From a virus: a stretch of DNA of 53,223 nucleotides. The notes under the pieces are model-generated. The model was not told the origin of the DNA. It searched no databases and saw only the letters and a list, made by a program, of their open reading frames with translations. Below are positions 1 through 53,223 of the stretch, one piece after another. The DNA lies in the IMG/VR virus record IMGVR_UViG_3300048550_000310, positions 1-53,223 of that record, one strand, 5' to 3'. Both the position numbers and the translations under genes were made by a program. Numbering within the stretch: position 1 is the stretch's first letter; each line of letters starts with the position of its first letter.

Positions 1-86
1 ATTTGAATGGAGTTATCCTGCAATGTATCTACAACTCTTTCAAGTCTTTCAATTATAGCAGTATTTAAATTTTGATTCTGTTCCAT
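1..86 (-). CDS. Partial small protein, cut by left window edge
   Basis: A reading frame begins with ATG at 84-86 and stays open to the window edge, giving 28 visible residues that start MEQNQNLNT and look helical and amphipathic (IIERLERVVDTLQ). It follows the structural-type gene at 95-994 by 8 nt in the same direction, so it is probably the next gene of that operon. The product is not recognised; a short coiled coil is the only visible property. Confidence 0.5.
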   Translation of the reverse strand, partial: MEQNQNLNTAIIERLERVVDTLQDNSIQ

Positions 87-94
87 AATTGATA

Positions 95-994
95 TCAATT
101 AGGTTTTATGTTTCTGATATGCTTTAATCTTTTATCATAAAACAATTCACCCGCTTCAAAGGGAGAAACTCTTTCGATTTTAATCTGTCTAATAAAACGA
201 GGATTAAATAACATTCTAAATTTTACCATCAAATCATTAGGAGAAGATCCATATATGATAGTAGTCCCCATCTCAGGTACAGTTACTTTATATTGATACA
301 AACGGGAGGGTCTATCGCAAGGGGCAGCTGCCGATTCTTTCATTGATGAAAGTTGACTCTTTTTCGCCCGTTTTTTCTTAGCATTGTTCATAACAGATGA
401 TGCAGTATCAATAGGTTTATCTGGGAGAGAAATTCCTTTGCTATCAAATCCAGGACGATCTGCCTGCATAACATTCTTTTTGGGGGTTGTAGGTGTTGTT
501 GATGAAGGTAATTTAGATTTAGGTGCATCAAATTTAGGTAAATTTCCAATTGTACTTTGTCCCATAGAGGATGTACTACCAGCCATACTACCACTCATGC
601 GGGCAGGAAACCCTGACCCTGTAGGAGTAGATGGTTTTTGTGCGGGTTGTTGTTTAGGTTTAGAACCCATTACACCTTTAACTGCATTACCAACTCCTTT
701 CAAAATACCACCAAGAAACTCATTGATCTGCTCTTCGCTTAAATCATAACCTTGCTCTCTGAGTTTATTAATTCTCTCCAATTGTTTTTCTAAAATAACA
801 TCATCTAATTTTTCCTGGTAACTACGATGGTCTTCTGCCTTCAATGTATTACCAGGCATCACAAGTTTCTTATCCTTTTTACTCTTAACCTTCCTCCGAA
901 ATTTCATGACAGGATCATATCCAGCATTAGGTCCAGTCGCATCTGCGCTGGCACTAAAACCTCCATTTCCAACTGCCATCATTTCTTCTTGCAT
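95..994 (-). CDS. Basic structural-type protein with folded C-terminal domain
   Basis: 299 aa. Residues 31-45 are a lysine/arginine cluster; 60-100 is a predicted helical segment with LSEEQINEFLGG, a motif that recurs in the 740-aa protein at 4783-7005. Residues 110-225 are low-complexity Pro/Ser/Thr/Lys, with MQADRPGF (176-183), nearly repeated as MQAGRPGF in the 841-aa protein at 2254-4779. Residues 230-295 look globular (YKVTVPEMGTTIIYG...). The start is supported by GGAG 8 nt upstream and a TAATG junction with the preceding gene. Shared motifs place it in a family of cyanophage virion or internal proteins; its function is unknown. Confidence 0.75.
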   Translation of the reverse strand: MQEEMMAVGNGGFSASADATGPNAGYDPVMKFRRKVKSKKDKKLVMPGNTLKAEDHRSYQEKLDDVILEKQLERINKLREQGYDLSEEQINEFLGGILKGVGNAVKGVMGSKPKQQPAQKPSTPTGSGFPARMSGSMAGSTSSMGQSTIGNLPKFDAPKSKLPSSTTPTTPKKNVMQADRPGFDSKGISLPDKPIDTASSVMNNAKKKRAKKSQLSSMKESAAAPCDRPSRLYQYKVTVPEMGTTIIYGSSPNDLMVKFRMLFNPRFIRQIKIERVSPFEAGELFYDKRLKHIRNIKPN

Positions 995-1353
995 TAGATT
1001 GACTCCAATTGTAAACTCACATGACCATCAATATCTAATTCAGGTAAGAACCCTATAGGATATTTATTCAAATAAATAAGAAACGTTTTCATAAGGGACC
1101 AATACTCTTTTCCCATATAAAGAAATAAGAGAGGTGTTGCTGCTTCACCAAAAACATTATATATGATAATCAAATGATTGAGTATTAAAGGTATTCTCAA
1201 CTCATCATTCTTTAAATATCTTTTAAAAAGACGCTTCAAATATTTAAAGCGTCTCATATCCTCATCAAAATCATCTCGTGTATGACACTGAGGATTATTA
1301 TAATGTTTCATGGCGAACAGAATAGCGTTATTGTTATTCAGTTCGTCAAACAT
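994..1353 (-). CDS. Conserved cyanophage hypothetical, 119 aa
   Basis: Begins MFDELNNNNAILFAMKHY and is mostly alpha-helical by composition, with aromatic and charged residues and one hydrophobic helix (IPLILNHLIIIYNVFG) that is probably buried rather than membrane-spanning. I recognise the N-terminal pattern as recurring in T4-like marine phages but know no function. It lies between the Ig-like protein and the basic 299-aa protein, suggesting a virion or assembly role by context only. Confidence 0.7.
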   Translation of the reverse strand: MFDELNNNNAILFAMKHYNNPQCHTRDDFDEDMRRFKYLKRLFKRYLKNDELRIPLILNHLIIIYNVFGEAATPLLFLYMGKEYWSLMKTFLIYLNKYPIGFLPELDIDGHVSLQLESI

Positions 1354-1356
1354 TTA

Positions 1357-1983
1357 TTAACTACCAAATGTAAGTGTTGCTGCTCCGTCAGAAATAATTT
1401 CCTCAGTACCACCTGCAGAGGTGATCTTGACACGATACTTATAACCGTCAAGCGAATCATCACCGAGACTGCTGTATGCCAGAGTCGCAGTAGTGAAGTC
1501 TGCATAGGTTACACCAGTGTCAAGAGATGCGCTGATGTTGACCCAACGGGTTGTTGCCGCAGCGGTCTGACGTTGCCACTGATAGGACAGAGCACCAGGT
1601 GTTCCTGATGTGGAAGTGCTGAGGGTAAATGTGCCTGCACCAGAGGAGGAAGTAGAAGCAGCGGGTTGTGCCGAGATGGTCACTGCAGATGCTACGTCTG
1701 CTGCAATAGTATCATCACTCAGAGTCTCATCTGCGTTTGCCTCAGGATTAGTGAGGATCATCAGGTGCTCTGCCTTATGACGAGTGTTGCCATTGTGATC
1801 GGTGTAGGTGCGATATGCCCACCAACCAGGTGAGGTGATACCACGCACTTTGTTTTCGTTCAGACCTGCCTCGGTCTCGTCAACGAATACAATAGTTTCT
1901 GTTACAGACCCTGCGCCATTACCTCTAGTCAAGCCGACTTGGGTCTGATTGGCGGTAGAGTCAACTCTTCCGTATAAAGACAT
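1357..1983 (-). CDS. Structural protein with Ig-like beta domain
   Basis: 208 aa. Residues 1-85 form a domain seen in short cyanophage structural proteins (MSLYGRVDSTANQTQVG, then WWAYRTYTDHNGNTRHKAEHL). Residues 95-207 have Ig-like/BIG features: alternating Ser/Thr/Gly strands, a core tryptophan in YQWQRQ, and a final YKYRVKITSAGG strand. GGAGAG sits 5 nt before the ATG, and a TATAAATA late-promoter motif lies about 30 nt upstream at 2012-2019. Ig-like folds on tailed-phage virions usually decorate capsid or fibre surfaces and bind carbohydrate; that role is inferred. Confidence 0.75.
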   Translation of the reverse strand: MSLYGRVDSTANQTQVGLTRGNGAGSVTETIVFVDETEAGLNENKVRGITSPGWWAYRTYTDHNGNTRHKAEHLMILTNPEANADETLSDDTIAADVASAVTISAQPAASTSSSGAGTFTLSTSTSGTPGALSYQWQRQTAAATTRWVNISASLDTGVTYADFTTATLAYSSLGDDSLDGYKYRVKITSAGGTEEIISDGAATLTFGS

Positions 1984-2011
1984 TGTGCTCTCCGAATATT
2001 TTCCGTATATT

Positions 2012-2019
2012 TATTTATA
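2012..2019 (-). promoter_or_regulatory. T4-type late promoter (TATAAATA)
   Basis: The minus strand reads TATAAATA, the T4 late-promoter box recognised by gp55, about 29 nt upstream of the ATG of the Ig-like structural gene at 1983. It falls just after the stop of the upstream 64-aa gene, a sensible place for a transcription start. It needs transcript-end mapping to confirm. Confidence 0.6.
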
Positions 2020-2020
2020 A

Positions 2021-2215
2021 TTAACGTGCTTTAATAGCCTCCTCTACCTTGTGTAGAAGACGATCATCCATGTCAGTCTTAGTTAATTTGACTGCTTTTT
2101 TAAGAATAATAAGACACACATCAATAAGCTTTTCGCCAAGCTCCTCGTCGTCGGGGAGCTTAGCGACAGCATCCGTAATAATCTTTTGTGCTAATGGAAG
2201 TAAGAATGCTAACAT
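2021..2215 (-). CDS. Small helical hypothetical, 64 aa
   Basis: Starts MLAFLLPLAQKIITDAV and continues as a charged amphipathic helix (LPDDEELGEKLIDVCLIILKKAVKL...). AGGT lies 7 nt before the ATG. The hydrophobic segments are too short or too charged for a clear membrane span, so a holin role is possible but unsupported. It sits between virion-type genes. Confidence 0.6.
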   Translation of the reverse strand: MLAFLLPLAQKIITDAVAKLPDDEELGEKLIDVCLIILKKAVKLTKTDMDDRLLHKVEEAIKAR

Positions 2216-2253
2216 GACTAGTACCTATATAATCGGGTCTAATCTATATATGC

Positions 2254-4779
2254 TCAGTCGAAACGAGATGTGTGTTTCGCCATAGCATCGTCATCTTTCT
2301 TTTGCTTCTTAGTCTTACCATGCTTGAGAAGACGCTCGGTGTACTTGTTAACTCTTCTGTTATGAGTTTCAAGTTCACTTTCCTTTTCACCTCTCTTCTT
2401 CTTACTAGTGCGCTTGGCACCAGGGAAGTTTTTCTGGTGCTCTCTTGCTTCAACTGATTTGTTGATGTCAAGTTTCTTACCAGTCTTCTTTTCATAATCA
2501 TCAAGAACGCCTTGACGCTTCTTGACTCTTTCTAAAGACTTCTTAGCATCTTCCCCTCTATCTTCACTCAAGGCATTAATTACACCAAAAGATCTTAATC
2601 TACTAGATTCATTGAATTTACTCCAATCAATCGAAGATGATCCCGGTTTCTTTCCAGTAGGTACTTTCTTTATCGGTTTTGGTCCACCCGAACTTGGAGA
2701 AGATGAAGGACTAGGCGGTTTGTTTACACTTGGTTTTGGTGCACCCGAATTATTAAATCCAGGACGACCTGCCTGCATCGGTTTTGGTTTAGGACCAGAA
2801 GTAGTAGGTTTATTATTTGCAATAGAAACATTGTTTGCTTTCATGGCAGCTTTGTAAAAACCGCCTTTGCCCTTGCCACCACCAAAGATGGGGCTCTTAT
2901 ACATCATCTTCTGCGTGAAAGCTGACATTGGTCTATATGCGGATGGACCAGTTCCATATTGACCAGGACGACCGCGAGGCATTTGGGGAATAGGTACAAA
3001 TCCTTGCTCATCATCATTTTTGTCAACTTGGAATCGGTTTCCTACAACTTTACCACCACCCATGCTTCCTAGAGGAGACTTGAATGCACCTGGATTAGCC
3101 TTGAATGCAGACTTAAAATCCTTTTTGCTATCGTAAGTGCTACCTTTCTTTGCTTCAATAGAACCGGGCAGTGCTTCATCAATTTGATCACCTTCTGGTT
3201 CATAACCAGCAGTCTCAAGAGACTTCTTACCTTTTGCCAAAGGAAGTTGAGGACCAGTCCTCTTCATAAAAGCATCTTTTTCATTGGGATTTGTAGTACC
3301 TTTACCCTTGTCATAGATCTTTTTGCCTTTCATGGCACCTCTATGACCAGGACCGATATCAAAACTCGCTTCAGTCAAGTCGGTTTCAGTTTCGTAGCCT
3401 TCTTGATAGCCTTCTTCTGAAACTTCTTCTTGACTGACATACGCATAGCCCTCCGTAGATACTGTTTTTTCGTCACCTAAATCATCTTTGCGGCGTTTTT
3501 GCTGACACTTCATACAATCACAGTCTTCACCATGATTCTTTTTTACATCACCACCCTTAGAATAGGAACCGCAACCCCCTTCTAAGAGATCATCTTTCTT
3601 AGGATTTAATTTAATTTTGGTTTTTTTTTCAACCAAATAGTCAGCAAATCCTAAGAAAGATTCTTTCTTAGTTTTCTTCTTGACTTCACCGCCTTTTGAT
3701 TTACCTTGATAAGGTTCTACCTTAATTGGTGTTGGTGTTTTGACTTCGGGTGCCTTCGCCCTAATCGGAGGATTAGATGGCATTCCTTTACCGGATGTGC
3801 CAGATCCAAATGTACCGTCTCTCCCAGAACCAGTGTTAGCAGGTACTACTGCTGGCGGAGTCTTTGGTGTGTTAACGCTCTTAATCGCTTTGTCTACAGA
3901 TGCCTGCCTTTCGGTTTGCTTCTTATTAATCTTGTCGGCGTTAGGAGACTGTGCAATAGAAGCAGCCTTAGCATCCTGTCTAGCTTTTTCATTTCCTGCA
4001 TTACGGCTCTTACGATCCTTAATGTACTTCTGCATCAAAGGATTGGTAGACTTCGATGTACCTCTAGTGGCATCACGCTTTGCTTTTGCTGCAGCAAGTT
4101 TTGGATTTGCCTTTTTCCATGCTGCCATACCAGCAGACTCAGCATCTTTTGTTGCTTTCTTCTTGGCATCACCTGTTGCTGCATTAGCAGCAGCTCTCTT
4201 CGTAACATACTCAGCGTTCCTAGTATCATTCTTAGCAGAAGGTTTCTTAGGTTTGGGTGAAGAAGGAGGATTGTCTCTGGTTTGTTTTGCTAGTCTGCTT
4301 TTGTTTGCAGCATTTTTTGCTCTTTCTTGATCAGCTGCAGCATCAGCGGCAGTATAGTTAGAACTATCCTTTGTATCTGCTTTTGTTTTTGTTTTTGTTT
4401 TTGGATCTTTACTACCACCAGAACCATACTGATTAGTTCCAAAGAACTCAGCAGGATTTTTGCTTCTATCTTTTTGATTCCTTGCAGTAATTTCGTCGTC
4501 CTTATCGGTTCTTTTTGGCGGTGCCCTACGAGCCTTTTCTGGTCTTGTTTCACCGTCTACTGCCTGTCCTTTCCTATTAAAAGATGTAGTATGCCCAAAT
4601 CCTGTTTGTGGAGTTCTATCACCAGATCTTACAGCCGGTTCATTGGACCTACTGGGTTCAGGAACTACAGTACGAATACCTTTTTTAACAATATCACCCA
4701 GTCCAAGAACACCTCGCTGCAGCAAATTTAGGTCCTTTTTTTTCTCGTGTAAGTCGGAAAAGTTTTTAAATGATTTCAT
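2254..4779 (-). CDS. Large basic, disordered virion-type protein
   Basis: 841 aa, extremely rich in Lys, Pro, Ser, Ala and Gly with almost no hydrophobic core. The N terminus MKSFKNF resembles that of the nucleotidyltransferase at 7007-8158. A cysteine cluster (Cys403, then CDCMKC at 420-425) may bind metal. Three matches to the T4 prohead protease site [LI]xE|[AG] occur: LLE|G (398-401), LTE|A (468-471) and IDE|A (533-536), the last inside YEPEGDQIDEA. GGAGG precedes the ATG at good spacing. Length, charge and neighbours suggest a virion or internal head protein that binds DNA; this is inference. The C-terminal 130 residues are lysine-rich helix. Confidence 0.75.
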   Translation of the reverse strand: MKSFKNFSDLHEKKKDLNLLQRGVLGLGDIVKKGIRTVVPEPSRSNEPAVRSGDRTPQTGFGHTTSFNRKGQAVDGETRPEKARRAPPKRTDKDDEITARNQKDRSKNPAEFFGTNQYGSGGSKDPKTKTKTKADTKDSSNYTAADAAADQERAKNAANKSRLAKQTRDNPPSSPKPKKPSAKNDTRNAEYVTKRAAANAATGDAKKKATKDAESAGMAAWKKANPKLAAAKAKRDATRGTSKSTNPLMQKYIKDRKSRNAGNEKARQDAKAASIAQSPNADKINKKQTERQASVDKAIKSVNTPKTPPAVVPANTGSGRDGTFGSGTSGKGMPSNPPIRAKAPEVKTPTPIKVEPYQGKSKGGEVKKKTKKESFLGFADYLVEKKTKIKLNPKKDDLLEGGCGSYSKGGDVKKNHGEDCDCMKCQQKRRKDDLGDEKTVSTEGYAYVSQEEVSEEGYQEGYETETDLTEASFDIGPGHRGAMKGKKIYDKGKGTTNPNEKDAFMKRTGPQLPLAKGKKSLETAGYEPEGDQIDEALPGSIEAKKGSTYDSKKDFKSAFKANPGAFKSPLGSMGGGKVVGNRFQVDKNDDEQGFVPIPQMPRGRPGQYGTGPSAYRPMSAFTQKMMYKSPIFGGGKGKGGFYKAAMKANNVSIANNKPTTSGPKPKPMQAGRPGFNNSGAPKPSVNKPPSPSSSPSSGGPKPIKKVPTGKKPGSSSIDWSKFNESSRLRSFGVINALSEDRGEDAKKSLERVKKRQGVLDDYEKKTGKKLDINKSVEAREHQKNFPGAKRTSKKKRGEKESELETHNRRVNKYTERLLKHGKTKKQKKDDDAMAKHTSRFD

Positions 4780-4782
4780 TGT

Positions 4783-7005
4783 TCAACCTCCGTAATTGTC
4801 GCGTGCTTTTTCATCACCCATTTTAGAGAAACGTTCTCTCTCTTTTTGTCTAGCAATAGCACTCACAATCTTGGCAGACTTTTTGCGTGCCTTTTCTTTC
4901 TCATCAGGATCATCAGCAGAAAGAGACTTTCTTGCTAAGTTACCCGCTCTACGATACATTGAATTCTCTTTCTTTTTATCGATTTCTTTGTAACCTTCTT
5001 CGATTACATGTTCGATTTCTTGGATAGAGAAAAGACCAGATTCATACAGATGTGCAATCTGTTCATAATCTTCACCTAAGCGATTTGCAAGTTTATCACT
5101 GCCGCTGGATACTGCACGAGACAGTTTACCAACACCTTTTTTCAGAGCACCCTTAAGTACACCACCAACTCTCTGAATGAAAGTAGGTTTCTCCCCTTTA
5201 CTCTTACCACCTGATTTACCGGAACCGGATTCACCTCTAGCATCACCTCTAATACTAGAGAGGATGTCATCTAACTTACCACCTGTTTTGTCACCATCAT
5301 CATCAGATTTTTTCTTTTTACCATCACCACGCTCCATAGCAGCCTTCTTAGACTTCTTACGTTGTGCTTGGAACTCACCAACACCATGACCAATAGCACG
5401 ACCGCCAGCACCAATTACTGCTTTGGCACCTGCCTTAAGACGCTCACCTGCTTTTGCAGCAGCGGACTTAAGACGATCCATAGCGGAAGGTTTCTTTTTA
5501 TCATCATCCTTCTCCTCTTCCTCCATGAGGATGCCACAGATTTCAAGTTCCTCACAGATTTCAAAAAGATCCTGATCATCTTCTGCCATTTCAAGAATAG
5601 CATCCTCAAAGAATGCTACGAGTTCTTCGTCAGACACATCATCAAAATTACACCCCTCAATGAAGAGTTCCTCTTCTTCAGAGAATGCAAGCGATTCCTT
5701 TCTAGCCTTCACCATATTTCGAGGAATATTTTCCCTGGTTCTTTCTCTTGCACTATCAAAGGTACTCTTTACATTTGATACTTTTTTCTTTAAGTATGCA
5801 GGTCCCTTTGTTATTGCTCTTTCAGTACCACCAACAATATTTCCAGCAAGTCTTGCAGCCTTATCAGCAAATTCCCCTACTGGTCCTTCAAAGATATCGT
5901 CAAGTTCATCATGAATAACTTCTTCTTTATGTGCTTTCTTTTTCTCACCACCTTTGGAGAATCCGAGAAGTCCCTTCGTGGTAGGTTTCTTGCCCATTGC
6001 CTGACCAGCAAGACCGCCGATGCCAGTGCTGGCACCCTTCATGAATCCGCCTTTCTTACCCATGTTCATGAGTCCGCCGACGAGACCACCAAGAAGTTCA
6101 TTCAGTTGCTCCTCACTCAGTTGAAGAAGATCGTTAACGAGTGCTTCCTTGAGCATATCACCTTCCGGTTCATAAACAGCATCCCTTGCTCTGCCACCAG
6201 GAGTCATCTCATCAAGCATATTTGCTACCATATCAACATGGACATTCTCTTTCTTTACAGGACCACCTTTAGAGCGACCCATCAATTTATCCATCTGCAT
6301 TTTACGATCACCCAGAGCGCCGCCAACTCTGTGAACCATGCCACTACCAGTCTTATTACCAACAGGACCCTTTGTTTGTGTCTTAGCAAGAGGGTTCTTA
6401 ATATCTAAATTGGGATGACCAATATAACCATCACCTTTCCTACCGCCAATAAATTCAAGAACAACATCAAGTTGCTCCTCGTGATTTGCCGATAATAGAG
6501 AATCAACAAATTCTTCTACTTCCTCTTTTTTAAGTCTGCTCCAACCAAATCCCTTAGGAGATCCCTTTAGTTTGGACCCGCCAGTTTGACCGCCAGATTG
6601 ACCGCCAGCAGGACCGCCTGATCCTGAACCGCCAGCAGAACCCTTTGCACCCATAGTAGCAGTAGTTTTATTCAAACCCCTACCAGTTTGAACACCATGA
6701 ACATTCTCACCGGGTTGACGACGTTCACCTTTAGTAGTGTATTTGGTGTTACGGTTCCATGGAAGCGCATCAGTTACATCGGCAGCCATTTTAGCCAACC
6801 CTTCTTCTACCGCTGCCACCTCCTCACTACGAGTCTTGATGGCTTTACCACGAACCTTACGGCGATTCAAAAGATACTTATCGGACTTATCATGATCTCC
6901 ATCATTATCAATATCCTTATCTTCTTGTCCAACAGGATCTAGTTTTTTGCCTTCATACACTTGCCTGAGTGCATCAGACATGTCAATTGGTTTAGGATCG
7001 TACAT
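4783..7005 (-). CDS. Large structural-type protein with EF-hand-like loop
   Basis: 740 aa. Residues 29-44 (DKDIDNDGDHDKSDKY) form a DxDxDG calcium-loop motif of the EF-hand/dockerin type. Residues 115-145 are Gly/Ser-rich, 160-190 an acidic helix, and 278-312 contain YEPEGDMLKEALV followed by LSEEQLNELLGG, both shared with neighbouring structural-type genes. Acidic and basic blocks alternate after residue 430. Sites matching the prohead-protease consensus include LKE|A (285-288) and IFE|G (371-374). It is separated by only a few nt from the genes on both sides, forming an operon with the 841-aa protein. Family function is unknown; a virion component is the best guess. Confidence 0.75.
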   Translation of the reverse strand: MYDPKPIDMSDALRQVYEGKKLDPVGQEDKDIDNDGDHDKSDKYLLNRRKVRGKAIKTRSEEVAAVEEGLAKMAADVTDALPWNRNTKYTTKGERRQPGENVHGVQTGRGLNKTTATMGAKGSAGGSGSGGPAGGQSGGQTGGSKLKGSPKGFGWSRLKKEEVEEFVDSLLSANHEEQLDVVLEFIGGRKGDGYIGHPNLDIKNPLAKTQTKGPVGNKTGSGMVHRVGGALGDRKMQMDKLMGRSKGGPVKKENVHVDMVANMLDEMTPGGRARDAVYEPEGDMLKEALVNDLLQLSEEQLNELLGGLVGGLMNMGKKGGFMKGASTGIGGLAGQAMGKKPTTKGLLGFSKGGEKKKAHKEEVIHDELDDIFEGPVGEFADKAARLAGNIVGGTERAITKGPAYLKKKVSNVKSTFDSARERTRENIPRNMVKARKESLAFSEEEELFIEGCNFDDVSDEELVAFFEDAILEMAEDDQDLFEICEELEICGILMEEEEKDDDKKKPSAMDRLKSAAAKAGERLKAGAKAVIGAGGRAIGHGVGEFQAQRKKSKKAAMERGDGKKKKSDDDGDKTGGKLDDILSSIRGDARGESGSGKSGGKSKGEKPTFIQRVGGVLKGALKKGVGKLSRAVSSGSDKLANRLGEDYEQIAHLYESGLFSIQEIEHVIEEGYKEIDKKKENSMYRRAGNLARKSLSADDPDEKEKARKKSAKIVSAIARQKERERFSKMGDEKARDNYGG

Positions 7006-7006
7006 T

Positions 7007-8158
7007 TTACTCAGCGGTCTTATCCTTTTTATTTATCTTCTTTCTACCTTCACCTGGTGTCAATTTTATCATATAATCTCTAAGTTCAGATGTACCAACC
7101 TCACCTGCAGGTGTCCAATTAAAATATTTAAGATCATTAATCTCATGAAGATCCTTTAACCATGATCTAAAAATATTATCATTCTCATCAACATAGATGA
7201 CATAATTACTACCACGACTAACAACTTTTCCAATAACTCCAGTGTTTACATTCTCAACTATCGCACCAATATTAAATAAGACATCATCAAAATATGCTTC
7301 CCTTAAACCCTGAGGATCTAACTTAGGAGCGATCTCATGTAAGTCATATGAAACTTCTGCAAAATCACTAAACTCCTCAACCTGCATAGAACCCCTAAGA
7401 GTATTATAAAGTTCTTGCTTATCTTTTCTACTTAATCCTTCAGGCATACCAGCAACAAAGGTATCATAATCATCTTCCGCTGCTGCTTGTCTAAGTTTAG
7501 ATGCAGACATACCTTCAACACCTTCAGAATCTGGGTCTCTATTGCCTGCAGATACTACATTAATTTTTTCAAAATTATACAGTTTGCCGTTGTACTTGTT
7601 TGCTAACGAGTTAAACTCACTAACCCTGTCACCTCCCACAACCAAAGTAACGCCGCTATACCCCTCACTATCGAGAGCGGTGAGAACATCAAAAATACTA
7701 CGCATATTATCATTCGCGATAATTGCATTAGAGTGATCGGGATATGCCTTCCGCATAAATTTAATTTTAGTACCCGGATCGAGAGGATTCTTTTTGGGGT
7801 CCTGCGATCTACTGGGATATATTCTATACTCTCCATTCTTTGCCTCTCGGGCGACTCTTTTTATTAGAGATTCATGTCCGATAGTAGGGGGATTAAATCT
7901 TCCAAAAGTAATAGCAATCGTACCTTGATCGACCGCACCCGAGCCATCTCCAGTTTCTTCTGCTCCATTCTGTTGATCAGCAACTGCTTGGGTACTAGGA
8001 TCTAATTGTACAAGTTTTCCGTCCTGAGACATATGAGTAACTTCGCCACGTTCGTTGGCGTATCTACCATACCCTACATGTGTCAGTCTTAATTTTTCTG
8101 CGTCCTGTGATGCGCGAGATCTTGCCGCTTCAGTTAGGAAAGCACTAAAACTTTTCAT
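7007..8158 (-). CDS. Cytidylyltransferase-fold enzyme with capsid-targeting-like leader
   Basis: 383 aa. Residues 86-95 are GRFNPPTIGH, the nucleotide-binding TxGxH-type motif of the NMNAT/FMN/pantetheine-phosphate adenylyltransferase superfamily; GGDRVSEF (175-182) and GMSASKLR (216-223, equivalent to the ISSTxxR motif) complete the active site. The enzyme should transfer a nucleotidyl group to a phosphate-bearing substrate; the substrate is unknown. The C-terminal 110 residues contain a small beta-rich domain (GAIVENVNTGVIGKVVSRG). The N terminus MKSFSAFLTEA has the length, MKxF/Y..F pattern and E10-A11 cleavage site of T4 internal-protein leaders. Its stop lies 2 nt before the next gene's ATG. 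Confidence 0.85.
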   Translation of the reverse strand: MKSFSAFLTEAARSRASQDAEKLRLTHVGYGRYANERGEVTHMSQDGKLVQLDPSTQAVADQQNGAEETGDGSGAVDQGTIAITFGRFNPPTIGHESLIKRVAREAKNGEYRIYPSRSQDPKKNPLDPGTKIKFMRKAYPDHSNAIIANDNMRSIFDVLTALDSEGYSGVTLVVGGDRVSEFNSLANKYNGKLYNFEKINVVSAGNRDPDSEGVEGMSASKLRQAAAEDDYDTFVAGMPEGLSRKDKQELYNTLRGSMQVEEFSDFAEVSYDLHEIAPKLDPQGLREAYFDDVLFNIGAIVENVNTGVIGKVVSRGSNYVIYVDENDNIFRSWLKDLHEINDLKYFNWTPAGEVGTSELRDYMIKLTPGEGRKKINKKDKTAE

Positions 8159-8159
8159 T

Positions 8160-9068
8160 CTACCAATTTTTTTTAAGATTAAAGTTTGCTTTACTAAAAG
8201 TCAGTCGATCTACAATTTTATATGGATTGTTCGAGATTATTACAAAGCCTTCGTGTGAAGATGGTTTACCATCAATGAAACATTCAACATTCCCATTTGT
8301 GACAATCGCATCCAGTAGACGCTGTTTCAGTTGGAAGATTTTATGCCACACCATAAGGGTCTGAACATTAACCTCTTGTTTATATTTAGCATCCATAGCA
8401 GCGTACATAACTCCGGCACTCGGAATGCTGCCAGCGCGAATAAATTTATTGACAAAGGTCCTCAAATACAATCTAGTGTGCTTGTCTTTAGATACCTTAC
8501 ACTGAGGAATCAATGTAAGAATCTCAGCAATCAATTTGGGTGCAAACCATTTACTAACACGAGCATCAGTAGTATCGATGAACTCGGTGCCTAGTGCAGA
8601 CGAAAGTTTAACACCAATATGTGCCTCAGCATTAGGAGATACCTCAGTGTACCTGGTGTGAGGTGCTACAATAATATCCCTAGTAACAGGAGAATCAAAC
8701 CGATAACTAATAGTGTTGGGAGTATATGTCCTGCCGCCACCAACACCAATAAAGTCAGCTTGAACAATATCATTAATACGGGGAAGATTATGAAGACACA
8801 AACGAAGGATATCAGCGACCCTACCAGTATGGTTTTGATCGATATCTTCTTGGGTATAATTAATTTTGACTTTAATTTTGTTAAAGACTGACTTTGTTCC
8901 CACAAAAAACTTGCCATTTTCAGGATTAGTACCAAAAACAATTGCGGGAGCACCGTCCCATTTGACACTGACTTTACTACAGAGAACTGCCTGCCGGACA
9001 GCATCAAGTGCCACACGACGACCGTCGAAGATAGAATCCTCTAGGTGTTCAAGGTGTTTGTTGGGCAT
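8160..9068 (-). CDS. Ligase-fold nucleotidyltransferase-like protein (DUF6267-like)
   Basis: 302 aa from the ATG at 9066-9068. I chose this start over an upstream in-frame one at 9119 because GAGGGAC lies directly before it and a TATAAT box sits at 9090-9095, between the two. Residues 36-39 (KWDG in SVKWDGAPA) match motif I of covalent nucleotidyltransferases (DNA/RNA ligases, capping enzymes), where the lysine is adenylylated. EGFVI (273-277) fits motif IV and KIVDRLTFSK (284-293) fits motif V position. Many phages carry this family without an assigned function; RNA or DNA end-joining is a reasonable hypothesis. It neighbours the nucleotidyltransferase-fold gene. Confidence 0.75.
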   Translation of the reverse strand: MPNKHLEHLEDSIFDGRRVALDAVRQAVLCSKVSVKWDGAPAIVFGTNPENGKFFVGTKSVFNKIKVKINYTQEDIDQNHTGRVADILRLCLHNLPRINDIVQADFIGVGGGRTYTPNTISYRFDSPVTRDIIVAPHTRYTEVSPNAEAHIGVKLSSALGTEFIDTTDARVSKWFAPKLIAEILTLIPQCKVSKDKHTRLYLRTFVNKFIRAGSIPSAGVMYAAMDAKYKQEVNVQTLMVWHKIFQLKQRLLDAIVTNGNVECFIDGKPSSHEGFVIISNNPYKIVDRLTFSKANFNLKKNW

Positions 9069-9089
9069 GTCCCTCGTGTCTATACCACT

Positions 9090-9098
9090 ATTATAGCA
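9090..9098 (-). promoter_or_regulatory. Extended -10 promoter TGCTATAAT
   Basis: The minus strand reads TGCTATAAT with the -10 hexamer ending 21 nt before the ATG of the ligase-fold gene. The same TGC-extended -10 occurs before the CobS-like gene and, as TGCTAGAAT, before the VWA gene. A TTGACA lies only 3 nt upstream of the -10, too close to act as its -35. Confidence 0.55.
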
Positions 9099-9133
9099 TG
9101 TCAAAGTTGAGTCGCACATAGGGTTGTGACAGT

Positions 9134-10426
9134 TTAAATACCGGACCTAAGGATCTTTTTAAATTCTGGCGTGATGCCAGCAAAGAACTGAGGCATGGCG
9201 GTAAATGATCCTTTATATCTTAACTCAATATCAAGAACGGGGGTCTTTCCTTTATACAAAGTAAAGAAAACTTTTGCTGCATCTCTAGCAAAAGTTTTCT
9301 GCTTATCCAATTCCATTCTTGCGGGTTGTTTTGCTAACGTTGCCATGGCAATCATAACACTATGAATATCAACCATATTGGCATTACCAACACTAGGTTT
9401 TAAATTATTATCAACAGTACCAACACCTTCCGTTAGATAGAATCCAAACTCAGCTTGCTTCCATGTGTTTAGTTCGTCTAAAAGATTTACCTTAAGAACT
9501 CTTGTTAGTAACGCATCCGCAAGGGTATTACTAACAGCAGGTTTATTCATAATTTCAAGAAATCCAGAGTACAAAGGATTCAATCGACCACCCGTACTCT
9601 TCAACTGATCATTAACATAATTTCTAAAACTTTTTTGTGAGGGAGAACTACCAGATTTAATAAGACCATCTCTAGAAAGTTCGTTCTCTCCTTTAAGATT
9701 AATCAGTGCAATCTGTTCAACCTTTTTTCCTTTCTGTCTAGCAACTTTCATATCCCACAATACCTTTGCATCCTGTACATTACTAGGATTTAATTTTGCA
9801 ATATCCTTTTTCGCAACACCAATATTCTCAAGGGGACCACCCTTTTGACATGCCTGTTTAATTACACCGGCAAAAAATTTAATTCTATGTTCGTTTAGTT
9901 GTGCTCTAACTGGTGCAAGTTTTGGACCCTCAATGAATTTTGAGAATGCGTTATTAATTAGAGTTGGACTTGCTGCAGTTGTTGCTGGTTTCTTTTTCAA
10001 AGAGATACCAACATATGTTTTAGGAGGATAAAACAAAATGACATCGGAGGAGTTGTAGTCCGCCATGCCATATGCGTTGATCTTAAATTTTTCTACGTCC
10101 CTATGCCATTTATTACCAGTTAAATATACTCTTGCCGGAATACCAGGACTAACTTCTTTTCTAGTTCCAATAACAGCAGAAATTGCTGCTGCCATATCAG
10201 CATATACTTTTTTCTTTGCTGCATCATTTGGAAGTTGAATGGCAGCAATCATTCCATTTTTAGTTACATTACCCGCAGCATCTAAAACATTATTTCCTTG
10301 AAGATTCTGCAATATTTTAGCATACAAAGAATCAAATACAGCAGGATCTGTTTTTGCTTGCATTAGTTCGACTGTAGGCAGAAACGCTGCTCCTGCATAC
10401 AGTCCTTCCGAAGGTTCGTATGCCAT
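9134..10426 (-). CDS. Conserved 430-aa phage protein, possible nuclease fold
   Basis: 430 aa, starting MAYEPSEGLYAGAAFLP. Residues 127-145 read SDVILFYPPKTYVGISLKK: an aspartate strand followed by a strand ending SxK, the arrangement seen in PD-(D/E)xK nuclease-like proteins with Ser in place of the acidic residue. That match is weak and no other motif is secure. The C terminus (LRYKGSFTAMPQFFAGITPEFKK) is well ordered. It directly precedes the ligase-fold gene, so a role in nucleic-acid processing fits the context, but a structural role cannot be excluded. Confidence 0.7.
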   Translation of the reverse strand: MAYEPSEGLYAGAAFLPTVELMQAKTDPAVFDSLYAKILQNLQGNNVLDAAGNVTKNGMIAAIQLPNDAAKKKVYADMAAAISAVIGTRKEVSPGIPARVYLTGNKWHRDVEKFKINAYGMADYNSSDVILFYPPKTYVGISLKKKPATTAASPTLINNAFSKFIEGPKLAPVRAQLNEHRIKFFAGVIKQACQKGGPLENIGVAKKDIAKLNPSNVQDAKVLWDMKVARQKGKKVEQIALINLKGENELSRDGLIKSGSSPSQKSFRNYVNDQLKSTGGRLNPLYSGFLEIMNKPAVSNTLADALLTRVLKVNLLDELNTWKQAEFGFYLTEGVGTVDNNLKPSVGNANMVDIHSVMIAMATLAKQPARMELDKQKTFARDAAKVFFTLYKGKTPVLDIELRYKGSFTAMPQFFAGITPEFKKILRSGI

Positions 10427-10449
10427 ACCCTAACATTATTTTTAAGTAT

Positions 10450-10653
10450 TTAGTGAAGGTTATGCCAGACAGCACCGATATTCATCTTACCATGAAAGTA
10501 ACCAGAAACGATCACACTAAGTGTCGCTGCTATCACCCCCAGAAACATCAGACTCGGAACTATCGGGTTCTTCGGTAATGTCGGATTCGATGATGTATCG
10601 TCGGGTTCGGTTTCCTCTGGAGTCGAGGGTTTCGGTTCGATACCATCTTCCAT
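10450..10653 (-). CDS. Small single-pass membrane protein, 67 aa
   Basis: From ATG 10651-10653: an acidic, proline-rich N terminus (MEDGIEPKPSTPEETEPDD), one transmembrane helix at about residues 32-52 (VPSLMFLGVIAATLSVIVSG) and a short tail. GGAG lies 7 nt before the ATG and the start overlaps the upstream stop as TGATG, suggesting translational coupling to the 107-aa gene. It overlaps another frame (10517-10753) over 137 nt. The product is not recognised. Confidence 0.55.
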   Translation of the reverse strand: MEDGIEPKPSTPEETEPDDTSSNPTLPKNPIVPSLMFLGVIAATLSVIVSGYFHGKMNIGAVWHNLH

Positions 10654-10753
10654 CAACCAGCTCCGCTATGCTCGTTAGCAGGTTTTCCGCTATCGCTTTG
10701 TTGCTCGCTTGCTTCCACCTTGGAATGATGTTGGAGTCGTTCGGGGTTGTCAT
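10517..10753 (-). CDS. Conserved small cyanophage protein in an overlapping frame
   Basis: 78 aa: MTTPNDSNIIPRWKQASNKAIAEN..., then GRWYRTETLDSRGNRTRRYIIE, then an acidic Ser/Asp tail. I recognise the GRWYR-TLDSRG pattern as recurrent in T4-like cyanophages. The frame is overlapped along its entire length by the 107-aa gene upstream and the 67-aa gene downstream. No good ribosome-binding site is visible before the ATG. Function is unknown. Confidence 0.55.
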   Translation of the reverse strand: MTTPNDSNIIPRWKQASNKAIAENLLTSIAELVDGRWYRTETLDSRGNRTRRYIIESDITEEPDSSESDVSGGDSSDT

Positions 10754-10976
10754 TTACTGAGGGAACGAAGGGTGTACGGGAAAGATTCTTGATTACAATG
10801 AAGGCATCTTTATTATACTTACGATGCCCTTTGGGTGATGACCACTTCTTATTGTAACCTTCAGGTTGCTCAATACCAGAGACCACAGTGCCTCCAATAT
10901 CAATATGAATATCGTCATTGGTATCCCATCCGAGCGTTTGAATGGTTTGCCAGAGGTCTTCTTGTGTAAACTTCAT
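10653..10976 (-). CDS. Hypothetical protein, 107 aa
   Basis: Begins MKFTQEDLWQTIQTLGWDTNDDIHIDIGG, a compact alpha/beta segment through about residue 75 (AFIVIKNLSRTPFVPSV). The remaining hydrophilic tail (residues 75-107) overlaps the 78-aa frame. The ATG overlaps the stop of the preceding MazG gene by 4 nt (ATGA). It is not recognised; the tail may exist mainly because of the overlap. Confidence 0.6.
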   Translation of the reverse strand: MKFTQEDLWQTIQTLGWDTNDDIHIDIGGTVVSGIEQPEGYNKKWSSPKGHRKYNKDAFIVIKNLSRTPFVPSVNDNPERLQHHSKVEASEQQSDSGKPANEHSGAG

Positions 10977-11374
10977 ACATCACCTTCCTTACGATTCTCG
11001 GAGAAGTGAACATCAAATGTACCTTCTGGATATCGAGCAGAAAGTTTCTCCACATTCATGGCAAGCACTTCATCGAGACTAATGTTCAGACCGATACATG
11101 CTTGAGCAACATACCACATGATGTCACCCAGTTCACGCTTCAGGTGAAACAGGTTTTCTTCATTGACAGATTTGCCCTGAAAGACAATCTTCTTGACAAC
11201 TTCAGTAAACTCACCTGCCTCAGCAGACATTCCTACAGCAGCAGTAAGCAATCGCTCGGTAGGAAATCCCTGACCTTCAAGTTCTTGAAGACGATAAATG
11301 AATGCTTCATACTCTTTGGACGGTGTTGACGTAACTGCATTGACGAATTCAGCATACTTTTTAGGGTCAATCAT
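10973..11374 (-). CDS. mazG: MazG-type nucleotide pyrophosphohydrolase
   Basis: 133 aa. The metal-binding ExxE...ExxD signature of the all-alpha NTP pyrophosphatase family is visible as E52-AG-E55 and E81-LG-D84, separated by a helix-loop segment. Phage MazG enzymes hydrolyse NTPs or dNTPs to monophosphates; in cyanophages they are proposed to shape host nucleotide pools or ppGpp signalling. It overlaps the helicase stop (11367) by 8 nt, so it is co-transcribed with replication genes. Confidence 0.9.
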   Translation of the reverse strand: MIDPKKYAEFVNAVTSTPSKEYEAFIYRLQELEGQGFPTERLLTAAVGMSAEAGEFTEVVKKIVFQGKSVNEENLFHLKRELGDIMWYVAQACIGLNISLDEVLAMNVEKLSARYPEGTFDVHFSENRKEGDV

Positions 11375-12752
11375 ACTTTAAATCTTGAAACGTTTTCTTT
11401 GTTGTAAATTTTTTAACAAGGTCAATTTGCTGTTCTTCAGATCCTTGACCAGAATCAACCAAATCTTTCTGAGCAGATTCCTCAACATCATACAACTTCA
11501 TTTTGGATCTGTCAATACCTATACAGAACCTTTTGTTCATGGCAATATCATTATATCGATTCTTCAATTGCTTGACCATGATCTGATTCATGCCTTCAAG
11601 TTCTTCCGTACTAATAAGGGCAAACATAAGATCAGCAGTAGCAGGAAGACCAAAGGACTCTGAAGTATCAGTAAGGTCAACATCAGAGCTACCATAACCT
11701 GCACGAGTGGTCTGTGTAGCAGAGATGATAGGAACATTACACTCGCAAGCAAAACCTCTAAGTTCCTCTGCGATTGCTTTGACATATGTGTAGGAGTTGA
11801 CAATGCTGCCTTTATATCGTTGGGACGCACAGATATTAAGGTAATCAACAAAGATAATATCGGGTTTAATACTCCGCTTAAGAGCAAGATCACTAACAAG
11901 AGACTTGAAATGTCCGACATGTGCAGATGCCGTAGGGTATTCTTTAATTATAAGTTTACCCTGAGTCTTCTTACTTAGTGTCTTGATCTTCTTATCGAAC
12001 ATAACCTTAGGAAGATCCGTCAATTTTTGAATGGGTATGTTGAGAAGATTCGCGTCAATACGTTCTGCGATTTTCTCCTCCGCCATTTCCAGTGTGATAT
12101 AAAGGACGTTCTTACCCTGTAGGAGTGCTGAAGCGGCAACGTGGCACATAAACAAAGACTTGCCCACACCAGTACCAGCGAGTGCGATATTAAGAGTCTT
12201 ATTAGGAAGACCCCCCTTGGTGATTTTATTAAAGAAGTCAAGATCGAACGGGATCTTGGCCTCTTTGCGATGGTAGAATTCATACCTTTGTTCTGCGTCT
12301 AGGACATAATCGTGACCTACATGCTGATCGAAAGAGACACCTAGTGCCTCTGAAAGAATTGAAGGAATAGCACCTTTATCCCTCTTGGTATCTTGACCGT
12401 CAGCAATCTTGACACTCTCCATAAGAGATAGGTAGATCGCACGCTCCTGACACCACTTCTCCGTAGTATCAACGAGCCAATCGTAGTCTGCGGTATCATC
12501 GGAAAGGACATTTAAAACCTCAAGAATTTCTTTGAATTGATCTTCGTTAAGATCTGTTCTCTCCTGACATTCTATAGCAATAGCGTTAAGAGATGGTAGA
12601 GAATCGTACTGATTCACATACTCATGAATCTCTAAGAAAATAATCTTATGAGACCTTTCTTGAAAGTAATCCATTTTAAGAAAAGGAAGAACTTTTCTTA
12701 TGTACTTCTCACTATTAATGAGGTTGCTAAGAATAGTAAGTTCTAAACTCAT
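11367..12752 (-). CDS. 41: Replicative DNA helicase gp41 (DnaB-like)
   Basis: 461 aa from the ATG at 12750-12752; the upstream in-frame extension lies inside the oxygenase gene and is not credible. RecA-fold motor with Walker A GTGVGKS (193-199), Walker B IIFVDYLNI near residue 300, and a DnaB-like C terminus (QLKNRYND...IDRSKMKLYD). The N-terminal 100 residues are the helical hexamerisation domain. In T4 this protein unwinds the lagging-strand template and partners the gp61 primase, which I do not see in this window. Its start overlaps the oxygenase stop as ATGA. Confidence 0.93.
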   Translation of the reverse strand: MSLELTILSNLINSEKYIRKVLPFLKMDYFQERSHKIIFLEIHEYVNQYDSLPSLNAIAIECQERTDLNEDQFKEILEVLNVLSDDTADYDWLVDTTEKWCQERAIYLSLMESVKIADGQDTKRDKGAIPSILSEALGVSFDQHVGHDYVLDAEQRYEFYHRKEAKIPFDLDFFNKITKGGLPNKTLNIALAGTGVGKSLFMCHVAASALLQGKNVLYITLEMAEEKIAERIDANLLNIPIQKLTDLPKVMFDKKIKTLSKKTQGKLIIKEYPTASAHVGHFKSLVSDLALKRSIKPDIIFVDYLNICASQRYKGSIVNSYTYVKAIAEELRGFACECNVPIISATQTTRAGYGSSDVDLTDTSESFGLPATADLMFALISTEELEGMNQIMVKQLKNRYNDIAMNKRFCIGIDRSKMKLYDVEESAQKDLVDSGQGSEEQQIDLVKKFTTKKTFQDLKYD

Positions 12753-13315
12753 AGGTAGTGTAAGTAAGATCCAACAATGGTTTTTGGTCCTGACACTGGA
12801 GAAAGTCCAGAGTGTCGATATTGCCATGTGGGAGGGAACACCAACATTCTACCACACTTTGGGGTAACTGCATAGTCCAATCTAGGAAATGAAGTCTCGC
12901 CACCCTCCTCTACATCATTGAGGTATAAAAATAAAACTAAAAATCTTTTAGCAGAATCATGATTTCCGACATCTACATGATCTTTAAATTGGTCGTAATC
13001 ATTATTAGCATAGGTCTTAATACGAAACTGCTCAAATGCATATTGATCTGGAAAATCAGGTGCAACATCCAAATCATCGATATATTTTTTTGCAGTGTCT
13101 TGAAAGGTTTGTAGTAAAGTCTCGTAGAGAGAAACCCATAGAGGATCCTTTTCAAGATATCGTACAGATATATTTAGGTCCGAGAACGTAGGTCGCTGCC
13201 CTCTATCAATGTACTCTGGGTCGGACCTATCAAGACACGACAATATGCCATCACATACAGGTTTACTAAGAACGTTATCATAGACTTTAATATAATCCTT
13301 TAGATCAGTTGCCAT
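12749..13315 (-). CDS. 2OG-Fe(II) dioxygenase (prolyl 4-hydroxylase-like)
   Basis: 188 aa from the ATG at 13313-13315, chosen because AGGAG lies 7 nt upstream. The iron triad is H113-x-D115 and H168, and K178 (GPKTIVGSY) is the expected 2-oxoglutarate ligand. EGGETSFP (137-144) is the usual turn of the double-stranded beta helix. Such enzymes hydroxylate proteins, nucleobases or small molecules; no substrate can be read from the sequence. It is wedged between UvsX and gp41, overlapping both (11 nt and 4 nt), so expression is tied to replication. Confidence 0.88.
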
Positions 13316-14315
13316 AACGGAACTCCTGACGTGCTGCTTCGTCAAGTTGATCCATCACTTCGGGGGTAAAATACTTCTCCGGATCAGCGAGAATAGACTT
13401 AGGGTAAATAGCAGATTCACCAACAACGATCCGATTCCCCCGCTTGGTGAAGACTCCGTATTTCTCACCCAGTTCCAGTAGTCCGTAATAGCGGTCAAGT
13501 CCACGATCGTAGTAAAGACGGGTTTCAACATCACTGTTCTCCTTCGTTAGACGAGATTTTTGCGCTTTACATTTGATGATGTTACCAACAACCTCAGTGC
13601 CATCCTTCTCTTTTTTCTTAGTCAGATAGATGATAGTAGAAGATGCATACTTCAGTCCACTACCACCACCCATTTCTTTCATGGGCACATAAGAACCAAT
13701 CACATCGTAAGTATGATTCGTGACCAACATGGGCACGTTTGCCTTGCCTAGTTTGAGTGTGAGCACCCTGAAGGCACCTTTGATAAGTTGACTCTTAGTC
13801 ATGTCACGAACCTGCTTGTCAGCAGCAACGTCTGCAATCTCTTTTTCGGTGGAGAGCATACCAAGAGAGTCCAAGACGAACATCAATGGTTTACGATCTG
13901 CCTCATCCTGCTCCATATACTTGTCAAGGATACGACAAGACTGAGTTCGGAATTGTTCAATGGTTGCAACAGGTACAATCATCATACGATCGGATGCAAT
14001 ACCACGATCCTCAATCATCTGCTTAGAAATAGCAGACTCAGACTCAAAGTAAATTACTCCAGCATCGGGATTGCTGTCAAGGAAATGTTGGACAATACCA
14101 AGACAAAAGAAAGTCTTGCCAGTAGAAGACTCACCAGCGATAGCAGTGATCTTGTTTGAGGGGACTCCACCGTAAATTGAACCGCTAACCAAAGCATTGA
14201 AAATGTAACTACCAGTGTCAATGAAATCTGAAGTATCTCCTGCTGAGACACCATCACTGACAAGTCCTGCATATTCATTACCAATCTCCTTTGCCACATC
14301 CTGTAGAAAATTCAC
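13305..14315 (-). CDS. uvsX: UvsX RecA-like recombinase
   Basis: 336 aa. Walker A GESSTGKT (61-68), Walker B around [10 protein letters not shown] (about 145), and a RecA-type core throughout. It forms the presynaptic filament for strand exchange and recombination-dependent replication with UvsY and UvsW, both present in this window. The start codon is GTG at 14313-14315, preceded by GGAGG at 7 nt and overlapping the stop of the 52-aa gene as GTGA, so it is translationally coupled. Confidence 0.93.
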
Positions 14316-14470
14316 TCGTTGACCTCCAATAATGTTGTAATGTAATTAGAACGTTTCATGGCACGTTCAAACCATTGTGCTTCTTTCATATCTTTAAACA
14401 CCTTTTCTTCTCGTGCAGAGAATCCGAAAGCACTTTGATATGAAACGATATATTTTTTAGTTGTATTCAT
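14312..14470 (-). CDS. Small protein between gp43 and UvsX, 52 aa
   Basis: ATG at 14468-14470, stop at 14312-14314. The product begins [19 protein letters not shown] and ends [16 protein letters not shown], a basic alpha/beta peptide. It joins the polymerase stop by an ATGA overlap and the UvsX GTG start by GTGA, so it is locked into one translational chain. Small proteins at this position occur in related phages; function is unknown. Confidence 0.65.
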
Positions 14471-16965
14471 CCAAATAGAAACTCCAGCGATGCGATTTTC
14501 TCAGGTTGCCATCCAATAGTATCCATAATGACTTTAATAGGTTCAAGGAAAGATTTCTCAAATTGTAGATCATAGTCCACATATCTGTCAAGTCCAAGTT
14601 CTCTCGGAAAGGTCTGTAGATAACTCAGAACATTCTCTCCGATTTTATTAGGATTCTTAAGATAAACAAACTTAATCTTATCACCATCACGAATTAAAGG
14701 ATACTTATGGGTAAGTTTATTTTTCTTATTGTGGAAATTATATAGCAATGCACCTCTCACATGAATTGGTGTACCTTTGCCATAGATTACCGTTGGTGAC
14801 GACCACTTATTTAGATTGTTACACCCTCTAGGAAATGAGATATCTTCGACTGGCAACTTGCTGAACTGTTCCCTAAAGTCGGAAATATATTTTTGGGCGT
14901 CCTCCTCAGTGCTACTCAAGATAACTTCGATACACTGACGAATTTTATCACGACAAACACCAGGAGTAGAAGATTTAACTGCCTCAATACCCATCATTTT
15001 TAATTTGGGTTTTGCATAACGAACACCTTCACTATCCCAAACATTCAAAACATATCGTTTCTTAGCAGTCCATATTCCTTTCTCAGCAATGTTCTCTCGC
15101 TTCATGAACATCTTTTGTTCATAAGCACCAACATAATTTGCTAGTTCTTGATACGATTTTTCAATGAACGGTTCTATTCTTTCTTTACATGCTGAGTCGA
15201 TGAAGTTGACGATTCTTTCTGCACGAACATCCTGTGAAGGGAATACAGAACTGACAAGTAAATCAAGACAGATGTAAATGCTATCAGTATCAGAAGCGAT
15301 AACATAATCATGATCCTCTGTTTTAAGTAATTTGTTTAGGTAAGTATTTACCTTGCTCTCAATCCATCTAATCGAGACTTGACCCGAGAGGGTAATTGCC
15401 TCAGCATTTGCCAGATTGTAGTATCGGAAGTATTGGTTTCCGATGGCACCATAGGCAGAGTTGAGTTGGATTTTTCTTGCCATTTGGATATTGTTAAATT
15501 TTGAAATATCCTTTTGTAGTGATGTGGTCTCTGCAGGTGTGGTGGCATGTTCAAGAGCTTGCTTAGACTTAAGCATTCTCTTCTTGTATATGGTCCGTTC
15601 ATTGTAGATACTCTGCATCATTTCTGGTAGGAACCCAAGTATGTCCTTACGATACTGAGCACCGTTAGCACATACACAACAATCCCCATCAATATCTAGC
15701 GTTTCCTCAAGTATTCGATCAACCGTTGCTCTTGGATGTCTCTCGTCGATGAGGGTCTCTGGCGAGATATTGTACTGCATAATAAGATGAGGATACAGAC
15801 TGTTAAGGTCAAAAGACACAACCCAATCATAGAGTCCTGGTTTCGGTTCTTTGACATATGCCCCTGCGTACTTAGCATCTTTCTCACGAATTTTTTTAGG
15901 AGGAACAACTACTTTCCTATCTGTAAGATAGTTATAGATCATGGTGTCCCACATACGCACCTGACTATACACATCTTCAAAGTTGGTCTTTGCATCATAA
16001 CTCATCGTGATGGCAAGTTCCAACAACTTCATCTTATCTTCCAATCTGTCAATCAGTTCAACGTCTTGTATGTTGTATTCCATAAACTTCTGCCAATCAC
16101 GGGTATAGAAGTCTTTGAAGTTTTCATATTCAGAGTGATCAATTTTTCTTTGACCGAGTTCGACGAAAGCGATATGATCGAGTCGGTAAGACTCCTGATT
16201 TGTATATGTAAACTTACGATATAGATCGAAATAGTCAAGAATGTTGATACCAGAGATATCATAAGCATAATTTTTACGCCCTTGTACATAGACTTCTCTT
16301 TCATTTGCACGACCCCATGGCGATAGTGATTTCATCCATTTCTCACCGAGCACACGATTCACTCGACGAGCAATATATGGTACGTCATATAGATTAATAT
16401 TCCAACCCGTTAAGATATCAGGTGTATTTTGCGCCCACCATCCAAGAAAATGGTTAAGCATTTCATTCTCAGTCCAGAAAATAAACGCTTCCACACCTTC
16501 AGGTGGAGTAAACTCACGAGTTGCCCAACTGTAATACTTCTTAGTCACCATATCTTTAATGGTGATTGACAACATTTCTTCCGCTGCTTCATCAACATTG
16601 GGGAATCCATTCTCAGATTGCACCTCAATATCAAGAGCAAATATTTTCATCTGATTAATATTATAATCAATCTCACCAGGAAACTCTCTACGAATCCATT
16701 GGTATACAAATCTCTCGTAACCATGAACTTCAAATCCTTCTACGCCATCATATTGTTGAATGAATTCTCGGGCTTTCTTTGCTGTTTCAAACGTCATTGG
16801 AGTGACATTCTTACCACTCAAAGTCTTGAACTCTTCTTCTTTATTTGACAAGACATACAAAGTCGGGGAGAAGTTACAGCGAAACTGTACAGGTTCGCCG
16901 TGCTTGATTCCCCGATAGAGTATGGTGTCACCAGCAAGTTGAATGTTGGTGTAAAATACGCTCAT
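14467..16965 (-). CDS. 43: DNA polymerase gp43 (family B)
   Basis: 832 aa. Exonuclease motif I is LDIEVQ (D112, E114) and exonuclease motif II is TGWNINLYDVPYI. Polymerase motif A is SFDLNSLYPHLI, motif B ARKIQLNSAYGAIGN and motif C ASDTDSIYI with the catalytic aspartates. The exonuclease and polymerase residues are all present, so a proofreading replicase is expected. It would work with clamp gp45 and loader gp44/gp62 encoded upstream. The start overlaps the stop of the 85-aa Sm-like gene (ATGA). Confidence 0.96.
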   Translation of the reverse strand: MSVFYTNIQLAGDTILYRGIKHGEPVQFRCNFSPTLYVLSNKEEEFKTLSGKNVTPMTFETAKKAREFIQQYDGVEGFEVHGYERFVYQWIRREFPGEIDYNINQMKIFALDIEVQSENGFPNVDEAAEEMLSITIKDMVTKKYYSWATREFTPPEGVEAFIFWTENEMLNHFLGWWAQNTPDILTGWNINLYDVPYIARRVNRVLGEKWMKSLSPWGRANEREVYVQGRKNYAYDISGINILDYFDLYRKFTYTNQESYRLDHIAFVELGQRKIDHSEYENFKDFYTRDWQKFMEYNIQDVELIDRLEDKMKLLELAITMSYDAKTNFEDVYSQVRMWDTMIYNYLTDRKVVVPPKKIREKDAKYAGAYVKEPKPGLYDWVVSFDLNSLYPHLIMQYNISPETLIDERHPRATVDRILEETLDIDGDCCVCANGAQYRKDILGFLPEMMQSIYNERTIYKKRMLKSKQALEHATTPAETTSLQKDISKFNNIQMARKIQLNSAYGAIGNQYFRYYNLANAEAITLSGQVSIRWIESKVNTYLNKLLKTEDHDYVIASDTDSIYICLDLLVSSVFPSQDVRAERIVNFIDSACKERIEPFIEKSYQELANYVGAYEQKMFMKRENIAEKGIWTAKKRYVLNVWDSEGVRYAKPKLKMMGIEAVKSSTPGVCRDKIRQCIEVILSSTEEDAQKYISDFREQFSKLPVEDISFPRGCNNLNKWSSPTVIYGKGTPIHVRGALLYNFHNKKNKLTHKYPLIRDGDKIKFVYLKNPNKIGENVLSYLQTFPRELGLDRYVDYDLQFEKSFLEPIKVIMDTIGWQPEKIASLEFLFG

Positions 16966-17219
16966 GCTTTCTCGTAGATCTCAACTAGTTTGGGACTTGG
17001 GTCCAGTATAGTAAAGATCGACTCAGAAGTCAAGAACAAATCACGCTGCTCCGTGAATGGAGGAAAAGGAATAATAACATCCTCTTCCTTAATTTCATAG
17101 CAGTTTTCAATCAGCAAGCTGGGCTCCTCGTCTAGTTGAGTCACCTTTCCAATCAGGTACTCTCGTCTCTCTTTGAGTAAGATCAGTTTCACCTGACCCA
17201 GAATCATTTCTTCGTCCAT
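16962..17219 (-). CDS. Sm-like small protein, 85 aa (paralog 1)
   Basis: MDEEMILGQVKLILLKERREYLIGKVTQ..., then ENCYEI, then LTSESIFTILDPSPKLVEIYEK. The order of a short strand, a bent strand ending YLIGKV, a variable loop, and a last strand followed by SPxLxExY matches the proteins at 17107, 23812 and 33971, so the four look paralogous. The pattern resembles Sm/Hfq-type small barrels, which usually bind RNA or proteins; this is inference. It overlaps the preceding paralog by 113 nt in another frame. Confidence 0.65.
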   Translation of the reverse strand: MDEEMILGQVKLILLKERREYLIGKVTQLDEEPSLLIENCYEIKEEDVIIPFPPFTEQRDLFLTSESIFTILDPSPKLVEIYEKA

Positions 17220-17535
17220 TAGTTGCCTCCACTAATTCATTGTATTTTTCTAAGACAGCATCGAAAGTTTCATATGCTGTTACTACTTCATCCATTTTAA
17301 CCATAACACTATCCTTAGATAACAATGGCATCCAAGGTGTTAGTGCGATTTCAGGTTCAGAGATTTTATGAATTTCCCCATCAGTTTCAGCGTTCATACC
17401 TCCAGTCATTACAACAGAGTATGGATGCCTGAGTTGAAGAGCAAATACCTCGTCCTTATTTTCAGGTGTTGTTACTTCATAAAGATCACAAATAACATCT
17501 TCACCATTTCTTAGTCTTACGATTCTTACGCTCAT
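17107..17535 (-). CDS. Sm-like small protein, 142 aa (paralog 2)
   Basis: Start at ATG 17533-17535 because GGAGGAG lies directly upstream. MSVRIVRLRNGEDVICDLYEV is followed by a strand, a PWMPLL turn, and KMDEVVTAYETFDAVLEKYNEL, the same plan as the other three Sm-like proteins. The last 35 or so residues, rich in Arg, Asp, Ser and Gly, are encoded in the stretch overlapping the 85-aa paralog and may be a by-product of the overlap. Function is unknown. Confidence 0.65.
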   Translation of the reverse strand: MSVRIVRLRNGEDVICDLYEVTTPENKDEVFALQLRHPYSVVMTGGMNAETDGEIHKISEPEIALTPWMPLLSKDSVMVKMDEVVTAYETFDAVLEKYNELVEATNGRRNDSGSGETDLTQRETRVPDWKGDSTRRGAQLAD

Positions 17536-17731
17536 AACTCCTCCGTTCAATTTCATTGACTGCAAATTTAATAACATCCTTTAGGATCCTATCTTCATCT
17601 ACGTTTTTATATTCTGCGATTGGTCTAACGAGTCGCAGAAGTTCTTCGCTATATGACGATGGAACTTCTACTGTTAGCAAATCGGTATCACCATCGTAAT
17701 TATTCGGTTTTAAGTTTACATAAACATTCAT
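17501..17731 (-). CDS. Small hypothetical, 76 aa
   Basis: From ATG 17729-17731, preceded by GAGG: MNVYVNLKPNNYDGDTDLLTVEVPSS..., then a helical, basic C terminus (VNEIERRSYERKNRKTKKW). It overlaps the next gene by 35 nt. The start region lies in one arm of a 51-nt inverted-repeat structure (17731-17781). Not recognised. Confidence 0.6.
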   Translation of the reverse strand: MNVYVNLKPNNYDGDTDLLTVEVPSSYSEELLRLVRPIAEYKNVDEDRILKDVIKFAVNEIERRSYERKNRKTKKW

Positions 17732-17781
17732 AGTGTACCTCAAACAAAAAGAGACCCTAAGGTCTCTTTAGTTGTACACTA
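17731..17781 (-). repeat. 8-bp inverted repeat flanking a terminator and a start codon
   Basis: TAGTGTAC (17731-17738) and GTACACTA (17774-17781) are perfect inverted repeats around the terminator hairpin at 17746-17769. On the minus strand the downstream arm directly precedes the ATG of the 76-aa gene, so the outer stem could hide its translation start in read-through RNA. Confidence 0.5.
17746..17769 (-). terminator. Rho-independent terminator downstream of Hsp20 operon
   Basis: Minus strand: AAAGAGACC, loop TTAG, GGTCTCTTT continuing into TTG. A 9-bp stem with a short T tract. The hairpin is nearly symmetrical, but only minus-strand transcription (Hsp20 and the 58-aa gene) needs stopping here. 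Confidence 0.75.
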
Positions 17782-17785
17782 TATA

Positions 17786-17962
17786 TCACCAATCATCTCC
17801 ATAACTTTTACATGTTGCCATGTTTTCATCTGAAGACTTGCACCATTGTCTGACATATGAATCTGCATCCTGTGTCATATGAAAATGAGCATGGTTATGC
17901 AAACATCCAATTAGGATCAACAAACCTACCGATATGATATTAAAGTGTGTCGCTGGATGCAT
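17786..17962 (-). CDS. Small membrane protein, 58 aa
   Basis: Start taken at ATG 17960-17962, 7 nt after GAAGGTG, overlapping the end of the Hsp20 gene by 23 nt. MHPATHFNIISVGLLILIGCLHN is one hydrophobic helix with histidines around it (HNHAHFH), followed by a cysteine-containing tail (WCKSSDENMATCKSYGDDW). The helix could be a membrane anchor or an uncleaved signal, with the two tail cysteines forming a disulfide outside the cytoplasm. Not recognised. Confidence 0.55.
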   Translation of the reverse strand: MHPATHFNIISVGLLILIGCLHNHAHFHMTQDADSYVRQWCKSSDENMATCKSYGDDW

Positions 17963-18434
17963 CAGCATCACCTTCAGGTAATGCAGGATCTTGGATTTCA
18001 TAAACTTTCAGTTTCTGGTGGTCGGGAATGATCCTCCTCAATTCTACCACAAGCAATCCATTGTTGAAAGTGACTGTGCCGATTTCGACATCATCTGATA
18101 AATTAAATCCTCTTGCAAAGGTGCGAGTAGAAATACCTCTATGCATGTATTCCTCTTCACCTTTATTTTTTGGTGTGACTGATCTGATCAAAAGGACATT
18201 TGATTCTGTAGATACTTCAAACTCATCCTTAGACCAACCAGCAAGTGCTACTTCGATCCTCCACTTGACATTTGATTCTTGCACAAGATTGTATGGAGGG
18301 TATGCGTCATTAACAGATCCCTTTCCGTAGGAATGTAGTCTGTAAAAAACATCATCTAGTCCAACGCCGTATCTTTCTGCAGCGTCTACGATGGCACCAA
18401 GATCTTTCGTGGTGAACTTCTTAAGTCCAGTCAT
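17940..18434 (-). CDS. hsp20: Small heat shock protein Hsp20
   Basis: 164 aa from ATG 18432-18434, preceded by AAGGAG at 8 nt. The alpha-crystallin domain spans about residues 50-148: WRIEVALAGWSKDEFEVSTE, YMHRGISTRTFARGFNLSDDV, and the closing FNNGLLVVELRR strand. The tail is short and acidic. Cyanophage Hsp20 is an ATP-independent holdase thought to protect host or virion proteins, including photosynthetic ones, during infection. It is the first minus-strand gene left of the divergent region facing the plus-strand cassette. Confidence 0.93.
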   Translation of the reverse strand: MTGLKKFTTKDLGAIVDAAERYGVGLDDVFYRLHSYGKGSVNDAYPPYNLVQESNVKWRIEVALAGWSKDEFEVSTESNVLLIRSVTPKNKGEEEYMHRGISTRTFARGFNLSDDVEIGTVTFNNGLLVVELRRIIPDHQKLKVYEIQDPALPEGDADASSDTL

Positions 18435-18562
18435 TTGTATGCTCCTTTTATAAGCGAGTTTAGTTGTGTGGTCCCCGAAGGCAACCAAAATTATTTATTA
18501 GTCACATTTAGAAATAGTGGTGTAGCATTCCGAACCCAAGTGTAAGGTTTTCCAGACCTACA

Positions 18563-18570
18563 TATAAGTA
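18563..18570 (+). promoter_or_regulatory. Possible late-type promoter for plus-strand cassette
   Basis: TATAAGTA, one mismatch to TATAAATA, lies 22 nt before the ATG of the first plus-strand gene. If used, the plus-strand cassette would be late. A weak GATGGAAA ribosome-binding site precedes the ATG at 18592. Confidence 0.35.
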
Positions 18571-18591
18571 AGACCCATTATCGATGGAAAA

Positions 18592-19086
18592 ATGAAAAGA
18601 TTTTTACCATTCGTTATGTTAATGTTGACTGCCTCAGCAGCTAACGCTGGTGGACTCGTTACTAAACACGCTTCTAGTGTACAACTTACTGTTGATGCTG
18701 CTAGATCTACCGCCACGAGAGTAGGTTCTTCCTACTCAATCTCGGGTAGTGGAGTGAGCACTACTGATGGCACGACTGCTGGCACTATTTCAGCGGGTAC
18801 TATTACTTCTGGTCTTCTTGTTCCTGGCACTATCTCTGCCACACAAACAACTGACGGAAATGCATTTAGTTTCTCTCAGTCGTTTACACAAGGCGATACA
18901 ATCCCAACTGCAGCTCCTACCGTAGGTGATGTACCTAACTTCTCATCACTTACTTCTTATACAGCTGGATCTGCTGGTACATTAGCAGGTACTGTAGGCA
19001 CAACTGGTGCTCTTACGGTGACGGCTGGTGGAGCTGGCACTACTGCAACTGGACAATTCGTAGGTGAGATTACTGTCATTGACTAG
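18592..19086 (+). CDS. Exported Thr/Gly/Ser-rich beta protein (plus strand)
   Basis: 164 aa. Residues 1-19 are a Sec signal peptide (MKRFLPFVMLMLTASAANA, cleavage after ANA). The mature part is almost wholly small residues in beta repeats (SGSGVSTTDGTTAGTISAG...), with AFSFSQSFTQGDTIP near the middle. It shares the SGSG(V/I)(S/T) and G(N/Q)AFxF pattern with the next gene, so the two may be paralogs. It probably acts in the periplasm, outer membrane or virion surface. No function is known to me. Confidence 0.7.
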   Translation: MKRFLPFVMLMLTASAANAGGLVTKHASSVQLTVDAARSTATRVGSSYSISGSGVSTTDGTTAGTISAGTITSGLLVPGTISATQTTDGNAFSFSQSFTQGDTIPTAAPTVGDVPNFSSLTSYTAGSAGTLAGTVGTTGALTVTAGGAGTTATGQFVGEITVID

Positions 19087-19097
19087 GAGTCTTAGAG

Positions 19098-19544
19098 ATG
19101 ACCCATTTTGGAAAGACAATTTATTGGTCTGTAATATCTGTGGCGGTTGCAAGTGTCATACCTGCATCTGCCCTGGCGGTCCCCGTTGTCCCGAACTTCA
19201 CACAGGGATCGATGACGAGCCACACAGAGACAACACAAAAGATAACCGAGACCATCAATTCGATGGACTATTCAACTGGTTATCAGTATTCAGCAACTGG
19301 ATCTGGCATAACCGCTAGCGGTAACCTATCTCCCACGACAGGTAGCACAAATGTAACTATTAACGGAGTGAATTCGACATGGACAGGCGTAACAGGGAAA
19401 CCGACATTCGCGCAAACAACACCAGGTCAGGCGTTTCAGTTCACAGAGACTCTGAGTTCTCCGGGTCTTCAGAATCATACGATTATCCAAAGAGTGACCG
19501 AAACTACAAGCGTAACAGACACTACAAGTATCTTCCAACAATAA
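19098..19544 (+). CDS. Exported beta-rich protein 2 (plus strand)
   Basis: 148 aa. A signal peptide is visible at about residues 1-27 (KTIYWSVISVAVASVIPASALA). The mature region is Thr/Ser-rich (YSATGSGITASGNLSP, PGQAFQFTETLSS, TETTSVTDTTSIFQQ). GGAG lies 12 nt upstream of the ATG. Its last 166 nt overlap the third plus-strand gene in another frame. It is similar in plan to the preceding gene. Confidence 0.65.
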   Translation: MTHFGKTIYWSVISVAVASVIPASALAVPVVPNFTQGSMTSHTETTQKITETINSMDYSTGYQYSATGSGITASGNLSPTTGSTNVTINGVNSTWTGVTGKPTFAQTTPGQAFQFTETLSSPGLQNHTIIQRVTETTSVTDTTSIFQQ

Positions 19545-20194
19545 TTGCATTACTATTTGCAACACCAGTAAATGCAGAAACTGTTGGTGGTGTAAGTGCA
19601 ACTGCATCTCCAGTGGCGAATAGCTCAGGCTCAGTAACGAACCAAGCTATTCAGGTATTACAAGGTCCATATATTACTAATACTTATGGAGGTGGCATTC
19701 AATGTCAGGGTCCTACTAGGAACTTCACTCCATATGTAACAGGAACTGCATCAGCTCAAAAACCATATCAACCATACTATTGGGACCCAGTATACGATGT
19801 CACCGATAACTTTGGTGCCTTCGATGCTGATGGTAATGAGATTGGGGATGGCGTTTTAGATAATCCAGGAGATATCCTTTTCAGAAAGAAAACTAGAACT
19901 GGTCAGAAAGATAACTACAGTTTGGGTATTGGTTTCTCCATGACATGGAGCACTCCTACAGATAAGAAACTACAGGCGCTGTGTAAAGAAGCAGCAGCAT
20001 CTAACATCGCATTAATGAATCAAGCACATGCCAATAAGAGACTCGACTTTGAGATTGCGAGACTCAAAAATTGTGGCGAACTAATGCAAAAAGGAATTAT
20101 GTTCCGTCCAGGTGCAGAAATGGCAAAGATTTGTGCTGATGTGATGGTAGTAAATAAAAATGCTATTGCACCACATAGACACAAAATACCATAA
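19379..20194 (+). CDS. Exported protein with internal signal segment (plus strand)
   Basis: 271 aa if started at the only conventional start, ATG 19379, with GGAG 10 nt before it. A signal-like segment lies at residues 46-67 (RNRHYKYLPTIIALLFATPVNA), preceded by 45 polar residues encoded inside the upstream gene. After it come GGVSATASPVANSSGS, a Tyr/Pro-rich stretch, DNYSLGIGFSMTWSTP (beta-strand-like) and a C-terminal helix with two cysteines (LKNCGELM...MAKICADVM). I recall similar sequences in other marine cyanophages but no assigned function. The true N terminus is uncertain. Confidence 0.6.
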   Translation: MDRRNRETDIRANNTRSGVSVHRDSEFSGSSESYDYPKSDRNYKRNRHYKYLPTIIALLFATPVNAETVGGVSATASPVANSSGSVTNQAIQVLQGPYITNTYGGGIQCQGPTRNFTPYVTGTASAQKPYQPYYWDPVYDVTDNFGAFDADGNEIGDGVLDNPGDILFRKKTRTGQKDNYSLGIGFSMTWSTPTDKKLQALCKEAAASNIALMNQAHANKRLDFEIARLKNCGELMQKGIMFRPGAEMAKICADVMVVNKNAIAPHRHKIP

Positions 20195-20974
20195 CTATTT
20201 TTTCTTAGGTCGCTTAAGTGGTGGTAGTTCCCTCTTCTGACGATACTCATTCGCTAGAATTTCATTCCGACATAATTTTGGTGGGGTCTTACCTAATATC
20301 GTTTGAATTTTTTTAATAGTCTTTTTAACAGCGGGTTTTACCACTTTAAGAAGCATATCAGCAAGAGGTTTTGCAAGTATCGCAGATGATGTTGCAATAA
20401 TAGCGATAGATGCTGTAGCGGTGACTGCTCCTGCTGTTGGTATATTTCCCACAATCTGTTCTACGACTTCAAGTTTTTCCGTAACCTGTATACATTCTTT
20501 TCCAACTAGTTCATATCTAATAACTTTCTGGTCTCCTTTAATATGACCAACCGGTTCTTTTAATTGCTGCACCTTTGTAGGACACTTAATATCAGGTGTT
20601 TTAGGTGCTTTTGTTTCAGGTGCTTTTGTTTCTGTTTTTTCGGGGGGTGGAGCTACCTTAGGTACTTGTGTCTCATAGTCAAACTCTAACTCATCCTTAT
20701 TATAATCCAAAGGATCAAATGATGGCATACCAGCATCACAGAATGTTTTAACACCCTTAGGATCATCTTCACTAAGAATACCACTTCTCTGTTTACTAGT
20801 ATTCTGCTCATGTGCTTCTACACATCCAGGCATATCAACAATAGGCACACCAACCAGGTTTGTGATTGGTGGTGCCGCAAATATAGACATTGGATCGGTT
20901 GTCCATCTTGGAGGTTGATAAACCTGAATGTCTGATATATTTACATTATCAATTTGAATATCATCAATATCCAT
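20195..20974 (-). CDS. Proline-rich protein with C-terminal membrane segment
   Basis: 259 aa from ATG 20972-20974 (MDIDDIQIDNVNI). Residues 30-95 are Pro-rich with two cysteines, and 95-130 contain PPP/KAPETKAP repeats. A hydrophobic Ala/Ile/Thr stretch (AVTATASIAIIATSSAILA) is followed by a very basic tail (KKTIKKIQTILGK...LKRPKKK). Its stop abuts the stop of the plus-strand gene with no space, so two transcripts converge here. Similar proteins occur in other cyanophages; a virion or membrane-associated role is likely but unproven. Confidence 0.65.
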   Translation of the reverse strand: MDIDDIQIDNVNISDIQVYQPPRWTTDPMSIFAAPPITNLVGVPIVDMPGCVEAHEQNTSKQRSGILSEDDPKGVKTFCDAGMPSFDPLDYNKDELEFDYETQVPKVAPPPEKTETKAPETKAPKTPDIKCPTKVQQLKEPVGHIKGDQKVIRYELVGKECIQVTEKLEVVEQIVGNIPTAGAVTATASIAIIATSSAILAKPLADMLLKVVKPAVKKTIKKIQTILGKTPPKLCRNEILANEYRQKRELPPLKRPKKK

Positions 20975-20982
20975 TATTTTTC

Positions 20983-21624
20983 TCAACAATCATTAAATAC
21001 ACTTCCAACTTGCGAACCGAGACTTGACCCTGCCTTCTGTCCTAGAAGCAATGCCCAACCTCCCGCTAACCATCCAACGTAAGGGATGCTAGCGACCGCT
21101 GGAACGGCGAGACCAGCAGCTATGCTAGTTCCTGCCATCGCACCTTGTGATCGTGCTCCAGCGTCCGCGATCAAACACTCTACTTCTTTTGCAGACTTTC
21201 CCTCTTCTGTAGTCACACCTCCAATGTTTCTGGTGCCTTCACGGGTATACTGGTCTCTACGATATTCGGTTCTCTGCTCAGTTCCTCCGCCAAAGAATCC
21301 TCTCTTTTCTTTATCAAGATCAAGAGATCTCTCCGACTCCAAAACCTTAGGATCATCTGAACGATACTCAATCGTATATCCATCCTTTCCTGCTTGGATT
21401 TTATACGATGAATAAGGACCACGAGGAATATTGATCACAGGAGGTTCCTGTATCTTAGTAGTAGGTCTGAGTACATACCCCAACAGACCAATGTGTGCTA
21501 GGGCAAATACAGAACCCGCTGCAATAGCAATAGTTTTCATAGGAAACTCCTTCTTCTTTACAGGTTCGGAATAATAATCCCCAGATTGTTCTGAGGATTC
21601 ATCCTTTTGCCATGGCGCTTTCAT
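20983..21624 (-). CDS. Membrane protein with Gly-rich C-terminal segments
   Basis: 213 aa. One N-terminal transmembrane helix at about residues 30-50 (TIAIAAGSVFALAHIGLLGYV), a charged middle (EQRTEYRRDQYTREGT), and a Gly/Ala-rich C-terminal pair of hydrophobic segments (GTSIAAGLAVPAVASIPYVGWLAGGWALLLG) with glycine-zipper character. Two cysteines flank the last part. The ATG overlaps the end of the 76-aa gene's stop (21621). The layout would suit an inner-membrane-anchored envelope protein or a membrane-active virion protein. Confidence 0.6.
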   Translation of the reverse strand: MKAPWQKDESSEQSGDYYSEPVKKKEFPMKTIAIAAGSVFALAHIGLLGYVLRPTTKIQEPPVINIPRGPYSSYKIQAGKDGYTIEYRSDDPKVLESERSLDLDKEKRGFFGGGTEQRTEYRRDQYTREGTRNIGGVTTEEGKSAKEVECLIADAGARSQGAMAGTSIAAGLAVPAVASIPYVGWLAGGWALLLGQKAGSSLGSQVGSVFNDC

Positions 21625-21851
21625 GGTAAAGATGGGATAACACCACCAGTTGCCTTAGGTAATTCCGGAACTGATTTATTAAGCATACCAGGAAGTGCTC
21701 CTGCAATCGCTTCTGCTGCTGCTTTGGCAACCTTTTCCTTAGCGGATTCGATAAGTGCATCTTTCTGTAGATACACATAAGTCCCACCACCGATGATGCC
21801 AGAGACACCAACAAATGATAGGACTGCTAATACATTAATGATTTTTTGCAT
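21621..21851 (-). CDS. Small single-pass membrane protein, 76 aa
   Basis: An N-terminal hydrophobic helix with glycines (IINVLAVLSFVGVSGIIGGGTYVYLQ), then an alanine/lysine helix (SAKEKVAKAAAEAIAGALPGML) and a Pro-rich end. It overlaps the next gene by 4 nt and follows the 96-aa gene by 2 nt. Not recognised; a membrane partner of its neighbours is inferred. Confidence 0.6.
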   Translation of the reverse strand: MQKIINVLAVLSFVGVSGIIGGGTYVYLQKDALIESAKEKVAKAAAEAIAGALPGMLNKSVPELPKATGGVIPSLP

Positions 21852-21853
21852 GA

Positions 21854-22144
21854 TTATACCTTTGGTTCGATTTCTTCTTTTCTTTTAATCTCAGGTGCTT
21901 TCTTTGGAGAAGCACCGTTTTTAGCGGGACTCAATCCGAAGGCAGCTAAAGATCCAGAAAAGACCGACGCAATAAAAGTTGGATCAAAATCTAGAATTTT
22001 TTGTCCATTAGGAAGTCTAACATAAGAAAATGTTAGTAGAGATGCAGACCATATAAGAACAACAACTTTCACCAAATTACCAAGAACTTCACTTTTATCA
22101 TCATCGTCTGCCTTCTCATCTACTTCAGGTTTTGTATCTGTCAT
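21854..22144 (-). CDS. Small membrane protein, 96 aa
   Basis: An acidic N terminus (MTDTKPEVDEKADDDDKSEV), a hydrophobic helix at about residues 22-42 (LGNLVKVVVLIWSASLLTFSYV), and a second, weaker one (PTFIASVFSGSLAAFGLS), ending in a basic tail. First gene of the four-gene membrane cluster below RegA. Not recognised. Confidence 0.6.
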   Translation of the reverse strand: MTDTKPEVDEKADDDDKSEVLGNLVKVVVLIWSASLLTFSYVRLPNGQKILDFDPTFIASVFSGSLAAFGLSPAKNGASPKKAPEIKRKEEIEPKV

Positions 22145-22168
22145 TAGTAGATAGCGTGGCAGAGCTAT

Positions 22169-22591
22169 TTAGCTTTCAGGTTTCTTCTTACCGATGTTAT
22201 ATTTAGATTCCAATGTCCATTCAGTTTTTTCTTTATAGGCAATGACTTTAATTTGACTTAAGGGTGCTGCATTATCTGCTGACGCCTCTTTGACAATTTC
22301 AACTAAACCCCAATCAGACAAGAGTTTGATAATACGGTTACGTCTTTGCATATCATTTTCGGAAAAGTTCGCTTTCTTACCATCAAGCGCAAACAATTCT
22401 TTAAAATGTACAATGTAATACTGCCCTTTCTTATGTAAAATATGACAAGATTGATATAGTTTCTTTTCTTTACGAGAGGCAACACCAATACGAGTAAGAG
22501 TCTCGCGTACTTTCAGGAAATCATCCGGTTCCTTCAAGTTCACCTCAATCATATCATCCTTTGTCCACTGAACTTCTTTAACCTCGTTCAT
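22169..22591 (-). CDS. regA: RegA translational repressor
   Basis: 140 aa. MIEVNLKEPDDFLKVRETLTR, YQSCHILHKKGQYYIVHFKE and the C-terminal KEKTEWTLESKYNIG match T4 RegA closely in order and wording. RegA binds the translation-start regions of early phage mRNAs and blocks ribosome entry. There are 13 extra residues before the T4-like start; I kept the first ATG because it overlaps the gp62 stop (ATGA) and GGGGG precedes it. Confidence 0.93.
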   Translation of the reverse strand: MNEVKEVQWTKDDMIEVNLKEPDDFLKVRETLTRIGVASRKEKKLYQSCHILHKKGQYYIVHFKELFALDGKKANFSENDMQRRNRIIKLLSDWGLVEIVKEASADNAAPLSQIKVIAYKEKTEWTLESKYNIGKKKPES

Positions 22592-22992
22592 TTTTTCTTA
22601 CCCCCTTTATTCAATTTGGTTTTAATAACGTCGAGTTGTGTAGGTGTAAGTATCCCAAGTGCTTGTACTGCCTTCTCGGTTGAATAACCGTAGTATTGTT
22701 TTACAAGTTCAAGATTATCTACCTTTTCCCTTTTACCCCAAGGAGAAAATCTCTTACGGGACCTGACGGTATTTATAAAGAAATCGTATTGAAGTTTTTT
22801 ATCGAGGTTTGGATACTGGTTCATCTCATTAGCAAACATGATAGTATCCATATGATGGGACAGACATTTATTAATCACATAGGCAGGATAATTTTTTTCC
22901 CAAGCAGGATCATCATCTTCCATTAAATTTTTTTTATTCAAATTAATGGAATTTAAATAATCCTTTAGAGGATACCTTTCATCATACGACAT
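22588..22992 (-). CDS. 62: Clamp loader small subunit gp62
   Basis: 134 aa. DDPAWEKNYPAYVINKCLSHHMDTIMFANEMN and KLQYDFFINTVRSRKRFSPW are the recognisable core of cyanophage gp62. It is shorter than T4 gp62 (about 187 aa), as is usual in cyanophages. It joins four gp44 subunits in the loader that opens the gp45 clamp. A Dam-type gene separates it from gp44, although the pair normally works together. A TATAAATA occurs inside it at 22770-22777, possibly by chance. Confidence 0.88.
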   Translation of the reverse strand: MSYDERYPLKDYLNSINLNKKNLMEDDDPAWEKNYPAYVINKCLSHHMDTIMFANEMNQYPNLDKKLQYDFFINTVRSRKRFSPWGKREKVDNLELVKQYYGYSTEKAVQALGILTPTQLDVIKTKLNKGGKKK

Positions 22993-23815
22993 AATTTAGG
23001 AGCAGAAGTTCTTTACGAGACTGTTGTTCTTTCATGTATTCCCCAACGGAACGCATGGTATATGTGTGATCATACTCATGTGGGGTCCATCCCAAGAATC
23101 GATCTCTAATCAACTGCGAAGAGTTATAAGATACTAGTTGGGGACCAATGTATCGATCACAATCTAGAGCAAACTGATCATGATCAAATCCTTTGTGCAT
23201 ATTACCCTTCTTACCATAGAGGTTAGATCCAATCTCATATGGAGGATCAAGATAAGTGAAAACTTTCTTATCGTCTATCAGTAACTTTTCGTATGACAGA
23301 TTAGTGATCTTCCATTTTTTAATGAGTTGCCCGTAGTAAGGGAGTTTTTCAATTCCTCGCATACTAAAGTTTGAGTCTGACGCCTGCTTGCTGAAGGAAC
23401 TGGATTCAGTGAGACCAGAAAAAGAGCACTTGTTAACAATATAGAAACTGACAGCACGAACCGTAGCATCACAGCGTCGGGGCTCATTCCCGAGATACTC
23501 TTTAGACTCCAAGAAAAGAACTTTCGCGGAAGCGGGGTCATGGTGCCTTTGTTTAAGTTGGACAAGTTGGTTCTTAATTTCATCAGCATTCTCCTGCAGT
23601 TCACGCCAGAAATTGTAAAGGGGTTCATAAAGATCATTCACCCAGATATCTAGATGAGGATACATCTGTGTAATGTACAATGCTACAGAACCTCCACCTA
23701 CAAAAGGTTCACGAAACTCATTATAGTCAGAAAAAAGTGGAAAGAACTGTGCCATTTTTTTAGTAGCACGAGACTTTCCACCAGGATAACGAAGGGGAGT
23801 TTTCAAAGATGTCAT
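22982..23815 (-). CDS. dam: DNA adenine methyltransferase (D12/Dam type)
   Basis: 277 aa. SAM-binding FVGGGS (38-43), N-terminal LRYPGGKS (8-15), and catalytic DPPY near residues 190-193 identify the D12 class, which makes N6-methyladenine (GATC in Dam). The C terminus (YNSSQLIRDRFLGWTPHEYDHTYTMR) also fits. It lies inside the clamp-loader operon, overlapping gp62 by 11 nt and the Sm-like gene by 4 nt. Likely roles are protection from restriction or marking of progeny DNA; the target site cannot be read from sequence. Confidence 0.9.
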   Translation of the reverse strand: MTSLKTPLRYPGGKSRATKKMAQFFPLFSDYNEFREPFVGGGSVALYITQMYPHLDIWVNDLYEPLYNFWRELQENADEIKNQLVQLKQRHHDPASAKVLFLESKEYLGNEPRRCDATVRAVSFYIVNKCSFSGLTESSSFSKQASDSNFSMRGIEKLPYYGQLIKKWKITNLSYEKLLIDDKKVFTYLDPPYEIGSNLYGKKGNMHKGFDHDQFALDCDRYIGPQLVSYNSSQLIRDRFLGWTPHEYDHTYTMRSVGEYMKEQQSRKELLLLNYVV

Positions 23816-24105
23816 AGAATCAGTTTCTTTTCGGGGGCAACAATTTTACCAAACATTTGGCAATATTGTTCTTTAAGACCGGGTGATGGAGTAGCAATAT
23901 ACATTACCATAGATTTAGAAACTGTCAATTCTTCTTCGTCAGGATCTTGTAGGGGTGCCCAAGGCGCAAATCCAACCTTAGTAGGATCTTCTGGAAGAGG
24001 CATTGCTGCAATCACATCCTTAATAATGATTTCATTATCTTTTTCTTCTACAAGATCAGCAATACAATTTTCGCCACTGATAAAGCGAATGTTCACAACT
24101 TTCAT
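23812..24105 (-). CDS. Sm-like small protein, 97 aa (paralog 3)
   Basis: MKVVNIRFISGENCIADLVEE, then EIIIKDVIAAMPLP, a PWAPL turn, MVMYIATPSPGLKEQY and a short helix. The (L/F)xSGExxIAD opening and SPxLxExY ending repeat in the paralogs at 16962, 17107 and 33971. It overlaps both neighbours by ATGA, so it is translated as part of the clamp-loader chain. Function is unknown. Confidence 0.7.
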   Translation of the reverse strand: MKVVNIRFISGENCIADLVEEKDNEIIIKDVIAAMPLPEDPTKVGFAPWAPLQDPDEEELTVSKSMVMYIATPSPGLKEQYCQMFGKIVAPEKKLIL

Positions 24106-24248
24106 TTTAATTTCTCCGCAATAGAATTAATACTTTTAGACATTTGTTGATAACCAGATCCAATATAAATCTGACCTGCAACTACAGCAACTGTAGCAGC
24201 ACCCCAGAAAACATAATACCAATTAGATTTCACTTGTTTAATAATCAT
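24102..24248 (-). CDS. Membrane microprotein, 48 aa
   Basis: ATG at 24246-24248, stop 24102-24104. MIIKQVKSNWYYVFWGAATVAV continues into a hydrophobic helix ending GQIYIGSGY, with a charged C terminus. The NWYYVFWGAATVAVVAG pattern is one I recognise from other T4-like cyanophages. It is joined to both neighbours by 4-nt ATGA overlaps. A single-pass membrane protein in a DNA-replication operon is odd; it may tether or signal, but the function is unknown. Confidence 0.7.
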   Translation of the reverse strand: MIIKQVKSNWYYVFWGAATVAVVAGQIYIGSGYQQMSKSINSIAEKLK

Positions 24249-24433
24249 TTTTTTGCTTTCTCCAAATCATCCATTAATTTATTGACTTGAATAAGTGTAT
24301 CAAGATCCATAATCTTATCTGCAATGTGTTTTGCAATATAAGGGTCTTCTGATCTTGCTGCAAATGCTAATGCATTACGAAGATTTTCAATAGCATCTTT
24401 GATACTATCTTCTACTTGTTTTGATACTTTCAT
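24245..24433 (-). CDS. Small helical hypothetical, 62 aa
   Basis: MKVSKQVEDSIKDAIENLRNALAFAARSED..., wholly helical with heptad-like spacing; probably a helical hairpin (break near EDPYIAKH). It lies between gp44 and the 48-aa microprotein with 4-nt overlaps on both sides, so it is surely translated. Not recognised beyond being a recurring cyanophage neighbour of gp44. Confidence 0.7.
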   Translation of the reverse strand: MKVSKQVEDSIKDAIENLRNALAFAARSEDPYIAKHIADKIMDLDTLIQVNKLMDDLEKAKK

Positions 24434-25371
24434 TTAAATTCACATTCTAACATCAATTGAGTAAGACAGGCAAGAAGATTAATTTCTTGATCTACGACAA
24501 AGGCAGACTTATATTGATACTCAGCAATAATTAAAACTGCTGCAGCAATAGAAGGACCTTCCATTACATTAGAAAGATTATCATAAATCTTACGCATAAT
24601 AGAAGTTGGATCGGAATCAAGATTTTGAGTGACCCATTTTTTTACATCATTAAACCTTTTATCTTTAAGACTCTCGACTAGAGAGTCTACATTAGCATCT
24701 CCTAGCGCCGCCAGAATGCCAGTGTCGATAGATCCCGTGCTGGCATATCGCTGGAGTTCGTTAAGAGTGCGTCGGAAGTCTGGGAAGTATTTCTGGACGA
24801 CTTCTGCCACAACTCTAGGAGCGAAGGTGACCTCCTCGCGTTCGAGGATATCTCTACAGCGATTGAAGAAAGACGCTGCCAACTCTTGCTTAGTTTGTCC
24901 ACGAACATTAAATTCTACGACTGTTGTTCTGCTATGTAGCGGTTCAATAATTTTGTTTTTGAAATTACAAGTGAAGATGAACCTACAGTTTTTCTGGAAC
25001 TCTTCGATACTTGCACGAAGAAGTAGTTGGACATCTGGTGTTGTGTTGTCTGCCTCATCAATGATAAGAACTTTGTGACGAGCAGAAGCAGTGAGAGACA
25101 CAGTAGCAGCAAAGTTCTTTGCCTGATTGCGTACAGTGTCCAAGAATCGACCTTCATCAGATCCATTGATAACATAGTAATCTGCTCCCAGTTCGTTACA
25201 GAGTGCTTTAGCAATAGTAGTCTTACCAACACCAGCAGTTCCAGAAAGCAGAAGATTTGGAATCTCACCTTGCTCAATAAAACTCTGGAAGGTTTTCTTC
25301 ACAGATTCGGGGAGGATGCACTCGTCTACAGTTTGAGGACGGTACTTCTCTACCCAGAGAAAATCATTCAT
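24430..25371 (-). CDS. 44: Clamp loader large subunit gp44
   Basis: 313 aa from ATG 25369-25371 (MNDFLWVEKYRPQTVDECI). AAA+ ATPase with Walker A GTAGVGKT (44-51), Walker B VLIIDEADN near residue 105, and HSRTT in the place of the arginine-finger SRC motif. WVEKYRPQ is the standard loader N terminus. It loads the gp45 clamp with gp62. The start region overlaps nothing; the upstream gene ends at 25374. Confidence 0.95.
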   Translation of the reverse strand: MNDFLWVEKYRPQTVDECILPESVKKTFQSFIEQGEIPNLLLSGTAGVGKTTIAKALCNELGADYYVINGSDEGRFLDTVRNQAKNFAATVSLTASARHKVLIIDEADNTTPDVQLLLRASIEEFQKNCRFIFTCNFKNKIIEPLHSRTTVVEFNVRGQTKQELAASFFNRCRDILEREEVTFAPRVVAEVVQKYFPDFRRTLNELQRYASTGSIDTGILAALGDANVDSLVESLKDKRFNDVKKWVTQNLDSDPTSIMRKIYDNLSNVMEGPSIAAAVLIIAEYQYKSAFVVDQEINLLACLTQLMLECEFK

Positions 25372-25373
25372 AA

Positions 25374-25901
25374 TCAAATCCAATCAGGTTTACGATCCGG
25401 GCAACGTTTGTAGTTATCCTTTACCCAAGATTTGGATGCAATATACCTTTTATATGCGGTAAAAACATCGATAGTTGTATCATACTTAAATTCGTCTGGT
25501 CCTGCAAAAACAAAATTCTTTGGACTTTTTCCAGATCGACCAGCAGGGTCAGCATAAGGAAAAATCGAATTTGCATAAGCAAGGGTACGAAGACACGAAT
25601 GGATTTTACCATACCGCTCAGAATATTCCTCACATAATGCAAGTCCATGACGAATTACCCATCTCCAATTATGAACAAATTCACCGGTCCAGATGGTACA
25701 AGGATGATTCCTAAAAGCACCTTTTTCTGTTTTATAAGGGTTACCATTTGCCTTTGGTAATTCTCCGTACCCATGACCCCATTTGTCAGAGGCAACGATA
25801 GAAAGCATTTGACAGCATTCCAAAGGCATTTTTACAATATGTTTGTCAGGTAGAACCCTTGCTGATTTTATGGGACAAGGGTCAGTAACAAAGATGTTCA
25901 A
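25374..25901 (-). CDS. Conserved phage protein of unknown function, 175 aa
   Basis: Opens MNIFVTDPCPIKSARVLPDKHIVKMPLE, a pattern (D-P--SA--L-DKH-VKM-LE--Q-LS) that I recognise from many phages without a function. Conserved His, Cys, Trp and Asp residues (HPCTIWTGE, NWRWVIRHG) suggest an enzyme or metal site. It sits between the clamp and clamp-loader genes and overlaps the gp45 stop by 4 nt. A link to DNA metabolism is inferred from position only. Confidence 0.75.
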   Translation of the reverse strand: MNIFVTDPCPIKSARVLPDKHIVKMPLECCQMLSIVASDKWGHGYGELPKANGNPYKTEKGAFRNHPCTIWTGEFVHNWRWVIRHGLALCEEYSERYGKIHSCLRTLAYANSIFPYADPAGRSGKSPKNFVFAGPDEFKYDTTIDVFTAYKRYIASKSWVKDNYKRCPDRKPDWI

Positions 25902-26557
25902 TTGTTGGGTTCCATCGCTATAAAATATTTTACACCATCACCCTCAAAGAGTGCAACATTATGCTTACTTACTGTGACATTGTAATCACCAGGTAGAAGT
26001 TTGAGATTTTCAACCTTGAAGCAATAACAGAAGTTATCCTCAGTAGTGCCAACCTCAACAGAATAACTGTTGGATGTGTCATTCTTTTTATCAGCAACAC
26101 ACAGTTTTAAAATACCAGCATCACCAAACAGACACAGGTCAGGAAGTTGATAGATATTTGCCGCTCGACTAAGTTGAGCAAGAACATCAGAATCCAAACG
26201 AAACTTTACTTCTTCAGAAGGAAGTTGAATTTCATTTTCTGGAGGTTGAGTGATGATATCTGGATCAGCATAAAAGAATCGAGTCTTAGACTTTCCCCTC
26301 TGATCACTAACAGTCACAAAATTAGTTTCTGTTGTATCAATACGAGGAGAATCGAAGAGAGAAAGTCCACCAAGAAAAACACCCAAGTCATAGATGCTGA
26401 TTTGAGATTCAAACTGTTCCTCAACATTAGCAATAGCAAGAATATTCTTATTGATACTCAATGTAGATACTTGATTGCCAGGTTTAATGACAATCGATTT
26501 GTTGATCGAACAAAAGTTCTTAAGGACTTCAATAGTGGACTTGGAAATTACTGTCAT
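25898..26557 (-). CDS. 45: Sliding clamp gp45
   Basis: 219 aa, the usual length for a T4-type clamp. The two-domain PCNA-like pattern is visible: VLKNFCSINKSIVIKPGNQ, ISIYDLGVFLGGLSLF, and a second half ending GDYNVTVSKHNVALFEGDGVKYFIAM. Its trimer tethers gp43 to DNA and in T4 also activates late transcription by touching gp55 and gp33. It lies at the head of the clamp-loader operon. Confidence 0.93.
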   Translation of the reverse strand: MTVISKSTIEVLKNFCSINKSIVIKPGNQVSTLSINKNILAIANVEEQFESQISIYDLGVFLGGLSLFDSPRIDTTETNFVTVSDQRGKSKTRFFYADPDIITQPPENEIQLPSEEVKFRLDSDVLAQLSRAANIYQLPDLCLFGDAGILKLCVADKKNDTSNSYSVEVGTTEDNFCYCFKVENLKLLPGDYNVTVSKHNVALFEGDGVKYFIAMEPNN

Positions 26558-26829
26558 TGAGGATACTCTTCACGGTTTGCACTTTGGTCGCTGAAATAAA
26601 GCAGCAACAATCCATAATGTAGGATTTTAATAATGTCACGACGGGCAGTGCCCTTCTTGTCATAGCGAGAGGCATACTTCAGAATGTTAGATCTGCAGAA
26701 TGCCTCAGCATCACCACAGGCATCAATCAGGTCTAGCGTCTGAATATTGTCAGTTGCATAGTGCTGACTGTATGTGCCTGCAATGTAATCTTTCAACTCC
26801 TTTAGGAGTTGATCTTCATTGTATTTCAT
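26554..26829 (-). CDS. DUF3310-like small protein, 91 aa
   Basis: The core AFCRSNILKYASRYDKKGTARRDIIKILHY resembles the F---N--KY--R---K----D--K---Y signature of DUF3310 (SaV-like) proteins, common in phages and of unknown biochemical role. It overlaps the clamp gene by 4 nt and follows the CobS-like gene by 2 nt. Confidence 0.65.
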   Translation of the reverse strand: MKYNEDQLLKELKDYIAGTYSQHYATDNIQTLDLIDACGDAEAFCRSNILKYASRYDKKGTARRDIIKILHYGLLLLYFSDQSANREEYPQ

Positions 26830-26831
26830 TA

Positions 26832-27905
26832 TCAGATAGACTCTTCCCCACTAGTATACTCTGAATCTTCTCCTGCGTCAACTTTAGTATAGAGATCGAG
26901 GAAAGATTGCTTGGTGTCATCATCAAAACGATTGACACAGTTATTAATAGCAATCAGACGATCACCAAAGATACTATATGCTTGTACAATATGAACCAGT
27001 CGGCGGGTAGTAATAACTTCATCAACACCACCGTCAAAGAAAGTCTTACGAATTACACCTGCCCACTTGATAAGCATATCAGCAAACTCTTGATCACATC
27101 CAGAATTAAGAAGGATCTTAGTTTCAATAGCAGCAGAAGGATACTCCTGCTCGAAGGTTACAGGGAAACGCTCAAGGAATGCTTCATTGAGAATATTGGT
27201 TCCAATAAAGCGACCGTCATCGCTGCCTTTACCTTTAGTATTTGCAGTTGCAATAACATTGAATCCTTTAGCGGGTTGTACATATTTACCAATTTTCTTA
27301 AGGAAAACACCTTTACCCTCAAGTACGGATTGCAAGCAAAGGATTTTATTGGATGCTAGATCGATCTCGTCTAGAAGGAGTATAGCTCCACGTTCAAGAG
27401 CTTCGATGACTGGACCGTTATGCCAAACAGTGTCACCATTAACAAGACGGAAACCGCCAATAAGATCGTCTTCATCCGTTTCGATTGTAATGTTGACACG
27501 GATTAGTTCTCGTTTCGTTGCAGCACACGCCTGCTCAACGGACATGGTTTTACCATTTCCAGAAAGACCTGTGATAAAGATTGGGTAAAATTGATTAGAG
27601 GAGATAACTTTGCGAAGATTGCCGAAGTTACCAAAAGGGACATAGGAATCATCTTTTTCTGGAGTGTAAGACTCTTTTGAAATAGCAGACGGTGCCTGAT
27701 ACGCACGTTCAATTTCTTGGGCAGTGAGATTCCACTTACCCTTACCTGATTTATAATCCTTCAGACGCTTACAGGCAGTAGCATAGGATACATTCAATGA
27801 ATCTGCTGCTTCGCGAATGTTGTTACAACCAACCTCAGAACCAACTTTGTCGGTAAGGTATTGAACGAGTTGCTCGGTTGTAACTGGATTTGGTGCGAAA
27901 GGCAT
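26832..27905 (-). CDS. cobS: CobS-like MoxR-family AAA+ ATPase
   Basis: 357 aa. Residues 25-60 look like a helix-turn-helix or similar helical recognition domain (IREAADSLNVSYATACKRLKDY). The AAA+ core has Walker A GLSGNGKT (113-120), Walker B AILLLDEID, sensor NVIATANTKGKG and ITTRR near the C terminus. Cyanophages call this CobS after the cobaltochelatase subunit, but it lacks a CobN partner here. MoxR/CobS ATPases typically work with a VWA protein; one lies upstream (28117-30276). A TGCTATAAT promoter sits 26 nt before the ATG. Confidence 0.85.
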   Translation of the reverse strand: MPFAPNPVTTEQLVQYLTDKVGSEVGCNNIREAADSLNVSYATACKRLKDYKSGKGKWNLTAQEIERAYQAPSAISKESYTPEKDDSYVPFGNFGNLRKVISSNQFYPIFITGLSGNGKTMSVEQACAATKRELIRVNITIETDEDDLIGGFRLVNGDTVWHNGPVIEALERGAILLLDEIDLASNKILCLQSVLEGKGVFLKKIGKYVQPAKGFNVIATANTKGKGSDDGRFIGTNILNEAFLERFPVTFEQEYPSAAIETKILLNSGCDQEFADMLIKWAGVIRKTFFDGGVDEVITTRRLVHIVQAYSIFGDRLIAINNCVNRFDDDTKQSFLDLYTKVDAGEDSEYTSGEESI

Positions 27906-27930
27906 GTGTTTGTTTGTTGTCTATACAGAT

Positions 27931-27939
27931 ATTATAGCA
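27931..27939 (-). promoter_or_regulatory. Extended -10 promoter of the CobS-like gene
   Basis: TGCTATAAT on the minus strand, 26 nt upstream of the ATG at 27905. It is identical to the box before the ligase-fold gene at 9090-9098. No good -35 is visible because a hairpin fills that region. Confidence 0.55.
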
Positions 27940-27941
27940 GA

Positions 27942-27964
27942 AGACCTGCCGCTTGGACAGGTCT
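27942..27964 (-). other. Hairpin just upstream of the CobS-like promoter
   Basis: AGACCTG (27942-27948) pairs perfectly with CAGGTCT (27958-27964) around a 9-nt loop. No T tract follows on the minus strand, so it is not a classical terminator. It separates the 47-aa gene stop (27977) from the promoter and could be a weak terminator, RNA-processing site or operator. Confidence 0.4.
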
Positions 27965-27976
27965 GAGGACAGTTAT

Positions 27977-28120
27977 TTATCCGTACACTGCTGTCACACT
28001 CATGACAGTAGCATCTGGATTTCTCGCCAAAGCAATTTCTCTAGCGTGTTGATAGTCGCGAGCAACAACCTCTTCGGTAAAGACAGTGCCAGCGACATAG
28101 AGTGTGACTTCGATTCTCAT
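27977..28120 (-). CDS. Small beta-type protein, 47 aa
   Basis: ATG at 28118-28120, stop 27977-27979. MRIEVTLYVAGTVFTEEVVARD is followed by YQHAREIALARNPDATVMSVTAVYG: a beta-beta-alpha-beta pattern typical of a tiny folded domain found in several marine phages. It overlaps the VWA gene stop by 4 nt (ATGA) and is probably co-translated with it. Function is unknown. Confidence 0.65.
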   Translation of the reverse strand: MRIEVTLYVAGTVFTEEVVARDYQHAREIALARNPDATVMSVTAVYG

Positions 28121-30276
28121 GCGATTTGATCAATGAAACGGTTAAGGATAGTTTTGTTAGTCATTTTAGAACCCATGTGTTTTTTGAATGCACGACTAAG
28201 TTCTGCTTTAGTTGCAACTTCACCTTTTTGCTTTACCTCTAGATCTTGGGATGAAATACCCATTCCTTGATAAGGCATATAGAGAGATTCACTAAATCCT
28301 ACATTATCTTTGAGGGTAGCATATCTTTCTTTCTTCCACTGCTGATCTACAGCATCAACTCCTTTAGGTGAATATTCCCTAGCAAGACGAAGCATATCAC
28401 TTTTATTACAAATACGGATACCAATCCAATTGTAATCAGTAATCTCACGCATAAAAGAAACCAGTTCTTTTGTAGTGTGATAAGGAGATGCATCCATCCT
28501 ACGAGAGTATCCAGTATTTGAATCTCTCAAAATGTAAACGCGACCTTTATTGTGGCAGAGATACGAACCCCTAAACTCTTCATCGTTATAGGGACTCTGT
28601 TGAACATATCCAAGAGGGTTTGCTTCACCATCGGTCAAACAAACAACATTGACCTTAGTAATATTTTCAACCCTCTTCATGTTATCGACGATACTTCTAG
28701 TGCAATACATTGCTTCCGAGAGAGGAGTTCCCCCCAAACCGTATTTACCGTAGGTAGAAATCCGGTATCCTCCCATAGAAAATACATGAAGAAAGATGAG
28801 TTGCATAGATCTTTCCAATGACTTTGCATTTTGTTTTGATGAGAAAAACTCTAAAAGTTTGAAGTCATCATGCATATGCATATCAAATTCACGAAGATTC
28901 AATGATTCAATATCATCCTCAGAAAAATTTTTGTATCCAGCGCCAGATTGAAATGCCATGACACGGAATGGAATTCCTGCTTTCTTACAGAACCAAACAA
29001 GATTAAAAGTTTGTTTGATTGTATCCAGAAGAACATCTGCCATAGAACCAGACCAGTCAACAAACATTACCAATCCATGATTCTTCCCATCAGGAACAAG
29101 TGTAGTTTTTTTGAAGATGTCATCAGTTAGTCTATATTTAAACAACTTGTTCGTATCAATCACACCAGTCTTAGATGTTGCTGCTCTCTTATATTGTTCT
29201 GCAGACTTCTTCATTTCAAACTGTTTGACCAAATAGTTGACAGTTTTAGAGGAGTCTTTTTTATATTCCATATACTTATTGATTGCAAATTCAATATTGT
29301 TTCTATGATATTTTTTATCTAAATCGTCCGTATATTCACTTCGGAGTGGTCTATCATAATAGTAGTCCTGAAAATTGTCTTGGATTTCACGATAAGAAAC
29401 GATGATTTTCTTCAGATCCGGATTGGGCATATTCAAATATACCCATTCCTTAGCATTATCATCAATCATACTCTCCAACGCTTCAGCAAGTGCTTTTTCA
29501 GTAACACTTTCAGTCTCATTCAAATCATAACTAGGAACATCTAGATGTGCGGGATCATCTCCATATTGCTCCCGTTCCATAGGATTATCATCAGTAAACC
29601 AATCTTGTTCAACTCCCTCTTCGATATTTTCTTCTTCGGGACCAGCATCAGAAACAGGATTTACTTCATCAAGATCTTCTCCTGATGGAGAACCAGAAAG
29701 ATCATCCTTAGGCGTTGGCGCATCCATTTGATTATCTTTTTGTTCTTGAAGTTCTTGTGCATATTCATAAAGTTCACTAGCAAGATCAAGAACATCTTGG
29801 AATGTCTTAGTTTTAGATGCACGAGAAACCCATACAGTTTCAGCATCACTGAAGGGAACTTCTGGATTACCTTTAAAGTACAGATTGATGCGATCAATCA
29901 ACGGAAGATCTGCCATGTCCATATCACGAACACCAAAGAAGTCATCTTCCCACAATTCTTTGTAACCCTCAAAGAAAGATCTACGAAGACCAGGATAGGT
30001 CTGTTTCATCATGCGTTCAATACGAGCATCCTCTAGAACGTTCACAAAAGGTTTAGAGATGCCTTTAAGATCGTCTGAGGGTGTGTAGAGAGCATGTCCT
30101 ACTTCATGACCTACCAGAAGGTCATAGACGGTGCTAGAAGCACTCTTCCAGATAGGAAGGCAAAGAACACGCTTCTCAACATCAAAATATGCCGTACTAA
30201 CTTTACGATGCTCAACAGTCAGGTTCTCAGTTGCTAAGAGTTTAGCAAGAGTTCCTTTAACTTCCTGATTGATCAT
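28117..30276 (-). CDS. VWA-domain protein with HExxH motif (CobT/peptidase-like)
   Basis: 719 aa. Residues 57-61 are HEVGH in LLVGHEVGHALYTP, a zincin-type metal site. An acidic middle (about 180-260) resembles CobT. A VWA domain follows with MIDAS DWSGS near residue 407, the threonine in GLGGTPLSEAM and CLTDGEAN near 548. Cyanophage annotations call it a peptidase; the VWA plus upstream metalloprotease-like domain also resembles CobT-type partners of MoxR/CobS ATPases, and such an ATPase is encoded just downstream. Substrate and activity are unknown. Its promoter is at 30301-30330. Confidence 0.85.
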   Translation of the reverse strand: MINQEVKGTLAKLLATENLTVEHRKVSTAYFDVEKRVLCLPIWKSASSTVYDLLVGHEVGHALYTPSDDLKGISKPFVNVLEDARIERMMKQTYPGLRRSFFEGYKELWEDDFFGVRDMDMADLPLIDRINLYFKGNPEVPFSDAETVWVSRASKTKTFQDVLDLASELYEYAQELQEQKDNQMDAPTPKDDLSGSPSGEDLDEVNPVSDAGPEEENIEEGVEQDWFTDDNPMEREQYGDDPAHLDVPSYDLNETESVTEKALAEALESMIDDNAKEWVYLNMPNPDLKKIIVSYREIQDNFQDYYYDRPLRSEYTDDLDKKYHRNNIEFAINKYMEYKKDSSKTVNYLVKQFEMKKSAEQYKRAATSKTGVIDTNKLFKYRLTDDIFKKTTLVPDGKNHGLVMFVDWSGSMADVLLDTIKQTFNLVWFCKKAGIPFRVMAFQSGAGYKNFSEDDIESLNLREFDMHMHDDFKLLEFFSSKQNAKSLERSMQLIFLHVFSMGGYRISTYGKYGLGGTPLSEAMYCTRSIVDNMKRVENITKVNVVCLTDGEANPLGYVQQSPYNDEEFRGSYLCHNKGRVYILRDSNTGYSRRMDASPYHTTKELVSFMREITDYNWIGIRICNKSDMLRLAREYSPKGVDAVDQQWKKERYATLKDNVGFSESLYMPYQGMGISSQDLEVKQKGEVATKAELSRAFKKHMGSKMTNKTILNRFIDQIA

Positions 30277-30300
30277 GGGCGTTTTGTTTTGTATGAGTAC

Positions 30301-30330
30301 ATTCTAGCAGACCAAGACGCGAGTGGTCAA
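30301..30330 (-). promoter_or_regulatory. Sigma70-type promoter of the VWA gene
   Basis: Minus strand: TTGACC (-35, 30325-30330), 18-nt spacer ending TGC, TAGAAT (-10, 30301-30306). The -10 ends 24 nt before the ATG at 30276. The layout resembles the gp55 promoter with one mismatch in each box. Confidence 0.65.
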
Positions 30331-30343
30331 GCCGATGGACAGT

Positions 30344-32065
30344 TTACGAATCGTCCGACATCTTCGAGAAGTCATTGATCTTTTCAAATTTAACTGTCCT
30401 TAAGAACTTATCTACCAGGATTTCTCCCTTGTGAGAAATAACAAAGACGTTAGTATTGTTTCCAAGACTACGAAGAATTTGAAGTAGTTCATTAGTACCA
30501 GACGTATCCAAAGAACTGTCAAACACTTCATCGAGTATGAGTAAGTTAGTGGCAACACTATTTTTCATTCTAGCAACTTCACGCCAGGTAAACAGCAGCG
30601 CAAGGTCAATTTTTTGTTTTTCACCTTCTGAGAATGAAGCATATGAAAACTCGTCCCTAAAACGACTTTTAATAACCTCATTAAATTCTTCATCAAGAGT
30701 AAAATTAACGAAGAAATCCATAGATTGAAGATATTTATTAATCAAACTGTTAAAGATAGGAACATATTTTTTAATAATCTGACTTTTGATGCCAGAGTCT
30801 CTAAGTAGATTAGATACTACTTGATATTCATCTAATGTTCGACTAACTTCAGCACAATCATCTTTCGTAATATTATAATCTTTCTGCAACGAAAACAAAT
30901 GCTCTTCCTCTTGATCGATATTAGGAGTGCTCTGCTGAAGTTTAGCAATCTCATCCTGAATACGGAGGTTCTCAAATTCAAGTCGAACATAATCACGATC
31001 AATTGAAGTAAGATTGGTAGTAAGTTCTTTCAACTTCATAGACTGTTCTGAAATTGCAAACACAATTGCTGATGCCTGTTCAATATCAGTATTAAATTGC
31101 ACAATCTCTTCAGCAACAACTTTACCTTTACTGGTATTTGCGCCAATCACTGCTGTCTTAAATTCCTTTTCAATCTGTTGAGAACAAGTAGGACATTCAT
31201 CATGATCTTTAAAGAACTTCAGTTCTTTTGCAATCAATTTCAATTCAGATTTTTTATCTGCTTGCCCTTGACGTAAAGTTGATAAAGTTTTTGCGGCAGA
31301 TTCATAATCACCCATAGAAGATTCAACATTCTTTATTGCATTTTCTACATTACATTTTTGTGTAGATGTATCTTGCATAAGAATAAGATTCTCATCATAC
31401 TTCTTCTGCTTTTCTTCTTGGCGATTTTGATTGACTTCTTTCAATTGACCCAGAAGTTTTTCTTGTGCAGAAACTCTCTGACTGTGCATCGTCAACATAT
31501 GATCACAGTCGCGACTCTGTGTCTGTGCATCACGAACACGATCCTTCAATAAAGAATTCATCGAGGAGAAGATGTTGATGTCAAGTAGATCTTCAATAAC
31601 TTCTCGTCTGTGAGCGGCAGCGAGCTGCATGAAGGGGACAAAAGTTGATGATCCAAGTATAACGACTTGAGTGAATGACTTGAAATTGAGTTTGAGCACT
31701 GACTGCTCCAAGTATTTCTGCGTGTCCTTAGTGGCAGCATCTTGGTCAACCAGTTTGTTATTCTTGTAAAGTTCAAAGACATTAGGTTTAATACCACGAA
31801 ATACACGATACTCATCTTTACCAATAGAGAAACAAACTTCTACTTTTGCACCCTTTTCATTAATTGAATTAACTAACTGACCTTTGTTAATTTTACGAAA
31901 TGGTTTATTAAATAAAACAAAACACAAGGCATCCAATAGAGTAGATTTCCCTGCTCCATTTTCACCAACAATAAGAGTCGAATTGTGAGACTGTAGATCT
32001 AACTCAGTCCACTGATCACCGGTTGAAAGAAAGTTCTTCCAACGAATACTTTCAAATAAAATCAT
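30344..32065 (-). CDS. 46: Recombination endonuclease gp46 (SbcC/Rad50-like)
   Basis: 573 aa. P-loop GENGAGKST (34-42), long coiled coils, a zinc hook CPTC near residues 289-292 and a C-terminal ABC half (SFSEGEKQKIDLALLFTWREVA, LLILDEVFDSSLD, ISHKGEI). With gp47 it resects DNA ends to make 3' tails for UvsX and, in T4, degrades host DNA. Start ATG overlaps the stop of the 84-aa gene by 4 nt. Confidence 0.94.
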   Translation of the reverse strand: MILFESIRWKNFLSTGDQWTELDLQSHNSTLIVGENGAGKSTLLDALCFVLFNKPFRKINKGQLVNSINEKGAKVEVCFSIGKDEYRVFRGIKPNVFELYKNNKLVDQDAATKDTQKYLEQSVLKLNFKSFTQVVILGSSTFVPFMQLAAAHRREVIEDLLDINIFSSMNSLLKDRVRDAQTQSRDCDHMLTMHSQRVSAQEKLLGQLKEVNQNRQEEKQKKYDENLILMQDTSTQKCNVENAIKNVESSMGDYESAAKTLSTLRQGQADKKSELKLIAKELKFFKDHDECPTCSQQIEKEFKTAVIGANTSKGKVVAEEIVQFNTDIEQASAIVFAISEQSMKLKELTTNLTSIDRDYVRLEFENLRIQDEIAKLQQSTPNIDQEEEHLFSLQKDYNITKDDCAEVSRTLDEYQVVSNLLRDSGIKSQIIKKYVPIFNSLINKYLQSMDFFVNFTLDEEFNEVIKSRFRDEFSYASFSEGEKQKIDLALLFTWREVARMKNSVATNLLILDEVFDSSLDTSGTNELLQILRSLGNNTNVFVISHKGEILVDKFLRTVKFEKINDFSKMSDDS

Positions 32066-32316
32066 ATGGGTGGAATAATAAAGTCGTTAGGGGAAATTAC
32101 AGTGAATTGATATCCAAACTTATTACAATTAATAGCAATAACATCAGGGTCTACTTCCATGACCTCTAATCTATCATCATATTCTGCTGCTTCTAATAAC
32201 ATCAAATACCTATCGGCATCATCTTTCTCTTCAAATACTTGAACAGTTTTTCTACCGGTAAAATTATTAATACCGGCATACACTCCTCCGGTAAGACGTT
32301 CTGTTAGAATAAACAT
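32062..32316 (-). CDS. DUF3110-like small protein, 84 aa
   Basis: MFILTERLTGGVYAGINN..., then GRKTVQVFEEKDDADRYLMLLEA, then INCNKFGYQFTVISPND. The FE-(D/K)DDA-RY--LLEA block and the closing GY-(F)----P--PP pattern resemble DUF3110, a small domain found mainly in cyanobacteria. If so, it is a host-derived gene placed between gp46 and gp47. Function is unknown in both settings. Confidence 0.6.
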   Translation of the reverse strand: MFILTERLTGGVYAGINNFTGRKTVQVFEEKDDADRYLMLLEAAEYDDRLEVMEVDPDVIAINCNKFGYQFTVISPNDFIIPPI

Positions 32317-33348
32317 TTAAAGTTCCAGTGCTTCTGTGTACAAAGATCTTAGTGTTTGTTTAACATTATCTTTATTTACTTTTAGATCTATTTCATCTAT
32401 GTAGTTATCTAAAAGAGTTATGGTGTCTTCGGTCTCTACGACAGAACCATTCTCAATTTCCACACTAAGATCTTCAATAATCTTAAGGTCCGCAAGAGAC
32501 ATATCATGAAGTTCTTTGACCGAATAGTCAAACTTAGCATAGTCACCTTTGTCCTCAACGATTAGTTTGACAAACGCACCTTTTAATTCTTCTCCGTCTG
32601 GTAAAGTAACTCCATTATTATAATACAATTTATGAAAAATATCAAAGGGATTCCTATAAAAAGTAGTCTTGAGAGTGTCTGTATCAAAGACATGGAATCC
32701 TCTCTTACATCCATAATCATTCCAATATAACTGATAGGGGTTGCCAAGATATGTTACATTATCCTTCTTAGATTTCATGTGATAATGGCCACTAAAAACT
32801 CTTTTGAATTTTTTGAACAGTGACTTATCCATCCCATTCAACATTACATGACCAGGATGAGCCTCGAACCCATTAAGCTCAAGGTGACCCATAGCGACAG
32901 GAGCAGAACTTTCTGCAACAGTATTGAGGGATTGTTCTCGGTTCTCGTCACATATCCAAGGCAGAAGAAGTATAGAAAGGTTATCAAAAACAGCAGTGGT
33001 AGGTTCAGTGTAGATTCTGATGTTGTTGTATTCTCCCAATAATTCACTGGGGGCATTAACTCGTAGAGTGTTTTTGTAGTAGATGTCATGGTTACCTACC
33101 AACATATGCATTTGGACACCTCGTTCCATCAAAGGGTCAAACCACATCTGCTTCGCAGAATCAAGTGACATGAAATTAATAGATCGACGCTTATCAAAGG
33201 TATCACCTAATGCAATGACAGTATCAATTTGATGAGCATCAATAAAAGGTAACACTACCTCACCATAAAAACGTCGGTAGTGGTCTATAAAAAATACATT
33301 GTCATTACGGACTCCAAAGTGCTGATCAGTTATCAGAAGGATCTTCAT
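32317..33348 (-). CDS. 47: Recombination endonuclease gp47 (SbcD/Mre11-like)
   Basis: 343 aa. Calcineurin-like phosphoesterase motifs: D8-Q-H10, GD(T)FD (48-52), GNHD (85-88) and GHYH in the middle (FSGHYHMKS). These coordinate two Mn ions for nuclease activity. It partners gp46. Its start overlaps the gp55 stop by 4 nt. Confidence 0.94.
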   Translation of the reverse strand: MKILLITDQHFGVRNDNVFFIDHYRRFYGEVVLPFIDAHQIDTVIALGDTFDKRRSINFMSLDSAKQMWFDPLMERGVQMHMLVGNHDIYYKNTLRVNAPSELLGEYNNIRIYTEPTTAVFDNLSILLLPWICDENREQSLNTVAESSAPVAMGHLELNGFEAHPGHVMLNGMDKSLFKKFKRVFSGHYHMKSKKDNVTYLGNPYQLYWNDYGCKRGFHVFDTDTLKTTFYRNPFDIFHKLYYNNGVTLPDGEELKGAFVKLIVEDKGDYAKFDYSVKELHDMSLADLKIIEDLSVEIENGSVVETEDTITLLDNYIDEIDLKVNKDNVKQTLRSLYTEALEL

Positions 33349-33881
33349 CGCTTAGAGTTCATTTCAAGACGGGACTTGATCTGATTATACCCCGTATCCG
33401 TGTCTCCGTCAACTGTAAAGACATGATTGTAACCTGATTTCTCAATGATCTTATCTTTGATATCCATCTGACGTTTCTCTTTTGCAATACGTCTTAGGAA
33501 AGCATAGTATACAATCTGTGTAAAATAAGCAAAGGGGTTTTTAGATTTTTCGGGATTGAAGTTATCAATATATTGAATACAATTTTCAATACCATCGCAA
33601 ATCATATCATCTTTATACATGTAGTTAATAAAGTTTGGACGATATGATAGGTGAGTTGCAATCTTAAGAAAACAACTTCCAATGTAGTTTCCTACTCTAG
33701 GTTTATTGGGACTCTTCCAATTTTTTAAAATAGTAAATTGTTCATCAGAATCTAGATCAGAAAACCCTTCGATCTCTTTTTCTGCTACTGTAAATACCCT
33801 TTGTTTGTACTTGACGATAGCCGCCAAAAACTCTTGGTTATCTACATAATGTTGTTTTTGTGTTTTTTTGACGGTTCGCAT
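33345..33881 (-). CDS. 55: Late sigma factor gp55
   Basis: 178 aa. The central block (DDMICDGIENCIQYIDNFNPEKSKNPFAYFTQIVYYAFLRRI, read as a whole) carries the sigma region-2-like signature of T4 gp55: FDP/FNPEKS-NPFAYFTQI-Y-AFLRRI. It directs host RNA polymerase to TATAAATA late promoters, five of which I see before virion genes here. It is driven by a strong early-type promoter at 33904-33931. Confidence 0.93.
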   Translation of the reverse strand: MRTVKKTQKQHYVDNQEFLAAIVKYKQRVFTVAEKEIEGFSDLDSDEQFTILKNWKSPNKPRVGNYIGSCFLKIATHLSYRPNFINYMYKDDMICDGIENCIQYIDNFNPEKSKNPFAYFTQIVYYAFLRRIAKEKRQMDIKDKIIEKSGYNHVFTVDGDTDTGYNQIKSRLEMNSKR

Positions 33882-33903
33882 ATTCTGATATTGCTTTATT
33901 TAC

Positions 33904-33931
33904 ATTATAACACACTTGACAAGTATGTCAA
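33904..33931 (-). promoter_or_regulatory. Consensus sigma70 promoter of gp55 operon
   Basis: Minus strand: TTGACA (33926-33931), 16-nt spacer, TATAAT (33904-33909), both perfect consensus. The -10 ends 23 nt before the gp55 ATG. A TTGAC-N6-GTCAA inverted repeat (33916-33931) covers the -35 and the start of the spacer, which could be an operator. Confidence 0.85.
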
Positions 33932-33970
33932 TCTTGTGTAGAATAACCATGTCGGGGGTTCAGAGATATA

Positions 33971-34396
33971 TTAGCTCTTATATATTCTTTCAAATAACTT
34001 TCTAGCAGCATCAATCTTTCCTAGATATCCTGATGTTTTATCTGGATCTGTTTGAATACTTTTCTTTAATTTTTCAGAATCACCATCCGACATAATGTAT
34101 GCCTCATACATAACAATAACTTCTTTACTCATTGTAGAGATAGTCATGATATCCTTTTCTCGTAAGATAAAGAAATCATCATCAGACATTTGTTGCCACT
34201 TGGCGAACCCAATGCCGCGTGCCATTTTATGTTCATCAATTTCTTTGGTGACCATTTGAATAGCTACAGGTTCCTGAATGAATACAATAGTTTCATCATT
34301 ATCTTCGGTCAAAACTGCTTTGCCGAGAACTTCTTCTCCACTAACCAGTTTGAAGATTCCGTAAAATTCTTCGTCGTGTTTTGCGTAATTAATCAT
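33971..34396 (-). CDS. Sm-like small protein, 141 aa (paralog 4)
   Basis: EFYGIFKLVSGEEVLGKAVLTED, then IVFIQEPVAI, then a FAKWQQM turn and FFILREKDIMTISTMSKEVIVMYEAYI. The SGExx(L/I) opening and the closing strand plus (E)xxxxY match the paralogs near 16.9-17.5 kb and 23.9 kb. A helical tail (residues 110-141) is extra. It is last in the UvsY-UvsW operon, upstream of the gp55 promoter. Function is unknown. Confidence 0.7.
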   Translation of the reverse strand: MINYAKHDEEFYGIFKLVSGEEVLGKAVLTEDNDETIVFIQEPVAIQMVTKEIDEHKMARGIGFAKWQQMSDDDFFILREKDIMTISTMSKEVIVMYEAYIMSDGDSEKLKKSIQTDPDKTSGYLGKIDAARKLFERIYKS

Positions 34397-35864
34397 AAGC
34401 TTTTACTTTGACATCTATGATCTCATAATTAAATTTTTCTTGATTATAAATCTTGACTCTCTCCATTAGATGATTCAATGTGTAATTGTTTCCTCTGTCT
34501 GTAGAGATATCATCAGCAATATCATATAATGTTGCTTGTGATTTATTTTCGCCTTTCCTTAATACACGACCAATAGATTGTAGGTTGCGTACTCTGGACT
34601 TAGAAGGACTGGCAAAAATAACGTTATGTAATTTTTTTATATTGATTCCCGTAGAGAAGGTTCCGTATGAAGCAATGATAATTGAGTTGTCTGATTGTTC
34701 GGTTAACAATCTAATTCTTTCACGGTCTTCAACATCGACACCACCATGAACAAAATGAACCGGTCGGTCGGTATGACTATTTATCGATTCGTGAAGAGGT
34801 ACTCCGTGACGCTCTACATAGTTGAAGAGAACTAGCGTGTTCCCCTTTAAATCACATGCAAGATTGCGGATAAATTTATTCCTACCTTCATGTTCAATTA
34901 GATATTCAATCTCATTTTGATATCCTTCAAATAGCTTTTCCTCATGCTTTATCAGAACAATCTTTACTTTGAGTTTTGCAATATAACCTTGCTTCATCAA
35001 TTCATTAGTTCTAGTAACCTGAGAACATTTCCCAAACAAACCTTCTAATACAAGTTGATTGACATTTGCACCATCTAAAGTACCTGTAAATCCAATACGA
35101 TATTTACATTCATGCAACTTACCCATCAAAGAACTCAGAGATTTAGCTTTGAAAAGGTGCGCCTCGTCACCGATGACAACATCAAACCTGTCAAACCACT
35201 TACGCGGTTCCTTATAGATAGATTGCCAAGTGGTAATTACCACCTGATGGTCCGTGTATTTTTCCTGCCCACCGTATATCTTGTGGCAGTATTCGGACGC
35301 CACCCATCCGTATTCTTCAAAGTCCTTATACATCTGCTCGACAAGCGAAGTAGTTGGAACTACGATTAATACTTCTCTACCTACATTTACATGAAAGCGT
35401 ACCAATGAATAGATCATTAGAGACTTACCTGATGCTGTCGGTGATAGTAGCAATCGCCTATTGTATTTCAGTGCTTCGTATATTGCCTTATACTGATAAT
35501 CCCGAACCTTTAGTTGATGGGGCAATCGTAGGGACTTTACAAATCCAACTACAGACTCAGGAGTAATAAAACCATTATCCTCTAAAGGGTGACCAAAATA
35601 TTTACACTCTTCTATCCTATACCTATACTTTTTTTCTTCTGCCCAATCGAGAAGATAATCGATTAGACCACAATAAATCTCTCCTGTTGCTGGAGAGTAT
35701 AAACGTATCTTACCATCCCACCCTTTATATCGTCGGGTTTTCTGCATGAATTTAGCAGACTCCACCTCAAAGGTAAAAAAGTCTGCTAACTCATAATTTA
35801 ATCCTGGTTCTGCTTCAATTTTAAGATAAACTTCATTTTTCTTCCGGATGACAAGATCATACAT
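34389..35864 (-). CDS. uvsW: UvsW DNA helicase
   Basis: 491 aa. Superfamily 2 helicase: SPTASGKSLMIYSL (motif I), VVPTTSLVEQM (Ia), GDEAHLF (motif II, DEAH), GFTGTLDG (motif III), and QSIGRVLRKGENK (motif VI). The N-terminal 90 residues are the UvsW-specific domain. It reverses forks, unwinds R-loops and shifts T4 replication from origin to recombination mode. It follows UvsY, with which it cooperates. Confidence 0.94.
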   Translation of the reverse strand: MYDLVIRKKNEVYLKIEAEPGLNYELADFFTFEVESAKFMQKTRRYKGWDGKIRLYSPATGEIYCGLIDYLLDWAEEKKYRYRIEECKYFGHPLEDNGFITPESVVGFVKSLRLPHQLKVRDYQYKAIYEALKYNRRLLLSPTASGKSLMIYSLVRFHVNVGREVLIVVPTTSLVEQMYKDFEEYGWVASEYCHKIYGGQEKYTDHQVVITTWQSIYKEPRKWFDRFDVVIGDEAHLFKAKSLSSLMGKLHECKYRIGFTGTLDGANVNQLVLEGLFGKCSQVTRTNELMKQGYIAKLKVKIVLIKHEEKLFEGYQNEIEYLIEHEGRNKFIRNLACDLKGNTLVLFNYVERHGVPLHESINSHTDRPVHFVHGGVDVEDRERIRLLTEQSDNSIIIASYGTFSTGINIKKLHNVIFASPSKSRVRNLQSIGRVLRKGENKSQATLYDIADDISTDRGNNYTLNHLMERVKIYNQEKFNYEIIDVKVKAYD

Positions 35865-35867
35865 TAA

Positions 35868-36296
35868 TTACATACCAGATTGAAATCTCTTCCATTCGAT
35901 AGCGTTTTTAATATGATAAGTGCGGCTGTTAATCATCCGCAAAACGCCGTCCAAAAAGAAGAGAACCTGTTCTATGTAGTCGATTTTATATTGAATCTTT
36001 TGAACCTCCTCGTCCGCTTCAATGAACATGGAGATTTCATCCTTTGCTGTTAGTTTGTAATCAAAAGGCATTTGCTTATACACCGATGCTGGTGCTTTCC
36101 CTTTGTAATATAACCATTTATCTCTAAGCAATCTTTTCATTTCTAATTCCCTTTCCTTTTTCATAAGAGAATATGTATTATGAAACTCCATATATTTCAT
36201 ATGAAGTTGGGGAATTGCAATTGAGTCATTATCATGAAGATCATCATCCAGTTTGGAATCAGTCTTCCACATGTTTTGAAGGTTTTCTAGATTCAT
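35868..36296 (-). CDS. uvsY: UvsY recombination mediator
   Basis: 142 aa. MNLENLQNMWKTDSKLDDD and the C-terminal IDYIEQVLFFLDGVLRMINSRTYHIKNAIEWKRFQSG align by eye with T4 UvsY, including the basic patch in the middle (KKERELEMKRLLRDKWLYYKG). It loads UvsX on gp32-covered ssDNA. It overlaps the preceding 66-aa gene by 38 nt. Confidence 0.9.
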   Translation of the reverse strand: MNLENLQNMWKTDSKLDDDLHDNDSIAIPQLHMKYMEFHNTYSLMKKERELEMKRLLRDKWLYYKGKAPASVYKQMPFDYKLTAKDEISMFIEADEEVQKIQYKIDYIEQVLFFLDGVLRMINSRTYHIKNAIEWKRFQSGM

Positions 36297-36459
36297 AACG
36301 ATACTTAAGTGCTTGTAGGTGCCATGCTTGCGCTAAACTTTTGGGTCCATCCTGTAAGAGTATTCTCTCTTCGGGTGTAAGGACCCAATGATCAAGCATG
36401 TATTGTTTCCATTCAGGAATATCAGAGTTTTTCTGTTCTATTCGGTTTTCTGATTTCAT
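36259..36459 (-). CDS. Small hypothetical, 66 aa
   Basis: From ATG 36457-36459: MKSENRIEQKNSDIPEWKQYMLDHWVLTPEERILLQDGPKSL..., a charged helical protein. It overlaps the gp3-like gene by 38 nt and UvsY by 38 nt in other frames. No clear ribosome-binding site. Not recognised; the tryptophan-rich DHWVLTPEERILL core looks folded. Confidence 0.55.
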   Translation of the reverse strand: MKSENRIEQKNSDIPEWKQYMLDHWVLTPEERILLQDGPKSLAQAWHLQALKYRYESRKPSKHVED

Positions 36460-36973
36460 AATAGTTGTACTTAAATGTTGCTGTGGCACGCATATACTCA
36501 TTATCCATCATACTAACATTGAACGTTAATGTACTCAAACTTACAGGAAATAAATCTTTAAATACAACATCAAAGTTATGAAGATTATTGTTATTCAATA
36601 CTTGTAATGTTGCATCACTAGTAAGGGGATTGTCTCTGGGTGCTCTACTCTTTTCAATTTCCCATATGGCGCGAGATTCAAATTCCGCTGGTGTACCTAC
36701 TGCCTCTAACCATTTGTAGATTTGCAGGTAATTTGTAAGGTCTTCGTCAATTAAAAATTCAACTTCAAGATCCATAAATTGTGCATTACCATCCAAACGC
36801 ATTGGAGCCATGCCCGGAGTTGGAATGTCAATTGACCCAACAGTAAGAGTTGGAATAGAAGTTGATTGGCACAAATATGAAATCTTTCGTGCCTTCTCCA
36901 AAACGAATAAAAATCCAATTGGAGATAAGTAATTTCTATTTTGTACTTGTGCTTCGTACCAATTCTCAGTCAT
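36422..36973 (-). CDS. 3: gp3-like tail completion/sheath stabiliser protein
   Basis: 183 aa. NWYEAQVQNRNYLSPIGFLFVLEKARKI and VEFLIDEDLTNYLQIYKWLEAVG recall cyanophage proteins labelled tail completion and sheath stabiliser (gp3). The plan IP-L--G---IP--G-----L-G---F--L-V-FL-D-----Y--I--W also resembles the three gp19-type proteins here, consistent with a tail-tube-like fold. In T4, gp3 caps the top of the tail tube. The gene sits between gp23 and UvsY, as in other cyanophages. Confidence 0.7.
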   Translation of the reverse strand: MTENWYEAQVQNRNYLSPIGFLFVLEKARKISYLCQSTSIPTLTVGSIDIPTPGMAPMRLDGNAQFMDLEVEFLIDEDLTNYLQIYKWLEAVGTPAEFESRAIWEIEKSRAPRDNPLTSDATLQVLNNNNLHNFDVVFKDLFPVSLSTLTFNVSMMDNEYMRATATFKYNYYEIRKPNRTEKL

Positions 36974-37170
36974 TTCCTACCTCCAATTTCATCCCACATT
37001 TGCTGTACCATATCTACATGAGGTGGTGTTTCATAAGGTGGCGCTGGTTGTGATTGCCACTTGTCAATTGCTTCCTGTGTAGGCACCTCAATTCTGAAAG
37101 GAACGTTGTCCTCTTCAAACTCCTTATTCATATCAATATATGTTTGGGGAGTAATTTTAATTTCAGTCAC
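36970..37170 (-). CDS. Small hypothetical, 66 aa, GTG start
   Basis: Start taken at GTG 37168-37170, with GGAGG 4 nt before it, overlapping the upstream stop by 8 nt; a longer form from ATG 37185 (71 aa) has no ribosome-binding site. VTEIKITPQTYIDMNKEFEEDNVPF..., then a Pro-rich tail (WQSQPAPPYETPPHVD). Joined to the gp3-like gene by ATGA. Not recognised. Confidence 0.55.
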   Translation of the reverse strand: MTEIKITPQTYIDMNKEFEEDNVPFRIEVPTQEAIDKWQSQPAPPYETPPHVDMVQQMWDEIGGRK

Positions 37171-37477
37171 GTTGCCTCCAGTCATCAGGTTTGTCTTGGT
37201 GAAACCAACTCTTGATATCGTCAGCATCAGTAAATCCCCTTTTATGGTTGGATGGGTCGGGATCACCTAACCCCATCCTATTCAGAAAATCGTCTGTGCT
37301 GCCCTCTTCAATGTTTTGTGATGCTTGGCGTCTTGCCATTTTTAACATCTCATTAGCAGATGTATTTGCCTTAGCAAGTTTCTGCGCCCAGATCATATCA
37401 TCTAGTTTTACATCATCATTGTTTGCGATACGTTTACAAATAAATTCTAGTCGTAGTCTGTAATTTGTAGACAGCAT
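37163..37477 (-). CDS. Conserved cyanophage hypothetical, 104 aa
   Basis: From ATG 37475-37477 (AGGTAAG 5 nt upstream; an in-frame GTG 6 nt earlier is less likely). MLSTNYRLRLEFICKRIANNDDVKLDDMIWAQKLAKAN looks helical; the tail contains GLGDPDPSNHKRGFTDADDIKSWF. First gene after a terminator and a TATAAATA motif, so probably part of a late transcript with the gp3-like gene. Function is unknown. Confidence 0.65.
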   Translation of the reverse strand: MLSTNYRLRLEFICKRIANNDDVKLDDMIWAQKLAKANTSANEMLKMARRQASQNIEEGSTDDFLNRMGLGDPDPSNHKRGFTDADDIKSWFHQDKPDDWRQRD

Positions 37478-37511
37478 AGACACTTACCTTTCACCTTAGA
37501 TATTTAGCTAT

Positions 37512-37536
37512 AAAAAAAGGGGGACCAAAGTCCCCC
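37512..37536 (-). terminator. Strong rho-independent terminator
   Basis: Minus strand: GGGGGAC, loop TTTG, GTCCCCC, then seven T. It ends transcription of the 52-aa gene. A TATAAATA motif lies only 25 nt upstream of the hairpin, so late RNA may begin just before it. Confidence 0.85.
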
Positions 37537-37560
37537 AACACTTCCTTCACACGGTATATT

Positions 37561-37568
37561 TATTTATA
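37561..37568 (-). promoter_or_regulatory. T4-type late promoter (TATAAATA)
   Basis: TATAAATA on the minus strand, between the stop of the 52-aa gene and the terminator hairpin at 37512-37536. It could start late RNA for the 104-aa, 66-aa and gp3-like genes if the hairpin, then at the extreme 5' end, does not stop polymerase. Confidence 0.55.
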
Positions 37569-37577
37569 AGGTTTCGT

Positions 37578-37736
37578 TCATAAAAGCACCTCTTTACAGA
37601 TTCTTTTACATGATGCTTGATGTGTATCGGTACACTCAATTAGACATTCATAGTAGTCATTGATTTTTTCTAGTTCTGTGGAATCTTCAAAGTGTGTCCA
37701 TTCATATAATTGATTTCTAGAGGTAAGATTGTTCAT
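37578..37736 (-). CDS. Cysteine-rich microprotein, 52 aa
   Basis: ATG at 37734-37736, stop 37578-37580. MNNLTSRNQLYEWTHFEDSTELE..., then YYECLIECTDTHQASCKRICKEVLL. Four cysteines in a C-x4-C...C-x3-C pattern suggest a helical hairpin with disulfides or a metal site. It has its own sigma70-like promoter (37803-37831) and a terminator (37512-37536), so it is a separate unit just after the capsid gene. Not recognised by function. Confidence 0.65.
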   Translation of the reverse strand: MNNLTSRNQLYEWTHFEDSTELEKINDYYECLIECTDTHQASCKRICKEVLL

Positions 37737-37802
37737 AGGTTTTACTTTTGTAAATGTGACTCATGATGTAATTTGTGTTTGGGTTCATTGGGTCACCTCA
37801 TA

Positions 37803-37831
37803 ATTCTATACTATCTAGGTTAGCATGTCAG
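37803..37831 (-). promoter_or_regulatory. Sigma70-type promoter of the 52-aa gene
   Basis: Minus strand: CTGACA (37826-37831), 17-nt spacer, TAGAAT (37803-37808), one mismatch per box. It lies between the capsid-gene terminator and the 52-aa gene, giving a leader of roughly 60 nt. Confidence 0.6.
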
Positions 37832-37872
37832 TAATTCCTGACTTCATGCAACGAATATTTATGCCTAGACAT

Positions 37873-37897
37873 AAAAAAAGGACCCCGAAGGGTCCCA
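37873..37897 (-). terminator. Terminator after major capsid gene
   Basis: Minus strand: GGACCC, loop TTCG, GGGTCC, then seven T. A short GC-rich stem with a stable UUCG-type tetraloop, 21 nt after the gp23 stop. It isolates the highly expressed capsid gene from the following early-type unit. Confidence 0.85.
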
Positions 37898-37917
37898 GAG
37901 TTGTGTATCCTGATGGA

Positions 37918-39297
37918 TCACATGAGGTTTGCAACCTGTACACGACGGTAATACTTGTTGGCGTTGGCGGTAAGAGCGCCAGAACCTTGAGTAAGACCAC
38001 CAGAGAAGGGGTTCGAGACCATGCCGTAGCGAGTCTTGAAGCCGATCTTGGGCTGGAAGGTGTTAGGGTTGATTGCACGAACCTGCTGGAGAGGAACGTA
38101 AGGGCAATAGAACAGACCAGCGTCATAAGGAGAAGTACCCTTATAACCAGCAACGTAGAAGTGCTTATCAGCAACGTTTGCAGAGTAAGGATCAACATAG
38201 ACCTTGATGCGACCGTTGAGCGTACCAACCAGAGTGCTGGAGGTATCATCAACTGCAGTCAGAGAGTTGTTGCCGTTCAGAGCAGGGGTGTAATCAAGAA
38301 CACCAGCCATACCCAGAGCAGAAGCAACGTCTGCAGAGCAGATCAGGATGTTGCCCTTCCCGCGACGAGTTTGCTGACCGATTGCGTTAGCATCTCTTTC
38401 GATCTGGAACAGAAGTCCTTTGAACTTCTCAACAGACCAACGACCATTAGAGTCAACGTCAAGGTCGAAGATACCTGCAGATGCAGTGTTGTTCTGAGCA
38501 CCAGCAACAGCGTTGGTGTAGATGGTACGAACAACTTCTCTGTTGATTTCAGCGAGGATCTCAGTAGAGAGGATGTTGCTCAGTTCCTGCTCAGCATCCA
38601 GACCATGAATTGCCTTCAGGTCTTGTGCGAGTTCGATGCTGTACTCAGCTTTCAGGGCACGAGCCTTTGCTGTTACAGTGACCTTCTCGATCGAGAAGCC
38701 CATTTCACGGAACTCGCTTCCAGAGGTAGCGTCGTCCAGACCCTCAACAGTAGCAGTGCTCATGCCTTGAGCATCGCCAGTCAGTTCGTAGGTGCCAGGA
38801 GAACCGTCGTTCAGAACTGAAGGGTTGTTACCCTCAGCGTCGTTATTAGCAGAGCTAGAAGCACCAGGATCGTAGGAGGTGCCAGCACCACCAGAGAAAC
38901 CAGCGTTGGGCTCATTGAAGAATGCCTCGTCATAACCGCCAGCACCGGGATTGCGCTCGCTACCATAGTTGGTACGCATTGCGAAGATCAGTCCGGTAGG
39001 ACCAGTCATCGGTTGAACGCCAGCGATATCATAGGCGATTAGTTGGGGCATGGAGCGTCTGATCAGCGAGATCAGAACGGGGTCGAAACCAGCAACAGGA
39101 CCACCAGCGGTCGAAGCGCCGGTATAGCCGGTTGTTTGAAGAGTCTCGTTAAGAACTGAAGCTTCTTCAGTTAAGGCTTTTTCTTGGTTTTCCAGAAGTT
39201 GTGCGACTACGCCTTTCTTATAGGAATCACCGATCTCGGGTAGAGCATCGTGTTCCAGAACGGGTGCCCACTTCTCCTGAAGATTTTGGATTGACAT
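37918..39297 (-). CDS. 23: Major capsid protein gp23
   Basis: 459 aa, typical for cyanophage gp23. MSIQNLQEKWAPVLEHDALPEI begins the delta domain; LISLIRRSMPQLIAYDIAGVQPMTGPTGLIFAMR is the signature used in gp23 PCR surveys. The HK97-type core follows, ending KYYRRVQVANLM. In T4 it is cut by the gp21 protease after assembly; I could not place the site with confidence here. Base composition is richer in GC than its neighbours, usual for this highly expressed gene. Confidence 0.96.
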   Translation of the reverse strand: MSIQNLQEKWAPVLEHDALPEIGDSYKKGVVAQLLENQEKALTEEASVLNETLQTTGYTGASTAGGPVAGFDPVLISLIRRSMPQLIAYDIAGVQPMTGPTGLIFAMRTNYGSERNPGAGGYDEAFFNEPNAGFSGGAGTSYDPGASSSANNDAEGNNPSVLNDGSPGTYELTGDAQGMSTATVEGLDDATSGSEFREMGFSIEKVTVTAKARALKAEYSIELAQDLKAIHGLDAEQELSNILSTEILAEINREVVRTIYTNAVAGAQNNTASAGIFDLDVDSNGRWSVEKFKGLLFQIERDANAIGQQTRRGKGNILICSADVASALGMAGVLDYTPALNGNNSLTAVDDTSSTLVGTLNGRIKVYVDPYSANVADKHFYVAGYKGTSPYDAGLFYCPYVPLQQVRAINPNTFQPKIGFKTRYGMVSNPFSGGLTQGSGALTANANKYYRRVQVANLM

Positions 39298-39327
39298 TTG
39301 TAATCTCCGAGTTAAAGTAGTTTTTAA

Positions 39328-40347
39328 TTATTTGGACCAGCGAGCAATCGCATCGACGTATTTACCCATCGTGCCGCTTGCTGTGCTTTCGATAAGGGGT
39401 TCAGAGACTTCTTCAGTGGGGTCAGCAGAATATTCTACATCAGCCTTTCTAGTGAAGTATGATTCCTTAATCGTCTCGACTTTAGTTTTAAAGTCTTCTT
39501 CAGTTTCAAACTCAACACCCTCAGTAAGAGAAGCTAACTTCTCTTTTTGGGTCTCAGCGAGTCCCGTAGCGCATTCGTTCACAATTTCCATTTTAACAAA
39601 TTCACCAAGTTGCTTATTCAAAGCAATATTGGCGTCGATTTGCTCGTTGAGTTTATCTTCCATCTCATCAAGCTCAACTGCCAGACCATCTAGCAAGTTG
39701 AATTTCTCTTCGGGAACACCAACATTGTGCTCCACAAAAAGATCTCTTAGACCGTTGAAGAGTGACTCCGCAATATCAGACTTGATGCCATGTTCAATCT
39801 GGAGAGTATTTTCCTCAATCCAAGATTGTGCGGCGTAAGTCAGGTAGTCATCAACCTTCTCGGCCAATTCTGTTTTGATCTGCTCTACCTCTTCGGTAAG
39901 AGTAGATTCAAATGCTTCTTGCAATGCAGCGACTTCTACATTGACTTTTGAGGTGACTGCAGCTTCAAAAATTGTTACTGCACGCTCTCTGAATTCTTCT
40001 GAGAGGTCTTCACCTGCGACAAGAGCGTCAACATCTTCAGTAAAGTCGTACTCGGTTTCAGTGAGGACTTCTTCTTCATCTTCGTATCCCTCTTGTTTTG
40101 CAGATGCAGCAGATGGTTTCGTGGACAAGGACTTAGAACCTTCATGACCTACCGAACGAGCGGCGGATGAACCAGCGTTCTTAGTACCTTTTGCGCCTTC
40201 CAGCGAATCGGTTGTCACATCGATTACCTTGGCGGCACCACCTTTAGAGGTATCGATCTTTTCACCGGGTTTTGCGTTTTTGGTGACAGCGTTGGAACCT
40301 TCTTCCAACTCCTGTGCCTCAAACTCTCTATCGAGGGATTCAGACAT
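39328..40347 (-). CDS. 22: Prohead core scaffold gp22
   Basis: 339 aa from ATG 40345-40347 (MSESLDREFEAQELEEGSN), with GGAG 8 nt upstream; an in-frame ATG at 40368 is less likely. Highly acidic, coiled-coil protein (EVAALQEAFESTLTEEVEQIK...). Several [LI]xE|[AG] sites (LEE|G, IFE|A, LQE|A, LTE|G) fit its expected destruction by gp21. It forms the inner scaffold on which gp23 assembles. TATAAATA lies at 40385-40392. Confidence 0.88.
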   Translation of the reverse strand: MSESLDREFEAQELEEGSNAVTKNAKPGEKIDTSKGGAAKVIDVTTDSLEGAKGTKNAGSSAARSVGHEGSKSLSTKPSAASAKQEGYEDEEEVLTETEYDFTEDVDALVAGEDLSEEFRERAVTIFEAAVTSKVNVEVAALQEAFESTLTEEVEQIKTELAEKVDDYLTYAAQSWIEENTLQIEHGIKSDIAESLFNGLRDLFVEHNVGVPEEKFNLLDGLAVELDEMEDKLNEQIDANIALNKQLGEFVKMEIVNECATGLAETQKEKLASLTEGVEFETEEDFKTKVETIKESYFTRKADVEYSADPTEEVSEPLIESTASGTMGKYVDAIARWSK

Positions 40348-40384
40348 TTGATATTCTCCGTTATGCATTAGCTTTGTCTATGTT

Positions 40385-40392
40385 TATTTATA
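40385..40392 (-). promoter_or_regulatory. T4-type late promoter of gp22-gp23
   Basis: TATAAATA on the minus strand, 38 nt before the gp22 ATG at 40347 and just downstream of the gp21 stop (40395). Confidence 0.65.
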
Positions 40393-40394
40393 AA

Positions 40395-41039
40395 TCACAA
40401 ACTCTTTAAAAATCTCGCAAACGCGGAAACTTTGCGTTCTTGAAGATTGATAAGAGTTGCTTCATCAATTTCAGTTTTGATTTGAGCAACAGCCGCCTCT
40501 TTGAGGATGCCATTATCCCAAACCCATTCTTTTCCTTCCATAATACCGTCAACAAATGCATCAGGAGCAGAAGGATCAGCAACGATATCAGCTGCAGTAG
40601 CAAGCATGAAATCGTCCGCAACCATGTTGCAGTTTTCCTTTTTAATAATAGAACCCATACCTCTGGATGAAACACCCAGTTTTACACCTTCATCGAGTAG
40701 ATTTTTTGCAATTTTCCCCATAGGTGTATCTAGGAGTTTTGCACGACCGACGAAGTTGGTTCCATCTTCCGACAGAGATGTAATCTTATGTGATACTCTA
40801 TCGAGATTGATAGAGGGACCATCGGGATGACCTAATTCACCAAGAGCACGCCCTTTGCGAATATAGTTCTCATCGTATTTAGCAACTTCGCGTGCCAAAG
40901 TTTTCATTGGGTACATTCTGCCGTTGCGGTTTCTCAATTCCGCTTGCAGAAAGATACCTTCAATGAAGTAATTCTTTTTACCATCTTTCTCTTCACAGAG
41001 AAAATCGATATTTGTAATCTCTTCGGCTATGAGTCTCAT
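40395..41039 (-). CDS. 21: Prohead core protease gp21
   Basis: 214 aa from ATG 41037-41039 (MRLIAEEITNIDFL), preceded by GAGG. U9/S78-type serine protease: catalytic histidine in LGELGHPDGP and serine in GVSSRGMGS. It matures the prohead by cutting scaffold, capsid and internal proteins after Glu at [LI]xE|[AG]. Several candidate substrates lie in this window (gp22, nucleotidyltransferase, basic proteins). Confidence 0.92.
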   Translation of the reverse strand: MRLIAEEITNIDFLCEEKDGKKNYFIEGIFLQAELRNRNGRMYPMKTLAREVAKYDENYIRKGRALGELGHPDGPSINLDRVSHKITSLSEDGTNFVGRAKLLDTPMGKIAKNLLDEGVKLGVSSRGMGSIIKKENCNMVADDFMLATAADIVADPSAPDAFVDGIMEGKEWVWDNGILKEAAVAQIKTEIDEATLINLQERKVSAFARFLKSL

Positions 41040-41043
41040 CGGT

Positions 41044-41352
41044 TTATTCCTCAGGTTCTTGTTCGTCAGTTTCATACTCTGCTTCGGGTGATTCATGAGG
41101 TTGACGTTCGTCAACATCTACATCCGTATACTCAATATCAGTTCCATCTGGAAGTTGATCTTTGAGTTCATCCGCAACACCTTGAGCAGTGTCATCTGGA
41201 TTAAATCCCCAACTCTGAACAAAATCTTGTTTTCCTTGCTGAATAGCATCATAGCTGATTGCCCCAAGAGCATCAGCAACAGAATCAATAGACTTTGCTT
41301 TTTCGTCGTTATAGATTTGATCTACAATTTGTCTGGCGATATCGCTAGGCAT
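41044..41352 (-). CDS. Acidic prohead-core-like protein, 102 aa
   Basis: MPSDIARQIVDQIYNDEKAKSIDSVADALGAISYDAIQQ is a helical head, followed by a long acidic tail (DIEYTDVDVDERQPHESPEAEYETDEQEPEE). It occupies the place of T4 gp67/gp68 between portal and protease and has a similar acidic nature, so a prohead core role is likely. Direct homology to gp67 or gp68 is not visible. Confidence 0.65.
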   Translation of the reverse strand: MPSDIARQIVDQIYNDEKAKSIDSVADALGAISYDAIQQGKQDFVQSWGFNPDDTAQGVADELKDQLPDGTDIEYTDVDVDERQPHESPEAEYETDEQEPEE

Positions 41353-41381
41353 AATAAAAGTTCAATTACGTTTACTATTTA

Positions 41382-42995
41382 TTAAAATTCACCACGCTGA
41401 ACATCAGCGGGATCTGGTCCTTGAGATTGACCAGTCATTGGTTGTTGCTCTGGAGGCATGGCGTTGGGATCGCCAGCAGCCATAGCGAGATCCATTTCCG
41501 CTGCAGGATCAGGTAAAACACCAGATTCGATTTCAGCAGCGATTTGTTTGTCAATTTCACTGATCTCCCTATCGGTTTGCTTAAGGACCTGACGGCGCAT
41601 GTATTCAACAGAAAAATACTTGCCAACAAAAGGATCCATGTTTGCAACTTGATTCATTCTTTCATTGCGAATTTCAATCTCTTTGAGTTCGGTGAAATAA
41701 TTATCCGCAATATAATCAAATTGAATATGCTCCTTCATCTCATCCCACTCTTCAATAGACATAACGCCTTTAAGAACAAGTTGAGTTTTCAGAAGATCCA
41801 TGAACAGTTCACTGAAACGCTTTCTCAGTCTTGCTACAAATTTCTGGAACTTTACTTCGTCCCTAGTAATTTCAGCAGCACGGCCGATATTGAATGTAGT
41901 CTCAGTTTCAAGTCTCGATGAGGGCACGTTCAAAGCTTTGTAGAGCTTCTTCTGGAAGTATTTTACATCTTCCAATTCACCGAGATTTTGCCCGCCAGGA
42001 AGAGTAGAAATTTCTGTACCGCGCCCTCCCTCGCGGCGGGGTAACCAGAAGTCCTCCAACATGGACATAAACTTCTTGTCATCCTTGATCTCACCCGTAT
42101 TAGCATCGTAAACCATTTTGTTACGATAGCGACTCATAACCTCACGCAGATATTGCTCTGCTTTATTTTTAGGAAGATTACCAACATCAATATAAAAAAT
42201 TCTACGCTCTGGTGCTCTGCTCAAACGATAGATCACCAAAGAATCTTCGATCATACGAAGTTGATTGACTGCCTTAATCGCCTTATGAAGGTGGGAAAGT
42301 GTCATGTTTTTATTCAGGTCTTGAATGCCTGAGTGACAATATGTCACGGAATCAGGAGCAATCTTCATACCCTGATTAGTAGAATTTTTCAGACCCTTTG
42401 GATTATAGAGAAAATACTCTGCACTTTTTCTAGTGAGTTGAGTATTGATATCTACACCACGCAGTTCTTCTGGTTTCCTTTGTTGATACTCAGTTACCTT
42501 GCGAATCTTACGAGGATCAATGTAACGCAACTCGGTAAGTCCACCCCTAGGATTTTTAGGGTCAATAATTTTATGGTAAAATAATCTACCATCAACATAC
42601 CAACGACGAAAGATTTCATATGAACGATTTTCAAAATCTAGCAAACGAAGAATTTGACCAAACTCTTCTCTGATAAGTTTTTTAATCTTTTCAGATGATT
42701 TTAAATTAGATAACTCAACTTCTACGGGTACATCATCAAAATTGCCGCAGATAGTTTCATTTACAATATCATCGACAGCACTATCACATTCCGGTTGCAG
42801 AACCATCTCTCTATAACGAGAAATGAGTTCATGTTCATTGCGAAGAGTTCCATCAAAATCAACGGAATAACCATAATAACCGCCACCTACAATAGGTTGC
42901 GATCCATCCATCGAATCCTTTTGTACAAAAGAAGGACCCTTTGGTTTTTTTTTCGCCCTCTCTAGCGAAAATCCAAATAATTGTTGACCTGCCAT
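41382..42995 (-). CDS. 20: Portal protein gp20
   Basis: 537 aa. RYREMVLQPECDSAVDDIVNE, RRWYVDGRLFYHKIIDP, GLTELRYIDPRKIRKV and LEDFWLPRREGGRGTEISTLPGGQNLGE are the conserved gp20 blocks used as cyanophage markers. It forms the dodecameric ring for DNA entry and tail attachment and nucleates head assembly. The C terminus is Pro/Gln/Met-rich. Confidence 0.96.
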   Translation of the reverse strand: MAGQQLFGFSLERAKKKPKGPSFVQKDSMDGSQPIVGGGYYGYSVDFDGTLRNEHELISRYREMVLQPECDSAVDDIVNETICGNFDDVPVEVELSNLKSSEKIKKLIREEFGQILRLLDFENRSYEIFRRWYVDGRLFYHKIIDPKNPRGGLTELRYIDPRKIRKVTEYQQRKPEELRGVDINTQLTRKSAEYFLYNPKGLKNSTNQGMKIAPDSVTYCHSGIQDLNKNMTLSHLHKAIKAVNQLRMIEDSLVIYRLSRAPERRIFYIDVGNLPKNKAEQYLREVMSRYRNKMVYDANTGEIKDDKKFMSMLEDFWLPRREGGRGTEISTLPGGQNLGELEDVKYFQKKLYKALNVPSSRLETETTFNIGRAAEITRDEVKFQKFVARLRKRFSELFMDLLKTQLVLKGVMSIEEWDEMKEHIQFDYIADNYFTELKEIEIRNERMNQVANMDPFVGKYFSVEYMRRQVLKQTDREISEIDKQIAAEIESGVLPDPAAEMDLAMAAGDPNAMPPEQQPMTGQSQGPDPADVQRGEF

Positions 42996-43032
42996 TACAT
43001 CACTGTGGGGTATACTTTATTTAGTCTGATTA

Positions 43033-43656
43033 TTAATGCTTGATCATAGACCTACTATCATCTCTCTCTACCATACGGTAGTTCTGATATTCAAATTGAA
43101 CTGTAAATTCTTGAACCTGATCATTCGATCCGCTATCTAGTTCAATAGCACCGACCATTGTTGGCCATAACCCATAGAACTTATATGCTGTTGGAATTTG
43201 AGGTCTGTCGTGATTTTTATTCCACTTATCTCTATAGTAAGTATCGAGTCTCAGATCTCCAAAGAAATGAACATTATTTTTATCGGTATTGTACATGTAA
43301 TTATTATCGACATGCCTCATTCCTTTATGCCAATCTAAAAATGTATTTCTTGCTACATGTTTAGAATCATTCATAAATGTAAGTGTCAAAGGTTCAAAAA
43401 CTCGTTCGCCCGGTATTTTATATCCCATACCTCTGTACGGAACATCAATTGATGCAACCTGAGAACCGGGTAATAATGCGCCACGGCAAAGAAATTTCAA
43501 GATTCTTTTTCTTTCTGAATTTTGATCTCCTCTACCACCTAGACCATACATAAAGAATTCGCGTGGCAAATAAACGTGAACTGCAAAAAGATTAGTTCTG
43601 GCAAGTCCACCTAACTTATCAAGTTGAGATTTGAACCTTGTAATACTTGTAGTCAT
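43033..43656 (-). CDS. Tail tube gp19-like paralog A, 207 aa
   Basis: FKSQLDKLGGLARTNLFAVHVYLP, LCRGALLPGSQVASIDVPYRGMGYKIPGERVFEPLTLTFMND and the C-terminal GAIELDSGSNDQVQEFTVQFEYQNY follow the gp19 pattern shared with the next two genes. It diverges most, with a YNTDKNNVHFFGDLRLDTYYRDKW insert. It may be a specialised tube or baseplate-hub protein; T4 itself has tube-like gp48 and gp54. Confidence 0.75.
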   Translation of the reverse strand: MTTSITRFKSQLDKLGGLARTNLFAVHVYLPREFFMYGLGGRGDQNSERKRILKFLCRGALLPGSQVASIDVPYRGMGYKIPGERVFEPLTLTFMNDSKHVARNTFLDWHKGMRHVDNNYMYNTDKNNVHFFGDLRLDTYYRDKWNKNHDRPQIPTAYKFYGLWPTMVGAIELDSGSNDQVQEFTVQFEYQNYRMVERDDSRSMIKH

Positions 43657-43673
43657 CTTTGCCTCATCTATTA

Positions 43674-43697
43674 AAAAGGTCCCTAGTGGGACCTTTT
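43674..43697 (-). terminator. Terminator between tail-tube paralogs
   Basis: Minus strand: AAAAGGTCCC, loop ACTA, GGGACCTTTT continuing TTAA. A 10-bp stem plus T tract 25 nt after the stop of paralog B, reducing read-through into paralog A. Confidence 0.8.
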
Positions 43698-43721
43698 AAA
43701 GTTCCTTAATTATTTAGGAAT

Positions 43722-44336
43722 TTATGCGTAAGTTTCTTTCCAATGGGAAATTTGGAATTCAACTGTGAATTCTTGAATTGCATCATTACTTCCCCAATCC
43801 AAATCAATTGCAGAGATTGCACTAGGATATGCATTTTTAAATTTGTACTCAACAATATTACTTTGAGTTCCACGTCTAGACAATTGTTTAACTGTCATAT
43901 CTACATAAGTGTCATCTGCACCCTGACCTTTTTTGGGTGTCGTTACTCCGAGCTCGGAGAAGTTGTGATCAGTCTGTTGAATCATACCAATCCATATTTC
44001 AAATGCGGATCTTAGTTTATAATCCTGATCGTTCATGATAGTAACAGTCCAAGGTTCAAATGTTCTATCACCTGCAATTTTTAACATACGACCACGAAAA
44101 GGAACTTCCACTACACCAATTGTAGATGCGGGAAGTTGCGCTGCCCTACACATGAACTCACTCAACTCCAGCGACTTCGCTCCTTGATATTTACCGCCAG
44201 TATTTTTTTTCCAATTGACGGCAGCCTTTACACCTGCTGGAAGGTCAAGTCCAACTTTAAATAAATTAGGTCTTGCTAATCCAGCAGTGTCAATAACTGT
44301 ACTCTTAAAAGTTGAAATACTTTGATTTTTTGCCAT
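43722..44336 (-). CDS. Tail tube gp19-like paralog B, 204 aa
   Basis: FKSTVIDTAGLARPNLFKVGLDLPAG, FMCRAAQLPASTIGVVEVPFRGRMLKIAGDRTFEPWTVTIMND and SAISAIDLDWGSNDAIQEFTVEFQISHWK match the 182-aa gp19 in order and often word for word. It is longer by a loop near residue 25-40 and another near 130-145. Either a second tube protein or a specialised terminal ring. Confidence 0.82.
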   Translation of the reverse strand: MAKNQSISTFKSTVIDTAGLARPNLFKVGLDLPAGVKAAVNWKKNTGGKYQGAKSLELSEFMCRAAQLPASTIGVVEVPFRGRMLKIAGDRTFEPWTVTIMNDQDYKLRSAFEIWIGMIQQTDHNFSELGVTTPKKGQGADDTYVDMTVKQLSRRGTQSNIVEYKFKNAYPSAISAIDLDWGSNDAIQEFTVEFQISHWKETYA

Positions 44337-44374
44337 TTTGATATACCTCTAATATTTGTTGAAAAATTAATTAA

Positions 44375-44923
44375 TTACTTCTCTTCTACAGTCCAGTGAC
44401 TATACTGCCACTCACATGTAAATTCTTCAACTGCATCGTTTGAAGCAAAATCAAGATCAATTGCAGACATTGACGATGGGAAAGCATTATGGAACTGATA
44501 CTTTCTAGCCATAGATAAATCATCAGTTGCCTTAGAATCTCGTTTGAAGGCAACTACAGTTAAAGTCGTAGTGTAATCTAGATTACCTGTTTTAGTGTAG
44601 TTGGTTTCGAGATCTTGAATATCTTTAATCCAACTTTCGATGAATTTTCTAACTTCAAATTCTTCGGTATTCATGATGGTAGTAGACCAAGCATCAAAAG
44701 TTCTATCCCCAGGAACATTAAACACCCTTCCTTGAAATGGAATTGCAATAGTTCCGATATTAGATGCGGGAAGAGAAGTTGCTTTAATTAGAAATGAAGA
44801 TTTTGCCGGAATAGTTTTACTCGACAAATTAGTGTTCGTTCCTAACGTCACCTTAAATAGGTTAGACCTGGCGAACCCTGTGTCGATCTTGCTCTTGAAG
44901 TCACTCAAAGATTTTTTTGCCAT
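44375..44923 (-). CDS. 19: Tail tube protein gp19
   Basis: 182 aa, closest in length and position (next to gp18) to canonical gp19. FKSKIDTGFARSNLFKVTLG, LPASNIGTIAIPFQGRVFNVPGDRTFDAWSTTIMN and SAIDLDFASNDAVEEFTCEWQYSHW. It polymerises inside the sheath to form the DNA channel. It has its own TATAAATA promoter at 44960-44967. Confidence 0.9.
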   Translation of the reverse strand: MAKKSLSDFKSKIDTGFARSNLFKVTLGTNTNLSSKTIPAKSSFLIKATSLPASNIGTIAIPFQGRVFNVPGDRTFDAWSTTIMNTEEFEVRKFIESWIKDIQDLETNYTKTGNLDYTTTLTVVAFKRDSKATDDLSMARKYQFHNAFPSSMSAIDLDFASNDAVEEFTCEWQYSHWTVEEK

Positions 44924-44959
44924 ATAATTAACCTACTACGATTTGTACTTGTCTACGAG

Positions 44960-44967
44960 TATTTATA
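44960..44967 (-). promoter_or_regulatory. T4-type late promoter of gp19
   Basis: TATAAATA on the minus strand, 37 nt before the gp19 ATG, directly after the gp18 terminator. Confidence 0.65.
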
Positions 44968-44971
44968 AAAA

Positions 44972-45006
44972 CAAAAAAATTGAGACCCCTTTTTAGGGAG
45001 GTCTCA
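44972..45006 (-). terminator. Terminator after tail sheath gene
   Basis: Minus strand: TGAGACC pairs with GGTCTCA around an inner CCCT/AGGG-type stem, followed by seven T with one preceding A-A. It lies 25 nt after the gp18 stop and just before the gp19 promoter. Confidence 0.8.
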
Positions 45007-45031
45007 AAGTAGAAGTTATGTGTAACTTATA

Positions 45032-47284
45032 TCAGCTAACGACTTCAGCGAATGAAATGCCGGAGCGAGTCGCAATGAAGGAGAGTGTGATATAGTTAAT
45101 CGTTCTTGTCGGTTTTACATAAATCTCAGCAAAGAACTCACCACGATCAACTGCCTCAGGCGGGTTGTTGGATTCGTCACACTTAACGAGGAAGTCAGTT
45201 ACACCACGACGACCTTGAACCATCTGCATATAAGGTTCTACGATATTCAAGAAGAACCCTCTTTGCGCCTCATCGTTCTGCTCAAACAGTTGTGTCTTAG
45301 CAGCTTGCTCGATGAATCTTTCGATGGTCAGGAACAGGCGGCGAACATTGATTCTGTCGAAGGCAGAAGCAAAGGCCAGAGCAGTCTTATCACCATACAG
45401 AACGGTGCCTTGACCAGGGAAAGTTACAATCGGGTTGACTCTGTTAGCATAGAGTTGATCTCTCTGTGCTTTGTTTGGAGTATAACCCATCTTGATAACG
45501 TTTCTCAATACACCCCGAGTGAAACCTGCAGGAGAGAACCAAGGATCTGCGAGAAGATTTGTTTGTACACACAAACCAGCGATATCTGAGTTGCAAGGAA
45601 TATAACGATACTTGTCATTATACTTGTCATAGACATACTTATAACCAGAATCAAACATCATGTAAGAACTGCTAGGTAGAGTCTTAAAGAATTTTACGAT
45701 GTTATCGGTGACGACCTGAGGATCGGTAACACCAAGGACATGTCCACGACGAGGAGAAACATAAGCAACACAATCCTTGCGGAGATCAACAACTTGCATG
45801 ATCGTATTGACCTTAGACAGACCAGAAACATCGGTAGTTCCAGTAGGACCAGTCAAAATAAAGTCAACAGTAACTGCCTCACGATCAGCAATCAAGTCAT
45901 AAGACTTAGCAAGATCGGTGTTGGAAATATCATAGAAACCGCCACTGACGCTATAACTAGTTCCGCCACTAAGTCTATAGTAATAAGAAGCGTTGTTCTT
46001 AGAACCAACAGCAACATTACCTGCAGGATAACTAATACCACCAGCAGCAGAACGAAGTATATTAAATTTACGATTTTCTGCAGAAGCTCCCCAGTTACCA
46101 TCGGACGTATTGGTGTTTGCATCATGAACATCAGTCTCATGCTCACCCCAATAGACATATGCAGACTTAACTTTAATTACCTGAGGATAATAGTTGTTTT
46201 CCCCAACACTTGTCTTAGCATCAGATGCCTTAGAAACGTTCAAGAATCTCTCAAGTAAAGTTCCAGGAGTACCAGTCAGTTTACCATCGATATCAATAAC
46301 GAGAACGTGAAGTTCGTCACGGAATCCTCCTTTACTTGCAGCATATTGGGAAGTGCCAGGACGAGCAGCAACAGAGATCCATTTTGCATTAGGAGCATAT
46401 TCACGCTCTTGATATTCTTCACGAACGGTAGTAATTACTACTGAAGTGGAGTTTGTATCTGTAACAGCATCACTATCTGCAAAATCGATGCTATCCTTGT
46501 CTTTGATGATATAAAGACGACGCTCAATACCAGAAGTAGCAATAACCGCAGTGTTTGTACCCTGAGTTACAGTTTGACCATCAGCAAGGATACCAGTAAC
46601 ACCACCAGAAGGAAGACCGATTTCCAGTTTCTTATTAGTAGCATCCCACGCAAGAACAGTAACTGCTTCTGCAGAACCGCCAATATCAATAGTGGTAGAA
46701 GTTCCGGGCACAAATGTACCTACGATAGTATCTACATCAAGAACAATGCTATACTTAAATACTTCACCAGCAGCACCAGAGGCAGCAGTCAGTGCTTCAT
46801 CAGCAACAAACTCATGCTCGTTACCGGAACCAGGAGCAGGAAGAACAGCAATATGATCAGCACCAGCATCAGTTACGAAAATGCCAATTGAGTTTCCATC
46901 AGTACCGGGTGTTCTAGATGCCCAAGTCCAGGTGTTGGCAGCGATCTCAAAGGAACCTTCGTAGTTGTCAAGATTTTTAATCAGAGGAGCAGTGCCTTGA
47001 TCGGCAGCATTCTTAAGAGCAGTATCAGTAACTCTTACGACCTTAAGAAGACCACCATAAGAAAGAAAGTTTGCTGCGGTGAACCAGTATTCATAGTTAT
47101 AATCGTTGGGTTCACCAAACTTTTCAACGAGTTGTGTTTCAGAAACAATGTCTACAATTTCCTCTACGGGACCTTGTTCAAAAGGACCAGCAAGAAAACC
47201 AACATTCGCTGTTGGCACTACGGCTGTTGTAGTTAGATCCCTTTCCTGGATAACTACCCCAGGCGATAATTGGTTAGATGCCAT
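45032..47284 (-). CDS. 18: Tail sheath protein gp18
   Basis: 750 aa, longer than T4 gp18 (659 aa) but within the cyanophage range. LSPGVVIQERDLTTTAVVPTANVGFLAGPF is the usual N terminus; the C-terminal core FERINVRRLFLTIERFIEQAAKTQLFEQND and IYVKPTRTINYITLSFIATRSG forms the contractile domain. Residues 120-450 are Gly/Thr/Ala-rich surface insertions. Late promoter TATAAATA is at 47327-47334; a terminator follows. Confidence 0.95.
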   Translation of the reverse strand: MASNQLSPGVVIQERDLTTTAVVPTANVGFLAGPFEQGPVEEIVDIVSETQLVEKFGEPNDYNYEYWFTAANFLSYGGLLKVVRVTDTALKNAADQGTAPLIKNLDNYEGSFEIAANTWTWASRTPGTDGNSIGIFVTDAGADHIAVLPAPGSGNEHEFVADEALTAASGAAGEVFKYSIVLDVDTIVGTFVPGTSTTIDIGGSAEAVTVLAWDATNKKLEIGLPSGGVTGILADGQTVTQGTNTAVIATSGIERRLYIIKDKDSIDFADSDAVTDTNSTSVVITTVREEYQEREYAPNAKWISVAARPGTSQYAASKGGFRDELHVLVIDIDGKLTGTPGTLLERFLNVSKASDAKTSVGENNYYPQVIKVKSAYVYWGEHETDVHDANTNTSDGNWGASAENRKFNILRSAAGGISYPAGNVAVGSKNNASYYYRLSGGTSYSVSGGFYDISNTDLAKSYDLIADREAVTVDFILTGPTGTTDVSGLSKVNTIMQVVDLRKDCVAYVSPRRGHVLGVTDPQVVTDNIVKFFKTLPSSSYMMFDSGYKYVYDKYNDKYRYIPCNSDIAGLCVQTNLLADPWFSPAGFTRGVLRNVIKMGYTPNKAQRDQLYANRVNPIVTFPGQGTVLYGDKTALAFASAFDRINVRRLFLTIERFIEQAAKTQLFEQNDEAQRGFFLNIVEPYMQMVQGRRGVTDFLVKCDESNNPPEAVDRGEFFAEIYVKPTRTINYITLSFIATRSGISFAEVVS

Positions 47285-47326
47285 CGTGATATACTCCTAA
47301 AAGTTCCGTTATCGGTTGTCTAGGAT

Positions 47327-47334
47327 TATTTATA
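47327..47334 (-). promoter_or_regulatory. T4-type late promoter of gp18
   Basis: TATAAATA on the minus strand, 43 nt before the gp18 ATG, in the gap after the terminase stop at 47346. Confidence 0.65.
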
Positions 47335-47345
47335 TTTTTGGAACC

Positions 47346-48995
47346 TTATCTAAACTCCCACATATAGGACTTATCACCGTACTCCGCGACCTGCCATACG
47401 TCTCCCTGAGCATCTGCGAAGTATTCATCTTCCATCCCATCATCAATGAAACCAAAGGGTGCCATGTCTTGTTCTATGTTTTCTCTTTGATCATCGTAAA
47501 TGCGTTGACGAACATCATTGTCATGCATCTGTTTAAAGTATTCCTGCATTGCCATCCAAGCAAAGATAACAAGACACATAGCAAGGTCATCGTTACATCC
47601 GTCTTCTGCGGCAAATGATTGACCCTTGACAATGAATGTAGTCAGTTCTGCGATCGTATCGTAATCTGGAATGATTAATTTGTCCTCTTCAATGAGTGCC
47701 TTGAGGTTAGAACATCCAACTTGCTTCACAGCAGTAGACATCTTGACACCCAGTTGTGTCTTCTTACCAGAGAAACCCTGACCCAACTGTTGTCCTGCGC
47801 GACCGCGCATTGCTGCCATCAACAAATTCTCATACTCCAAATCAAACTGAATGATATCTGCAACCTGTCCACCGATATCATTCACTTCACATAAGATATA
47901 CGCATTATTATAGTTCTTTGCAACATCAATAATGACGTTGGGAAAGATAATAGGTTTGATTTCATTGTTTTTATATCTAGCAACCATCTCATATGGTACT
48001 GTCGTAGTATCCATTACACAGAATGCAGAATAATCTTGACTTGTACCACGCGCAACGTCAACCGTTATGATATAGTTGTGATCTGATTCAACACGTTTGT
48101 AAATAGCAAGTCCTTTATTTTGTGCAATTGGATCATGATATGGCATGACCCTTAGTTTGCTTGGACTAATTAGAGTATCAACAGATCCTAAGAACTCACA
48201 TTCAAATTCGACCTTGAATTGTGATTCAGAAGTATTTTTAATTGTTTGTTCTTTCCATGCAGCATCTCTACCGGGAACTGCAGACCAGTGAACCTCTGTT
48301 GGAATATATTCGTTCTTACTTCTTTCAGCATCATGCCAAAGTTTGTAAAACATATTCATCCCGTGTGGGGTAGAAATGATAATTACTTTGGTAGATTTAC
48401 CAGATGAAATAGTAGGATAAACAGAAGCAAAGAACTGGTCAGCGATATGATTCGGAACGAACGCGAATTCGTCCAGAAAAATGACATTAAAAGACATACC
48501 CCTGATGGCACTAGAAGAAGTAGATGCAGCCATGATTTTGCTTCCATTCTCCAGTTCCAGACTACCTCTGTTCCATTGGAGGATTCCTTGCTGGAGCCAT
48601 TTGGGGAGGTTTTCATAACTCAGTTGTAATCTTTGCAGCATCTCACGAGAAGTTGCTGCTTTGTTTGCTAGAATTGCGACATTAACATTCGCATTAAAAA
48701 GAACATACCACAACAGATAACTGGTAACGATAGTAGACTTACCAGACTGTCGCGGTAATTTTGCAATATTGAATCGATTTTCATGAAATTTGTCTACCAT
48801 CTCCTCTTGAAAATCATACATGTCAAAAGGAATCAAACCTTTATCAAGAGAAACAATTCTAATGTATGTTCTAATAAAATAAACAGGATTTTCAGAGCAC
48901 TTGATAATTTCCTCAATCTGTTCCGGAGTAAACTCTTGTTTTACATTAGCTTTAATTAGATTGGGATTACCAAGATATTGTTCAGCGTTAGTCAT
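47346..48995 (-). CDS. 17: Terminase large subunit gp17
   Basis: 549 aa. Packaging ATPase with Walker A LPRQSGKST (80-88) and Walker B VIFLDEFAF near residue 175; the nuclease domain has ITVDVARG and later conserved acidic residues (CEVNDIGG, EDGCNDDLAM). It pumps DNA into the prohead and cuts the concatemer. The start overlaps the stop of the 73-aa gene by 8 nt. Confidence 0.96.
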   Translation of the reverse strand: MTNAEQYLGNPNLIKANVKQEFTPEQIEEIIKCSENPVYFIRTYIRIVSLDKGLIPFDMYDFQEEMVDKFHENRFNIAKLPRQSGKSTIVTSYLLWYVLFNANVNVAILANKAATSREMLQRLQLSYENLPKWLQQGILQWNRGSLELENGSKIMAASTSSSAIRGMSFNVIFLDEFAFVPNHIADQFFASVYPTISSGKSTKVIIISTPHGMNMFYKLWHDAERSKNEYIPTEVHWSAVPGRDAAWKEQTIKNTSESQFKVEFECEFLGSVDTLISPSKLRVMPYHDPIAQNKGLAIYKRVESDHNYIITVDVARGTSQDYSAFCVMDTTTVPYEMVARYKNNEIKPIIFPNVIIDVAKNYNNAYILCEVNDIGGQVADIIQFDLEYENLLMAAMRGRAGQQLGQGFSGKKTQLGVKMSTAVKQVGCSNLKALIEEDKLIIPDYDTIAELTTFIVKGQSFAAEDGCNDDLAMCLVIFAWMAMQEYFKQMHDNDVRQRIYDDQRENIEQDMAPFGFIDDGMEDEYFADAQGDVWQVAEYGDKSYMWEFR

Positions 48996-49209
48996 GTTTT
49001 ACAAAGTGATTTTCAATTGCTTCAATACGCTCTTCGGCGTGTGCAATGATATCCAGTTGCTCTTGAATTGCACCAAGAACATCAGGATGTTCACCAATAC
49101 CTACAGGGTGGTGTAAATAGATTTCTACATTTGCTTTTGCTTTTTTGATATCACCTTCGGCATTAGCACGAAGTGCATCCAGCATATTCTTTCTAAGATC
49201 GCAACTCAT
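48988..49209 (-). CDS. Conserved helical protein upstream of gp17, 73 aa
   Basis: MSCDLRKNMLDALRANAEGDIKKAKANVEIYLHHPVGIGEHPDVLGAIQEQLD... is wholly helical. The position before gp17 is where T4 encodes the small terminase gp16, but the length (73 against 164 aa) and sequence do not fit gp16. It recurs in cyanophages at this place. It overlaps the nuclease gene by 4 nt. A packaging accessory role is only positional inference. Confidence 0.65.
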   Translation of the reverse strand: MSCDLRKNMLDALRANAEGDIKKAKANVEIYLHHPVGIGEHPDVLGAIQEQLDIIAHAEERIEAIENHFVKHD

Positions 49210-49655
49210 ACTAATGTCCCCTTTTCTCTACGAATTTCTCTTAGTGCTTCAAGGTTCATATCTTTAGTGCCACCATCATATGCATGAGCATATCCTTCTT
49301 CGATCATTTGCTCGTTAAGCGACACGTCTCCGTCCCCAATGTAAAGCCAACCAAGAAGACGCCCATATTTACCGACGCCACCAACAAGTTCAGTCCTAAC
49401 AGACAACTCATCATCACCAGCGATAGTCGATTCCAGTTTTTCTTTGAGCCAGTTGGTTGCGTCGATTCCAAGAGCCTTCTCCTCTAAGTTTTTCGTTCTT
49501 TTTTCTGGCGTATCAACGCCTGCAACTCTAACTCTTTCTTTCTTGTATAAATCAAACCCAAGATCAATAGTGACATCAATAGTATCACCATCAAGGACAC
49601 GGTTGATCTCCGTCACTCGGAAGTTGTAGCAGCTCTTCCTGCTCGGTGGTGTCAT
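49206..49655 (-). CDS. Staphylococcal-type nuclease (SNase fold)
   Basis: 149 aa from ATG 49653-49655. INRVLDGDTIDVTIDLG, KKERVRVAGVDTPEKRT and GGVGKYGRLLGWLYIG give the SNase catalytic set (Asp in GDTID, Arg in RVRVAG, Asp/Glu in DTPE, Arg in YGRLLG). No signal peptide, so it is probably intracellular: host DNA degradation or nucleotide salvage. The first 65 nt overlap the upstream membrane microprotein gene. Confidence 0.88.
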   Translation of the reverse strand: MTPPSRKSCYNFRVTEINRVLDGDTIDVTIDLGFDLYKKERVRVAGVDTPEKRTKNLEEKALGIDATNWLKEKLESTIAGDDELSVRTELVGGVGKYGRLLGWLYIGDGDVSLNEQMIEEGYAHAYDGGTKDMNLEALREIRREKGTLV

Positions 49656-49800
49656 TGCTCCCATCTTTTAACTCTGCAAATGCTTGTCTTAGTATGTATA
49701 CGACTACAAACAATGCACCTGCAACTGCAAGTATCACACAGATAATTACTGACCACACAGGGTCGTTAGCATTATCTAGAGGACGTAATAGTAAATTCAT
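49591..49800 (-). CDS. Membrane microprotein, 69 aa
   Basis: From ATG 49798-49800: MNLLLRPLDNANDPVWSV, one strong transmembrane helix (VIICVILAVAGALFVVVYIL), then an acidic tail (KDGSNDTTEQEELLQLPSDGDQP). It overlaps the nuclease start by 65 nt and the upstream gene by ATGA. First of a run of membrane microproteins. Not recognised. Confidence 0.6.
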   Translation of the reverse strand: MNLLLRPLDNANDPVWSVIICVILAVAGALFVVVYILRQAFAELKDGSNDTTEQEELLQLPSDGDQPCP

Positions 49801-50012
49801 AGTGCAATTTTCATCCAAGGTAGTATAGGAGGTATCACTCCAATGAGTCTAAGAAGACCCTCAGCAAAAAGTGCGAGAACAACCCAACCAACACACATAC
49901 TGATAATTCCAGCGTTACGATTATGCTTTCGTATGGCATCATCAATCATCTCCTGGCATTCTTCACGAGTGATACAGTGAGTTGGTTTAATTTGGTCCAT
50001 CCGATGTGTCAT
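49797..50012 (-). CDS. Membrane microprotein, 71 aa
   Basis: Start assumed at ATG 50010-50012 (another at 50000 is possible; neither has a clear ribosome-binding site). A polar head with two cysteines (THCITREECQEMIDDAIRKHNR) is followed by a hydrophobic C-terminal half (IISMCVGWVVLALFAEGLLRLIGVIPPILPW). Joined by ATGA to the 69-aa gene. Not recognised. Confidence 0.55.
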   Translation of the reverse strand: MTHRMDQIKPTHCITREECQEMIDDAIRKHNRNAGIISMCVGWVVLALFAEGLLRLIGVIPPILPWMKIAL

Positions 50013-50163
50013 GGTTTCGTATGAATGGTTCCCAGTGCTCCCAACCATATTTATGTATTGCCCACATTCCTATTACAGGAACAAAGACTAGACACCATGC
50101 CATGAGTCCTAATCCATATGGATTATTTAATACTGCTCCACAGAATCTAGCAAACTGTAACAT
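49987..50163 (-). CDS. Membrane microprotein, 58 aa
   Basis: ATG 50161-50163, stop 49987-49989. MLQFARFCGAVLNNPYG, a transmembrane helix (LGLMAWCLVFVPVIGMWAI) and a Trp/His-rich tail (HKYGWEHWEPFIRNHD). It overlaps the next gene by 26 nt and shares one base with the previous stop (TAATG). Not recognised. Confidence 0.55.
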   Translation of the reverse strand: MLQFARFCGAVLNNPYGLGLMAWCLVFVPVIGMWAIHKYGWEHWEPFIRNHDTSDGPN

Positions 50164-50255
50164 TATTCAAAAAGAGATAAGAGGAAAAGAAACATTCCAA
50201 AGAGGCAAACAACCCCCGTTAAAAAGAATGGAAAGTATTCAACTGGGGTAAGCAT
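50163..50255 (-). CDS. Membrane microprotein, 30 aa
   Basis: ATG 50253-50255, stop 50163-50165. MLTPVEYFPFFLTGVVCLFG followed by MFLFLLSLFE: almost entirely one transmembrane helix. It resembles photosystem-type one-helix subunits in size only. TAATG junction to the 58-aa gene and 17-nt overlap with the 32-aa gene support translation. Confidence 0.45.
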   Translation of the reverse strand: MLTPVEYFPFFLTGVVCLFGMFLFLLSLFE

Positions 50256-50337
50256 TACCTAGTCCCCATACAACAAATAGTGCTATGAAACTGAATATAA
50301 AAAATCCTGTTGCTCTTACGTTAGAAACTTTTTCCAT
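50239..50337 (-). CDS. Membrane microprotein, 32 aa
   Basis: ATG 50335-50337, stop 50239-50241. MEKVSNVRATGFFIFSFIAL continues FVVWGLGNAYPS: a short basic head and one transmembrane helix. It overlaps neighbours by 22 and 17 nt. Not recognised; high-light-inducible and cytochrome small-subunit motifs are not clearly present. Confidence 0.5.
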   Translation of the reverse strand: MEKVSNVRATGFFIFSFIALFVVWGLGNAYPS

Positions 50338-50468
50338 GGATCCTCATTGTGAAGGCAAGATTTGGGGTGTACCCAATTACTATTTACTTCTTCCAGCATC
50401 ATCTTGAGTTGCTTATTTTCGAGTTTCAACATATAGATCTCATGTCTTAACTTTTTAATCGGATTCAT
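50316..50468 (-). CDS. Small coiled-coil protein, 50 aa
   Basis: From ATG 50466-50468 (GGAAG upstream): MNPIKKLRHEIYMLKLENKQ, then LKMMLEEVNSNWVHPKSCLHNEDPWKKF. A leucine/lysine heptad suggests a short dimeric coiled coil. It overlaps the upstream gene by 14 nt and the 32-aa gene by 22 nt. Not recognised. Confidence 0.55.
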   Translation of the reverse strand: MNPIKKLRHEIYMLKLENKQLKMMLEEVNSNWVHPKSCLHNEDPWKKFLT

Positions 50469-50685
50469 AACGGTTCTTCCATAACTCCAGGAAATATCGA
50501 TCGACTTCGTATAAGTCAGAACGACTAGGTGCAATAGTATCTATGTCTTGAGCCCATGACATACATATATCTCGCATTTCTGGTGTTATACCCTGAGGTA
50601 AAAACATTCTACCAAATGATGACATGGCAAACGCAAATCGCATTCTAATGCGCTGTTCCATTTCCTGAGTAGGCGTCGGTTTCAT
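50455..50685 (-). CDS. Small hypothetical, 76 aa
   Basis: Start at ATG 50683-50685 with AAGGTGAG upstream; an in-frame ATG at 50763 would add 26 residues. MKPTPTQEMEQRIRMRFAFAMSSFGRMFLPQGITPEMRDI... is helical and resembles short cyanophage proteins I have seen near gnd. The C terminus has SDLYEVDRYFLELWKNRY. Function is unknown. Confidence 0.55.
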   Translation of the reverse strand: MKPTPTQEMEQRIRMRFAFAMSSFGRMFLPQGITPEMRDICMSWAQDIDTIAPSRSDLYEVDRYFLELWKNRYESD

Positions 50686-50772
50686 AATAGTTATTCTCAC
50701 CTTTTCTGTACCCGAAATATGCGGTGGCACATAGAAACGGTAATGTTCCGAAAAGTAGGACATGTGCTAAAG

Positions 50773-51810
50773 TCATCTTACGTTGTGTCCTCCGAACATA
50801 TACCTCATACCATTCAAAATCTTGGACCCGAAAGCCGCGAGACCGCGTGAATCAAATCTTTGATAAAGGGCAGTAGTAATGACAGGAGCGGGTACACCCA
50901 AATCGACAGCGGCATGAACAGTCCAGCGACCCTCACCGGAGTCGGAAACTCCGCCAGTGAATCGTTCAAGTTCATGATCGCCCCGAAGTACATCAGCAGT
51001 AAGATCGAGAAGCCAACTGCCGACCACACTACCACGACGCCATAACTCAGCAACTTCAGCAGAGTCAATATCATAACAATAATCTTTCGGATTCTCCATT
51101 GGAGCAACCTCAGCATCGCCTTCTTTAATATAAGCTGACCCAACATTAGCTTCATGCAGGATATTAAAGCCTTCGGCGTAGGCTTGCATGATTCCATATT
51201 CGACTCCGTTATGAACCATCTTTACGAAATGACCTGCGCCAGGTCCACCACAATGCAACCAACCGTACTCAGCAGATGTTGCCCTGCTGTATGGATCTGT
51301 CCGTTCGGCACTTGAAATACCTGGTGCGAGTGACCTGAAAATGGGGGCACATACAGATACTGCTGTATTTGTACCACCAACCATAAGACAGTATCCGCGC
51401 TCCAAACCAAAAACTCCACCGCTAGTACCGCAATCAATAAATTGGATACCAAGTTTGGCCAACCTTTCTGCTCTCCTGCGAGAATCTTTAAAGTTGCTAT
51501 TGCCATGATCAATAATAATATCCCCGTCGCTAAGTAATGGTAGTAACTCATTGAGTGTGTCCTCTACTAATTCTGCAGGAATAACAAGTTGAAAAATTCC
51601 AGGACATTCTCCGGCAGAACCTCCACTACCATGTACTACTTGAACAAGGCTTTCCAGATCAGTGGTAACTCCACTAACATAACCTGCTTCATACGCTTCT
51701 TGAGCCTTTGCATAGTTTCTCCTGTAACCCCAGACTTCGATACCTTGTTTCATCATACGGCGAGACATACCCTCGCCCATTCTTCCCAATCCAATGATCC
51801 CAACTTTCAT
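50773..51810 (-). CDS. gnd: 6-phosphogluconate dehydrogenase (decarboxylating), short form
   Basis: 345 aa. NADP-binding GLGRMG (7-12), DHGNSN, CGTSGG and the substrate motif GGPGAGHFVKMVHNGVEYG are intact. The length fits the short YqeC-type enzymes rather than the 470-aa E. coli form. It oxidises 6-phosphogluconate to ribulose 5-phosphate, giving NADPH and pentose for phage dNTP synthesis; cyanophages commonly redirect carbon through the pentose phosphate pathway. The ATG has no clear ribosome-binding site. Confidence 0.93.
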   Translation of the reverse strand: MKVGIIGLGRMGEGMSRRMMKQGIEVWGYRRNYAKAQEAYEAGYVSGVTTDLESLVQVVHGSGGSAGECPGIFQLVIPAELVEDTLNELLPLLSDGDIIIDHGNSNFKDSRRRAERLAKLGIQFIDCGTSGGVFGLERGYCLMVGGTNTAVSVCAPIFRSLAPGISSAERTDPYSRATSAEYGWLHCGGPGAGHFVKMVHNGVEYGIMQAYAEGFNILHEANVGSAYIKEGDAEVAPMENPKDYCYDIDSAEVAELWRRGSVVGSWLLDLTADVLRGDHELERFTGGVSDSGEGRWTVHAAVDLGVPAPVITTALYQRFDSRGLAAFGSKILNGMRYMFGGHNVR

Positions 51811-51813
51811 AAT

Positions 51814-51987
51814 TTAACACGCAAATGGTCTTGCCGATTGACGGCGATGTTTTAGTTCTGATGCAAGTTCGCCAAGTTCTGTGTAGATCGCATCCCCGAC
51901 CATATAATGTCCTTGACGATGCTCAACACATTCTATGATTTTGTCATAGTCTTGCTGCGAAAAGTCGGGGAAAAATTTTTTCATCAT
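51814..51987 (-). CDS. Small hypothetical, 57 aa
   Basis: ATG 51985-51987, stop 51814-51816. MMKKFFPDFSQQDYDKIIECVEHRQGHYMVGDAIYTELGELASELKHRR...: a compact helical protein with several His and Arg residues. It lies between plastocyanin and Gnd with 3-nt spacing to Gnd. Not recognised. Confidence 0.6.
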   Translation of the reverse strand: MMKKFFPDFSQQDYDKIIECVEHRQGHYMVGDAIYTELGELASELKHRRQSARPFAC

Positions 51988-52014
51988 TTGATTAAATCCA
52001 TTGACTTATGTATC

Positions 52015-52338
52015 TCACTCCACATGTACAACGCCAGTCATACCTGCACCCTGATGAGGACCACAAAAGAAATTATAGTCACCTACGTCAGCAAATACAA
52101 CGTCTTGTGTTTCGCCAGGAGCAAACAGTAGTGCTTCTCTAGAAAGATCTGCACGACCTTCTACAATGATATTATGAGGAGGTAGTGCTTCATTGACAAA
52201 ATGAACTGTGTCACCTGCAGAGATTGTAATCTCATTCGGTTCAAATACTAGGTTGCCACCATGACCCATTGAGACATCAACTGCCCATGCAGGTAGAGCG
52301 ATGAAAAATGAAGCAATGAAAGCAATTAGAATTCTCAT
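52015..52338 (-). CDS. petE: Plastocyanin
   Basis: 107 aa. Signal peptide at about residues 1-19 (ending LPAWA) sends it to the thylakoid lumen. Copper ligands are all present: H55 (PPHN), C92, H95 and M100 in FCGPHQGAGM. It carries electrons from cytochrome b6f to photosystem I or terminal oxidases; the phage copy presumably keeps photosynthetic electron flow running. It is slightly shorter than host forms. Confidence 0.95.
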   Translation of the reverse strand: MRILIAFIASFFIALPAWAVDVSMGHGGNLVFEPNEITISAGDTVHFVNEALPPHNIIVEGRADLSREALLFAPGETQDVVFADVGDYNFFCGPHQGAGMTGVVHVE

Positions 52339-52388
52339 AAAAAATATGCAACTACACTATCTATGACTGGACTTTTAGTGCATGTCCT

Positions 52389-52682
52389 TTAACTGTCAGG
52401 CATCGCTGACTTCTTCATCAGACTATCTAATTGACCTTCAACATACCCTCTTCTATACTCCCAAGTTTGACCACCAATTGATCCTCTCTGAGGATTAATA
52501 CACTTTGTATAGTCGGGATTTTCTTTACTAATATTGTTGCAAACCAAACCAGCAAGATCTAATTCATTCCCCATCTTTCCAGTACCAGTCCACATGTGCT
52601 GCCCATTTAACCAAACAGCACCACACTTCTCACATTCTTTCCTTTCCATAGAAAAAGATGAGACTTCTTTTGGATCAGTCAT
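52389..52682 (-). CDS. Zinc-ribbon-like protein, 97 aa
   Basis: CEKCGAVWLNGQHMWTGTGK gives one CxxC knuckle; C48-like and later cysteines (GLVCNN, YTKCINP) can complete a zinc site. The GG-TWE-RRGYVEGQLD end is well ordered. I recognise the CGAVW-NGQHMWTGTG pattern from other cyanophages but know no function. Strong promoter at 52719-52746. Confidence 0.65.
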   Translation of the reverse strand: MTDPKEVSSFSMERKECEKCGAVWLNGQHMWTGTGKMGNELDLAGLVCNNISKENPDYTKCINPQRGSIGGQTWEYRRGYVEGQLDSLMKKSAMPDS

Positions 52683-52718
52683 TGCTGCAGTATCCTCGTG
52701 GTATAGTTTTACCTATTT

Positions 52719-52746
52719 ATTGTACCATACTGATACAATTTGTCAA
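52719..52746 (-). promoter_or_regulatory. Sigma70-type promoter
   Basis: Minus strand: TTGACA (52741-52746), 16-nt spacer, TACAAT (52719-52724). The same -35 and spacer length as the gp55 promoter. It drives the zinc-ribbon protein and possibly plastocyanin and Gnd downstream. Confidence 0.7.
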
Positions 52747-52750
52747 TATA

Positions 52751-53223
52751 TTAGCAATTCCAAGCACGCAATGACTTCGACAGACGGTCATCTCCAGTGT
52801 TGTTGGAGGGTTTCTGTCTCTTTCTCATGCCCTTCATTCTAGCGCAGAAGGATGACCTGCGCTTATTTCCAACCTTCTTGCTTGGTGCCTTAAGGTCTGA
52901 TCCAGGATTTTCCTTTTCATAAGACTTTCGTCCTTTTTCGTTAAGTCCGCCTGACTCGGACTTACCCGACTTTTTTGTCCAGGCTGCTCCTTCATTCGTT
53001 ACTTCTTCGGGTACACAATTTGGAACTTCTTTACCATTCTTTTTCTTGGTTCCTTTTGCTTTATATCCATCCCAACATGTAGAAGCACCAACATTTTCGC
53101 GTGCTTTCTTCATTCCTTCCATTACATCATTCCAAGTCTTACCCTCAACATTTAATGTTTCTGGATAATCCTTATCGCCAGGTTTAGCAGGTTTTTCACC
53201 GCGCTTCCGTTTAGCGTGAATGT
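52751..53223 (-). CDS. Basic DUF6321-like protein, cut by right window edge
   Basis: The frame is open from the stop at 52751 to the window edge, so the start is outside; at least 157 codons are visible. The C-terminal domain AAWTKKSGKSESGGLNEKGRKSYE...GSDLKAP...RRSFCARMKGM...LRAWNC matches the DUF6321 pattern common in marine phages. The upstream part has a CWDGYKAKGTKKKNGKEVPNCVPEE segment also seen near it. Very basic, so possibly DNA-associated or a virion protein. Function is unknown. Confidence 0.75.
   Translation of the reverse strand, partial: IHAKRKRGEKPAKPGDKDYPETLNVEGKTWNDVMEGMKKARENVGASTCWDGYKAKGTKKKNGKEVPNCVPEEVTNEGAAWTKKSGKSESGGLNEKGRKSYEKENPGSDLKAPSKKVGNKRRSSFCARMKGMRKRQKPSNNTGDDRLSKSLRAWNC

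Follow-up and report, generated by a model that had tools for sequence, protein, structure and literature searches.

The window analysed here, which is the whole stretch of 53,223 bases, is one IMG/VR virus record and covers part of the genome of a Kyanoviridae-type, T4-like cyanophage. It encodes gp43, UvsX, gp41, MazG, a DUF6267 protein, a nucleotidyltransferase (NTase), head-protein genes, gp23, gp22, gp21, the portal and the tail tube. The NTase gene, its parts and its neighbours are arranged as follows:

2254..4779, minus strand: 841-aa protein
4783..7005, minus strand: 740-aa protein (phrog_764), next in the operon, rich in L/I-x-E
7007..8158, minus strand: NTase gene, 383 aa; T4-GC190, a cyanophage core gene
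7133..7306, minus strand: small C-terminal beta domain of the NTase, residues 285-342
7385..7921, minus strand: catalytic domain, residues 80-258; HxGH-type nucleotidyltransferase fold with GRFNPPTIGH and GMSASKLR
7994..8125, minus strand: second module, residues 12-55; a helix and a small beta-stranded unit with the motif LxLxxxGxGxYxDxxGxVxxxxxxGKL
8126..8158, minus strand: leader MKSFSAFLTE/A, residues 1-11; predicted capsid-targeting sequence and gp21 propeptide
8160..9119, minus strand: DUF6267 protein (T4-GC71), directly upstream of the NTase

According to the original prediction the enzyme begins MKSFSAFLTEA at 8126-8158, and both the letters and the coordinates are correct; the start is the ATG at 8158, the first start of the open reading frame 7007-8158. 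The DUF6267 gene stops 1 base before this ATG, and its product has no leader. A programmed frameshift from DUF6267 into the NTase at an A8 run was considered and rejected. Relatives do not keep the A-run, and the NTase is read in the +1 frame with respect to DUF6267; thus we read the pair as plain translational coupling. The DUF6267 protein adjoins the NTase in many cyanophages and contains motifs (KWDGAP with KWDG, EGFV, KIVDR) like those of the covalent ligase/nucleotidyltransferase superfamily. A late-promoter-like NATAAATA (motif source: PMC2984593) precedes the NTase by 28-41 bp in S-CREM2, ACG-2014f, S-SCSM1, S-SM2 and three IMG/VR contigs; within 1.5 kb upstream of the NTase in the window there is none. 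Another late-promoter-like site, GATAAATA at 7030-7037, is listed with the gene for the 740-aa protein.

The NTase is a member of the HxGH nucleotidyltransferases (NMNAT/PPAT superfamily), with a CTP_transf_like match (E=1.3e-6), the invariant NPPTxGH and matching folds. Its closest folds are the phosphopantetheine (PPAT) and the NMN/NaMN adenylyltransferases, which score about equally, and the NCBIfam NMNAT models stay far under their cut-off. A PDB sequence search gave no match for the NTase and nothing significant for the DUF6267 protein. The active-site motifs are intact and invariant among the homologues. T4-GC190 matched 559 phage records, predominantly from Synechococcus phages, and is present in all 16 cyanophage genomes of PMC3037559. 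In places the gene is split or reduced: one IMG/VR contig (L206) has leader, module and the same C-terminal domain without the catalytic domain, and P-HM2 (PHM2_163/164) and Syn1 (161/162) encode the catalytic part and the C-terminal part in two different genes.

In T4, ten residues are enough for the targeting of IPIII, and amber-suppressor substitutions in this protein assigned residues 4 and 7 to targeting and residues 8 and 10 to processing; D10 blocked processing and kept targeting (PMC9026906). The protease gp21 cleaves after L/I-X-E, and gp23 is cleaved after residue 65 (PMC9026906). By this map F4 and F7 of the NTase are predicted to serve targeting, and L8 and E10 processing. The leader has the extreme N-terminal location (about 10-19 residues) of a capsid-targeting sequence, and the virus encodes both the gp21 protease and the gp22 core. 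The original prediction had IPI, IPII and IPIII all begin MKTYQEFIAEA; this holds for IPII and IPIII and fails for IPI, which begins MKTFKEFTSTTTPVSTITEA (read in AF158101). With IPII and IPIII (and IPI) the NTase has in common a ten-residue N-terminal leader, a basic residue 2, an aromatic residue 4 (F in the window), F7, an aliphatic residue 8, E10, A11 and the L/I-X-E site for gp21, which in the window reads FLTE/A. It differs in that the cyanophage leader sits on an enzyme and is followed by an extra conserved module, and the mature parts are unrelated: no internal-protein family was found among the Pfam and PHROGs matches of the mature NTase. IPI, IPII and IPIII are small proteins, and none of the three is known to be an enzyme. 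The 841-aa protein of the window begins MKSFKNFSDLHE/KKK, with F4, F7 and a later L-x-E, and from these letters its start could possibly be an IPI-type leader.

An alignment of homologous leaders had been proposed as a check of the original prediction. In a main set of 24 dereplicated NTase homologues with less than 92% identity (P-SSM2, ACG-2014f, S-CRM01, S-CREM2 and IMG/VR contigs), F4, F7 and E10 are present in all 24, L8 in 22 (otherwise F) and A11 in 23 (otherwise T). Positions 3, 6 and 9 vary, and few positions in the protein vary as much as 6 and 9. Thus the family keeps the very residues singled out by the T4 experiments, with 4, 7, 8 and 10 invariant or nearly so and 6 and 9 free. 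The leader as a whole is more conserved than the catalytic domain (mean entropy 0.69 versus 0.88 bits), and since the codons differ at its conserved positions, conservation acts on the peptide. Among 45 hand-collected leaders, aromatic residues occur at 4 and 7 in 44, E10 in 41, and L or I at 8 together with E10 in 39. One IMG/VR relative that carries the module has the leader MKSFREFITEARGGKA, which is very close to T4 MKTYQEFIAEARVGAG.

Not every homologue has a leader. The NTases of P-HM2 (MKKVYVTFGR), HTVC008M (MKTLKELLRKKVG), Syn1 (MALNCIKCYFTFGR), Klebsiella phage Muenster (MNKCIITFGR) and jumbo-phage relatives start without it. Homologues of this kind had been named in advance as evidence against the prediction. 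They count against it in part, and indicate that packaging is lineage-specific.

Three head genes lie further along the window:

37918..39297, minus strand: gp23 major capsid protein; probable maturation site SVLNE51/T (L-x-E)
39328..40368, minus strand: gp22 scaffold (core), PF25623 (T4_CASP), E=1.6e-78; many L/I-x-E sites
40395..41117, minus strand: gp21 prohead protease, Peptidase_S77, PF03420, E=1.1e-31; start probably MRLIAEE as in S-SM1

The leader site FLTE/A is letter-identical to the site in T4 gp23 (FGSFLTE/AE), and at the corresponding place cyanophage gp23 proteins have the predicted sites GLLTE/APT (S-CREM2) and LFLAE/APT (S-CRM01). FLTE/A conforms to the L/I-X-E rule and is the same as in T4 gp23, and the window encodes gp21; on these grounds trimming by this gp21 is likely.

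Alternatively, the leader could be an anchor that binds the core and is not necessarily cut, with the enzyme aiding head assembly or staying in the head and not acting as an injected effector. A few relatives have a broken cleavage site and keep F4 and F7, namely MKTFLQFITDS with D10 and MKTFSLFLEST, where E10 is lost; by analogy with IPIII, in which D10 likewise spares targeting, these proteins should be targeted yet uncut. T4 IPIII moreover influences head assembly (PMC9026906). Yet E10 is kept throughout the main set and in 41 of the 45 leaders of the wider set, and invariant active-site motifs would be superfluous if the role were structural alone. We therefore regard an uncut anchor as unlikely, though it is the most serious competitor of a leader that both targets and is cut.

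In the main group of NTases the order is leader, a module of about 45 residues, a low-complexity linker and the catalytic domain. A second group has neither module nor linker, and the leader is fused directly to the catalytic domain (SFKQYLVEE-VFFTFGRMNPP, HFKEYLKEA-TGHVTFTFGRFNPP). A third group has an extra domain in front. Here we considered a leader at the junction of the fusion and rejected it; a leader-type stretch stands instead at the new N-terminus, clearly in one member (L080, MKFKDYILES) and more weakly in others (e. g. MFKLINEAV). The second module matches phrog_3561 (E=1.4e-9), and phrog_3561 and phrog_455 were its sole matches when it was sought as a known domain. A profile of the module found it twice in each of the kinases of S-CREM2 and S-H34, and once in NTases from several phages, in large phrog_3561-related proteins (S-CREM2, S-H34, ACG-2014f) and in a short S-CRM01 protein. 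In the cases read, it mostly follows a leader or leader-like stretch, and few copies are internal. A gp21 cut would fall before the module, so it would stay on the mature protein; perhaps it binds DNA or the core.

The core pattern [FY]xx[FY][LIVMF]xE occurs 1.6-3.3e-4 times per residue in five phage proteomes; at a single fixed position this corresponds to 0.04-0.08 of 250 proteins. For blind scans of whole gene sets, with uniform gene calling per genome, a scoring profile was built with letters solely from cyanophage NTase leaders. Among the 273 called genes of T4 it put IPIII, IPII and IPI at ranks 2, 3 and 6, with gp61.1 at the top. Its top five among the 215 called genes of S-CREM2 were the NTase, the APH-like kinase gp14, the SAM hydrolase/lyase gp6, gp13 and gp136, and all five are in the list of 52 virion proteins (of 219 genes) obtained by mass spectrometry (MS). 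Both test sets are small, and the S-CREM2 leaders were already known when the profile was designed, although its letters come from other phages; read within these limits, the hypergeometric p is 6e-6 for the three internal proteins of T4, 6e-4 for S-CREM2, and about 0.003 by the same formula for S-CREM2 without the NTase (four of four). Of 2000 column-permuted profiles, two equalled the T4 result, two the S-CREM2 result, and none both. False positives of the profile were T4 57B (rank 4) and some H34 proteins. In S-SM1 the NTase, whose family trained the profile, was the sole gene start with a good leader score (34.3, next 4.2). A chance match of the leader to T4 is rejected by the conservation pattern, the profile ranks and the permutation controls.

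Leader-bearing NTases have been found in particles of three phages other than the virus of the window. T4-GC190 was detected by MS in S-SM1 particles (Sullivan et al. 2010, PMC3037559), ORF154 in S-CREM2 virions with a low count of 3 peptides (PMC10665884) and ORF91 in S-SCSM1 virions (PMC9602691). Their leaders are MKKFSAFLNEA, MKNFSSFLTEA and MKSFLQFLKEA, respectively. Downstream of the S-CREM2 NTase, gp155, gp156 and gp160 are likewise in the virion list (PMC10665884), and both genes flanking the NTase of S-SCSM1 are annotated as virion protein. Further leaders stand on unrelated S-CREM2 virion proteins, i. e. the SAM lyase (MKDFDSFLEE), the kinase (VKRFDAFLTEE) and gp13 (MKDLHSFLTEQ), and the large virion protein labelled Cas9 has RFASFMAEA about 17 residues in, as spotted by eye. 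Sought in the neighbouring non-virion genes gp7, gp8, gp10 and gp11 of S-CREM2, the leader was absent.

The S-CREM2 authors pointed out that carry-over of abundant proteins could contribute to MS detection. The enzyme might accordingly work in the cell late in infection and merely contaminate the particles, and the low peptide count in S-CREM2 would fit this. Against it stand the independent detection in three phages from different groups and the composition of the S-CREM2 list, which has no replication enzymes while the leader predicts its members. We hold carry-over to be very improbable. Least credible, by a small step, is that the N-terminus is an ordinary amphipathic helix for folding, oligomerisation or membrane contact which resembles T4 by convergence: AlphaFold does draw residues 4-22 as one helix, at low confidence (pLDDT <50 for residues 1-13), but the same residues recur on unrelated virion proteins and T4 internal proteins, the segment is separable (with or without an insert of ~65 aa behind it, and at the new N-terminus in fusions), and leaderless homologues keep their catalytic motifs.

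We thus consider it highly probable that the first ten residues of the NTase act as capsid-targeting sequence and propeptide of the T4 type, through which the enzyme is packed in the head, likely trimmed by gp21 and most likely delivered at infection. The original prediction of a packed, trimmed and injected enzyme stands to different degrees in its parts. Head packaging through a T4-type leader is strongly supported by the match to the IPIII map, the recovery of T4 internal proteins and S-CREM2 virion proteins, and the MS of homologues; trimming is likely, as set out above, and injection with early action is inferred from the analogy with T4. On the T4 model, F4 and F7 would attach the enzyme, soon after its synthesis, to the prohead core during core assembly, and the gp21 of the window would cut after Glu10 (FLTE/A). 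The cut would free the enzyme within the head, where it would remain with the DNA; it would then enter the cyanobacterium with the DNA and act ahead of any phage gene expression. The predicted new N-terminus of the window NTase is AAR, which makes trypsin unsuitable for the semi-tryptic Ala11 peptide that had been suggested as a test; Lys-C is needed and would give AARSRASQDAEK.

A similar route is taken by the ADP-ribosyltransferase Alt of T4, a head-packed enzyme that is cut N-terminally by gp21 and injected (PMC9026906). Alt differs in being another enzyme with a 7-residue propeptide and without demonstrated sequence relation to the NTase. The ejection proteins of SPN3US and phiKZ are also ejected head proteins with propeptides matured by a gp21-like protease; the motif in phiKZ is S/A-X-E, and the likeness concerns propeptide processing.

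The tag is common to other enzymes of purified cyanophage particles, which suggests that these phages probably bring ready-made enzymes into the cell with their DNA. We lean towards a general cargo code in T4-like cyanophages, in which the leader, often with the ~45-residue module retained on the mature protein, loads varied effector enzymes for delivery at infection and can be read from the genome alone to list pre-loaded effectors. Its members would be the nucleotidyltransferase, the protein kinase, the SAM lyase, a GNAT acetyltransferase and the ~900-aa protein annotated as Cas9. The capsid-targeting sequence and the presence of the enzyme in virions were already known. Of the openly accessible papers searched, one mentions both capsid targeting and cyanophages, and none connects the two. 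Nor did we find an explanation there of how the T4-GC190 "cytidylyltransferase" or NMNAT-like virion protein, which is the same gene family as the window NTase and is leaderless in some lineages, gets packaged; the papers likewise contain neither the connection between the capsid-targeting sequence and the virion presence of the enzyme, nor its extension to other MS-detected cyanophage enzymes, nor the second module. A packaging signal would explain the virion presence of a cyanophage core enzyme, until now without known reason, and would carry the T4 capsid-targeting system to ocean phages that lack the internal proteins of T4 itself. By this, a list of hypothetical proteins could be tested as effectors that are injected into the cell, among them the kinase, the SAM lyase directed against restriction and the nucleotidyltransferase, and absence of the leader predicts lineages without the enzyme in the head.

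As to the cargo itself, there is about an even chance that it is an adenylyl- or cytidylyltransferase of the NMNAT/PPAT fold which tops up a nucleotide cofactor, e. g. NAD+, at the start of infection. An NAD-related role was suggested for the S-SCSM1 enzyme by its authors (PMC9602691) and is reasonable for the NTase; a connection with defences that deplete NAD+ is speculation.

Several observations concern other tagged or head-related proteins. S-CREM2 gp6 (L087 338-1582), with the leader noted above, is a SAM lyase (PF23780, E=2e-19) present in virions, and would make sense as a pre-loaded anti-restriction enzyme. S-CREM2 gp12 (L087 4205-6814) is annotated and published as a virion Cas9 and groups with phrog_3561; no Pfam or NCBIfam model supports a Cas9 identity, and the label is doubtful. 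In S-CRM01, 139045-139440 encodes a GNAT-type acetyltransferase with the leader MKTFDEFLTEG and Pfam scores just under the cut-off, a candidate packaged effector. T4 gp61.1 (AF158101 18966-19130; 54 aa, "hypothetical"), the top leader score in T4, begins MKTFKEFIKED, and its body NISIGTTSGAVVNKGPEQ resembles the gp23 stretch right behind the gp23 cut, NIAAGQTSGAVTQIGPAVM; from its sequence it is possibly a further T4 internal protein. Finally, the product of 95-994 (minus strand) in the window and S-CREM2 gp160 are relatives of phrog_696 "major head protein" and contain a segment, GGFSASADATGPNAGYDPVM, that is similar to the N-arm of gp23 past its cut site.
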